Origin: an uncultured Thomasclavelia sp.
GTDB lineage: Bacteria > Bacillota_I > Bacilli_A > Erysipelotrichales > Coprobacillaceae
NCBI GenBank assembly: GCA_910588165.1
Contig: CAJUOR010000008.1
Coordinates: 1 to 42,291, forward strand
DNA: 42,291 nt
Direction: 5' to 3'
The translations under genes and the position numbers were made by a program. The notes below the pieces were generated by a model that worked only from the letters and a program-made list of their open reading frames with translations, searched no databases and had not been told where the DNA came from. Below, one piece after another: positions 1-42,291 of this stretch. How positions within the stretch are numbered: position 1 is the first letter of the stretch; each line of letters opens with the position of its first letter.

Positions 1-60
1 GCTCGAACCGCTGACCCTCTGCTTGTAAGGCAGACGCTCTCCCAACTGAGCTAAGTCTCC
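1..60 (-). tRNA. tRNA-Val (anticodon TAC), 3' part cut by window edge
   Basis: Read on the minus strand, the sequence begins GGAGACT (acceptor), followed by a D-arm with AGCTCAGTTGGGAGAGC. The anticodon stem TCTGC/GCAGA encloses the loop CTTACAA, so the anticodon is TAC (valine). The T-arm begins GCGGTTCGAGC and is cut by the window start, so the 3' acceptor strand is not visible. Confidence 0.93.
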
Positions 61-77
61 ATCTCTAGCGCTCGTAT

Positions 78-106
78 ATAATACCATAACTCCACCTATT
101 CGTCAA
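78..106 (-). promoter_or_regulatory. Sigma-A promoter of the tRNA-Val gene
   Basis: On the minus strand TTGACG (101-106) and TATTAT (78-83) are separated by exactly 17 bp. The -10 box ends 17 bases before the tRNA 5' end. It lies just after the terminator of the preceding operon, as expected for an independent stable-RNA unit. Confidence 0.72.
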
Positions 107-149
107 CTATTTTGTATAAAAATATAAAAATATTTTCTTTTATCATCAT

Positions 150-180
150 TTAAAAAGTCACCTTTATTTTAAAGTGACTT
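150..180 (-). terminator. Terminator of the methyltransferase/YunB operon
   Basis: A 7-bp inverted repeat (155-161 with 174-180, AAGTCAC/GTGACTT) is followed on the minus strand by a short T-run. The stem overlaps the stop codon of the preceding gene. Confidence 0.7.
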
Positions 181-1600
181 CATAGATATATAAATATTGT
201 TGCCCAATCATCAGAATTTTTCTTTTCAAGCTCAAATATTTAACTTTCTTTGCACACTGCTCTACCAACTTACCTTCTGCACTATATAAAGCAACAATGC
301 CTTGATGATTGACTAATTTCTCAATTTGTCTGAAAATGGTAAGATATAATCTCTCAACACTTTCCCTCTTTTCTTTATGATGAATGTTAGGTAACACTGT
401 AAGCATTTCATCAAACTTCCTCTGATGTTCAAAGGTATGAATATCTCTTTGAACAAAGCGAATATCGACATTCGCCTTCTGAGCATTATGTTTAGCTTTA
501 CTCATCATCTCCGAGCTGACATCTAGCCCCATGACAAAGTGCGGTGTCGCTAATTTACAGCGTTCAATCAACAATGTTCCATCATTGCACAAAGGATCTA
601 AAACTTTGTCATCTAATTGAACATAGTCTTGGAGATAATGTGCAATTAAACTAGCTGTTGTCCCTGAAACAGAAGTGGAAGAAATCTGTTGACGATAGGT
701 AAAACGTCGGTCTTCAATCGTCAATAATTTCAAATAAACTAGTCCCTGCCTTGCTTTATTCTTGCGTAAACGAATTTCGATTTCATAATCACCGGGGTGA
801 TTTTCTAAACGCGACTGCCCTGTTATCTCTAATAACTGAGCAATTTTCTTAGCTAACACACTATCCTCACAGTCCACTCTAAAACGATAGGCAAAATCTC
901 CTTCATGACAAGAGTCTAAAAATTGAAGCATACGTTTAGCTACTTGACCTTCTTTAACCGCTTCTTCATTTAAAGAAGGAAGTTTACAAAGCGGAAAATA
1001 AATACTTGAGAACAAGCGACTTTCATACAAACGCTGAATATCTTTAGTCTTTACCTGAACACCTAAACTCACTTTTTTACTATCTAACCAAGTTAATTCA
1101 TCAATCAGCACTTCCTGATGACCTGATGGCATCAGTAAAATCATAGGCACTTCTTTCTTGAGATAGGTAAACGTATGTTGTGGTAAAACTCGATATGCCT
1201 TTAAAAGCTGACGCAAAGCTTGCAATTCATCTTTATGATGTTTAGACATTTCCCCATCTAAGCAGTGTGTTAATCTTGCCTCTTCTTTCTCTAGACTCGG
1301 TACAATCTCACTAATATCAAAATATCGTAAACACCTAACCAATGCCCCTCGGATCATTAACTGCGGTTCATTCAAATACATATCTAAAATAATATCACGA
1401 TATTTGTCGATTTCTGTCACCGCTAAAATCTGAGCAGCTAATTTTCTAATCTTACTATCCTCATCTTTTAAAAGAGTTAAAAAATAAGTATCATCAGCCT
1501 CTAATTCTTCTATAAATTCATCTATATCTATTTGATTCTTTAATTCTGAAAGCACCGCACGCTTATTCTCTATCAATTTTAAGTTTTCCATATAACTCAT
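164..1600 (-). CDS. Methyltransferase-like protein with N-terminal helical repeats
   Basis: Encodes 478 aa. Residues about 1-140 are helical and resemble HEAT-type repeats. Residues about 230-290 look like a THUMP/ferredoxin-like RNA-binding segment. The C-terminal half is a Rossmann methyltransferase with a SAM-binding motif DPLCNDGTLLIE near residues 335-346 and an acidic motif II (GLDVSS). This resembles the Trm11/Trm14/RlmL class of RNA guanine methyltransferases, whose usual motif I is DPxCGxGT. The family's NPPY-type catalytic motif is replaced by LPNI near residue 403, so the target or even activity is uncertain. The start at 1600 is chosen because AGAGGTGA sits 5 bases upstream; a longer frame to 1639 lacks such a site. 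It is the last gene of the operon after the CotS-like and YunB genes. Confidence 0.62.
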   Translation of the reverse strand: MSYMENLKLIENKRAVLSELKNQIDIDEFIEELEADDTYFLTLLKDEDSKIRKLAAQILAVTEIDKYRDIILDMYLNEPQLMIRGALVRCLRYFDISEIVPSLEKEEARLTHCLDGEMSKHHKDELQALRQLLKAYRVLPQHTFTYLKKEVPMILLMPSGHQEVLIDELTWLDSKKVSLGVQVKTKDIQRLYESRLFSSIYFPLCKLPSLNEEAVKEGQVAKRMLQFLDSCHEGDFAYRFRVDCEDSVLAKKIAQLLEITGQSRLENHPGDYEIEIRLRKNKARQGLVYLKLLTIEDRRFTYRQQISSTSVSGTTASLIAHYLQDYVQLDDKVLDPLCNDGTLLIERCKLATPHFVMGLDVSSEMMSKAKHNAQKANVDIRFVQRDIHTFEHQRKFDEMLTVLPNIHHKEKRESVERLYLTIFRQIEKLVNHQGIVALYSAEGKLVEQCAKKVKYLSLKRKILMIGQQYLYIYEVTLK

Positions 1601-1641
1601 GCCTATCACCTCTACGTTAATATACCATAAATGAAACAAGA

Positions 1642-2508
1642 TTACCAGTTCAATGGTTTCAGATGAATTTTTCTTGTGAGTAACATATAGATTTTTTTGA
1701 TTGCCACTAGATGTTTATCCATCTGTTCACAAAAATAAGCATCATCTAATAAAGATTCCTTATTCAAAAAATAGGCTTCCTCGATCAAATCAAAAAACCA
1801 AACCGGATATAGTAGACGACAAAAAAAGTACAGCATTTCTGCAGGTGTATAGCCCTGCTGTTCAAAGCAGCGCATAACTTCATTTTCATCTATCAAGCCA
1901 TGAAGAAACAGTTCACTCAAATCCCTAGCTCGATTATCCATGATAAAATTCATAGGATACATACAGTTTTTAAAATCCAAAGCATGAATACGACGATGAC
2001 AAACCATATTTAAAGCCACTCCACTAGGATAATCATAAATCAAGTCATTGAGTATGCCTATTGCCGTTTTAGCCATACCGATATGATATTCAATCAAAGT
2101 CATTTTAAAGGCATAATGGTTTTGATGACAGTCTACTTCATATGCGAATCTTTTTTGAACAAACTCTACCTTCTCTATCCATCTTTCTCTTACGTCGACT
2201 AATGTTTTATGCGAAGAAAGCGTAATGTAATGAGGCATAAAAAAGGTTTCTAAAGAAACAGGGAATTCATTGATTTGAAAAACAACCTGATGATTAGTTA
2301 AAAAATGCCTTTGCATATTTTTAATAGGCAGATAGCCCCCTTGTCCCATCCGGTTAATGACTAATCGATTTATTTCTAAAAGCTGGCATAGTTGTTTTTC
2401 ACTTAAATAACAATCCACTAAGCAAAACCGTTGATTTTGAAATTGAAAGATATTATTCTCAATCCACGTAGGATAAATACCATAAAAATTATTTAATAGT
2501 TCATTCAT
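1642..2508 (-). CDS. CotS/YutH-like spore-coat pseudokinase (putative)
   Basis: Encodes 288 aa with no signal peptide. The pattern follows the CotS/YtaA/YutH kinase-like family: an N-lobe with FCLVDC where active relatives have a lysine after the strand; a region near 161-200 (CHRRIHAL, then FIMDNRARDLSELF) that lines up with the HGD/HRD catalytic loop and the DFD metal motif of aminoglycoside-phosphotransferase folds; and LLYPVWFFDLIEEAY (232-246), like the YPEKFW...Y stretch of CotS proteins. The catalytic aspartate and the lysine appear to be lost, so this is probably a non-catalytic structural member. Its start overlaps the yunB stop by 4 bp (ATGA), tying it to a sporulation gene. The family assignment is by eye; a plain hypothetical protein is the alternative. 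Confidence 0.5.
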   Translation of the reverse strand: MNELLNNFYGIYPTWIENNIFQFQNQRFCLVDCYLSEKQLCQLLEINRLVINRMGQGGYLPIKNMQRHFLTNHQVVFQINEFPVSLETFFMPHYITLSSHKTLVDVRERWIEKVEFVQKRFAYEVDCHQNHYAFKMTLIEYHIGMAKTAIGILNDLIYDYPSGVALNMVCHRRIHALDFKNCMYPMNFIMDNRARDLSELFLHGLIDENEVMRCFEQQGYTPAEMLYFFCRLLYPVWFFDLIEEAYFLNKESLLDDAYFCEQMDKHLVAIKKIYMLLTRKIHLKPLNW

Positions 2509-3182
2509 GAGTTACCCCCTATATATGTGTCCGGAATTTTCCCCTGAATAAGTTTCATAGCCACCGGAAAAGTCAATTCGATATTTTTCACATCATGGAA
2601 AAATGGTAAAATCATTTTCTGTTGAACAGTTAACTTGATTTCAAGCGTAATTAAAACATTGTTGATGTCATAACTTTCAACTCTTTGTTCAACTTTCCCC
2701 ACAACATTACTTTCGGTTTGGTAGCGAATCGGAATGCGCCAATGAAGAAAAGATACCGGAGGAAAAGCAATCAAAGACTCTAATGGGATTGTCGTAATAA
2801 TACCGTCATTTGTACTAATATTCTCTAAATATCTTTCAAAGCGCGAGTCATCTTTTCTGACATAATGACCTATTTGAACATCTTTAATAATACCTTCGGT
2901 CAGACTGACCATATCATCGGTTAGTTGATTTAAGTAAATGACATCATAATCAATACTTTCAATCTCGCCGTTTTCATTACGATGAATTTGAATCAATTCA
3001 TCATTGATATTTGAATCGAAAACGCTTCTTTTGGCATGAACCGCAACGGCACTGCAAAACTGTCTTAACGCCAGCTCACCATAAGCGTCCATGGTCGGTA
3101 GTATATGCATATAGCTTTTATAAACGCCAAAACCTAACCCTAATAAAATTGATATAATTAAGCTGATTTTCCATTTTTTCAT
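2505..3182 (-). CDS. yunB: Sporulation protein YunB
   Basis: Encodes 225 aa with one N-terminal membrane anchor (about residues 7-21) and an extracytoplasmic body. It keeps features I recall of B. subtilis YunB: GEIESIDYD in the middle, the segment with RIPIRYQT, then DINNVLI, ILPF and a terminal PVAMKLIQGKIPDTYIGG. YunB belongs to the mother-cell (sigma-E) regulon in Bacillus and is needed for efficient sporulation; its biochemical role is not known. AGAGGAG lies 6 bases before the ATG. The overlapping downstream gene is CotS/YutH-like, which supports a spore-related operon. This is the clearest evidence for sporulation in the window. Confidence 0.85.
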   Translation of the reverse strand: MKKWKISLIISILLGLGFGVYKSYMHILPTMDAYGELALRQFCSAVAVHAKRSVFDSNINDELIQIHRNENGEIESIDYDVIYLNQLTDDMVSLTEGIIKDVQIGHYVRKDDSRFERYLENISTNDGIITTIPLESLIAFPPVSFLHWRIPIRYQTESNVVGKVEQRVESYDINNVLITLEIKLTVQQKMILPFFHDVKNIELTFPVAMKLIQGKIPDTYIGGNS

Positions 3183-3200
3183 AGACTTCTCCTCTTTTAA

Positions 3201-3208
3201 ATTATATG
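3201..3208 (-). promoter_or_regulatory. Possible -10 box upstream of yunB
   Basis: CATATAAT on the minus strand, 18 bases before the yunB ATG. It fits a sigma-E-type -10 (CATAnnnT) and also contains a sigma-A TATAAT. No convincing -35 for either factor was seen, so the sigma factor is undecided. Confidence 0.3.
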
Positions 3209-3218
3209 TCTAAGAAAT

Positions 3219-3247
3219 GAAAAAAGACTGACTATTTGAAAGTCAGC
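3219..3247 (-). terminator. Terminator of the suf/folate operon
   Basis: CTGACT/AGTCAG stem (3228-3233 with 3241-3246), then TCTTTTTT on the minus strand. It overlaps the last codons of the cyclo-ligase gene and separates it from yunB. Confidence 0.72.
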
Positions 3248-3789
3248 CTGCCTCTTTCTGTAATAACTTCATTAAGTTTCAAATCATGCACAAATACTTC
3301 AAACTCATGGGCTTGAAAACTAAATGCCAATCCACAAGTATATTGCGGGTATTTGTGCAAATAGCGGTCATAATAACCACCGCCCATACCTAAGCGATAG
3401 CCTTGTTGGTTAAAGGCAACTAATGGCACAATCAATATATCCATTGTCATGATGATAGGACAAGTATCCTTTGGCGCATAAATACCGAACTTTCCCATCT
3501 GTAAATCATCAATAGATTTAATTTTACGAAATACCATTTCGGTTTTAGATAAAACACAAGGCAACGCTACTTGCTTATTTTCTTTTAATAATGCCTTGAT
3601 GATACACATTGTATCGACTTCTTGTTTAACGCTACAATATAATCCTATCGTTTGGCTTTTTTGAAATTGCGAGGATTGTTGAAGCAATTTAAAAATTCGG
3701 TTGGAATAAGAAGCGTAAACAGCAGCCTCAAGCTGCTGTCTTTTTTTAGATATAGCTTTTCGAATAGAATAATTATCCAATGCTGCCAC
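3232..3789 (-). CDS. 5-formyltetrahydrofolate cyclo-ligase
   Basis: Encodes 185 aa. It converts 5-formyl-THF to 5,10-methenyl-THF using ATP (cytosolic one-carbon metabolism). The family signature [15 protein letters not shown] is present near residues 131-145, and the length is usual. The frame opens with GTG at 3789, inside the last codons of sufB (17-bp overlap); an in-frame TTG at 3780 is the alternative. Neither has a clear ribosome site, so translation is probably coupled to sufB. It is the last gene of the suf operon. The link between folate salvage and Fe-S assembly is positional only. The gene is called ygfA, yqgN or fau in different species. Confidence 0.93.
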
Positions 3790-5179
3790 TCATATCTAAT
3801 TTAATCAATTGATTTAACTCAACGGCATATTCCATCGGCAACTCACGTGAGAATGGTTCAATAAAGCCCATAACAATCATTTCTGTTGCTTGTGCCTTGG
3901 TTAAACCACGGCTCATCAAATAGAATAATTGATCTTCTGACACTTTTGAAACAGTTGCTTCATGCTCGATCGTTGAATCATTATTGCGCACATCATTGAT
4001 TGGGACTGTATCACTTGTGGAAATACTATCCAAAATCAATGTATCACATTCAACTTTACTTTTAGCCCCAACCGCATTTGGATTATGACGAACCATGCCA
4101 CGATAATTAACCTTACCCCCACGTCTTGAAACAGATTTGGAAATAATCTGACTGGAAGTATTTGGTGCTAAATGAATCATTTTAGAGCCTGAATCAATGA
4201 TTTGCACCTCATCAGCCACGGCAATGGTAATACAAGTGCCTTTAGCATTTTCACCGGCTAATACACAAGTCGGATATTTCATCGTAACTAAACTACCGAT
4301 ATTACCGTCAACCCATTCCATTGAACCGCCTTTTTCTACTTTGGCTCTTTGCGTCACCAAATTATAAATATTCTTAGACCAGTTTTGAATGGTCGTATAG
4401 CGACATTTAGCATCTTCTAAGACAACGATTTCTACCACCCCGGCGTGGAGTGAATCTTTAGAATATGAAGGAGCTGTACACCCTTCAACATAATGGATAT
4501 CCGAACCTTTATCGACAATGATTAAAGTTCTTTCAAACTGTGCCATACGTTCGGAATTGATACGGAAATATGACTGTAACGGTTTTTCTAATTTGACTCC
4601 CGGTGGAACATAAATAAATGAACCACCTGACCAAACCGCACCGTTTAAAGCGGAAAATTTGTTGTCATGATAAGGGATAACCGTATCGAAATACTTTTTA
4701 AAGATTTCCGGATATTCTCTTAAACCACTGTCAATATCTAAGAAGATAACGCCTTTCTCCTTTACTTCATCTAACATATTATGATAGACAACTTCGGATT
4801 CATACTGCGCACTGGCACCGGCTAAGAATTTCTGCTCTGCTTCAGGAATACCTAACTTATTAAAAGTATCTTTAATGGTTTCCGGTACTTCTTCCCATTT
4901 ATCAGTTTTATTGTCACTTGGACGAACATAGTATGTATAGTCGTCGAAATCCATGTTGCTTAAATCAACACCCCAAGTAGGCATTGGTTTTTCCAAAAAA
5001 CATTTTAATGATTTCAGACGATATTCTAACATCCATTCCGGTTCGCCTTTAATTTGCGAAATCTCTTTAACGATATCCTCGTTTAAACCTTTAGGTGTTT
5101 TAAAAACAGACACATCACCGTCATTAAAGCCATATTGGTATTCATCTTGATCAAGGAAGTTTTTTAAATGCTCACTCAC
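3773..5179 (-). CDS. sufB: Fe-S cluster assembly scaffold SufB
   Basis: Encodes 468 aa, the normal SufB size. SufB is the scaffold of the SufBCD complex on which Fe-S clusters are built in the cytosol. Recognisable segments are [22 protein letters not shown] and the C-terminal beta-helix with [21 protein letters not shown], shared with SufD. The start is GTG at 5179: GGGAGGTG sits about 8 bases upstream, and the first residues then match SufB size. A longer frame to 5218 would begin inside sufU without a ribosome site. It overlaps sufU by 8 bp, indicating tight coupling. Confidence 0.96.
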
Positions 5180-5624
5180 CTTGTTCACCTCCCGTATGAC
5201 TTGCGATGAGCTGTTCAATCGCTTTCCAGCCTAAAGTCGCACATTTGATACGGTTAGCTTGCTTATGTGTATTTTGAAAAGCAATCGCTTCTTCTAACAA
5301 ATCAGCATCGTATTCTTTTTCATAAATCATATTCATATAATTTTCAATAATCGTTTTCGCTTTTTCAATTGACTGCCCTACTAAAAGTTCGGTCATAATC
5401 GAAGTACTTGCCGTACAAATAGCACAAGCCTCTCCATCAAAACGAATATCTTCAATGATCTCTCCATCAAATTTAGCCTGAACATCAATGTTGTCAATAC
5501 AAGTGCTGGAATTCATATTCACTTGTTGGTAGCTATCATCATTCATTAATTCATGATGTCTGGGATATTGGTAGTGATCCATAATAATTTCTCTTAAAAT
5601 TGTCGGATTATCCAAAGAAGGCAT
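5172..5624 (-). CDS. sufU: Zinc-dependent sulfur acceptor SufU
   Basis: Encodes 150 aa. SufU takes persulfide sulfur from SufS and passes it toward SufBCD in Gram-positive bacteria. The zinc ligands expected from B. subtilis SufU are present: C42 and D44 (TCID), C67 (GEACAIC) and C128 (RIKCATLGW). The usual CGD is CID here, keeping both ligands but losing the glycine. The start at 5624 is preferred because AAGGAGATGA lies 8 bases upstream; the ATG at 5636 falls directly on that site. It overlaps the end of sufS by 17 bp and sufB by 8 bp. Confidence 0.93.
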
Positions 5625-6837
5625 CGAGGAAGTCATCTCCTTTCTGACAAATTTCTACTAAACGATCAACATCTTCTTTCGTATTATAGAAATACAAAGA
5701 AGCTCGAACAGTATTTGTAACCTTTAAATATTCGTCTAAAATCTTAGCACAGTGCTGTCCGGCACGCACCGCAATACCATAACGATTAAACAAACTAGCT
5801 GCATCTTGGCTGAAAACACCTTTCAAATTAAACGCAATCGGACCTAAAGAGGCATCGGGATTGTAAATTTCAACTTCTTTTAAAGCTGACATTTTTTCAA
5901 TCGCATAGCTTCTTAAGTTCATTTCATGTTGCATAATATTTTCCATTCCGATTTCACTTAAATAATTTACCGCAGCTCCTAGTCCGATCGCACCTTCGAT
6001 ATTAGGTGTACCGGCTTCAAACTTCTCAGGCGGGTTCTTTAAACTTACCACACCGCAGGCATTATATCTTGCATTATTTCCGCCACCGTTGCGTGTCGGT
6101 GTCATGACTTTCAATAAATCATAACGTCCATATAATACGCCAATACCTGTCGGTCCACACATTTTATGACCTGAAAAAGCTAAGAAATCACAATCTAAAG
6201 CCTGAACGTCAACGGGCATATGCGGTACGCTTTGAGCCCCGTCAACAACTAAAAGAATGCCACGTTCATGAGCATAATCGGCAATCTCTCTAACCGGTAA
6301 AATATGACCTAAAACGTTGGTAACATGGGCTAAAGAAATAATTTTAGTATGCTCATTAACAGCCTTTTTGACATTTTCAAGCGTAATACAACCTCTCTCA
6401 TCTAAATCAATGAAATTCACAACAACACCTATTTCCCTAGCGATATCAAACCAAGGTAATGTATTGCTGGCGTGTTCGGCAACCGAGATTAAAATCTCAT
6501 CGCCTTGATGCAAATGATATTTCGCATAACCATTTGCCACTAAATTTAAAGCATCGGTTGTCCCGGAAGTAAAAACAATTTCTTCTTTTTTAGAAGCGTT
6601 GATAAACTTGGCAATATCAGCTCGAGCTTGTTCAAATTTTTCATCAACAATCGCACTTAAATCATAATCACCGCGATGAGCATTAGCTGTATAATCACTT
6701 AGATATTCAACAATGGCATCAATCACAGGTTGAGGTTTAAATGTCGTTGCCCCATTATCTAAATAAACAAGAGGCTCACCTTGCATTTTCTTATGACTAA
6801 GCATCGGGAAATCTTGACGCCAACGATTGAAGTCCAT
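5608..6837 (-). CDS. sufS: Cysteine desulfurase SufS
   Basis: Encodes 409 aa, a group II PLP-dependent cysteine desulfurase that mobilises sulfur from cysteine for Fe-S assembly. The PLP lysine is K225 in FSGHKMCGPTGIG, the PLP-contacting histidine is in SVAEHASN, and the persulfide-carrying cysteine is C363 in RAGQHCA. The short loop around this cysteine is typical of SufS rather than IscS. AGGGG lies 7 bases before the ATG. It sits 2 bp after sufD and overlaps sufU, as in the usual sufCDSUB order. Confidence 0.97.
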   Translation of the reverse strand: MDFNRWRQDFPMLSHKKMQGEPLVYLDNGATTFKPQPVIDAIVEYLSDYTANAHRGDYDLSAIVDEKFEQARADIAKFINASKKEEIVFTSGTTDALNLVANGYAKYHLHQGDEILISVAEHASNTLPWFDIAREIGVVVNFIDLDERGCITLENVKKAVNEHTKIISLAHVTNVLGHILPVREIADYAHERGILLVVDGAQSVPHMPVDVQALDCDFLAFSGHKMCGPTGIGVLYGRYDLLKVMTPTRNGGGNNARYNACGVVSLKNPPEKFEAGTPNIEGAIGLGAAVNYLSEIGMENIMQHEMNLRSYAIEKMSALKEVEIYNPDASLGPIAFNLKGVFSQDAASLFNRYGIAVRAGQHCAKILDEYLKVTNTVRASLYFYNTKEDVDRLVEICQKGDDFLDAFFG

Positions 6838-6839
6838 TA

Positions 6840-7730
6840 TTATTCCCCTACCTTTCGCAAAAGAATATCCTCTATTTGTTTAATCAATCCATCATTATTG
6901 ACCATTTTAAAAGCCGGCAATAAATATCCCATGGTGATTAAGTGCATCGCTTGTTTCTTAGTTAAACCACGACTTTCCAAATAGTAAAGATGTTCTTCAT
7001 TCATTGCCCCCACACTAGCGGCATGGCTGGCTTTAACATCATAATCGTCAATATATAGATAAGGGTTAGCCTTAGCTATACATTGTGGTTCGAACACGAT
7101 AATACGACTTGTTTGATGCGATTCCGATTGGTGCATACCTTTGACAATGCGTCCGATACCATCAAATATCAATCTTGACTGATGTCTAACTACTCCGTAG
7201 TTTTCCATAAAACCATAAGTATTTTTAGCATGATGATTTAAGGTAACTTGATATCGTTTTCGATCTGTATTCCCGGCAATCGCGGCTAAATACAAGTGAG
7301 CATTAGCCCCCTGTCCATCTAAATCATATGTATAACTAGCATACGTATTACCATCGCTTAACTCACCATAGCTGACTTCTAAAACGGCATCATTAAACAA
7401 TTGACAATGCTCATCAATATTTAAGTCGCCTTGATGATTACTTTGATTTAAGTAAATCGCCTGCAACTGACTATCGTGTTCTAAGATGGTCTTTTTCTTG
7501 AAATCTCCACCTAAAACAAAATCACGAATTTCCACTAATTTCACATTTGAAAAAGGTTTAAGCACATAAGAAATAGCTAGTGGTGTTTGCATAACCAATT
7601 CTATTTCCACCTGTGCCTTCTTCTCTACAGTAATTTCTAACGGCCCTTGGTTACTGACTTGGACAAAAGCAGAATCATCTTTGGTCACTTGCCCTTTTTC
7701 ATCAATTAAAATTCTGATTTTATTAGCCAT
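6840..7730 (-). CDS. sufD: Fe-S assembly protein SufD (short form)
   Basis: Encodes 296 aa and pairs with SufB in the SufBC2D complex. The C-terminal core is clear: YDVKASHAASVGAMNEEHLYYL with the conserved histidine, followed by SRGLTKKQAMHLITMGYL, the same motif as in SufB. It is well below the usual length of about 400-430 aa, and the missing part is the N-terminal helical domain; the frame is intact, so this is a compact variant rather than a break. The start at 7730 has AAAGG 5 bases upstream and overlaps sufC by 8 bp; a frame extension to 7757 lacks a ribosome site. Confidence 0.9.
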   Translation of the reverse strand: MANKIRILIDEKGQVTKDDSAFVQVSNQGPLEITVEKKAQVEIELVMQTPLAISYVLKPFSNVKLVEIRDFVLGGDFKKKTILEHDSQLQAIYLNQSNHQGDLNIDEHCQLFNDAVLEVSYGELSDGNTYASYTYDLDGQGANAHLYLAAIAGNTDRKRYQVTLNHHAKNTYGFMENYGVVRHQSRLIFDGIGRIVKGMHQSESHQTSRIIVFEPQCIAKANPYLYIDDYDVKASHAASVGAMNEEHLYYLESRGLTKKQAMHLITMGYLLPAFKMVNNDGLIKQIEDILLRKVGE

Positions 7731-8544
7731 TTTGACCTTTCTTAACATTGGCCGCACATGTTCCTAAAACGACTGGTCGATTCTTCTCTTCTTTCAATAA
7801 ATCCACACCGTATTCTTTAACCCACTCATAACCTTCTTCATCAATTTTAGTAATCAATTCATAACCGCCTGAAACCACAATTTTCCCATTGACTAAAACA
7901 TGAACATGACTAGGCCTAACTAAATCAAATAATCTTTCATAATGCGAAACCATCATACAACCGAAGTTTTCACTACGCATCGAATTGATAGCTTTTGAAA
8001 CAACACGTAAAGCATCAACATCTAAGCCTGAATCAATCTCATCTAATAAAGCAAACTTAGGTTGAAGCAATTTCATCTGTAAAATCTCATTACGCTTCTT
8101 TTCACCGCCTGAAAAACCTTCGTTTAAATAGCGGTGAGCTAGATTTTCGTCCATTTCAAGCTCTGCGATATTACTTTCCAAAGCTCGAATAAATTTAAAC
8201 AATGAAATCGGTTTTTCTTGTCTGGCATTAACTGCAGCACGCAAGAAATCAGAGTTAGTTACCCCCGGAATTTCTTGGGGATACTGCATCCCTAAAAACA
8301 AACCGGCACGAGAACGTTCATCAACGCTCATGCTTAAAACATCTTGTCCATCTAAGGTAATAGAACCTTCTGTTACCTTATATTTCGGATGTCCCATAAT
8401 TGTAGATAAAAGAGTTGATTTACCATTTCCATTAGGTCCCATCAAAGCGTGGAACTCACCTGTTGATACTTCTAAATCAATTCCCTTCAAAATTTCTTTA
8501 TCTTCAATAGATACATGTAAATTTTCTATTTTCAAAGTCGACAT
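7723..8544 (-). CDS. sufC: Fe-S assembly ATPase SufC
   Basis: Encodes 273 aa, the cytosolic ABC-type ATPase of the SufBCD scaffold. It shows Walker A GPNGNGKST, a SufC-type signature FSGGEKKRNE, Walker B LLDEIDSGLD and the switch histidine in MVSHYERL. It has about 15-20 extra C-terminal residues (after KEYGVDLL) beyond many homologues. It is the first gene of the operon; AAAGGGG precedes the ATG by about 10 bases and a consensus-like promoter lies 26-54 bases upstream. Confidence 0.97.
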   Translation of the reverse strand: MSTLKIENLHVSIEDKEILKGIDLEVSTGEFHALMGPNGNGKSTLLSTIMGHPKYKVTEGSITLDGQDVLSMSVDERSRAGLFLGMQYPQEIPGVTNSDFLRAAVNARQEKPISLFKFIRALESNIAELEMDENLAHRYLNEGFSGGEKKRNEILQMKLLQPKFALLDEIDSGLDVDALRVVSKAINSMRSENFGCMMVSHYERLFDLVRPSHVHVLVNGKIVVSGGYELITKIDEEGYEWVKEYGVDLLKEEKNRPVVLGTCAANVKKGQNG

Positions 8545-8569
8545 TAAATTACGCCCCTTTCATTATCCT

Positions 8570-8598
8570 ATTGTACTAAAAATAGCTCATAAAAACAA
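8570..8598 (-). promoter_or_regulatory. Sigma-A promoter of the suf operon
   Basis: TTGTTT (8593-8598) and TACAAT (8570-8575) on the minus strand are spaced by 17 bp, 25 bases from the sufC ATG. It is the only promoter seen for the six overlapping or nearly contiguous genes down to 3232. No operator palindrome was recognised. Confidence 0.62.
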
Positions 8599-8636
8599 AT
8601 ACTTAGTCTTGATTTTTTGAAATATTTTAAGAAAAT

Positions 8637-8666
8637 ATGACGTTTTTGAAAAATCTATGATATAGT
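8637..8666 (+). promoter_or_regulatory. Probable promoter of the AI-2E-family gene
   Basis: ATGACG (8637-8642), 18 bp, then TATAGT (8661-8666), with a ribosome site 12 bases further on. The -35 is imperfect, so this is tentative. Confidence 0.4.
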
Positions 8667-8690
8667 AAGAGATGCAAAGGAGGAATGCAC

Positions 8691-9761
8691 ATGGACATCT
8701 TCAAAAAATTGCTTCACTGGTTTGACACAAGGAAAAATTTCATTGTTATCTTAAATATCATCATGCTGCTTCTTTGCTGCTATTTATTGTATGAAACATC
8801 TTCATTATGGCAAAATTTATGCCATTTATTCATTATAGTTATAAAACCGTTTTTTATCGCCTTTGTCATCGCCTATGTGTTTGAACCATTTGTGGAAAGC
8901 TTAACTCGTTTTAAAGTCAAAAGACATATCGCCATCGCTCTAGTTATCCTATTGCTTTTAATCATCGCCGGTATTTTTGTCGGCTCATTAGTACCTTTGC
9001 TTTATGATAAGATTTCCGATATCGTCGGACCGTTATATGACGGATTAGCCAAACTTCAAAAAATCCTACTAGAGCATTTCAACATTGATATTACAAATAT
9101 TGTGACCAAAGCCACAAAAATCATGCAAGATTGGATTGTAAATTTATCGTTCATGGATACAACGATAAGTATTATCACTTCAACCCTCAATAAAATCGGA
9201 GCTTATACAATCAATCTAATCCTAGCTATTTATTTCTTAGCTGACTATCCTCGAATCCATCAAACCATCAAGCGCCTCGCCTATAAAATCAACACCGATT
9301 TCGGTTACTGCTTAAAACAAATTGATATCCATTTAGCCGCCTATATTAAAGCTTTTCTTATTTTAATGATGATTCAAACCGCTATTTACAGCTGTATTTA
9401 TTTAATCATCGGACATAATAGCTGGTTATTATTAGGTTTATTATCGGGTGTTGCGTGTATTTTCCCTTATATAGGTCCCATGGCTGTCAACGCTTTAGGT
9501 ATTATTACCGCTTTGGGTATGCCTACAACAAGAATTATATTATTACTGGTGGCTATCTTTATTCAATCCAATGTTGACTCCTATATCATTACACCTAAAG
9601 TTTATTCCTCTCGCATTCAAATTGAACCGATCTTTGTTATATTTGCCCTATTAAGCTCATCAACCATTTTCGGTCCATGGGGAATTGTTGTCGCTATGCC
9701 ACTATTAGTTATTTTCAAAATTATTTTTCAAACATTAAAAGAGTTGCACAGTAAAAATTAA
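8691..9761 (+). CDS. AI-2E/PerM-family membrane protein
   Basis: Encodes 356 aa with about seven to eight membrane segments: an N-terminal pair (about 18-70), a long soluble loop with amphipathic helices (about 95-150), then a membrane core ending with KVYSSRIQIEPIFVIFALL and GPWGIVVAMPLLVIF. This is the AI-2E transporter (PF01594) fold. Members export varied small molecules or ions, and autoinducer transport is shown for only a few, so the substrate is unknown. The ATG at 8691 is chosen because AAGGAGG lies 7 bases upstream; the ATG at 8685 abuts that site. A second paralogue lies at 35129-36220. Confidence 0.85.
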   Translation: MDIFKKLLHWFDTRKNFIVILNIIMLLLCCYLLYETSSLWQNLCHLFIIVIKPFFIAFVIAYVFEPFVESLTRFKVKRHIAIALVILLLLIIAGIFVGSLVPLLYDKISDIVGPLYDGLAKLQKILLEHFNIDITNIVTKATKIMQDWIVNLSFMDTTISIITSTLNKIGAYTINLILAIYFLADYPRIHQTIKRLAYKINTDFGYCLKQIDIHLAAYIKAFLILMMIQTAIYSCIYLIIGHNSWLLLGLLSGVACIFPYIGPMAVNALGIITALGMPTTRIILLLVAIFIQSNVDSYIITPKVYSSRIQIEPIFVIFALLSSSTIFGPWGIVVAMPLLVIFKIIFQTLKELHSKN

Positions 9762-9789
9762 AATCATATTTCAGATTTCTATGTAAGGA

Positions 9790-9818
9790 AGGCATACAGC
9801 TTGTATGCCTCTTTATTT
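9790..9818 (+). terminator. Terminator after the AI-2E-family gene
   Basis: An 8-bp stem AGGCATAC/GTATGCCT (9790-9797 with 9803-9810) and a 5-base loop, followed by CTTTATTT on the plus strand. It lies between convergent genes and could also stop minus-strand transcription from the two tiny genes. Confidence 0.65.
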
Positions 9819-9821
9819 ACG

Positions 9822-9896
9822 TTACATTAAACCGCAAATAATGACTAAAAGAATAAATAAGACTAAAATCAAAGCAAACGATTTATCTTTTACCAT
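9822..9896 (-). CDS. Tiny YjcZ-like membrane protein (24 aa)
   Basis: Encodes 24 aa: a short polar start (MVKDKS), then one hydrophobic helix FALILVLFILLVIICG. This is close to the FALIVVLFILLIIVG core of the YjcZ/tiny-TM family found in spore formers, where members are expressed in late sporulation and are spore-associated in some cases. A strong ribosome site (AGGAGGGG) lies 6 bases before the ATG, which makes expression likely despite the small size. It is the second of two similar genes in tandem. The functional role is unknown. Confidence 0.7.
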   Translation of the reverse strand: MVKDKSFALILVLFILLVIICGLM

Positions 9897-9908
9897 AGTT
9901 AACCCCTC

Positions 9909-10019
9909 CTATCGTCCTTGAAATGCAAGAATAATCAGCAAGATAAAAAGAACAAAGACAAACGCTTGGATACCACGACCTGAATCGCAAGGCTGTGGGC
10001 ATGCACATTCATTTTGCAT
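9909..10019 (-). CDS. Tiny Cys-rich YjcZ-like membrane protein (36 aa)
   Basis: Encodes 36 aa: an N-terminal segment with three cysteines and two prolines (ECACPQPC), then a single helix AFVFVLFILLIILAF, similar to the neighbouring 24-aa protein and to the YjcZ family. GAGGTGA lies 5 bases before the ATG. It is 12 bp upstream of the second tiny gene and transcribed away from prsA. The cysteine-containing head is not usual for the family and could allow disulfide cross-linking or metal binding; that is inference. Confidence 0.66.
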   Translation of the reverse strand: MQNECACPQPCDSGRGIQAFVFVLFILLIILAFQGR

Positions 10020-10094
10020 ATTTTTCACCTCACTTCCATTGATAATCTATTTTATGGGAAAATTTCATGTTGTTCTGTGTTTTTGCCTAAATGA

Positions 10095-10123
10095 TTGAAA
10101 ATTTTCTCAAATAAGTTTATAAT
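10095..10123 (+). promoter_or_regulatory. Sigma-A promoter of the prsA operon
   Basis: TTGAAA (10095-10100), exactly 17 bp, then TATAAT (10118-10123). The start site would be about 20 bases before the AAGGAGG site of the first prsA gene. Confidence 0.85.
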
Positions 10124-10152
10124 AAATATGTTTATAAAAAAGGAGGAACCTT

Positions 10153-11103
10153 ATGAACATAAAATCAAAGATGGCGACGCTATTAGCCTGTGCTTTAATG
10201 CTTGGGGCGTGTGCTTCAAATACATCAAGTGATAATACACTTGCAAGCGTCGACAATGACAAAAAAATCATTGCATCTGATGTCTACAATGATTTAATGA
10301 AGTCAAGCTCCGGTAAAACCGCTATTTACCAATACATCATTAAAGAAATCGTGATTAACAATCACCCTGCAACAGATGCCATGGCAACAGAAGCTGATTT
10401 AGCTATCGAACAAATTCAAAATCAATATACCTCATATTATGGTGCTCAAGCAGATGTTTACTTAAGCAACGCATTGTCACAATCCGGTTTTAAAAGCCTT
10501 GATGACTATCGTGAAACCATGATTTATTCATTTCAGCTTGAAGAATTTTTAAATGCCTATATCGAAAATCACTTTGATGAAGTATTTGAAGATTATTACA
10601 AGACAAAGACACCTCGTTATGTCAGCCATATCTTAGTCAAAATGGAAGATCCTGACAAACCGACCGAAGAAGAACAGAAAAGATTAAATGAAGTTCAAAA
10701 ATTGATTGATGACGGAGTCGATTTTGCTCAAATCGCCAAAGATTATTCTGATGACGGTTCAGCAAACACGGGGGGGCAATTAGGTATTTGTGATAAAGAT
10801 ACAAGCTTTGTCACTTCATTTAAAGAAGTTGCTTTAAAATTAAAAGAAGGCGAAATCAGTAAAGCCACTAAATCCGAATACGGCTACCACTTCATCACCG
10901 TAACTTCAACCAATAAAGAAGAGATGAAAAAAGATCCTCAAGTTACCGATGAATTACTGACTTCTTACGATGACTATATGCTCTACGTAGCTTTACAAAA
11001 CTATGAATTGACTTTTGAAAATCCTGATATTGAAAAAATCTTTACAACAGAATTAGAGAAAAGTCTAGCTAGCCGTGAAGCTAGTAGAAAGGAGGCTAAA
11101 TAA
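10153..11103 (+). CDS. prsA: PrsA-type lipoprotein, peptidyl-prolyl isomerase
   Basis: Encodes 316 aa. A lipoprotein signal peptide ends in LGAC, giving lipidated C20 on the outer face of the membrane. The N-terminal region is SurA/PrsA-like, followed by a parvulin (PPIC) domain at about residues 155-260 with SHILVKM, the mid-domain GGQLGI and YGYHFITV. Both parvulin histidines (in SHIL and GYHF) are present, so it should be catalytically active. PrsA proteins fold secreted proteins after Sec export. A strong promoter and ribosome site (AAGGAGG) precede it. A divergent second copy follows within 2 bp. Confidence 0.93.
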   Translation: MNIKSKMATLLACALMLGACASNTSSDNTLASVDNDKKIIASDVYNDLMKSSSGKTAIYQYIIKEIVINNHPATDAMATEADLAIEQIQNQYTSYYGAQADVYLSNALSQSGFKSLDDYRETMIYSFQLEEFLNAYIENHFDEVFEDYYKTKTPRYVSHILVKMEDPDKPTEEEQKRLNEVQKLIDDGVDFAQIAKDYSDDGSANTGGQLGICDKDTSFVTSFKEVALKLKEGEISKATKSEYGYHFITVTSTNKEEMKKDPQVTDELLTSYDDYMLYVALQNYELTFENPDIEKIFTTELEKSLASREASRKEAK

Positions 11104-11104
11104 T

Positions 11105-12001
11105 ATGAAGAAGCAAATCCTTTCAATCGCCTGCCTAGGACTACTAGCCGGTTGTACTAATACAGACAGTGCATACAGCACTCGGATTGAAAATGCCGAC
11201 AAAGTTGCAGTCAGCGGATCAAATATCAGCATTACCAATCAAGATATTTATGAAACCTTGATGGACTCCTATGGGGCAAACTATGTCCTCAATAAAGCAA
11301 TGCAGTTCATTGCTCAAGATTATGAAGTCGATGAAGAAGCATTAAAAAAAGAAGTAGAAACAACAATCAATTCCTACAAGACTTTCTACGGTGAAGATTT
11401 AGATAAATATGCCAAAGAAAATTTAGGATATGAATCATTTGAACAGTATCAACAAGAAATTTTAGTGCCTAGCCTTCGTCAACAACAAATGTTAAGAAGC
11501 TATGCCGATAAAAATTTCGATACACTATCAGCTCAATACCATTTCAAAAAATTACGTATGATTGTAGTGGAATCTGAATCAGAAGCAATTTCTTTGATTT
11601 CAAAATTAAGCAATGAAGAAATAACTTTTGAAAAAGCCTTTGAAGAACATACCGCCAACGGTTTAAATTCTTCCAATACTAAAGGTGAATTAGGCATCGT
11701 TTCAGATTTATCTAAAACATCATCTGTCGATCAAGCTATACTTACTGTTTTACCTCAGTTCAAAGTGAATGGCATTTACAGTGTCCCTATTAGTTTAGCT
11801 AGTGGAAAAGGCTATGCGGTAATAGATATTATGGAATCCGATGTCGCTAAAATGCAGTCGGAAGTTGCAACGATTTTGCGTGAATCAAATGATGTGATGG
11901 CAGAAGCGGAAATTTATTTCCTTAAAGAACATGGTCTGAAAATTTTTGATCCTGCCCTTGAAGCCAACATCAAAGCACTTAATCCCGACTATATTCAATA
12001 A
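11105..12001 (+). CDS. PrsA-like lipoprotein with degenerate parvulin domain
   Basis: Encodes 298 aa. The signal peptide ends LLAGC, so C17 is lipidated. Overall layout and N-terminal pattern (a TNQDIYETLM-like start, then ESFEQYQQEIL) match the preceding PrsA, so the pair probably arose by duplication. The parvulin region (about 150-255) keeps KGELGIVS, but SHILVK has become KLRMIVV and GYHFITV has become GYAVIDI, removing both catalytic histidines. It probably works as a chaperone without isomerase activity. AGGAGG lies 9 bases upstream of the ATG at 11105; a longer frame to 11075 would overlap the first gene. Confidence 0.8.
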   Translation: MKKQILSIACLGLLAGCTNTDSAYSTRIENADKVAVSGSNISITNQDIYETLMDSYGANYVLNKAMQFIAQDYEVDEEALKKEVETTINSYKTFYGEDLDKYAKENLGYESFEQYQQEILVPSLRQQQMLRSYADKNFDTLSAQYHFKKLRMIVVESESEAISLISKLSNEEITFEKAFEEHTANGLNSSNTKGELGIVSDLSKTSSVDQAILTVLPQFKVNGIYSVPISLASGKGYAVIDIMESDVAKMQSEVATILRESNDVMAEAEIYFLKEHGLKIFDPALEANIKALNPDYIQ

Positions 12002-12016
12002 AAGGAAGTGAAAATA

Positions 12017-12427
12017 ATGGATTCTTGTATTTTCTGTAAAATCGCACATAAAGAAATTCCCGGTACTTATGTTTACGAAGACGATTTATGTGTTGCTTTT
12101 CTTGATTTATCACAAGTAACTAAAGGTCATACATTAGTTGTACCCAAAGCGCATATCAAAAACATTTTAGAAGCAGATAGTGAAATTGCCGGACACCTCT
12201 TTAAAGTAGCTACCCAATTATCTAAACAAATTGTCGCAAATCTAGGGGCTATAGGTTGTAATATCTTATCTAATGCCAATGAAGTTGCCGGTCAAACGGT
12301 GATGCACTTCCATATTCATATTATCCCTAGATACAGTGAAAAGGATGGATTCCAAACAACATTTGAAAACAATGAGGGTGAATTTGATTTAAACGAAATT
12401 CAAAGTTTAATCTGTAGCCAACATTGA
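12017..12427 (+). CDS. HIT-family nucleotide-binding hydrolase
   Basis: Encodes 136 aa. It has the N-terminal CIFCKI pair of cysteines followed by the conserved IPGTYVYEDDLCVAFLD strand region, and the histidine triad HFHIHIIPR near residues 96-104. HIT proteins hydrolyse nucleotide phosphoramidates or dinucleotides; the physiological substrate of this Hit/HinT type is usually undefined. The ATG at 12017 has AAAGGAAGTG six bases upstream; a GTG at 12008 overlaps that site. It is co-transcribed with the two prsA-type genes (15-bp gap) and followed by a terminator. hit genes are often beside prsA in Bacillota. Confidence 0.93.
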   Translation: MDSCIFCKIAHKEIPGTYVYEDDLCVAFLDLSQVTKGHTLVVPKAHIKNILEADSEIAGHLFKVATQLSKQIVANLGAIGCNILSNANEVAGQTVMHFHIHIIPRYSEKDGFQTTFENNEGEFDLNEIQSLICSQH

Positions 12428-12440
12428 TATTGTTTTATTC

Positions 12441-12473
12441 AAGGATTGACCAAATGCGGTCTTTCCTTTTTTT
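12441..12473 (+). terminator. Terminator of the prsA-hit operon
   Basis: AAGGA-TT-GACC pairs with GGTC-TT-TCCTT around a 6-base loop, then a run of seven T (12467-12473). Confidence 0.85.
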
Positions 12474-12541
12474 ATTTACTTTAAAGTGATGTCTAATTTT
12501 AAATCACTTTCTAATAATAACATATTAAAACAAGCAGCATA

Positions 12542-12566
12542 AAAGGCTAGGTTTCCCCTAGCCTTT
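12542..12566 (-). terminator. Terminator of the glycolipid/yhaM operon
   Basis: A perfect 10-bp stem AAAGGCTAGG/CCTAGCCTTT with a 5-base loop, 15 bases after the yhaM stop on the minus strand. The T-run is short (CCTTTTATG) and the hairpin could act in both directions. A second inverted repeat, AAAGTGAT/ATCACTTT at 12483-12510, lies between it and the plus-strand terminator. Confidence 0.68.
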
Positions 12567-12581
12567 CATAACATTTCTATT

Positions 12582-13532
12582 CTATCTTTTAGGTTTATAA
12601 AAACTGCGATTCTCAAGTGCGAAAACACGTTTACTGAAATGTCCTTCTTCTACATTTTCCATCACTTTGCCAAGCATATTGATACGCGCATCTAAATTGT
12701 CAATCAAATGAATAACCTCAGCTTCGGCAATTTGCGGAAGTACCGGTGAGCCATACTCGAGCTTACCATGATGAGCAAGAACTAAATGTTTAAGGATTGT
12801 TACCTTCTCTCCGTTCAAATTAAGCTCAGAGGCTTTCTTTTCAATCAATGCCGAAGCAATAGAGATATGTCCTAGAAGTTTGCCCTCAAGAGTATATTCA
12901 GGCACAACAGGACCGCTTAGCTCAATTACTTTCCCTAAATCATGAAGTAAAATACCGCTGTATAGCCAATCGGTATTTAGTTCCTGATGAAGCGTACACA
13001 CAGCTTCCGCCATTTTTAACATACTTAAAGTATGATACGCTAAACCGGAAACATATTCATGATGATTACGACTAGCCGCCGGATAAACCATGAGCTGTTC
13101 AAGATATTGTTCATATAAAGCTTTGGTAATTGTATAAATCGTTTCATCTTTAATTAGCCCTATATATCGCAATAGGTTTTCTTGCATTTCTTCAATACGA
13201 TAAGGTGCTGATTTTAAATACTTGACTTGTTCGCTTTCCTCCTTTGAGAAAATAGCAATCTTTTCAATTTTTAATTGCAGTTCATCACCATATTTAATCA
13301 CATCACCGCTTACATCGACAACACAACCCACCTGCAAAGTATCAATCTGTTCCTGACTTGCAGACCATAGCTTACTAGTCAAAACACCGGTCTTATCTTG
13401 CAACATAATGGTTAGATAAGTTGTTTTATTGTTGCCGTTTGTTTTTCCTGTCGTCACATTATTGATGAGTGCTCTTAAAGTATATGATTCTCCGGCTTTG
13501 AGTGTACTAATCATTACTTCCAAAATCTTCAT
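12582..13532 (-). CDS. yhaM: 3'-5' exoribonuclease YhaM
   Basis: Encodes 316 aa. An N-terminal OB-fold (about residues 15-95, with TTYLTIMLQDKTG) is followed by an HD hydrolase domain with AYHTLSML, LLHDLGK and HLVLAHHGKLEYGSP. This order and length are those of YhaM/CBF1, a Mn/Co-dependent 3'-5' exonuclease for RNA and single-stranded DNA. The start at 13532 overlaps the end of the glycosyltransferase-RecX gene by 26 bp; GGAAG lies 6 bases upstream. A second ATG at 13514 would give a start nearer to B. subtilis YhaM and cannot be excluded. Confidence 0.9.
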   Translation of the reverse strand: MKILEVMISTLKAGESYTLRALINNVTTGKTNGNNKTTYLTIMLQDKTGVLTSKLWSASQEQIDTLQVGCVVDVSGDVIKYGDELQLKIEKIAIFSKEESEQVKYLKSAPYRIEEMQENLLRYIGLIKDETIYTITKALYEQYLEQLMVYPAASRNHHEYVSGLAYHTLSMLKMAEAVCTLHQELNTDWLYSGILLHDLGKVIELSGPVVPEYTLEGKLLGHISIASALIEKKASELNLNGEKVTILKHLVLAHHGKLEYGSPVLPQIAEAEVIHLIDNLDARINMLGKVMENVEEGHFSKRVFALENRSFYKPKR

Positions 13533-15504
13533 TCCCTTCTTCCGAAACTTCCTTAATCAAGTCATATTCAAAGCCCTTGCGACTTAAATAGACAAATATT
13601 TTATTTTGTAATTCTCTGCCTGTATATTTGGTGCTGTATTTCTTCTTCGCTTTCTCTAATTCTTTATGTAAAAGCTGTCTTTCAAACTGATCGTTCAATT
13701 CAAAAGGTACATCTGCCATAGCTTCCTCAATCACATCAGGCTCATAGCCATTATAGAAAAGCTTATCCCTAACGGCGTGTTTTAAAGCTACCTTTGAACG
13801 AGTTTTGTTGTTGCGGTAAATCTTACGTACCATTTCTTGTGCTGTTTCCACATCTATGGCACGTGAGTAATTAGCCTTAACAATCTCAATAACCTCGTCA
13901 GAAATACCTTTTTCTTTTAACTTCCTAATGGATTTACGAATCCCCATGCCCATGCGACTTGTCCGTTTGACATAATCTAGGGCAAAGTTTTCATCATCAA
14001 TCAGCTTTTTATCTTCCAATAAACTAATGATAATCTCAATGTATTGAGATTCATAATCACCCGTCTTTTCGAGCTTTTCAATCATTTGTTTTTTTGTATA
14101 ATCTCTTGTCGTTAAATACTTTAAAGCTTTTTTGTATCCTTTAACCACAAATTCATAGGTTTGCATATCTTTGAACGTATCTTGTTCGATTACTTGCCCG
14201 ATTTCTAATTGATGTGCCAAAACATACTTCTCAGGTAAATGCAAAGAAATGTGATGATTATCTAACTTTAAAACAACCTCGCACATTTCATTTGGACGAG
14301 CTGAAATGTTGTCGATTTTATAGCTGTAATGTTTATGCAAAATCGCCTTTTTATAGACATCATAAATTTTCTCATAAAAGACCTCACTGCTATATTGTTT
14401 TGAATCCGCATAAGCCTGCTGCTTCATTTGAGCTAAATTGGTAGCTAATAATTGCTTAACGCACGCCACTAAACTATCTAAATCCTCAAAAAAATAGCCA
14501 TTTGACTGATTTTGAATAATGCCATCTAAATTTTTGTCGTATCTAGCTAAAACCGGCAATCCGGCAGCCATCGCTTCTATATAAGTTAAACCTTGGGTTT
14601 CTGATGTTGAAGCCGAGATAAACGCATCACAAGCGTGATAGTAATAAGGAACTACCGTACCGTCTTTTGGACCGGCGAAGTAAACTTTATCCTCAACATC
14701 TAAATCCACAGCTAATGTTTTCAATTCATCAAGTCCCGGACCACCGCCGACAACGACCAATCTGATTTCAGGTACAGCATCTTTTAAATACGGTAAAGCT
14801 GAAATCACCATATCAATACTCTTTTCAGGTGCTACTCGCCCTAAAAAGATTAAAGTGAATGCCGAACTCTCATAAGTGCCACATTCCTTTTTAACTTCTG
14901 TTAGTTGCTGTTCATTTAGATTACTAGCCTCAAAGCGTTCTAGCTCTAAGCCCGTCGGAATGACATGAATGTCATTTTCGATACCGTAAGTTTCCAAAAT
15001 TTCTTTCGTTTTAACTGAAGGCGCCACTAACTCAGTGCAGTTATCACCATAAATGCGACTAATCCAAGACACACCTTTCTTCAATAAAGGCTGCATAGGC
15101 TCAATTTTTCCGATGACAGGTGCGTAATGAACATAGTCTTCATATTGGGTATGATAGGTATAAACAACCGGTATATTTAAAAGATGGGCTACAATCTTAC
15201 CAAAAATACCAATACTGAATTCTGTCTGAACATGAATAACATCTAAATCCATCGCCTTAATTTTAGCCATCGCTTTAAGCGAAAAAAAACTAGATAAACG
15301 ATAGTCGTAAAGATTTTTTAATTCAATGCCCGATAAACGATAAACATTATCATCATCAATATATTCTGTTCCTTTTTTAATTTCTGTCGTAACCACCAAA
15401 ACATCATGTCCATGTTTAACAAGTTCATTTCTTAAAATATGACTTGATGAGGCTACGCCGTTAATATCAGGTAAATAAGTATCTGTAAAAATCCCAATCC
15501 GCAT
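13507..15504 (-). CDS. GT4 diacylglycerol glucosyltransferase-like protein fused to RecX
   Basis: Encodes 665 aa in one uninterrupted frame. Residues 1 to about 388 are a GT4 (GT-B) glycosyltransferase: FTDTYLPDINGV at the N-terminus, HVQTEFSIG and YHTQYEDYVHY as in 1,2-diacylglycerol 3-glucosyltransferases, and the catalytic E-x7-E at E302/E310 (SETQGLTYIE). Residues about 393-655 are a full RecX: an N-terminal beta segment, ALKYLTTRDYTKKQMIEKL, LIDDENFALDYV, LKEKGISDEVIE and the terminal KIFVYLSRKGFEYDLIKEV. RecX normally binds RecA filaments in the cytosol, and GT4 enzymes of this type work at the inner membrane face, so the join is unexpected. AAAGGAGA precedes the ATG. It lies 2 bp after the flippase-like gene. 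The GT family call is firm, the exact acceptor less so. Confidence 0.88.
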   Translation of the reverse strand: MRIGIFTDTYLPDINGVASSSHILRNELVKHGHDVLVVTTEIKKGTEYIDDDNVYRLSGIELKNLYDYRLSSFFSLKAMAKIKAMDLDVIHVQTEFSIGIFGKIVAHLLNIPVVYTYHTQYEDYVHYAPVIGKIEPMQPLLKKGVSWISRIYGDNCTELVAPSVKTKEILETYGIENDIHVIPTGLELERFEASNLNEQQLTEVKKECGTYESSAFTLIFLGRVAPEKSIDMVISALPYLKDAVPEIRLVVVGGGPGLDELKTLAVDLDVEDKVYFAGPKDGTVVPYYYHACDAFISASTSETQGLTYIEAMAAGLPVLARYDKNLDGIIQNQSNGYFFEDLDSLVACVKQLLATNLAQMKQQAYADSKQYSSEVFYEKIYDVYKKAILHKHYSYKIDNISARPNEMCEVVLKLDNHHISLHLPEKYVLAHQLEIGQVIEQDTFKDMQTYEFVVKGYKKALKYLTTRDYTKKQMIEKLEKTGDYESQYIEIIISLLEDKKLIDDENFALDYVKRTSRMGMGIRKSIRKLKEKGISDEVIEIVKANYSRAIDVETAQEMVRKIYRNNKTRSKVALKHAVRDKLFYNGYEPDVIEEAMADVPFELNDQFERQLLHKELEKAKKKYSTKYTGRELQNKIFVYLSRKGFEYDLIKEVSEEGNEDFGSND

Positions 15505-15506
15505 AC

Positions 15507-16544
15507 CTAATCTCCTTTCTTTTGCCTTCCGTTAATCTCTTTATTAAAAGCAAATACCAATGCACCAATAATCAAAACCAGATAATAAGTCGCAAAACGC
15601 CATATCAACATACTAGAAGACGATAAAATATTCCCCATTAAATAACTGAACAATAAGGCATAAGTCCCTTCACTTCCCCCACTTGCCCCAGGCACCGGGA
15701 TAAAAGCTGTAATCATATAGACAAATGCACAAATACCGATATAATCAAAATATTGATGAAAAGGCAAATGTTGACCTAAGGCAAGCATCGTCAAAAATGG
15801 AATGCTGTATTGAACGGTCAATTTAATAAAGATGCATAATGACGATTTAATAATCGCTGCTTTATGATGCTTCATCACATATAATTCTTGGCGGAAATCA
15901 TCAAGTTTTTGATCCAATGAAATCTTGGCAATATCATAATTTTTAACTAAATGCAAATGATGCCCAATTTTTAAAACCGTTCCGGTTAAAAATGTTTGAA
16001 AAGAGCTTGAAATCGCACCAATCAAAAGCATGGTAATCACTAAGGCATTAACCGCAAAGCCAACCAAAGCTAAAGAGGCAAAGCCGGAAAATTCATTAAA
16101 AAACTGATTAAACTTAAACAACAAAATCAATAGCGTATACCCAACCATTGATATTTGGTAAATAATAAAGTACATTAAAAGAATGCCAAAGGCATTGGTC
16201 GTTGAAACACCTTGTTTTTTAAAGACATAGATTTGGGCAAACTGTCCGCCACTTGAAAAAGGCGTAATCCCACAAAAAAAGCCGCCGACCAAACCATTAA
16301 CAACACCTTGTTTTAAACTGTAATCCTTACAGTATATGTTTGCGAATATTTTCAATACTAGTCCCTCAAAAATGAACGGTATCAAGGCAATCACAATAAT
16401 AATGGCCACCCAAAAATAATTGATATGACTTAATACCTCCAAAATCGAATAGAATTCTTTACGCAGTGTAAAAAATAAAGCAATCGCCGTAAATAAGATA
16501 ATCCATAATAAATTTAATGCATATTTTTTAAATGCCTTACTCAT
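15507..16544 (-). CDS. Flippase-like UPF0104/LPG-synthase-TM membrane protein
   Basis: Encodes 345 aa with about eight membrane segments. Family marks are LVGGFFCGITPFSSGGQ (near residue 90) and FIPVPGASGGSEG (near residue 283), as in the membrane domain of MprF and the stand-alone UPF0104 (YbhN-type) proteins. It has no lysyl-transferase domain, so it should not be read as a lysyl-phosphatidylglycerol synthase. Family membership and placement between two lipid-type GT4 genes suggest it moves glycolipid across the membrane; that is inference. AAGGAGAG lies about 6 bases before the ATG, and gaps to its neighbours are 2-3 bp. Confidence 0.85.
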   Translation of the reverse strand: MSKAFKKYALNLLWIILFTAIALFFTLRKEFYSILEVLSHINYFWVAIIIVIALIPFIFEGLVLKIFANIYCKDYSLKQGVVNGLVGGFFCGITPFSSGGQFAQIYVFKKQGVSTTNAFGILLMYFIIYQISMVGYTLLILLFKFNQFFNEFSGFASLALVGFAVNALVITMLLIGAISSSFQTFLTGTVLKIGHHLHLVKNYDIAKISLDQKLDDFRQELYVMKHHKAAIIKSSLCIFIKLTVQYSIPFLTMLALGQHLPFHQYFDYIGICAFVYMITAFIPVPGASGGSEGTYALLFSYLMGNILSSSSMLIWRFATYYLVLIIGALVFAFNKEINGRQKKGD

Positions 16545-16547
16545 AGA

Positions 16548-17561
16548 TTAACTCTCCTTTTTTGATAATGCCAATGTATAGACACTTTGCAGTTGCTCTC
16601 CAATCGCTTTAAAGCCTCTTGAAAGAGCGGTCTTATAACCTGCTTCTTTTAAATCAGGTAATTGATTGTGTAACATCAATTCTAGAATTTGCACGAAGTC
16701 CTTTGTATCATTGCCTTTATAACAATTTTCCTTATCCGTCAACCAACCGTCATACACGCCGATATCTCTAACTAAAACCGGACATTTAGCCGCCAAGGCT
16801 TCTAGTACAACAATCCCTTCTGTTTCCTCTCGTGAAGGGAAAAAGAAGATATCACAGCCTAAATAAGCACCTGTAATAACATCTCCGGAAATATAACCCG
16901 GAAGAATCAGATTATCCGGTTTATTTTCAATCCAATGTCTAATCGTTGCCGTTGGCATAGATAAATTTTTATCGCCAAACCAAATAAATTTATAATCAGG
17001 CATTTGACTTGCTACCTCGCAAAATGTATCGAATCCCTTGCGTTCAAATAACCAGCCTACTGAAATAATCACTTTATCTTCACTTTTCAAAGAAAAATAA
17101 TCTCTGAAAGCTTGTATCTTCTTTTCATCATAAGCAAAACGCTCAACATCTATACCATTTGAAATAGCAAAAATCGGCTGTTTTAAACCATAGCTTTCCA
17201 ATAATGATTTAGAATATGCTGTCGGCGTTACAATACAATCACCATAACCATACATTTTCATTAACCAACGACGATAAAACGGAATCAATAAATTTGAGAA
17301 AGCAAATGAATTTCTGAAATCCTCCACCGTACTATGAGCATGATATACGATGGACTTTCCTTTTCTTTTTGCTTTTTTGACTTCTAAATAGCTTGCCAGC
17401 CAAACTGTATTCACATGAAGAACATCGAAATGCTTACAGCGATGATCTGTTGTATAATCTATATTATTCAATGTTAATGCTTTTTTTTGATGTTGAAGGG
17501 CTTTACCAATACCTGATTTCGCAATGGCTTTTTCATTTTCAAAATAAAGTTTAATTTTCAT
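16548..17561 (-). CDS. GT4 glycosyltransferase, likely second glycolipid step
   Basis: Encodes 337 aa. It has the GT-B layout of GT4 enzymes: an N-terminal acceptor domain with FDVLHVNTVW and YHAHSTVEDFRNS, a linker ISNGIDVERF, then a nucleotide-sugar domain with SVGWLFERKGFDTF and an E-x7-E motif in REETEGIVVLEALA. It resembles the enzyme that adds the second sugar to monoglucosyl-diacylglycerol, for example CpoA-type and related synthases, usually encoded beside the first enzyme. The sugar and linkage cannot be read from sequence. The ATG at 17561 has AAGGG 8 bases upstream; GTG 17570 and ATG 17567 are alternatives within the same site. First gene of the operon. Confidence 0.85.
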   Translation of the reverse strand: MKIKLYFENEKAIAKSGIGKALQHQKKALTLNNIDYTTDHRCKHFDVLHVNTVWLASYLEVKKAKRKGKSIVYHAHSTVEDFRNSFAFSNLLIPFYRRWLMKMYGYGDCIVTPTAYSKSLLESYGLKQPIFAISNGIDVERFAYDEKKIQAFRDYFSLKSEDKVIISVGWLFERKGFDTFCEVASQMPDYKFIWFGDKNLSMPTATIRHWIENKPDNLILPGYISGDVITGAYLGCDIFFFPSREETEGIVVLEALAAKCPVLVRDIGVYDGWLTDKENCYKGNDTKDFVQILELMLHNQLPDLKEAGYKTALSRGFKAIGEQLQSVYTLALSKKES

Positions 17562-17640
17562 TTCCATCACCCTTTTTTATCATACAACAAATTGCGCTTT
17601 TTTAAAAGGAAAATAACCCTTTTAAGGAAAAAATAAGATA

Positions 17641-17674
17641 GAAAAAACGGTACAGTTTTTCAACTATACCGTTT
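17641..17674 (-). terminator. Terminator of nifJ
   Basis: A 13-bp stem with one wobble pair (AAACGGTATAGTT with AACTGTACCGTTT) and a GAAA loop, followed by TTTTTTC on the minus strand, just after the nifJ stop. Confidence 0.88.
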
Positions 17675-17680
17675 AAATCA

Positions 17681-20600
17681 TTAATTAGCAGCCATTCTTT
17701 CTAAGCGAGCACGACGTTTTTTAGCGTCTTCTTCACATTTAGCCATCAATTCCTTAGCGTGTTCAGGATTTAATTTCATTAACTGATTAAATCTGTTTTC
17801 TGATAATAAGAAATCTTGGAATTTAGTGAAGTCAGGTGCTTTAGAATCGATTTGTAATGGGTTTTTGCCTTGTTCTTCTAAACGAGGGTCAAATCTTACA
17901 AGGTTGAAGTAACCACATTCAATTGCCGCTTTTTGTTGTTGCTGATGGTTAGCTAAACCGCCTTTGATACCGTGTTCCATACATGGAGAGTATGCGATAA
18001 TTAAAGATGGTCCATCGTAGCTTTCAGCTTCTTTAAATGCTTTAATTGTTTGTACCGGATTAGCACCCATAGATACTTGTGCTACATAAACATGACCGTA
18101 AGCCATAGCAATTTGAGCTAAATCTTTCTTAGCTACACGTTTACCGCTGGCAGTAAATTTAGCGATTGAACCTGCTTGTGATGATTTAGAAGATTGTCCA
18201 CCTGTATTAGAGTAAACTTCTGTATCTAAAACCAAAATGTTCACATTTAAGTCATTAGCTAAAACATGGTCAACTCCACCGTATCCGATGTCGTATGCCC
18301 AACCGTCACCACCGACGATCCATTGTGATTTAGTTACTAAATCACCTTTTAATTCTAATAATGCTTTAATACCTTCGTTAGCTGAACCTTCAACAGCTTT
18401 GATGACATCAGCAACGATAGCTTTTTCTTCAACACGATTTCCGGAAACCGCAACGTATTTATCTAATACTTCCGCAACTTCAGGTTCAACGTCAGCCTTG
18501 TTAGCTTCGATGATTTCAAGGATACGTTTTGTCTTGTATTCTTGAGCTAATTTCATACCAAAACCAAATTCGGCATTGTCTTCGAACAATGAATTTGACC
18601 AAGCAGGACCATGACCGTTTTCATCAATTGTCATTGGTGTAGACGGTGTAGAACCAGTGTAAATTGAACTACAGCCGGTTGCGTTAGCGATAATCATATC
18701 TTCACCGAATAACTGAGAAGCTAAACGGTAGTAAGGTGTTTCACCACAACCACCACAAGCACCGGATACTTCAAAGTATGGTTTTAAGAAACCGACACCT
18801 TTAGTTAAATTAGTTGGGTAGTATTCTGATTTATAAGTAACTTTAGTGTACATATAATCAGCTAATTGTGCATGAGTTAACTCTTCTTTAACAGGAGCCA
18901 TCTCTAATGCTTTATTGCCTCTCATACCAGGACATTCAGTTACACATAAGCCACAGCCTACACAGTTGTCAGGAGAAACCTGAATACGATAAACTAATCC
19001 GTCAACGCCTTTACCCATTGGTTTTAAAACGTCATTTGCAATATCTTCCGGTGCGTTTTTAACTTCCTCTTCAGTCATTAAGAATGCACGGATAGTCGCG
19101 TGTGGACATACCATGACACAGTTATTACATTGGATACAGTTATCTTTATTCCATCTAGGAACTTCAGTTGCAATTGCACGTTTTTCTTTGTAAGCAACAC
19201 CTGATTCCATAGAACCGTCTAATTTCTTACCTAAGAAGCTTGATACTGGTAAATCGTAACCATCTAATCCATTGATAACAGATACGAAGTTATCGAAATG
19301 ATCATCACCGATACGAGCACGAGTATTTGTTACTTCTAAGTTAGCCCATTCAGGATTTACAGCAACTTCAACGATTGCATCTTTACCGGCATCGATTGCT
19401 TTGTAGTTTAATTGAACAATCGCATCACCTTTTTTGCTGTAAGATTTCTTAGCAGCTTCTTTCATAAATTCAACAGCTTTATCAATTGGTAAAATCTGTT
19501 CATTTAAAGCGAAGAAAGCAGATTGTAAGATCGTATTTGTACGACGTCCCATACCGATTTCTCTTGCGATTTCATTAGCGTTGATAATATAGAATTTAGC
19601 TTTCTTTTCAGCTAATTGTTTTTTCACAAGATTTGGTAAGTAGTCAACAACTTCTTCTTTTGAGAATTCTGTATTTAATAAGAATACACCTTCATCTTTT
19701 AAATTCTTTAACATATCGTATTTTAATACGTAGTTATCTAAAGAACAAGAGATGAAATCAGCGTTATTAACGTAGTAAGTTGCACGAATTGGTGTATGAC
19801 CGAAACGCAAGTTAGAACGTGTAGCCCCGCCGGCTTTCTTTGAATCGTAAGCAAAGTATGCTTGTGAATATAAATCAGTGTGGTCACCGATAATCTTGAT
19901 TGAGTTTTTGTTAGCTGATACAGTACCATCTGAACCTAAACCGTAGAATAAACAAGCAGTGTAGTCAGAAGTTACATGGAAAGATTTATCTTCTGTTAAT
20001 GATAAATGCGTCACATCATCGATAATACCGATAGTGAATGAGTTAAATGGATTTTCAGAATCCAAATGATCATAAACAGCTTTAATCTGACCAGGAGTTG
20101 TATCTTTAGAACCCATACCGTAACGTCCGCCGATAATTAAATCAACGTCAGTATCTTTTAAGACTGCAACAACGTCTAAGTATAATGGTTCACCTGTAGA
20201 ACCCATTTCTTTCGTTCTGTCTAATACAGCAACTTTCTTCACTGTCTTAGGTAAAACATCTAATAAATATTTAGCTGAGAATGGACGGTATAAGTGAACT
20301 TTCACTAAACCAACCTTTTCACCACGTTTAGCTAATTCATCAATTGTTTCTTTAACTGTTTCAGTTACAGAACCCATTGCGATGATAACTTTTTCAGCAT
20401 TTTCATCACCATAGTATGTAAATGGTGCATAATGTCTTCCCGTAATATCTGAAATTTTCTTCATGTAGTCTGCAACGATTTCAGTAACAGCTGCAAAATG
20501 TGTATTTTGCGCTTCTCTACCTTGGAAGTAGATATCATCGTTTTCAGCCCCACCACGTTCAATTGGATTGATATGTGGATTTAAAGCATTTAATTTGAAT

Positions 20601-21205
20601 TTAGCTACTGCTTCTTTATCGATTAAGCCAGCTAATACTTCATAGTCCATCACTTCAACTTTTTGAATTTCGTGTGAAGTTCTGAAACCATCAAAGAAGT
20701 GAATGAATGGAACTGAACCTTTGATTGCTGATAAGTGAGCAACACCGGCTAAGTCCATAACTTCTTGTACTGAGTGAGAACACAACATTGGCATACCTAC
20801 CTGACGGCAAGCATAAACGTCTTGATGGTCCCCAAAAATATTCAATGAACGAGTTGCTAACGCACGTGCAGCTACATGCACAACACCCGGTAACATTTCA
20901 CCAGCAATTTTGTAAAGGTTTGGAATCATTAAAAGCAAACCTTGGCTAGCTGTGAAAGTTGTTGCCAAAGCTCCACCTTGTAAAGCTCCGTGAACAGCAC
21001 CGGCAGCACCGGCTTCTGATTGCATTTCAACTACATTTACAGCAGATCCAAAAATATTTTTTCTTCCCTGAGCAGCCCAAGTTTCAGCATTTTCTGCCAT
21101 TGGAGAAGAAGGCGTGATTGGATAAATTCCGGCAACTTCGGTAAACGCATAGGCTACGTGAGCGGCAGCTGTATTACCGTCCATTGATAAATAAGTTTTT
21201 GCCAT
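17681..21205 (-). CDS. nifJ: Pyruvate:ferredoxin (flavodoxin) oxidoreductase
   Basis: Encodes 1174 aa, the full single-chain PFOR. It oxidises pyruvate with CoA to acetyl-CoA and CO2 and reduces ferredoxin or flavodoxin, a central step of anaerobic fermentation. The N-terminal thiamin-binding domain contains YPITPSSPMAENAETW. Two 4Fe-4S cluster motifs, CIQCNNCVMVCP and CVGCGLCVTECPG, lie around residues 690-760. The C-terminal TPP domain has GGCGETPYY, ATGCSSIY and GGDGWAYDIGYGGVDHVLA with SNTGGQSSKSSQ. It stands alone with its own strong promoter and terminator. The nif name is historical and no nitrogen-fixation genes are near. Confidence 0.98.
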   Translation of the reverse strand: MAKTYLSMDGNTAAAHVAYAFTEVAGIYPITPSSPMAENAETWAAQGRKNIFGSAVNVVEMQSEAGAAGAVHGALQGGALATTFTASQGLLLMIPNLYKIAGEMLPGVVHVAARALATRSLNIFGDHQDVYACRQVGMPMLCSHSVQEVMDLAGVAHLSAIKGSVPFIHFFDGFRTSHEIQKVEVMDYEVLAGLIDKEAVAKFKLNALNPHINPIERGGAENDDIYFQGREAQNTHFAAVTEIVADYMKKISDITGRHYAPFTYYGDENAEKVIIAMGSVTETVKETIDELAKRGEKVGLVKVHLYRPFSAKYLLDVLPKTVKKVAVLDRTKEMGSTGEPLYLDVVAVLKDTDVDLIIGGRYGMGSKDTTPGQIKAVYDHLDSENPFNSFTIGIIDDVTHLSLTEDKSFHVTSDYTACLFYGLGSDGTVSANKNSIKIIGDHTDLYSQAYFAYDSKKAGGATRSNLRFGHTPIRATYYVNNADFISCSLDNYVLKYDMLKNLKDEGVFLLNTEFSKEEVVDYLPNLVKKQLAEKKAKFYIINANEIAREIGMGRRTNTILQSAFFALNEQILPIDKAVEFMKEAAKKSYSKKGDAIVQLNYKAIDAGKDAIVEVAVNPEWANLEVTNTRARIGDDHFDNFVSVINGLDGYDLPVSSFLGKKLDGSMESGVAYKEKRAIATEVPRWNKDNCIQCNNCVMVCPHATIRAFLMTEEEVKNAPEDIANDVLKPMGKGVDGLVYRIQVSPDNCVGCGLCVTECPGMRGNKALEMAPVKEELTHAQLADYMYTKVTYKSEYYPTNLTKGVGFLKPYFEVSGACGGCGETPYYRLASQLFGEDMIIANATGCSSIYTGSTPSTPMTIDENGHGPAWSNSLFEDNAEFGFGMKLAQEYKTKRILEIIEANKADVEPEVAEVLDKYVAVSGNRVEEKAIVADVIKAVEGSANEGIKALLELKGDLVTKSQWIVGGDGWAYDIGYGGVDHVLANDLNVNILVLDTEVYSNTGGQSSKSSQAGSIAKFTASGKRVAKKDLAQIAMAYGHVYVAQVSMGANPVQTIKAFKEAESYDGPSLIIAYSPCMEHGIKGGLANHQQQQKAAIECGYFNLVRFDPRLEEQGKNPLQIDSKAPDFTKFQDFLLSENRFNQLMKLNPEHAKELMAKCEEDAKKRRARLERMAAN

Positions 21206-21241
21206 ATTTTCAATTTCCTCCTTAATATTATTAACATTGTA

Positions 21242-21270
21242 ATTATACTACGGTTCATCTTTTTTTACAA
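21242..21270 (-). promoter_or_regulatory. Strong sigma-A promoter of nifJ
   Basis: TTGTAA (21265-21270) and consensus TATAAT (21242-21247) are spaced by 17 bp on the minus strand, 36 bases before the ATG; AAGGAGG lies in the leader. Confidence 0.82.
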
Positions 21271-21276
21271 ATGAAA

Positions 21277-21308
21277 AAAAGGGGATTTTATAAAGAAAAT
21301 TCCCTTTT
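21277..21308 (-). terminator. Terminator of the pyrR-galU operon
   Basis: A long stem AAAAGGGAATTTT/AAAATCCCCTTTT (one wobble pair, 6-base loop), followed by a run of eight T in total on the minus strand. It begins inside the stop codon of the membrane-protein gene, upstream of the nifJ promoter. Confidence 0.85.
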
Positions 21309-21798
21309 AGTCATAAAGTGCGCTTTGATAAGCATAAAAGCCTCCGATTAGGTAAATAATGCCAGTCATTATGCCAGAATCTGACAGTGCACTCAAGGCA
21401 GTTCTCCACACTATCGGTTCAAATAAATAATCAAAAATAGTACCGTAGTCAATCAGTGTAAAATATTCTAATGCATAATAGAACACATGGCTCATAAAGA
21501 TAGATGCCGCATAGAAAATAATCGTTAAAATAGCAATCTTCATATTTCCGGTTTTAGCGATTTTTTTCAAAACTTTAGCGATGGCAACACCCATTAAAGC
21601 CAAAATGTAAGAAAAAGTAACGTGTGTAACTCTTACAAAAAGCGAATACAGAATACCAAAGCCAAGTGTTAAGACAATACCCGCCAAAATCAGCTTTAGC
21701 CATGTTTCCGCTGAGAAGAATTCAGTATTATTCTCTCTAAAATAACGTCTTGCTTCCTCTTTTTGTTTTCTTTCGTCTAAATCTTCTTTCCAGCTCAT
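21307..21798 (-). CDS. Small membrane protein of unknown function
   Basis: Encodes 163 aa and I do not recognise the family. The first 30 residues are strongly charged (KEDLDERKQKEEARRYF). Then come about four membrane segments (about 34-55, 60-78, 85-110 and 140-160) and a short tail. It overlaps the end of galU by 4 bp (ATGA) and is the last gene before a strong terminator, so it is translated with galU. That hints at a cell-envelope role, but nothing in the protein shows one. Confidence 0.7.
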   Translation of the reverse strand: MSWKEDLDERKQKEEARRYFRENNTEFFSAETWLKLILAGIVLTLGFGILYSLFVRVTHVTFSYILALMGVAIAKVLKKIAKTGNMKIAILTIIFYAASIFMSHVFYYALEYFTLIDYGTIFDYLFEPIVWRTALSALSDSGIMTGIIYLIGGFYAYQSALYD

Positions 21799-22700
21799 GC
21801 TTCAAAGCCCCCTTCCACAAGCTCCTTTAAATAATTTTGGATTTTACCTTTCAAATCTTCCCTATCTAACGCAAAATCAATCGTTGCTTTTATAAAACCG
21901 AACTTATCCCCCACATCATAGCGAATGCCCTCAAAATCATAAGCGTAGACAGCCTGACGATCCATTAAGCGTTTAATCGCATCGGTTAATTGAATTTCAT
22001 CACCGGCACCTTTGGTTTGTGTTTCTAATAACTCAAAGATTTCAGGTGTTAAAACATACCTACCCAATACTGCCATTTGACTTGGCGCCTCTTCAATTTT
22101 GGGCTTTTCCACCATATTTGTCAATTTTACTAATCTGCCCTTAGCAGGATGACTGGCACTAGGTTCAACAATCCCATACTTGCTGACATCTTTGCGTTCA
22201 ACTGTTTGAACACCGACAACACTGGCGTGCGTATCTGTGTAAGCTTCAATCAACTGTTGCAAAGCCGGTTTGCTATTTTTATTCACCACCACATCATCGC
22301 CTAATAAAACCGCAAAAGGTTCATCGCCGATAAATGATTTAGCACATAAAACCGCGTGCCCTAAACCTTTAGGCTCTTTTTGGCGGATATAATAAATATT
22401 AGCTAAATTAGCAATATCATTGATCATTTTGACTTCTGCCTTTTTCCCGGAAGCTAAAAGTCTATCTTCCAATTCATAATTTCTGTCAAAGTGATTTTCC
22501 ATCGCATGCTTATTGCTATTGGTGATAATTAAAATCTCCTCAATTCCGCTTTGAACAGCTTCTTCTATGATATATTGAATGGTTGGCGTATCGACAATCG
22601 GTAACATTTCCTTCGCTAAAGCCTTCGTCGCTGGTAAAAAACGCGTGCCTAGCCCGGCTGCCGGAATGACCGCCTTTCTAACCTTATTTATCTTTGGCAT
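21795..22700 (-). CDS. galU: UTP-glucose-1-phosphate uridylyltransferase GalU
   Basis: Encodes 301 aa. It makes UDP-glucose from UTP and glucose 1-phosphate, the donor for glycolipids and envelope polymers. The nucleotidyltransferase motif AVIPAAGLGTRFLPATKA is at the N-terminus, KEMLPIVDTPTIQY follows, and VEKPK and GAGDEIQLTDAI appear later, all typical of GalU. The ATG at 22700 is preferred: AGGAG lies 7 bases upstream, whereas the ATG at 22706 abuts that site. It overlaps pyrR by 17 bp. The likely consumers are the two GT4 enzymes at 13507-17561. Confidence 0.96.
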   Translation of the reverse strand: MPKINKVRKAVIPAAGLGTRFLPATKALAKEMLPIVDTPTIQYIIEEAVQSGIEEILIITNSNKHAMENHFDRNYELEDRLLASGKKAEVKMINDIANLANIYYIRQKEPKGLGHAVLCAKSFIGDEPFAVLLGDDVVVNKNSKPALQQLIEAYTDTHASVVGVQTVERKDVSKYGIVEPSASHPAKGRLVKLTNMVEKPKIEEAPSQMAVLGRYVLTPEIFELLETQTKGAGDEIQLTDAIKRLMDRQAVYAYDFEGIRYDVGDKFGFIKATIDFALDREDLKGKIQNYLKELVEGGFEA

Positions 22701-23229
22701 CTTCATTCTCCTTTAGTTCTTTAATCCAGACAGAATCTTCCTTATCTATTTCTGACAAATGCACCTCGATAGTTTCATGCAAACCTGTCGGAATATTTTT
22801 ACCGACATAATCAGCTCGGATTGGCAATTGACGATGTCCTCGGTCAATAAAGACCACTAACTGAATCTCTTTGGGTCTGCCTAATTGCATGATACCCTCC
22901 ATCGCAGCTCTTACAGTTCTTCCACGGAACAAAACATCATCAACCAGAACAACCTTTTTATCTTCAACCGAAAAAGGAATATCAGATAAATCATTGATGA
23001 CCGGTTCTTTGCGATCATCACGATATTTCGTCACATCAATACAGCCATAAGGAACATCTATTTTCTCGATAGCTTTAATTTGCTTGGCAATTCGCTGACA
23101 TAAATAATTACCTCTGGTAACAATTCCGATAAGTACCAAATCCTCGCAGCCCTTATTTTTTTCTAATATTTCATGAGAAATACGTACAAGCGTTCTTTTG
23201 ATAGCTTGATCATTAAACAATTGTTTCAT
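22684..23229 (-). CDS. pyrR: PyrR, pyrimidine regulator / uracil phosphoribosyltransferase
   Basis: Encodes 181 aa. It has the type I PRTase fold with the PRPP loop VVLVDDVLFRGRTVRAAM (about 92-109) and the PyrR features VTRGNYL, DVTKYRDD and VVFIDRGHRQLPIRADYVGKN. PyrR binds the leaders of pyrimidine genes when UMP is high and causes termination; it also has weak UPRTase activity. Here it is not at the head of a pyr operon but upstream of galU, and no pyrimidine biosynthesis gene is in the window. GAGGTGA lies 7 bases before the ATG. Confidence 0.95.
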   Translation of the reverse strand: MKQLFNDQAIKRTLVRISHEILEKNKGCEDLVLIGIVTRGNYLCQRIAKQIKAIEKIDVPYGCIDVTKYRDDRKEPVINDLSDIPFSVEDKKVVLVDDVLFRGRTVRAAMEGIMQLGRPKEIQLVVFIDRGHRQLPIRADYVGKNIPTGLHETIEVHLSEIDKEDSVWIKELKENEDAKDK

Positions 23230-23263
23230 TGATATTTCACCTCACTACCATTATACCAAAATC

Positions 23264-24004
23264 CTAATTTTTTTCAAACCGAAAAAATAAGGTCGGTGTT
23301 TGTAAAGCAGGACTTTCGCGATGGGTAACAGTTAAATAACATTCCCCTACTTCGATAAGCTCTTCATCTTCAAACTGACGATGTGTACTAATTAAAACAG
23401 TCGCTAAATACATCAGTATTTCATGTAAGGTTTGCATAGGCAAATCATCGGCACTGATTTCCAATTCTTCTCTATTAAAGACTTTCATGCCTTGCGTATA
23501 AACCCAAAACGCTTCATTATGGGCATAAAAACCAAAATAAAGCCATAGATGAACAGGGAGTTGCCCTTTATCTAAACTTTTCGCACCTTCTAATAATATT
23601 TCTTTACTGTAGAATAACTGCTGTTCACCTAAATAAACAGCTACTGCATTATAGGAAGATACAGTGGCTGCCAATAATTTAGTTAGCACTTTGTATCTGG
23701 CAACGGCATTGCCTACACCTCTAACACCGACAAGGGCATGACATTGGTGTTTTTGCGCAATCTTAATCCCCTCTTCAAAGAAAGGATTATGCTTGGCAAC
23801 TTGTACCATCTCTTTTTCATCAATCGGTTCATCGACAAAGCTAATCACAAACTCAAATTGTGCGATATGTCCTTTAAGCTGATCTAAGCCTGCTTGACCC
23901 TCCAACTTTTCATGCCAGAGTTTTTCATAGTTTCTCTCGATTTCCGTAACGACGATATTTTTATCTTTATACAATACAAAAGCTATACTAAAATTATTTT
24001 CCAT
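23264..24004 (-). CDS. DUF4261-like protein of unknown function
   Basis: Encodes 246 aa, soluble, no signal peptide. The pattern resembles DUF4261 proteins: FEFVISFVDEPI near residue 52, AVAVYLGEQQLFYSKE near 120, LPVHLWLYFGFY near 150 and a C-terminal VTHRESPALQTPTLFF. No catalytic motif is evident and the function is unknown. The ATG at 24004 is used, with AAGGAAGGA about 10 bases upstream. It lies 34 bp upstream of pyrR on the same strand and just after the mupG terminator; no separate promoter was seen, so it may depend on read-through. Confidence 0.62.
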   Translation of the reverse strand: MENNFSIAFVLYKDKNIVVTEIERNYEKLWHEKLEGQAGLDQLKGHIAQFEFVISFVDEPIDEKEMVQVAKHNPFFEEGIKIAQKHQCHALVGVRGVGNAVARYKVLTKLLAATVSSYNAVAVYLGEQQLFYSKEILLEGAKSLDKGQLPVHLWLYFGFYAHNEAFWVYTQGMKVFNREELEISADDLPMQTLHEILMYLATVLISTHRQFEDEELIEVGECYLTVTHRESPALQTPTLFFRFEKN

Positions 24005-24028
24005 CAATGATTCTTCCTTCCTTCATTG

Positions 24029-24053
24029 AAAAAGCTCCGGATTTGGAGCTTTT
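24029..24053 (-). terminator. Terminator after mupG
   Basis: AAAAGCTCC/GGAGCTTTT stem with a 6-base loop and TTTTT on the minus strand, 2 bases after the mupG stop. The next gene starts only 25 bases later. Confidence 0.8.
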
Positions 24054-24055
24054 CC

Positions 24056-25147
24056 CTATTTTACTTCTGAAAATGCAAATTTAGCATTTGGTACAACATA
24101 TTCTAACATTGCCAACTCATATTCAGGGATACTTCCTACGATATTTTTAGCACCGTTGTTTGGCATATCTTGTAAAATGATATGCAATTCCCCTTTGTAA
24201 TGACCATATTCATTGTTTAACACAACGACATCACCACGTTTTAAATCAGCGACATTCCCAACCGGAATATCGGCATTGGCATAAGCGATACGACTCATTG
24301 TTGAACGAGCCATATATTCAGGCATATCAGCACGAACATGGTGTTTAAAATTGAAAATAATTTCCTTTTCAACTTCACTTACACCCTCTTCAAGCTTCAA
24401 GCCGAAGGTCAATAAATCACGATTAATTTCGGAAAGAGCCTTTAGCTCAGCCTCGCTTGCATAAGCATTAGCGACAATTACATCATCAACTAAGCCGGTA
24501 GCAAATAAGTGTCTGGCTTGTGCATCAATAGGAATATCACGATGAATTTCCAAAGTGCATAGCCCTTCGCTGACAGGCCAAGGTCCATATGTTCCCTTTT
24601 CCTGCGAACCGACAAAAGCGGCAATCGGAATATTATAACCACGTAATTTCTGACTGGCTTTTTTAAACAAGTCTAGGCCTAACCCACTATAACGCTGTGG
24701 ATAGAAGTTATGACAAGCAATCAGCTTAGATTTATTGGGCCGATTAAATTGAATCAAATCAATATACGGACTGTCTGAGCTGGCGTTGATTTCAACTTTC
24801 AAGCCCTCGGGATTATAAGTCATATTAGCTTCAACTGAACCATTGAAACCTTCATCTAAACGGAAGCCGGCTGCTCCGATTTCCTTAAAGAATGAAAGAT
24901 TGTCATAAGTGATGCCTAAATTAGTGAAAACATTCGGTGCTACATCAACGATAACCTCCATACCTAAGCTATTGGCATGATTGATAACCTCTTCAAAGTC
25001 TTTCTTAATTTCACCTGCCGGTTTCTTAACAGATAATAAGCAAGTAAAAACTCGTGAAAAGCCATATTTAGCAGCTAAACTTAAATAAGCCTTATCTTTT
25101 TCCAAAGTCGAATGTTCCGGATAAATTGAAATTCCTAAACGTCCCAT
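24056..25147 (-). CDS. MupG-type 6-phospho-N-acetylmuramidase (DUF871)
   Basis: Encodes 363 aa. An N-terminal TIM barrel (about residues 1-240) with LGISIYPEH, RVFTCLLS, VDVAPNVF, GFRLDEGF and ACHNFYPQRYSGL is followed by a small cyclophilin-like domain (about 255-360). This is the DUF871/MupG family. In Staphylococcus, MupG cleaves MurNAc-6P-GlcNAc in cell-wall recycling; older records call it an outer surface protein. It is cytosolic, with no signal peptide. The usual partner genes (murQ, PTS murP) are not adjacent, so the exact disaccharide substrate is not assured. AAGGAGG lies before the ATG at 25147. Confidence 0.85.
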   Translation of the reverse strand: MGRLGISIYPEHSTLEKDKAYLSLAAKYGFSRVFTCLLSVKKPAGEIKKDFEEVINHANSLGMEVIVDVAPNVFTNLGITYDNLSFFKEIGAAGFRLDEGFNGSVEANMTYNPEGLKVEINASSDSPYIDLIQFNRPNKSKLIACHNFYPQRYSGLGLDLFKKASQKLRGYNIPIAAFVGSQEKGTYGPWPVSEGLCTLEIHRDIPIDAQARHLFATGLVDDVIVANAYASEAELKALSEINRDLLTFGLKLEEGVSEVEKEIIFNFKHHVRADMPEYMARSTMSRIAYANADIPVGNVADLKRGDVVVLNNEYGHYKGELHIILQDMPNNGAKNIVGSIPEYELAMLEYVVPNAKFAFSEVK

Positions 25148-25168
25148 AAAAATTCCTCCTTTTTTATC

Positions 25169-25197
25169 ATTATACATTATATTTTAATAAAAGTCAC
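25169..25197 (-). promoter_or_regulatory. Promoter of mupG
   Basis: GTGACT (25192-25197), 17 bp, TATAAT (25169-25174) on the minus strand, about 20 bases before the ATG. A second TATAAT-like sequence overlaps the spacer. Confidence 0.62.
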
Positions 25198-25235
25198 AGT
25201 TATTTCAACTAAAAAAAGGTAAATGATTGAAAAGA

Positions 25236-25264
25236 TTGAAAGTGCTGTCAAATTATGTTATAAC
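25236..25264 (+). promoter_or_regulatory. Promoter of the zinc-ribbon membrane-protein gene
   Basis: TTGAAA (25236-25241), 17 bp, TATAAC (25259-25264). It lies within the extended frame of the next gene, which argues for the downstream start at 25287. It is divergent from the mupG promoter. Confidence 0.65.
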
Positions 25265-25286
25265 TATAGCTAAGGGAGTGATGATT

Positions 25287-25886
25287 GTGTCTACAACAAA
25301 AAAAAGTACACGAACAAAAGAAGCAACATTGGGACAGAAGGTTTTATTTGGCTGCATGATTTTTGTAACTTTACCATGGTCTTTAATTTATCTTCTTGTT
25401 TGGAGTGGAAGATGTGCCTACTGTGGCAAACGTATTCTTTTCAATAAACGTGTTTGTAAAAAGTGTTTTACGAATTCTCATGCGATTGTCGAGCAGTTTG
25501 ATGAAAAGATTGAAATGTTCTATCAACAGCTATCAACCGTTGATGATATCACTGATATTATTTCACAATATCATTACGTTGTGAATCAATTTGAAGGCAT
25601 TCAGGATATTTATAAAGCTTTAGATGATGAAGTTGATATTGAATCAATGGAGCAGAAAACATTGGTCACACTGCATAGAACATTGGAGAATTGGATGAAT
25701 AACTGTCAATACCAGTTCTCTATCAATGAAGCTTATCGCAAAGAAACACTAGAAGAAATCAAGGATTTACAGGAAGATATGCCTTACTTCAAGGAAATTC
25801 TTCAACCTTATTATGATGAAATTTCTGAAATTAAACCGGAAAATACATCAGAAACCCTCGAAAATTCAGTGCAAACAGAAGTTTAG
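25287..25886 (+). CDS. Membrane-anchored zinc-ribbon protein of unknown function
   Basis: Encodes 199 aa from GTG at 25287 (AAGGGAG 8 bases upstream; ATG at 25281 also possible, and upstream starts would include the promoter). A short basic N-terminus (TTKKSTRTKEAT) is followed by one membrane helix (about residues 19-39). A CxxC...CxxC zinc-ribbon or rubredoxin-like knuckle, CAYCGKRILFNKRVCKKC, comes next, then about 130 residues of acidic helix, probably coiled coil. No family was recognised. It is a single-gene unit with its own promoter and terminator. Confidence 0.7.
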   Translation: MSTTKKSTRTKEATLGQKVLFGCMIFVTLPWSLIYLLVWSGRCAYCGKRILFNKRVCKKCFTNSHAIVEQFDEKIEMFYQQLSTVDDITDIISQYHYVVNQFEGIQDIYKALDDEVDIESMEQKTLVTLHRTLENWMNNCQYQFSINEAYRKETLEEIKDLQEDMPYFKEILQPYYDEISEIKPENTSETLENSVQTEV

Positions 25887-25889
25887 TCC

Positions 25890-25915
25890 AAAAAAGATGC
25901 GATTGCATCTTTTTT
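25890..25915 (+). terminator. Terminator of the zinc-ribbon gene
   Basis: AAAAAGATGC/GCATCTTTTT stem with a 4-base loop, ending in a T-run, just after the stop codon. Confidence 0.88.
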
Positions 25916-25926
25916 ATTATGGATAA

Positions 25927-25956
25927 TAAAAAAAGAACCGTTACAACAAACGGTTC
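25927..25956 (-). terminator. Terminator of greA
   Basis: GAACCGTT/AACGGTTC stem (25935-25942 with 25949-25956), then TTTTTTT on the minus strand. Confidence 0.88.
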
Positions 25957-25965
25957 AAATAGCTT

Positions 25966-26448
25966 TTAATCAGCTAATTTAATTTCTAAAATTTTAACTT
26001 GATATGGTTCTTCGACCATTACAGTTACCGTTTCACCAACAGCGTGTCCTAAAACAGCTTTCGCTAAAGGACATTCGTTAGAAATCTTACCTTGATCGGG
26101 ATTCGTTTCAAAAGCACCGACAATCGCATATTCATTTTCAATATTGTCTGCCATATCTAACATTCTAACTTGCATACCCGGTTTAACAACTTGTAAATCA
26201 ATCGCATCTTCATCAATCATCTCTGCATTTTGAATCATTGCATCGATTTCTTTGATTCTTGCTTCGACCTCAGCTTGTCTTTCTCTTGCCGCATCATAAT
26301 CCGCATTTTCTGACAAGTCCCCTTGGGCACGTGCTGCCTGCAAATCTTCAATGACTTTAGGTCTTTCTACATTTACTAATAAATCACGTTCTTTACGTAA
26401 CTTTTCTATACCACTTTTGGTAAGCAATACTTTATCGTGTTCTGCCAT
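25966..26448 (-). CDS. greA: Transcription elongation factor GreA
   Basis: Encodes 160 aa. GreA enters the RNA polymerase secondary channel and stimulates cleavage of backtracked RNA. The N-terminal coiled coil shows LTKSGIEKLRKERDLL and the tip region with DLSENADYDAARERQAEVEARI; the C-terminal FKBP-like domain ends KILEIKLAD. The start at 26448 has GAGGTGA 4 bases upstream; a frame to 26466 is less likely. In B. subtilis greA also follows udk. Confidence 0.97.
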   Translation of the reverse strand: MAEHDKVLLTKSGIEKLRKERDLLVNVERPKVIEDLQAARAQGDLSENADYDAARERQAEVEARIKEIDAMIQNAEMIDEDAIDLQVVKPGMQVRMLDMADNIENEYAIVGAFETNPDQGKISNECPLAKAVLGHAVGETVTVMVEEPYQVKILEIKLAD

Positions 26449-26468
26449 ACTCTCACCTCGCATCATTT

Positions 26469-26497
26469 AATATAGCATAATTTTTAGTAATAGTCAA
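26469..26497 (-). promoter_or_regulatory. Extended -10 sigma-A promoter of greA
   Basis: TTGACT (26492-26497), 17 bp, TATATT (26469-26474) preceded by TGC (extended -10). It gives greA expression independent of the long upstream operon. A weak CTGTTT/AAACAG hairpin just after the udk stop may partly end upstream transcripts. Confidence 0.78.
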
Positions 26498-26574
26498 AAT
26501 ATTCTTCTTTGAGTTTTCTATTTAAATCTTAAAAACTTATCTTCATTAAATAATCTGTTTCAAAAACAGCTATT

Positions 26575-27219
26575 CTAGTATTTTAACATGGCTTTTGGCG
26601 TATTTTGTTGGTCTAGCTTAGATAATATCTTAGAGATAATAACGTCCATCGCCGCCTTATTTTCAACACCGTGTAACACAATTAAATCAGCTTTATACTT
26701 GGAAGGCTCGACAAACAGTTCGTGCATTGGTCTAACAGTTGTTAGGTATTGTTGTTTGATAGATTCTAAACTACGCCCTCTTTCCAACATATCTCTTTCT
26801 AGCCTTCTGATAAAGCGAATATCCGCCGGTGTTTCCACATATAATTTTAAATCACAGTATTTGGCAACCTCTTCGATTGCCAATGTAAACAAACCATCTA
26901 ATAAAACAATTTCAGATGGCACAAGATACTCCGTCTGATTAGAGCGATTATGTGCTTTGAAGTCGTAAATCGGCTTAACAATCGCCTTTCCCTCTTTTAA
27001 TGCTTTCACGTGTTCTGCAAGTAAATCTAAATCAAAAGCATCGGGGTGATCGAAATTGATTTTTGTCCGAGCCTCAAAAGGCAAATGACTTAAATCTTTG
27101 TAATAGTCATCAAAATACAAAACAGTAACATATTTACCGAAAGCTTCTTTTAAAGCATGGACAATCGAGGTTTTGCCCGAGGCACTTCCACCTGCAAGAC
27201 CGATTAAGTAAGGTTTCAT
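26575..27219 (-). CDS. udk: Uridine kinase
   Basis: Encodes 214 aa. It phosphorylates uridine or cytidine to UMP or CMP for pyrimidine salvage. P-loop GGSASGKTS is at residues 10-18, YFDDYYKDLSHLPFE follows, then FDHPDAFD and the LID region with RRLERDMLERGRSLESI. The start overlaps the end of the U32 gene by 4 bp (ATGA). The order trhP2-udk-greA matches B. subtilis yrrO-udk-greA. Confidence 0.96.
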   Translation of the reverse strand: MKPYLIGLAGGSASGKTSIVHALKEAFGKYVTVLYFDDYYKDLSHLPFEARTKINFDHPDAFDLDLLAEHVKALKEGKAIVKPIYDFKAHNRSNQTEYLVPSEIVLLDGLFTLAIEEVAKYCDLKLYVETPADIRFIRRLERDMLERGRSLESIKQQYLTTVRPMHELFVEPSKYKADLIVLHGVENKAAMDVIISKILSKLDQQNTPKAMLKY

Positions 27220-28463
27220 TTTCTCACCTTCCTTGCCATATCATTGGCACTGACATGAGATGATACTTTTAAATATAATTCTTCCATCGGGTGATTGGCC
27301 ACTTCAATAGCTTCCATCTCTAAGTTGTATAACGCTTCGACCTGCATCGTGAAATTATCTTGATTTGGACTGAAAAATTCAACAACATCTCCGACTTTAA
27401 AATGATTTCGCTGTTCAATTTTTGCCAAGCCGGTATTTTCATCATAAGCTAAGACACGGATAACAAATTCTTGAGTTGGGTGCTCATCACGTAAATTAAA
27501 CAACTGTTGCTTTTCATTGGCAATACCATAGAAAAAGCCGGTGCTGACCTTGCGATTAGCTGCCTTCGCTATTTCTTTTTCATAAAAATCCGACATATTG
27601 AAATGGTCGGGATCGGCACAATAAGCATCAATCAATTTACGATACGTTGATACAATCGTAGCAATATAATGAATTGACTTCATTCTGCCTTCAATCTTAA
27701 AAGAATCTACCCCGGCTTCAATCAATTGCGGGATTTCGGTGATACTGGCTAAGTCGCAACTTGACATGGTAAAAGGTGTATCTCCAATGGTTTGTTGTCG
27801 GCTGTCTTCTAAAGTATAAAACCAACGACATGACTGTGAACAGCCTCCTCGATTAGCATCACGCCTTGAATAATAATTAGAAAGCATACATCTACCTGAT
27901 AAATTCACACACATCGCACCATGAATAAAATACTCAATATCAATAGGTGATTGTTCAATAATTTGCGTTAAAGCCTCATAAGTAACTTCTCTAGCCAAAA
28001 CGACACGTTCAACACCTTTTTTTGCCCAAAATTTAACAGCCTCACTGTTAGTTGAAGACATCTGGGTTGATAGATGCGTTTCAAACCGACACCCTAAACG
28101 CTTTGCCGTTAAAATAACGTGCGGATCAGCGGCAATAATTGCATCGACCCCAATTTCATCAAGCTTTAATAAGTAATCTTCTAAACCGGCTAAATTTTCT
28201 TCATGCATGACAATATTGGCGGTGACATGAACTTTCGCACCATGGGCATGGCTAAACGCAACAGCCTCTTGAATATTTTCAAGACTGAAGTTTGAAGCTT
28301 GAGAACGCAAAGAAAATTCTTTCCCACCAAAGAAAACCGCATCGGCACCATATAAAACCGCTGTTTTCAATTTTTCTAAGTTACCTGCCGGAGCTAACAA
28401 TTCCGGCTTTCTCACAATGACACGACGGCCATCAATGATTTGACTGATTTCTTTTTTCATCAT
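27216..28463 (-). CDS. trhP2: U32-family tRNA 5-hydroxyuridine synthesis protein (TrhP2-like)
   Basis: Encodes 415 aa. U32 proteins were called peptidases, but the YrrN/YrrO pair supports prephenate-dependent hydroxylation of tRNA U34 (ho5U) in B. subtilis. It has the U32 start KPELLAPAGNLEKLKTAVLYGADAV (in part), the Fe-S cysteine set in GAMCVNLSGRCMLS and RGGCSQSCRW, and FKIEGRMKS. A C-terminal beta-barrel domain follows (about 330-415). AGGG lies 6-9 bases before ATG 28463/28460. It overlaps trhP1 by 32 bp and udk by 4 bp. Confidence 0.9.
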   Translation of the reverse strand: MMKKEISQIIDGRRVIVRKPELLAPAGNLEKLKTAVLYGADAVFFGGKEFSLRSQASNFSLENIQEAVAFSHAHGAKVHVTANIVMHEENLAGLEDYLLKLDEIGVDAIIAADPHVILTAKRLGCRFETHLSTQMSSTNSEAVKFWAKKGVERVVLAREVTYEALTQIIEQSPIDIEYFIHGAMCVNLSGRCMLSNYYSRRDANRGGCSQSCRWFYTLEDSRQQTIGDTPFTMSSCDLASITEIPQLIEAGVDSFKIEGRMKSIHYIATIVSTYRKLIDAYCADPDHFNMSDFYEKEIAKAANRKVSTGFFYGIANEKQQLFNLRDEHPTQEFVIRVLAYDENTGLAKIEQRNHFKVGDVVEFFSPNQDNFTMQVEALYNLEMEAIEVANHPMEELYLKVSSHVSANDMARKVRK

Positions 28464-29361
28464 CCATCACCCTCACATCATCTAATTTATATACTGTTCT
28501 ATCTTGGTAAAAACCATCTGTCTTTTCAACATCACCCATCAAGTTTGCAAGCATACCTCTTAAAGCTTGGTGATGCTTCGTAAACGTACCATCACCAACA
28601 GCCTGAATAGCTTCCTGGTAAAGATTAACCACCTCTAAAGCTCGATAGGCGTCCATCTTAAAGCAATCAACAAACCCATAGCGAATCATTTCTAAATCAA
28701 GACTGCCTAAATAATCTAAGGCAACCAACTCGCTTTTAGATACAATATTAGTTCCAAAGCGATCCTCAAAAATCCAAGCCTCTAAATCATTATCCTTGAC
28801 TTTGAGCGTATAAATATCTTCTGTCAAATCCAATCCATTTTCTCTTGCATAGTTACTTAAGAGCTGACGTCTGGATTGCGCCATATACATCACACCATGA
28901 ATTTGAACCATCAAAGGCATTTCCGTTTTTTGAGCGATTTTCACAACATCTTCTAACGAAATCTCACGAGCCAAGAAGCTGCTGTCAATCCCCATCGTTT
29001 TAAAATCATTCAATGTCGCCCCATTGGTGTTTAAAGTTTCCGGCATATACATCATTTCTTGTTTTAAGCCCATTTCCTTTGCCATATTCAATAAGCCGAA
29101 ATCTTGGAAAATAATCCCATAGATTTGACTGTTTTTTATATCGCTTAACCACTGTTTAACCAATTCTAAATCTTTTTGGTCGTACAGTTGATTCATCAAT
29201 ACGAAAACTTTGAAACTTTGACTTAATTTTTCCATCGTTTCAAAAGATATACTTAAGGCATGACGACTGGAAATTTCATCATTACCTACAATTAAGCCCA
29301 CATCTAATGCCTGATAGTCATTAACGTATGTCAAACTATTTAAACTACATAAAAGTTCCAT
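28432..29361 (-). CDS. trhP1: U32-family partner protein, cysteine-free (TrhP1-like)
   Basis: Encodes 309 aa. It is the smaller U32 partner, like B. subtilis YrrN, always beside the larger one. The position of the Fe-S cysteine motif reads HGVMYMAQSRRQLLSNY, with no cysteines, so it cannot hold the cluster found in its partner and probably acts as a heterodimer subunit. AGAGAGG lies 5 bases before the ATG. It overlaps trmR by 17 bp and the larger U32 gene by 32 bp. Confidence 0.87.
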   Translation of the reverse strand: MELLCSLNSLTYVNDYQALDVGLIVGNDEISSRHALSISFETMEKLSQSFKVFVLMNQLYDQKDLELVKQWLSDIKNSQIYGIIFQDFGLLNMAKEMGLKQEMMYMPETLNTNGATLNDFKTMGIDSSFLAREISLEDVVKIAQKTEMPLMVQIHGVMYMAQSRRQLLSNYARENGLDLTEDIYTLKVKDNDLEAWIFEDRFGTNIVSKSELVALDYLGSLDLEMIRYGFVDCFKMDAYRALEVVNLYQEAIQAVGDGTFTKHHQALRGMLANLMGDVEKTDGFYQDRTVYKLDDVRVMDDEKRNQSNH

Positions 29362-29953
29362 TGTTGCCTCTCTTTCTAATCACGACAATCCCGTCGCCCT
29401 TTTGAACATATTCGCTTTCATAATCGCCATTGTTTAAAATCCAATCTTTGAAGCGTTTAATTTTGCGAACTAATGCTCTTGTATTACGGTTTTGAATATG
29501 TTCAATATCAAACACCATGCCATGAAAATCTAAATTATCGACAATCACAAAACCATCTGCTTTTAACAAATGGATATATTTTTCAAAAAACTTTTGATAT
29601 TGGGCTTTGGCAGCATCAATAAAAACACAGTCATAAGGAGCATATTTTAAAACTGCTTCCTCTAGTTCCAACGCATCGGCAAGATGCAGTTCAATGCGTT
29701 TGTCCAATTGAAATGCTTTAATATTCTGTTTAGCTTGCTTTGCCCGAAAGTCATCACGCTCTATCGTATCAATCTTGACGCTTTGAACGTGACTAGCCAT
29801 ATAGATAGCCGAATACCCAACTGCCGAACCTATTTCCAAAACAGAAGACGCTTGGCACTCCTGAAGTAATTCTACCATGAACGCCAAGCCCTCTTCTTGC
29901 ATAATCGGAATCTGATCTTCCAACGCTTTATTTTTTAATTCTATTAAATCCAC
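29345..29953 (-). CDS. trmR: tRNA 5-hydroxyuridine methyltransferase TrmR
   Basis: Encodes 202 aa, a class I methyltransferase of the O-methyltransferase family 3 (caffeoyl-CoA OMT-like). SAM motif VLEIGSAVGYSAIYMA is near residues 36-51, the acidic motif is in DTIERDD, and the metal-binding segment is FIDAAKAQYQKFFE, then VIVDNLDFHG. In B. subtilis TrmR (YrrM) methylates ho5U34 to mo5U34 in tRNA, using the product of the two U32 proteins encoded directly downstream here. Confidence 0.92.
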   Translation of the reverse strand: MDLIELKNKALEDQIPIMQEEGLAFMVELLQECQASSVLEIGSAVGYSAIYMASHVQSVKIDTIERDDFRAKQAKQNIKAFQLDKRIELHLADALELEEAVLKYAPYDCVFIDAAKAQYQKFFEKYIHLLKADGFVIVDNLDFHGMVFDIEHIQNRNTRALVRKIKRFKDWILNNGDYESEYVQKGDGIVVIRKRGNNGTFM

Positions 29954-29968
29954 AACATCAACCCCTTA

Positions 29969-31054
29969 TTATTCATCAGGCCATGGATACGCATCTACAT
30001 TTTGTAAATGTTCATCGTAAGTTTTAGCATAATAAACCGTACCGTCCGGTCCTGCATAGAAAAATAAATAATCGTGATCGGCATGATTAACACAGCTTTT
30101 CATCGTAATATCAGAAACACTACTGATAGGTCCGATAGGAAGACCGGTGCGTTTATATGTATTGTAAGGTGAATCAGCTACGCTTTCGATTTCCGCATAA
30201 CTTAAATCAACCCCGGTTCTTTCTAAAGCATATAAAACGGTAATATCACTTTCTAAAGGCATATCTTGTTGCAAACGGTTGATGAAAGCTTCCGCAATCA
30301 TCGGTCTATCTTTATCGAATAATGATTCTCTTTCGACAATTGAAGCGAATGTTAAAAATTCATGAGGAGTTAATTGCATTTTATTCATGCCTTCTTCGTA
30401 TTCATGTAATTTTTGACTTGTCATTTCTAACATCGCATAAGTTAAATCATCAACTGTTGGCTTTTTAGTTGTCAATGTATATGTTTCCGGAAATAAATAG
30501 CCTTCTAATGGATATTTAATACCATCTTGGAAAATTTCATCAGCGTTTAAGAACCAATACTCAGACACTAATTTGTCCAAATATTCACGATTATTCCACT
30601 GATCCATTACTTCTTTTTTACTAACCCCGCAACTTTCCGCCACTATTTCGGCAATTTGCGGTAAAGTTAATCCTTCGGGAATCGTTACCCTGATTTTAAC
30701 TAAGTAATCTGTATCCCCGCTTGTAACGGCATCAATAATTTCAGGTAAACTCATACCTTTATTTAATTCATAGCTGTTGACATGAAGCCCATCAACTTTA
30801 TGCAATTTCAAATAAAGCTTCGCAACTAATTGATTTTTCATTAACCCATTTTCATCTAATAGGTCAAATAAATCTTGAAAAGTCGCACCATCTTCAATCG
30901 TTAAGATAACTTTATCCTCACTTGACCCTGTTGGTTTCAAATTTTCATTATAGAAAATATACATACCACCGATGATCGTAATCACTAACATGGCAGCTGC
31001 AATAACTAACTTCGTTGTTTTCTTTTTCATATTCTGTGCAATTGATAACTGCAC
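29969..31054 (-). CDS. mltG: Endolytic murein transglycosylase MltG
   Basis: Encodes 361 aa, with one N-terminal membrane anchor (about residues 17-35), a LysM-like segment and the YceG domain outside the membrane. It cuts nascent peptidoglycan and probably ends glycan strand synthesis. The catalytic glutamate is in FASIVERES; PLEGYLFPETY, LPIGPISSVS and YLFFYAGPDGTVYYAKTYDEH are family marks. GTG at 31054 is chosen with AGGAGG 5 bases upstream; a GTG at 31060 lies inside that site. Unlike its neighbours it is preceded by a terminator and its own promoter. Confidence 0.93.
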   Translation of the reverse strand: MQLSIAQNMKKKTTKLVIAAAMLVITIIGGMYIFYNENLKPTGSSEDKVILTIEDGATFQDLFDLLDENGLMKNQLVAKLYLKLHKVDGLHVNSYELNKGMSLPEIIDAVTSGDTDYLVKIRVTIPEGLTLPQIAEIVAESCGVSKKEVMDQWNNREYLDKLVSEYWFLNADEIFQDGIKYPLEGYLFPETYTLTTKKPTVDDLTYAMLEMTSQKLHEYEEGMNKMQLTPHEFLTFASIVERESLFDKDRPMIAEAFINRLQQDMPLESDITVLYALERTGVDLSYAEIESVADSPYNTYKRTGLPIGPISSVSDITMKSCVNHADHDYLFFYAGPDGTVYYAKTYDEHLQNVDAYPWPDE

Positions 31055-31083
31055 ATTCACCTCCTCACAATTTTTCCTTTATT

Positions 31084-31112
31084 ATTATACGTGATTTTAA
31101 AATAAAAGTAAA
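31084..31112 (-). promoter_or_regulatory. Internal promoter for mltG and downstream genes
   Basis: TTTACT (31107-31112), 17 bp, TATAAT (31084-31089) on the minus strand, about 30 bases before the mltG start. It is positioned just after the terminator that follows the DUF1292 gene. Confidence 0.7.
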
Positions 31113-31125
31113 TACGACAAAAGAC

Positions 31126-31153
31126 GCAAAAAAGGAAATGCATCGCATTTCCC
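31126..31153 (-). terminator. Terminator after the DUF1292 gene
   Basis: GGAAATGC/GCATTTCC stem (31145-31152 with 31134-31141), 3-base loop, followed by TTTTTT on the minus strand. It divides the alaS-yrzB part from the mltG-udk part of the syntenic block. Confidence 0.85.
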
Positions 31154-31166
31154 TTAGTATTATCAA

Positions 31167-31556
31167 TTAGTGGTGATGTCCACAACCACATTCATGGTCT
31201 TCGTCATGGTGATGTCCACAACCGCATCCATGGTCTTCATCGTGATGATGTCCACAACCGCATTCATGGTCTTCATCGTGATGATGTCCACAACCGCAAG
31301 TTTCACCTTCACAAGTTTCTTCATCATTACTCATGAAGCTTTCAAATACATCATTGATCATATCCCATTCTTCCGCACTGTCAACATCAAACAAATGCCC
31401 TTCATCATCATAAACAGATGCGAAAACATTTGGTTCTGCCTCATCGGCATCATAATATAAGACATATGACTTACCATTATTTTCAAAAGTGAAAAGAATT
31501 GTATATTCTTTATCTTCACCTTGATCATTTGTCACAACAATTACATCTGAATCCAT
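31167..31556 (-). CDS. DUF1292 (YrzB-like) protein with His/Cys-rich repeat tail
   Basis: Encodes 129 aa. Residues 1 to about 80 are a DUF1292 domain (VTNDQGEDKEYTILFTF, YVLYYDADE, DEEWDMI-like end), as in B. subtilis YrzB at the same position in the gene order. Residues about 82-129 are an added tail made of a 12-residue unit, CGCGHHHDEDHE, repeated about three and a half times, ending HHH. Such a tail should bind transition metals (Ni, Zn, Cu or Co). The core is of unknown function. It is 14 bp after ruvX and followed by a terminator. Confidence 0.88.
   Translation of the reverse strand: MDSDVIVVTNDQGEDKEYTILFTFENNGKSYVLYYDADEAEPNVFASVYDDEGHLFDVDSAEEWDMINDVFESFMSNDEETCEGETCGCGHHHDEDHECGCGHHHDEDHGCGCGHHHDEDHECGCGHHH
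31170..31298 (-). repeat. 36-bp coding tandem repeat, about 3.6 copies
   Basis: Units at 31170-31205, 31206-31241, 31242-31277 and a partial at 31278-31298, differing at a few positions. Unit length is a multiple of three, so copy-number change would keep the frame and only lengthen or shorten the His/Cys tail. Confidence 0.9.
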
Positions 31557-31570
31557 TGTTTTATCCTCCT

Positions 31571-31990
31571 TTAGTGACTATCTAAATAGCCTTGCAGAAT
31601 ATTAACCGCCGCCATTTTATCAATCACTTTTTTTCTTTTCTTTCTTGATACATCCGCAAAAATCAAAGACTGTTCGGCTGCTTTGGTTGTCAAGCGTTCA
31701 TCAGAAAGCACTACACTAAGATGAGGTCTAGCCTCTAGCAACATTTCTTTGAAGCGGATAGATATTTGAGCCCGTTCTCCAATATCGCCATTCATGTGTT
31801 TAGGAAGCCCTAAAACAATAACCTGAACATTTTCCTTATCGACAATTTCTACCACATGGTTTAAGGCCTCTTGATAGCATTCCGGCTGAAAACGATATGT
31901 TTCTAGTCCATGCGCAATCATCCCTAAAACATCTGATAGTGCAATTCCAATTGTTCGTGAACCCAAATCCAAACCCATGACTTTATTCAT
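31571..31990 (-). CDS. ruvX: RuvX/YqgF pre-16S rRNA maturation nuclease
   Basis: Encodes 139 aa with an RNase H-like fold. Motifs are the N-terminal GLDLGSRTIGIALSD with the first catalytic aspartate, VLGLPKHMNG, LSDERLTT with the second acid and DKMAAVNILQGYLDS with the third. YqgF acts in 5' end maturation of 16S rRNA; the Holliday-junction resolvase label is by fold similarity. It is 1 bp from ireB and 14 bp from the DUF1292 gene, in the usual alaS-ireB-ruvX order. Confidence 0.95.
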   Translation of the reverse strand: MNKVMGLDLGSRTIGIALSDVLGMIAHGLETYRFQPECYQEALNHVVEIVDKENVQVIVLGLPKHMNGDIGERAQISIRFKEMLLEARPHLSVVLSDERLTTKAAEQSLIFADVSRKKRKKVIDKMAAVNILQGYLDSH

Positions 31991-31991
31991 G

Positions 31992-32246
31992 CTAATCCTC
32001 CATGTAAGACTTCACTAGCTCTTCAATGATTTCATCTCTATCAATCTGCTGAATAATTTGTCTAGCACCTTTATGACTTGAGATATAAGCAGGATCATTA
32101 GAAATTAAATATCCCGCAATTTGATGTACTGCATTATACCCCTTCTCTTGCAATGCCAAGAAAACTGTCTGCAAATTGGAACGAATGACTTCACGTTTGA
32201 TATCCTCAGAGCTAAAAATCATTGTCTTTGAATTATCTCTTTTCAT
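31992..32246 (-). CDS. ireB: IreB-family regulatory phosphoprotein (UPF0297)
   Basis: Encodes 84 aa, usual family length. In Enterococcus, IreB is phosphorylated on an N-terminal threonine by the PASTA kinase IreK and influences envelope stress and cephalosporin resistance. The N-terminal KTMIFSSEDIK contains that threonine position; GYNAVHQIAGYLISNDPAYI and the end of the protein are strongly conserved. AAAGGAG lies 6 bases before the ATG. It follows alaS by 59 bp; no clear promoter was seen in the gap. Confidence 0.95.
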   Translation of the reverse strand: MKRDNSKTMIFSSEDIKREVIRSNLQTVFLALQEKGYNAVHQIAGYLISNDPAYISSHKGARQIIQQIDRDEIIEELVKSYMED

Positions 32247-32305
32247 ATATATCGCTCCTTTCCGAAACCACCTATAACTATTCTACATCATTTTATTAAA
32301 AATAT

Positions 32306-34918
32306 CTAGTTTAAAGCTTTTTTTATTTCAGAAATCACAGCATTTTTCTTATCAATGCACTTGCTTCCGCCTTGAGCGAAGTCAGGCTTTCCGCCACCTC
32401 GTCCCTCGCAAACAGCATTTACTGCTTTAACTAAATCTCCGGCTTTAATTCCTTTGGCAGTTAAATCTTTAGTTACCGCAACAAAATATGACAATTTATC
32501 ATTCCTTGTACTTAACAATAAGACAACACCTGAATCTAATGAATCACGGTAACTAAACGCTAAATTCTTCAATGCCGCATTATCTGTTTCATTACTTTCT
32601 ACAGCTAAGAAGGCAACATCACCAATCATCTCTACATCTTTTAAGGCATCTTTAGCTTCATAAGCATTGATTCTATCTTGTAATGTCGCATTTTCCTTTT
32701 TCAAAGTCGCATTTTCATTTAATGTAGCTTCAGCTTTTTCAACTACCATTTCAACATTACCGGCTTTTAAAATAGATGCCGTTGTTTCTAAAAGTTTTTC
32801 GCTATGTTTAAAAGCTTCATAAGCAGCTAAGCCCGTTACCGCTTCAATACGACGAATGCCTGAACCGATACTTTCTTCGCTGACAATTCTAAATAGACCG
32901 ATATCTGAACTTGAAGCTACATGGCAACCACCACACAATTCAATCGAATAATCGCCCACCGAAACAACACGAACTTCATTACCGTATTTTTCTGAGAATA
33001 GAGCCATTGCCCCCCTCTTTTTAGCTTCTTCAATGTTCATATTTTCAATTGTAACTTTTTCGGCTTTGAAAATTTCCTCGTTAACACGTCTTTCAACTTC
33101 TGCTAACTGTTCATTCGTTAATTTTTCATAATGGGTAAAGTCAAAACGCAAACGTTCGCAATCCACATAAGAACCCGCCTGATTGATATGATCACCAACG
33201 GTTAATTTCAAAGCTTTTTGAAGAATGTGCGTTGCGGTATGGTTGCATTGAATTTTAGCACGTTTGGCACAGTCAACCATCTGATTTAAAGTATCATTAA
33301 CAGCTAATTGTCCTTGAACGTTCACCAAATGTAATAAGTGTTGTTTATTTGGCGCATTCACTACAGATTTAACCTCGGCTTTAAAGCTATCATTTGAAAC
33401 ACAGCCCGTATCAGCACATTGTCCACCCATTTCAGCATAGAAATTAGTGTTATCTAACATGATATCCATTTCGCCTTCGCATTGTTCAACTAAATGTCCA
33501 TCTTTGAAAATCGCAATAACTTTACCACTGATTGGTTGTGGATTATAAATAAATTCACTAGGTGTCATAAAATCCATTAACTCGGCATTTTGACTTCCCA
33601 TAGATTCAACTTTGCCACGAGCATTTTTAGCCATTGTTTTTTGTCTAGTCATCGCTTCTTTAAAACCTTCCTCATCGACATCAATGCCTTGTTCATTGGC
33701 AATTTCCAAGGTCAATTCAAATGGGAATCCATAAGTATCATACAAACGGAAAGCATCAGCACCTGCCAATGTATTATTTTCAACCTGAGCTAACATATTG
33801 CCTAGCATCTTTTCACCATCGTTTAAAGTTGCATGGAATTTTTCTTCTTCGATTTTAACTAAACGAGCAATGAAGTCAACTTTTTCAGGTAAATATGTAT
33901 AGTAATCTTTCATAATATCGCTGACAACACTCACCAATTCAAACATGAAGGCATCCTGAATGCCGATTTTCTTACCATAACGCACAGCGCGTCTTAAAAT
34001 ACGGCGTAACACATATCCGCGACCTTCATTCGAGAAGCTTGCCCCGTCAGCTAATGCGAAAGTTACTGTACGAATATGGTCGGCAATCACACGATAAGCC
34101 ATCTTGTCTTGGGCATATCCGATTTTAGCTTTCTTTTGGGTTGCTTCAATAATCGGCAAGAAAAAATCCGTATCAAAATTAGTTTCGCCTTCTTGAATGA
34201 CACTGACTAAACGTTCTAAGCCCATGCCTGTATCAATGTTCTTATGAGGTAATTCCTGATACTGCTCTCTAGGCACATTGGTTTTAGCGTTATATTGACT
34301 AAATACTAAATTCCATATTTCAACATAACGATCATTTTCTAATTCTTCAAAGAATAAGCTTTCACCGATATGTTCAGGATCGTATTTTTCGCCACGATCA
34401 TAGAAGATTTCTGAATCAGGACCACAAGGCCCTTCGCCGATTTCCCAGAAGTTATTAGGTGTTTTTAATAAGTGGCTTGGGTCAACCCCTAAACTAATCC
34501 AATGGTTGTAGGCATCATCATCTTTATCATGGACTGTGATGTATAATTTTTCTTTTTCAAATCCTAACCATTCACTTGAAGTCAAAAACTCCCAAGCAAA
34601 TTCAATCGCTTCATGTTTAAAATAATCACCGATTGAGAAGTTTCCTAACATTTCAAAGAAGGTATGGTGTCTAGCCGTTACCCCAACATTTTCAATATCA
34701 TTTGTACGAATGGACTTTTGAGCATTCGTAATACGTGGATTTTCAGGCTTCATCGTACCATCAAAGTATTTTTTCAAAGCCGCAACACCCGCACCAATCC
34801 ATAAAAGTGTTGGATCGTCAACAGGAATTAAAGACATACTTGGTTCAATCGCATGTCCTTTAGATTTGAAGAAGTCCAAAAACATTTGTCGAGTTTCATT
34901 TCCGGTTATTTTTTTCAT
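32306..34918 (-). CDS. alaS: Alanine-tRNA ligase
   Basis: Encodes 870 aa. The class II catalytic core starts ETRQMFLDFFKSKGH; TARHHTFFEMLGNFSIGDYF and DTGMGLERL are motifs 2 and 3. The editing domain carries the zinc-site pair HTATH and CGGCH, and the C-terminal domain ends GRGGGKPDFAQGGS, all as usual for AlaRS. The start at 34918 has AAAGG 8 bases upstream; the frame extends back into the T-box leader but those starts are not plausible. Expression is governed by the T-box upstream. Confidence 0.98.
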   Translation of the reverse strand: MKKITGNETRQMFLDFFKSKGHAIEPSMSLIPVDDPTLLWIGAGVAALKKYFDGTMKPENPRITNAQKSIRTNDIENVGVTARHHTFFEMLGNFSIGDYFKHEAIEFAWEFLTSSEWLGFEKEKLYITVHDKDDDAYNHWISLGVDPSHLLKTPNNFWEIGEGPCGPDSEIFYDRGEKYDPEHIGESLFFEELENDRYVEIWNLVFSQYNAKTNVPREQYQELPHKNIDTGMGLERLVSVIQEGETNFDTDFFLPIIEATQKKAKIGYAQDKMAYRVIADHIRTVTFALADGASFSNEGRGYVLRRILRRAVRYGKKIGIQDAFMFELVSVVSDIMKDYYTYLPEKVDFIARLVKIEEEKFHATLNDGEKMLGNMLAQVENNTLAGADAFRLYDTYGFPFELTLEIANEQGIDVDEEGFKEAMTRQKTMAKNARGKVESMGSQNAELMDFMTPSEFIYNPQPISGKVIAIFKDGHLVEQCEGEMDIMLDNTNFYAEMGGQCADTGCVSNDSFKAEVKSVVNAPNKQHLLHLVNVQGQLAVNDTLNQMVDCAKRAKIQCNHTATHILQKALKLTVGDHINQAGSYVDCERLRFDFTHYEKLTNEQLAEVERRVNEEIFKAEKVTIENMNIEEAKKRGAMALFSEKYGNEVRVVSVGDYSIELCGGCHVASSSDIGLFRIVSEESIGSGIRRIEAVTGLAAYEAFKHSEKLLETTASILKAGNVEMVVEKAEATLNENATLKKENATLQDRINAYEAKDALKDVEMIGDVAFLAVESNETDNAALKNLAFSYRDSLDSGVVLLLSTRNDKLSYFVAVTKDLTAKGIKAGDLVKAVNAVCEGRGGGKPDFAQGGSKCIDKKNAVISEIKKALN

Positions 34919-34944
34919 TTTACTCATCCTTTCTTTTATTAAAA

Positions 34945-35152
34945 AAATAAAAAGTCCTTCCACTAAGGAACGACTATATCGCGGTACCATCCTATTTTAT
35001 GCCTAAGCATACACCTTTAATAGTTATAACGGAACTACCGGTGAGGATTAGTCACTCTCCAAAGGAGCTTCGGTTGTTTAAGCTATTGACTTGCACCGAC
35101 CGTCAACTCTCTGAAAACTATTCACAACCTACTTGTCTTTATCATCGATTTC
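34945..35152 (-). promoter_or_regulatory. T-box leader sensing uncharged tRNA-Ala
   Basis: The minus-strand leader has stem I with AGAGAGTTGACGG, GGTGCAAGTCAA and the 3' part GGAGAGTGA. The likely specifier is GCT (35066-35068) in CCGAAGCTCC, an alanine codon. The T-box AGGATGGTACCGCG (34980-34993) offers UGGU to pair with the tRNA ACCA end. A terminator, AGTCGTTCC/GGAAGGACT plus TTTTT (34945-34975), follows. Uncharged tRNA-Ala should stabilise the antiterminator and switch alaS on. The 5' end is set from the promoter and is approximate. Confidence 0.9.
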
Positions 35153-36220
35153 ATTGGAATTATAGACTATTTTTTCTTCTTTTTCAAGCCATATTTTCTT
35201 AAAAACAATATCTTCGTATAAGATTTTGACAATAATCATAAGAAGCGGTGAAAAAATCATGCCCACAACCCCAAAAAGCGCTCCAAAAAAAGAAATACCG
35301 AAGATACCGACAACCGGGTGAAGATAAATCATATTTTGTAAAAGGATGGGCTGAATTAAGCTCGATTCCAAACTTTGCAGACCAAAAGAAATGATGATGG
35401 CAATAATACCTTGCATCTGGCTAGTCATAAAACCGGCAATCGCTAAAGGAATTAAACCGATATACGGACCAATATAGGGAATCAGATTCGTTCCGGCTAA
35501 AATCGCCGCAAAAATCAAAGGATAGTCAAATTTAAAAACCGTCAAAACAAGCGCACTCACCACAAAAAAAATCAACGTATCATAAAGCATCGAACGCAAA
35601 AACATAAATGTGCAATGCCCTATTTTCTTAGATATTTCACGATATTCCTTACGATATTTACGGGGGGCTAAATCATAATAATAACATGTCACTTTTTTAA
35701 AATCTAAAGAAAGATATAAGGCTGCCCCGGCACCGATTCCTAACTGAAAAAAACTATCCATTAAATTACCGACCCGACTAAACAGCGTACCACAGCACGT
35801 TTGAATTAAATTTGGCAGCTGTTCTTCTAAATGAAATGAAGATAAAATACGGCTCATTTCACTGTTTTCAAAGCTTTTATAATAGCTAGATAGACTTGGT
35901 AAATAATCTATAAACCCTTGAAGCTGAGCTGTCATTTTAGGAATAAGGTAGATTAAGCCACCCGCAAACAGAAACGCTATTATTAAGTAGACCATGAAAC
36001 ACGCTATGTTTCTTTTGATTTTCAATCGTGTTAAACGAATAATCAACGGTTCTAATAAAAAGCTGATAAAAACACCGATTAAAACCGGAATCAAAGCTTC
36101 AATCGTTATTTTTACCAAATTAAAAACATGATAAATATCGCCGATAATATAGAAAGTTATCGCTATAATTGACCATAATAAGATTAGTTTAATATATTTT
36201 TCATTTTTTAATTTATCCAT
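35129..36220 (-). CDS. yrrI: AI-2E/PerM-family membrane protein (YrrI-like)
   Basis: Encodes 363 aa with about seven or eight membrane segments in the AI-2E transporter layout: an N-terminal helix pair, IGVFISFLLEPLIIRL, an amphipathic loop region (about 95-150), and a membrane core with GTNLIPYIGPYIGLIPLA and LHPVVGIFGISFFGALFG. It takes the place of B. subtilis yrrI directly upstream of alaS. The substrate is unknown. The start at 36220 has GGTGAT only 3-4 bases upstream, a weak site; a frame to 36289 would run back through the terminator of the preceding small gene. The 3' end carries the alaS promoter. Confidence 0.85.
   Translation of the reverse strand: MDKLKNEKYIKLILLWSIIAITFYIIGDIYHVFNLVKITIEALIPVLIGVFISFLLEPLIIRLTRLKIKRNIACFMVYLIIAFLFAGGLIYLIPKMTAQLQGFIDYLPSLSSYYKSFENSEMSRILSSFHLEEQLPNLIQTCCGTLFSRVGNLMDSFFQLGIGAGAALYLSLDFKKVTCYYYDLAPRKYRKEYREISKKIGHCTFMFLRSMLYDTLIFFVVSALVLTVFKFDYPLIFAAILAGTNLIPYIGPYIGLIPLAIAGFMTSQMQGIIAIIISFGLQSLESSLIQPILLQNMIYLHPVVGIFGISFFGALFGVVGMIFSPLLMIIVKILYEDIVFKKIWLEKEEKIVYNSNEIDDKDK
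35159..35187 (-). promoter_or_regulatory. alaS T-box promoter, embedded in the yrrI coding region
   Basis: TTGAAA (35182-35187), 17 bp, TATAAT (35159-35164) on the minus strand. Both boxes lie inside the last codons of the upstream gene, so the leader starts before that gene ends. Confidence 0.82.
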
Positions 36221-36267
36221 AACATCACCATTTATAAGGTGGGCATTTTTAACTTTTTTATGCCTAG

Positions 36268-36300
36268 ACAAAAAAGAACCAATCATCATGACTGGTTCTT
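36268..36300 (-). terminator. Terminator after the YrzQ-like gene
   Basis: AAGAACCA/TGGTTCTT stem extended by a wobble pair and TCAT/ATGA, then TTTTTT on the minus strand, 5 bases after the small-gene stop. Confidence 0.8.
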
Positions 36301-36304
36301 GCCA

Positions 36305-36436
36305 CTAGAAATGAAGCTTTCTTTTCAACTGTCGACTCATACGCTTGGCTTTGCGTTTCATTTTCGGATCTTGGGTAATCCCATAACCAACCGCAGTAAC
36401 TCCGGCAATCAACATGACTTCCGCCATTCTCATCAT
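36305..36436 (-). CDS. Small basic protein, YrzQ/DUF3918-like (43 aa)
   Basis: Encodes 43 aa: a hydrophobic N-terminal half (AEVMLIAGVTAVGYGIT) followed by a very basic tail (KMKRKAKRMSRQLKRKLHF). The build and position, between recD2 and the YrrI-like gene, recall the small YrzQ-type (DUF3918) proteins of Bacillus. GAGGTGA lies 5 bases before the start ATG at 36436 (an ATG pair), and a strong terminator follows. Function is unknown; membrane association through the first half is likely. Confidence 0.72.
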   Translation of the reverse strand: MMRMAEVMLIAGVTAVGYGITQDPKMKRKAKRMSRQLKRKLHF

Positions 36437-36478
36437 TTTATTCACCTCATTTTCTAAAAATACACTTTTAGTTTGCTT

Positions 36479-38674
36479 CTAGTCAATAAAATCATACGGC
36501 GAAAGTGCTTCTTTTTGTATAAAACATTCTTTTAATGTCGTTTCTCGCTTATTTTCATTATGGGCGATTCCCGAAATAAAAGCTTGCTTTTCTCCAATTA
36601 AAAACAAAGCTTGCTTCGCACGAGTCATACCTGTATAAATCAAATTCTTTTTCAGCATACGTCCATGTCTAAAGACAAAAGGCATCACAACGATTTTAAA
36701 TTCACTACCTTGTGCCTTGTGGATAGACATACAGTAAGCTAGTGTCAGCTGATTGAAATCTTGACTTGTGTATTCAACAATATCGCCTTCAAAATCAACA
36801 AAAATTTTATCTTGTTGGTAGTAAAAGCCGTCTTTTTTTTGAATTTCGATAATAATCCCGATATCGCCATTAAAAACATTATCATCAGGGCGATTCTTCA
36901 ACTGTAGCACTTTATCGCCTTCACGGAAAATATGTTGATAAATGCGAACCTCAGGTTTATTTTCAGCTTTAGGATTTAACAAATTTTGCAAAGCCTCGTT
37001 GATGGCATCAACGCCGGCTGCTCCTTGATACATCGGAGATAAAACTTGAAAATCATAAAAGTCATAGCCTTCATCAACTGCTTTTTGAATAATTTTAGAA
37101 ACAAAGCGAATCACATCTTGTTCCTTGCACGGCATAAAATGAATATCCTGATAATTGTCAATTTCTTCTAAAGCGTGCAATTCATCATGCCTAATGGCAT
37201 GGGATATAGAAATAATGCCCGATTTGGCTTGTTGTCTGAAAATATGCTTAAGAAACACACACTCAATTTGTTTAGTTTCGATCAAGTCATACAGCACTTG
37301 TCCTGGGGCAATCGAAGGCAGCTGTGCCTCATCTCCAATCAATAAGATTTTAGTTACTTGTCCGCAAGCAGCTAATAACCGACTAAATAAAAATGTATCG
37401 ACCATTGAAAATTCATCAATAATCAATAAGTCAGCACTAATAGGGTGGTTTTCATCATGGTTAAACGTATTGGTATAGACGTCCCATTTTAATAAACGAT
37501 GAATCGTTGTTGCTTCCAACTCACAAGCCTCACTTAAACGTTTCGCTGCTCTACCTGTCGGTGCGACTAAAGCGATTTGCTTACCCGGTTCGATTTTTTG
37601 ATACAGTGTCAACATCGCTTTAACAATTGTCGTTTTACCCGTTCCCGGTCCCCCACTTAAAATCATCAAATCATTTTCTAAAAAAGCATAAATAGCTTCT
37701 CTTTGACTTTCATCATATTCAATATTCCATTTTTCTTCTAATGTCGCAATACCTTCTTCTACATCTTCAAAATCATAATCGGGATTAGAAACACCCGCAA
37801 TATATTTTTTCAAAGTATTGGCAATAATCTTTTCTGCTCGATATAAACTTTCCGGATAATACCTGCCATCTTCTAAAACAATTTTTTCATCACGCAACAA
37901 TGCCTCCAAGATTTCAGTCATATCATCAATCATGGGAAATTGTCTTTTAAAGCGTGAAGAAATAATCTCATAGCCAAGGTAGGTACTACCTTGATTCATA
38001 CACTCTTGTTTGATGATATATAACAAAGCAGTTTGTAACCGATAAGGGTGATCAGGCTGAAAAGCTAAGGAAAGTGCTAATTCATCAGCGGTTTTAAAAC
38101 CAATCCCTTCAACATTTTCCGCTAGTAAATAAGGATTTTCAGAAACGATTTGAACCGTATCCTTTGGATATACCCCCATGATTTTCGTTGCCATTTTTAA
38201 AGAAATGCCATGGCTTAAAAAGAACTGCAAGGTTTTATGTTGGTCATCTTTTTCAGTCAAAACTTTTTCTATAACCTTTTTTCGCTCTTCCGTCATTCCT
38301 CGCACTTGATTTAAAGCGTCCGGATTTTCTACAATTTTCTTCAAAGCATCAGGTCCTAAAGCCTCAACTACGTGTTTGGCTAAAACAGGACCAACACCTT
38401 GAAACAAAGAAGAAGATAAGTAACGGACGACAGCTTCGCCATCGTCTGTCGTAACTACTTCATAGCTTGATATTTTAAACTGTTTGCCGTATTTATGATG
38501 TGTGGTAAATTCACCTTCAAAACGATAAGTTAACGACGTGCTGTAATCTGGCATATAACCGGTCATTAAGACCGGTCTATCCATTTCGTTAGTTGTTACG
38601 TTTACGACAATAAAATCTGTTTCTTCGCTATAAAAACAGATTTGGTTAATTTTACCTGTTAAAACTTCACTCAT
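36479..38674 (-). CDS. recD2: RecD2 family SF1B DNA helicase
   Basis: Encodes 731 aa. An N-terminal OB and helix-hairpin-helix part (FQGVGPVLAKHVVEALG, NVEGIGFKTADELA) is followed by the helicase core: Walker A LSGGPGTGKTTIVKAM, VALVAPTGRAAKRL, DEFSMVD, LIGDEAQLPSIAPGQVL and the C-terminal LAYCMSIHKAQGSEF and YTGMTRAKQAL. RecD2 is the RecBC-independent 5'-3' helicase acting in replication-fork and mismatch repair. Its ATG overlaps the mnmA stop by one base, so the two are co-translated, as in B. subtilis. Confidence 0.96.
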   Translation of the reverse strand: MSEVLTGKINQICFYSEETDFIVVNVTTNEMDRPVLMTGYMPDYSTSLTYRFEGEFTTHHKYGKQFKISSYEVVTTDDGEAVVRYLSSSLFQGVGPVLAKHVVEALGPDALKKIVENPDALNQVRGMTEERKKVIEKVLTEKDDQHKTLQFFLSHGISLKMATKIMGVYPKDTVQIVSENPYLLAENVEGIGFKTADELALSLAFQPDHPYRLQTALLYIIKQECMNQGSTYLGYEIISSRFKRQFPMIDDMTEILEALLRDEKIVLEDGRYYPESLYRAEKIIANTLKKYIAGVSNPDYDFEDVEEGIATLEEKWNIEYDESQREAIYAFLENDLMILSGGPGTGKTTIVKAMLTLYQKIEPGKQIALVAPTGRAAKRLSEACELEATTIHRLLKWDVYTNTFNHDENHPISADLLIIDEFSMVDTFLFSRLLAACGQVTKILLIGDEAQLPSIAPGQVLYDLIETKQIECVFLKHIFRQQAKSGIISISHAIRHDELHALEEIDNYQDIHFMPCKEQDVIRFVSKIIQKAVDEGYDFYDFQVLSPMYQGAAGVDAINEALQNLLNPKAENKPEVRIYQHIFREGDKVLQLKNRPDDNVFNGDIGIIIEIQKKDGFYYQQDKIFVDFEGDIVEYTSQDFNQLTLAYCMSIHKAQGSEFKIVVMPFVFRHGRMLKKNLIYTGMTRAKQALFLIGEKQAFISGIAHNENKRETTLKECFIQKEALSPYDFID

Positions 38675-39801
38675 TATAGATAGTTCAATGCCTTTCCATT
38701 TTTATATACTTTATCAATTGTCCCTCCGCCTAGACACACATCGCCATCATAAAATACAGCTGCTTGTCCTGGGGTAACTGCCTTAAGCGGTTCATCAAAA
38801 GTAACATAGACATGTGTTTCATCTATCTTCTTCACAGTGACACCATTATCTTTTTGACGATAACGGAACTTTGCCTGACAATGAAATTCATCGCCATGAT
38901 TATCTAAAATCCAATTCATATCGCTAATCAAAGCTCCGTGACTATGAAGCCATTCGCTCTCATCACCTTGAGCAATATACAGCACATTTTGATCATAATC
39001 TTTACCACAAACAAACCAAGGTGCTTTAGCCCCACCGATATTCAACCCTTTACGCTGACCGATCGTATAATACATAATCCCTTGATGTTCGCCTATAACC
39101 TTTTTAGACACAATATCCACCATCTTCCCCGGTTTAGCAGGAATGTAGTTTTTCAAAAACTCGCGGAAATCTCGTTCTCCGATGAAACAAATACCCGTAC
39201 TATCTTTTTTATGTGCTACAGGTAAATCCAATTGGCTTGCCAACTCACGCACTTGAGCTTTTGTCAATTCTCCTACCGGAAATAAAGCATTACGTATTTG
39301 CGTTTGTGAAAGTTGACATAAGAAATAAGTTTGATCCTTATTCGTATCGATACCTTTAAGCATCACCGATTCATTCTCATGATGTTCAATTCTTGCATAG
39401 TGTCCGGTCGCAATATAATCAGCCCCAATAGACATGGCATAATCTAAAAAAGCCTTAAACTTAATATGTTTGTTGCATAAAATATCCGGATTAGGTGTTC
39501 TTCCCTTAGCATATTCATCAATAAAATAAGTGAAAACCTGATCCCAATATTCCTTAATAAAATCAACACGACGAATCTCAATGCCCAAATGCCTAGCGAC
39601 ATTGATAGCATCTTGGTAGTCTTTCTCTTGGGGACAGACATCATCATTATTCGTCGGATTACCTAATATGTCATTATTTAAGCTACTATCCCAATTTCGC
39701 ATAAAGACACCGATAACCTCATAACCTTGTTCCTTCAACAAATAGGCAGCTACAGCTGAATCAACGCCACCTGATAAACCTAAAACGACTCTTTTTTTCA
39801 T
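38674..39801 (-). CDS. mnmA: tRNA-specific 2-thiouridylase MnmA
   Basis: Encodes 375 aa. It thiolates U34 of tRNA-Lys, -Glu and -Gln. PP-loop [15 protein letters not shown] is at residues 8-22; the catalytic cysteine is C109 ([10 protein letters not shown]) and the second is C205 ([12 protein letters not shown]). GGAGGG lies 7 bases before the ATG. The expected dedicated desulfurase gene (yrvO/iscS type) is not adjacent in this window; sulfur could come from SufS or a gene elsewhere. Confidence 0.97.
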
Positions 39802-39823
39802 CTGCTATCCCTCCGTGTTTTAT

Positions 39824-39853
39824 ATAATACCATAAGTCTTTCAGAATTAACAG
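39824..39853 (-). promoter_or_regulatory. Weak candidate promoter for mnmA
   Basis: TATTAT (39824-39829) with CTGTTA (39848-39853) 18 bp upstream on the minus strand. The -10 context (TTATGGTATTATATA) is very similar to the tRNA-Val promoter at 78-83. The -35 is poor. Confidence 0.32.
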
Positions 39854-39862
39854 TAACAAACA

Positions 39863-39889
39863 CAAAAAAGCGACGTCTTTTGACGTCAC
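39863..39889 (-). terminator. Terminator of the ROK glucokinase gene
   Basis: GTGACGTC/GACGTCGC (one wobble pair, AAAA loop), then TTTTTTG on the minus strand, immediately after the stop. Confidence 0.85.
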
Positions 39890-40809
39890 TATTTCAATCT
39901 GGACATTGGAAGCATAGCCGCACCAATCGCACCGCAATCTTCTAATTTCGCAGGTAAGAATTTTATGTGTCCTCGCATTCCAACGTGTACTTTGGCATTA
40001 AATTGTTCAATTAAGCGTTCAAAGAAATACTCTTTAGATTTCATAACACCGCCGCCTAATATAAAAGCATACGGATCAACTGTATGAGCAATATTGGCAA
40101 ACATATTAGACAACATAGCAATTGTGTCATCAACAATACTTTGAGCCTTCAAATCACCATTCGCAGCTAATTCAAAGACATTTCCGGCATGTTTAACAAC
40201 ATCTTCACCTAAAATTTCTTTACCTTTTCGTGTAATAGCTGTTCCGCTTGCCTCTCCTTCAGCTGCCCCCGGATTTAAACCACCGAATTTATAACCATTA
40301 TTTTTAACGATGATATTACCGATTTCCCCGGCATGTCCACGTCCGCCGGAAACCAATTTACCATCTACAATTAAAGCACCACCAATACCGGTAGAAATAG
40401 TCACATAATAAACAATCGGTAAACCTTTACCTGCCCCTAACAAAGCTTCTGCCAAGCCGGCAACATTAGCATCATTATCAATAAATGTAGGTAAGTTAAA
40501 GCGATTGGCTAATTTCTGACAAATCGGATAATTTTCAAATCCGGGTAAATTAGTTGCCATAATCATGACACCTCTAACCGTATCAACTGGTCCCGGTACA
40601 CCAATACCGATACCTTCAACTCCACTTATACCACCACATACACTGTAATCTAAGGATTCGATCTGTCTGATGATTTTAGCACAAACATAATCAGGACCTT
40701 TTTCACGTTCTGTGACATCTTTGACTTCACTATATGAGTTACCTTCTTCGTCCACTAACAGTGTACGAACATTTGTTCCTCCCAAGTCAATCCCAATATA
40801 ATATTTCAT
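39889..40809 (-). CDS. ROK-family glucokinase, atypical zinc motif
   Basis: Encodes 306 aa. Phosphate-1 motif IGIDLGGTNVR is at the N-terminus, GIGVPGPVD follows, the catalytic aspartate is in FIDNDANVAGLAEAL, and ISTGIGGALIVDGKLVSGGRGHAGEIGN contains the ROK histidine and glutamate (quoted in part). The usual zinc motif CxCGxxGCxE is replaced by GYKFGGLNPGAAEGEAS, with no cysteines. Glucose is the probable substrate; other hexoses are possible. The start at 40809 is chosen because GAGGAGG lies 9 bases upstream; the ATG at 40827 is part of that site. Confidence 0.87.
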   Translation of the reverse strand: MKYYIGIDLGGTNVRTLLVDEEGNSYSEVKDVTEREKGPDYVCAKIIRQIESLDYSVCGGISGVEGIGIGVPGPVDTVRGVMIMATNLPGFENYPICQKLANRFNLPTFIDNDANVAGLAEALLGAGKGLPIVYYVTISTGIGGALIVDGKLVSGGRGHAGEIGNIIVKNNGYKFGGLNPGAAEGEASGTAITRKGKEILGEDVVKHAGNVFELAANGDLKAQSIVDDTIAMLSNMFANIAHTVDPYAFILGGGVMKSKEYFFERLIEQFNAKVHVGMRGHIKFLPAKLEDCGAIGAAMLPMSRLK

Positions 40810-40841
40810 TTTTATATTCCTCCTCATGCTTTTCTTATTTT

Positions 40842-40870
40842 ATTATACTATACTAGCGAAGCGGTTTCAA
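40842..40870 (-). promoter_or_regulatory. Consensus promoter of the ROK kinase gene
   Basis: TTGAAA (40865-40870), 17 bp, TATAAT (40842-40847) on the minus strand. The -35 overlaps the stop codon of the upstream pseudouridine synthase gene. Confidence 0.82.
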
Positions 40871-41835
40871 AACAAATCTTGAACAATTTGAGAAAATTTA
40901 TCCGAAATAGAAGCCTCAAAACTTTTGTCTTGAAGATATTGAAGATTACCGATACATTTCTTGAAAGTAATTCGGTAGGCATGAAGCAATTGATGCGATA
41001 AATGGTATTTTTCTTTCATTATTCGATTCACTTCAAAATCACCGTACTTGCGATCGCCGATAACAGAATGTGAAATACTAGATAAATGTAAACGGATTTG
41101 ATGCGTGCGTCCTGTAACCAAAGTTATCTCTACATAACTATAAAGCGAGTTTGATTTTAGCACATGATATTTTGTTTCCATCGTCAACGCCCCTTTTGTT
41201 TCCTTAGACACCATATAACACTTTTGTTTCTCTTCATCTTTTTTCATATAACCGACTAGATGTCCGTCCCCTTGCATATAACCTTTGACAACTGTAACAT
41301 ATTGTTTTTCAATACAATGGCGAAGTCTAACCATCTCATTTAGATTTTTTAAAGAAGTAAAGTTTTTCCCAAAAATCACTAACCCACTCGTATTTCTATC
41401 TAAGCGATGAACAGGACCCGGCACAAAACCTTGACTTTGGCTAGGATCATACTCTTTTTTACTATACAGATAAGCTAAAACTTGATTAGCCAAAGTATTT
41501 TTCTTTTCCTTATCATCTTCATGTAGAAGCAAACCGCATGGCTTATTGACAATTAAAATATTATCATCTTCATAGACGATTTCAAAAGTAATCGGCACTT
41601 GTTCAATACGTACTTCATTTTGGAATTCCTTAACCTTATCTTCATATAAAAACATCTCAATGATATCGCCTGCATAAATCATCGTTTGTTCCGCAATTCT
41701 TTTACCATTACATTTAACATCTTTTTTTCTAAACATTTTATATATAAAACTGTTTGGGGCTAACGGTAAAATCTTCTTAACAAACTTATCCGCCCTTTGC
41801 CCATCACTGTTTTTATCTACAACTACCTGATACAC
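40867..41835 (-). CDS. RluA-family rRNA pseudouridine synthase (RluC/RluD type)
   Basis: Encodes 322 aa. An N-terminal S4-like RNA-binding segment (DGQRADKFVKKIL, VKCNGKRI) is followed by the pseudouridine synthase core with LIVNKPCGLLLH, the catalytic aspartate in VHRLDRNTSGLVIF and GRTHQIRLHLSSI. It isomerises uridines in 23S rRNA; the exact positions cannot be read. GTG at 41835 has AGGAG 7 bases upstream, while the ATG at 41841 is only about 1 base from that site; the true start is one of these two. Upstream, 41842-42009 is AT-rich with no gene; TTTCAA-17-TAGAAT near 41914-41942 is a weak promoter candidate. Confidence 0.9.
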   Translation of the reverse strand: MYQVVVDKNSDGQRADKFVKKILPLAPNSFIYKMFRKKDVKCNGKRIAEQTMIYAGDIIEMFLYEDKVKEFQNEVRIEQVPITFEIVYEDDNILIVNKPCGLLLHEDDKEKKNTLANQVLAYLYSKKEYDPSQSQGFVPGPVHRLDRNTSGLVIFGKNFTSLKNLNEMVRLRHCIEKQYVTVVKGYMQGDGHLVGYMKKDEEKQKCYMVSKETKGALTMETKYHVLKSNSLYSYVEITLVTGRTHQIRLHLSSISHSVIGDRKYGDFEVNRIMKEKYHLSHQLLHAYRITFKKCIGNLQYLQDKSFEASISDKFSQIVQDLF

Positions 41836-42009
41836 GCTCATTCTCCTATTCTTCTATGCCCTAATATAACCTAGTTGATTCATAAAATATAAATTAAACT
41901 AATAATAATATTACAAAGCTATTCTATCATAAACTACACTAAATTGAAATTGGATTATATTTAAAATAAAACTTGTACTCCAAGTCTACTTCAAAAAAAG
42001 AATAAGGCA

Positions 42010-42054
42010 AAATAAAAACTCAAAATACACAAGTTAATCTAATGCATTTTGAGT
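42010..42054 (-). terminator. Terminator of the tRNA-Gly/tRNA-Lys cluster
   Basis: ACTCAAAAT/ATTTTGAGT (42046-42054 with 42018-42026) with a long loop, followed by TTTTATTTT on the minus strand, 15 bases after the tRNA-Lys 3' end. Confidence 0.72.
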
Positions 42055-42068
42055 CTATATACAAAAAA

Positions 42069-42144
42069 TGGTCTCCCCTCACGGGCTCGAACCGTGGACC
42101 CTCTGATTAAGAGTCAGATGCTCTACCAACTGAGCTAAGGAGAG
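42069..42144 (-). tRNA. tRNA-Lys (anticodon CTT)
   Basis: 76 nt on the minus strand, from CTCTCCT to AGGGGAG-A-CCA, with CCA encoded. The D-arm is AGCTCAGTTGGTAGAGC, the anticodon stem TCTGA/TCAGA encloses CTCTTAA (CTT, lysine), and the T-arm is CACGG-TTCGAGC-CCGTG. All four stems close. Confidence 0.96.
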
Positions 42145-42154
42145 ATTAAAAAAA

Positions 42155-42228
42155 TGGAGCGAATGATGGGAATCGAACCCACGTGTCAACCATGGCAAGG
42201 TCGCGTTCTACCATTGAACTACACTCGC
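42155..42228 (-). tRNA. tRNA-Gly (anticodon GCC), copy 1
   Basis: 74 nt on the minus strand, GCGAGTG at the 5' end and CATTCGC-T-CCA at the 3' end, CCA encoded. The anticodon loop TTGCCAT gives GCC (glycine). It lies 10 bp upstream of tRNA-Lys in the transcript. Confidence 0.96.
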
Positions 42229-42237
42229 AAAAATAGA

Positions 42238-42291
42238 TGGAGCGAATGATGGGAATCGAACCCACGTGTCAACCATGGCAAGGTCGCGTTC
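42238..42291 (-). tRNA. tRNA-Gly (anticodon GCC), copy 2, cut by window edge
   Basis: The 54 visible bases (3' end with CCA through the anticodon arm) are identical to copy 1, and the spacer between copies is 9 bases. The 5' part lies beyond the window. Confidence 0.93.

Follow-up and report, generated by a model that had tools for sequence, protein, structure and literature searches.

A single open reading frame on the minus strand of the window (the whole 42,291-nucleotide stretch of DNA that was analysed) joins a predicted GT4 glycosyltransferase (GT) of the monoglucosyl-diacylglycerol synthase (Mgs) type to a complete RecX, and this fusion is conserved across an order, not a one-genome event. 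The arrangement is probably explained by a single fusion of overlapping genes, after which each half kept its ordinary job. RecX is known as a RecA regulator that is small and free; in roughly four fifths of the genomes sampled from the order, its frame forms the C-terminal part of a lipid enzyme. Both domain families are already known, and the description of their fusion is new relative to the literature searched. No description of a GT4-RecX fusion was found in the open-licence PMC literature among the matches listed, and the excerpts of PMC8865564 and PMC11676981 hold nothing bearing on it.

The fused frame, its domains and its operon

The fused gene runs from 15504 to 13507 (13507..15504, minus strand), begins with ATG and encodes 665 amino acids, with zero internal stops on translation of the minus strand. 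A clear ribosome site is present at its start (GAAAGGAG). The GT4 half comprises residues 1-391 (14332..15504, minus strand), as delimited by Pfam, the predicted model, fold search and alignment, and the RecX half comprises residues 394-658 (13531..14325, minus strand), as delimited by Pfam, NCBIfam and the predicted model. In the GT half, Pfam placed Glyco_transf_4 at residues 14-190 and Glycos_transf_1 at 216-363; in the RecX half, RecX_HTH1 (457-490, 51.9 bits), RecX_HTH2 (503-540, 26.5 bits) and RecX_HTH3 (610-653, 50.1 bits) were all recorded over the gathering score of 26 for the RecX three-helix domains. The NCBIfam profile NF049988 (monoglucosyldiacylglycerol synthase) aligned over positions 1-391 of its 398 to residues 1-391 with 245.2 bits, which is under its naming cut-off of 400 bits, and the GT half is therefore termed Mgs-like. 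The RecX profile PRK14135 (positions 17-260 of 267) aligned to residues 410-654 with 152.7 bits, under its equivalog cut-off (naming threshold) of 240 bits, a value reached in 0 of the 244 genomes sampled from the order; the RecX half is thus termed a RecX homologue and not that equivalog. Its sequence profile also matches the solved RecX structures 3e3v and 3d5l.

The rows obtained by fold search span residues 1-391 only and reveal GT-B fold neighbours. The E-x7-E motif of retaining GT4 enzymes is found as E302-x7-E310 and is conserved in 61/61 rows of the alignment of fused proteins. This alignment holds 60 loci and the window, of which 60 rows are distinct (two are identical), 10 duplicate or contig-cut fused loci having been dropped beforehand. 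The GT half is predicted to be a monoglucosyl-diacylglycerol synthase, and the RecX half is complete and likely to act on RecA.

In the predicted model (mean pLDDT 84.2), the GT half ends in a helix at residues 373-390 and RecX begins with a strand at 394-403, so that about three residues separate the two and no loose linker is seen. The junction itself was assigned to residues 392-393 (14326..14331, minus strand) from the model and the alignment. The RecX part shows block pLDDT values of 76-93 across residues 391-650, with N-terminal beta strands followed by four three-helix units. The initial annotation, made from the letters and their translations, had proposed a GT4 enzyme running into a full RecX in one frame; the Pfam and NCBIfam matches to both halves and the absence of a stop agree with it, and Glyco_transf_4, Glycos_transf_1 and RecX_HTH1-3 were all recovered on the 665-aa product. 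The N-terminal beta segment and repeated three-helix units it ascribed to RecX are present in the model in sequence order, and this model, which spans the stretch it had named for structure prediction, has the GT helix to 390 and the RecX strand from 394.

The fusion lies in a run of four minus-strand genes; the first two gaps measure 3 and 2 bases, and the last two genes overlap by 26 bases. The four encode an IagA/BgsA-family glycolipid-anchor glycosyltransferase (16548..17570; 484 bits against a cut-off of 460), a flippase-like membrane protein (15507..16544; LPG_synthase_TM and TIGR00374 from Pfam and NCBIfam) on the upstream side of the fusion and 2 bases from it, then the fusion itself, and last a YhaM-like 3'-5' exoribonuclease with OB and HD domains (12582..13532; 363.9 bits, under the cut-off of 460), which overlaps the end of the fusion by 26 bases. 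The yhaM gene is the conserved downstream neighbour. Because the IagA/BgsA-family gene scores over its curated cut-off, the setting is likely to be glycolipid-anchor synthesis. Terminator-like hairpins after yhaM (12538..12570, minus strand) and between the PFOR gene and the four-gene unit (17645..17674, minus strand) were called by consensus scan only, which gave 8 hairpins in the region against 5.1 expected. When the window was scanned with the SOS-box motif, 9 sites with one mismatch were recorded against 12.2 expected, and the sole perfect match is at 40767, far from the operon. SOS control of the operon was rejected, as SOS-box-like sites are no commoner than chance.

Elsewhere in the window, a small protein (31167-31556, minus strand) carries C-terminal repeats of a CGCGHHHDEDH-like motif and is possibly metal-binding, and two overlapping tandem lipoprotein-like ORFs are present at 10153-12001 (plus strand), the first of which resembles a PrsA-type foldase by eye.

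Distribution, probable origin and later splits of the fusion

The 120 homologues listed of the 5529 found are 654-668 aa long, and every one carries both domain sets, so that a sequencing error does not account for the frame. Named entries in the list include Beduini, Coprobacillus, Thomasclavelia and [Clostridium] saccharogumia. The nearest relative (G003) displays 59% identity, and 244 genomes from its order, called Erysipelotrichales after the named records L001 and L002 and the named homologues, were sampled. RecX lies in an open frame of at least 620 aa in 195 of these, which answers the suggestion of the initial annotation to look for the same architecture in relatives. The whole-protein match was viewed row by row for part of the 195 frames, the others being assigned from frame length and the place of RecX, and stop codons are reported inside the match in two of them (G207, G094). 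In a further 6/244 genomes the fused frame is truncated where the contig stops, RecX occupies a frame of at most 308 aa in 31/244, the N-terminal part is interrupted, degenerate or unrelated in 3/244 (G070, G092, G227), and a RecX match is absent in 9/244. In G070 (L166:6946-8825) the interrupted GT part gives ORFs of 181 and 429 aa, with RecX in the second, and in G227 (L173:8000-9277) about 160 residues of unrelated, repeated sequence and no glycosyltransferase precede RecX.

The full-length matches listed, in order of best match, from samples of the class (296 genomes) and the phylum (392 genomes) all come from genomes in the order sample. Among 80 loci kept from a species-level contig collection, three match past residue 446 and are named as, or close to, Erysipelotrichia; the other loci, mostly streptococci, match the GT part. 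A candidate fusion outside the order (G494, a 637-aa frame) was rejected, as its GT frame proved to be 384 aa long and is not followed by RecX. In phages, 26 records match, none across more than 80% of the query, and in the five listed the match is confined to the GT half; a near match was not found in plasmids.

The likely source of the fusion is suggested by 12 outgroup loci from elsewhere in the class, each of which carries an mgs-like gene. Ten of them (L084-L087, L089, L158-L162) display the order flippase-mgs-recX-yhaM, and in the same ten the recX ORF begins within mgs, with an overlap of 23-92 bases when both are taken as longest ORFs. In the six loci read base by base (L084, L086, L158, L160-L162), the recX frame is +1 relative to mgs; in five of these, a start codon lies 22 or 28 bases upstream of the mgs end, behind AGGA, GAGG or GGAGG. 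As the separate genes overlap in different frames, a small frame change within the overlap is likely to have made the fusion, and the two operon genes would thereby have been brought into one frame, once. The old gene order is not universal, as shown by two outgroup mgs-like genes with neither recX nor yhaM adjoining (L163 in G282, L164 in G260) and by two far standalone recX genes with no yhaM or mgs adjoining (L152, L153); the exceptions include a second mgs-like gene in a fused genome, which likewise has no adjoining recX or yhaM (L165 in G018).

Trees of RecX plus YhaM were built from 108 rows, and with a mixture model from 63 rows that were the authors' own selection from the 108; nine duplicate or partial loci and L104, which has no usable YhaM, had been left out of the larger tree. 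Three rows with separate mgs and recX (L134, L136 and L139, the last with a 4-base overlap of the two genes) and one with mgs cut by a contig end (L142) nest within the fused rows with 98-100% support. Constraining these four rows to the outgroup was 185 log units worse (AU test, p 1e-56); this p-value overstates the case, because the constraint grouped them with seven rows of the outgroup which do not by themselves make up one side of any branch in the free tree, and because the group was named after the tree had been viewed, and the support of 98-100 is the better guide. L135 and L167, both without the enzyme, also nest in fused rows, L167 retaining by eye a degenerate remnant of about 120 residues ahead of RecX, and ten rows that lack the enzyme form the sister group of four fused rows. 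The yhaM gene adjoins recX in 31/31 loci with a standalone RecX frame, with mgs beside recX in 8 and not beside it in 23. In the enzyme-less loci L132, L137, L138, L140, L141, L143 and L146, recX-yhaM lies just downstream of the PFOR gene, with the remaining order kept.

Support for the deep branches of the tree is weak. The separate genes found within the order at L176, L177, L178 and L187 may therefore preserve the original arrangement, in which case some fusions could have arisen independently. The stretch across the junction (residues 384-410) measures 26-27 residues in 59/61 fused rows, and such near-constant length fits a single origin. From these sequence comparisons, a single origin with later fissions and losses of the GT is likely when set against several separate fusions.

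Maintenance of the fusion and alternative readings

Among 30 pairs of close relatives, every one taken from the clade of the window, the median dN/dS is 0.072 for the GT half and 0.067 for the RecX half; at this range, purifying selection acts strongly on both. Since both halves were constrained where tested and the fusion is kept across the order, the other option raised initially, that of a tolerated accident, does not hold in the sense of a one-genome event. Each half likely keeps its own known job, glycolipid synthesis for the GT half and action on RecA for RecX. The fusion is probably retained because the cell requires both activities and a split would call for the gain of a stop codon as well as a start, and probably not because either half needs the other.

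The product would be a single protein of about 75 kDa in the cell, and its GT half would place RecX at the membrane's cytoplasmic side. The A. laidlawii enzyme is strongly basic, and the GT half of the window protein has a net charge of -16. A conserved amphipathic Lys/Arg helix at about residues 134-152 (moment 0.55) is a candidate membrane helix; the computed GT stretch 72-90 is not amphipathic. This, with the acidic GT half, means that membrane binding may be weaker than assumed. According to an excerpt of PMC6506492, the Acholeplasma and Mycoplasma enzymes are on the cytosolic membrane side, and by analogy, RecX is probably held at the membrane via its GT half, which is a fair prediction. 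In that position, the fused RecX would encounter RecA close to the membrane and would be present in a constant 1:1 ratio to the enzyme.

Such a placement makes a functional tie of lipid synthesis to RecA control possible. The boldest form, in which the order's only RecX is anchored at the membrane by a glycolipid enzyme, RecA filaments are disassembled there and recombination or SOS output tracks the lipid state, is unlikely. That the link is functional, with membrane-held RecX confining or tuning RecA filament turnover or lipid status controlling recombination, is also judged unlikely. It would agree with the presence of the fused frame in most of the order and with the near-constant junction length, with observations in E. 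coli, where the storage structures and bundles formed by RecA are associated with anionic phospholipids and the inner membrane (an excerpt of PMC6363387), and with the control of membrane charge density by the Acholeplasma MGS, placed on the cytosolic side (the same excerpt of PMC6506492). Operon adjacency alone, however, accounts for the choice of partner, and the GT-RecX link appears dispensable because nested lineages re-split the genes or dropped the GT and kept RecX. B. subtilis RecX-YFP, moreover, forms foci on the nucleoid, and at the poles in competent cells (an excerpt of PMC3527212). The tie between SOS or recombination control and envelope synthesis that was first offered for this gene thus loses ground to adjacency in most outgroup loci, to the inner splits and GT losses, and to SOS-box-like sites at chance frequency.

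A RecX half repurposed as a nucleic-acid-binding or scaffolding tail of the glycosyltransferase, with no RecA control, is quite improbable. RecX halves do diverge faster, with a median pairwise identity of 25% as compared to 44% for GT halves, and fused RecX is less basic in many proteins, the median net charges being -4 and 0.5 for fused rows, +12 for the outgroup and +5 for RecX without GT. Sister-group comparisons of charge are mixed and the lower basicity is an overall trend, which could reflect an altered function. The window RecX also scores under the naming cut-off, but so does the standalone RecX of the order (0/244 genomes over it), and the dN/dS of RecX is as low as that of the GT half in the pairs tested. 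Furthermore, nearly all these genomes have no other RecX, and RecA is present. One RecX match was recorded in 231/235 RecX-bearing genomes and two in 4/235 (G069, G219, G193, G027); the extra matches of G069 and G219 are weak, and that of G193, which also has a fused gene, is strong and standalone. The latter (L151:3818-4564) is on a 4769-base contig and may be contamination. A second recX, which the initial annotation proposed to look for in this genome, was sought in the nearest relative, and none was found: G003 has a single RecX, inside the fused frame. RecA is present in 235/244 genomes of the order, G003 included, and in 231 it is over the curated cut-off. RecX also persists alone where the GT has been lost.

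Release of free RecX, by proteolysis at the junction or from an internal start, is very improbable. The best candidate in the window is weak: TTG389, with AAGG 5 bases upstream (AAAAAGG). Some in-frame ATG, GTG or TTG, with the Shine-Dalgarno (SD) site ignored, is found between residues 385 and 412 in 44/61 fused rows, but in the same stretch any start codon with a 4-base SD is found in 3/61 and ATG with such an SD in 0/61. The roughly three residues between GT helix and RecX strand in the model also argue against release. An internal recX promoter was rejected, with 30 promoter-like matches as compared to 33.3 in shuffles. The frame across the junction is open, and the earlier statement that it holds no stop, frameshift or start with a ribosome site stands, TTG389 being the nearest approach to the last. 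A sequencing or assembly artefact or frameshift joining two genes is refuted by the same fused frame in 195/244 genomes and 120/120 listed homologues from several data sources, and its probability is negligible.

Overlap fusion with an ordinary job for each half remains the preferred reading. Public records label such proteins either 'glycosyltransferase' or 'RecX family transcriptional regulator', so that each name hides half of the protein, and the finding corrects their annotation. Relatives with separate, re-split or GT-less recX provide natural controls; the effect of a membrane tie on RecA control is therefore directly testable.

Comparison with known systems

The GT half resembles Mgs (NF049988, GT4) in its GT-B fold neighbours and in a glycolipid-related neighbourhood, where a flippase-like protein and an IagA/BgsA-family GT are also encoded; it differs in bearing a C-terminal RecX, in its net negative charge and in its score of 245 bits against a cut-off of 400. 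The RecX half is similar to Firmicute RecX (PRK14135; 3d5l and 3e3v; B. subtilis RecX/YfhG) in its N-terminal beta strands, three-helix repeats and full length, and in being mostly single copy in RecA-bearing genomes. Unlike that RecX, it has no start of its own, follows a glycosyltransferase, adjoins yhaM and scores 153 bits against 240.

Distant Mgs-like GT4 enzymes fused to a second domain were also observed. L156:3083-4774 (G272) and L157:7040-8719 (G331) carry an N-terminal zinc-dependent phospholipase C domain, and L154:7246-9207 (G491) shows a weak, sub-threshold N-terminal match to an alpha/beta hydrolase. A lipase freeing diacylglycerol beside an enzyme able to use it would be a sensible pair. 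These proteins share with the window protein the fusion of an Mgs-like GT4 to another domain, whereas their partner is lipase-like and N-terminal, and they have no RecX. Counterparts are also seen in the outgroup mgs, recX and yhaM genes, which have the same order and direction as in the window in 10/12 loci; there, mgs and recX are two frames and two proteins, whereas the fused gene encodes a single protein.
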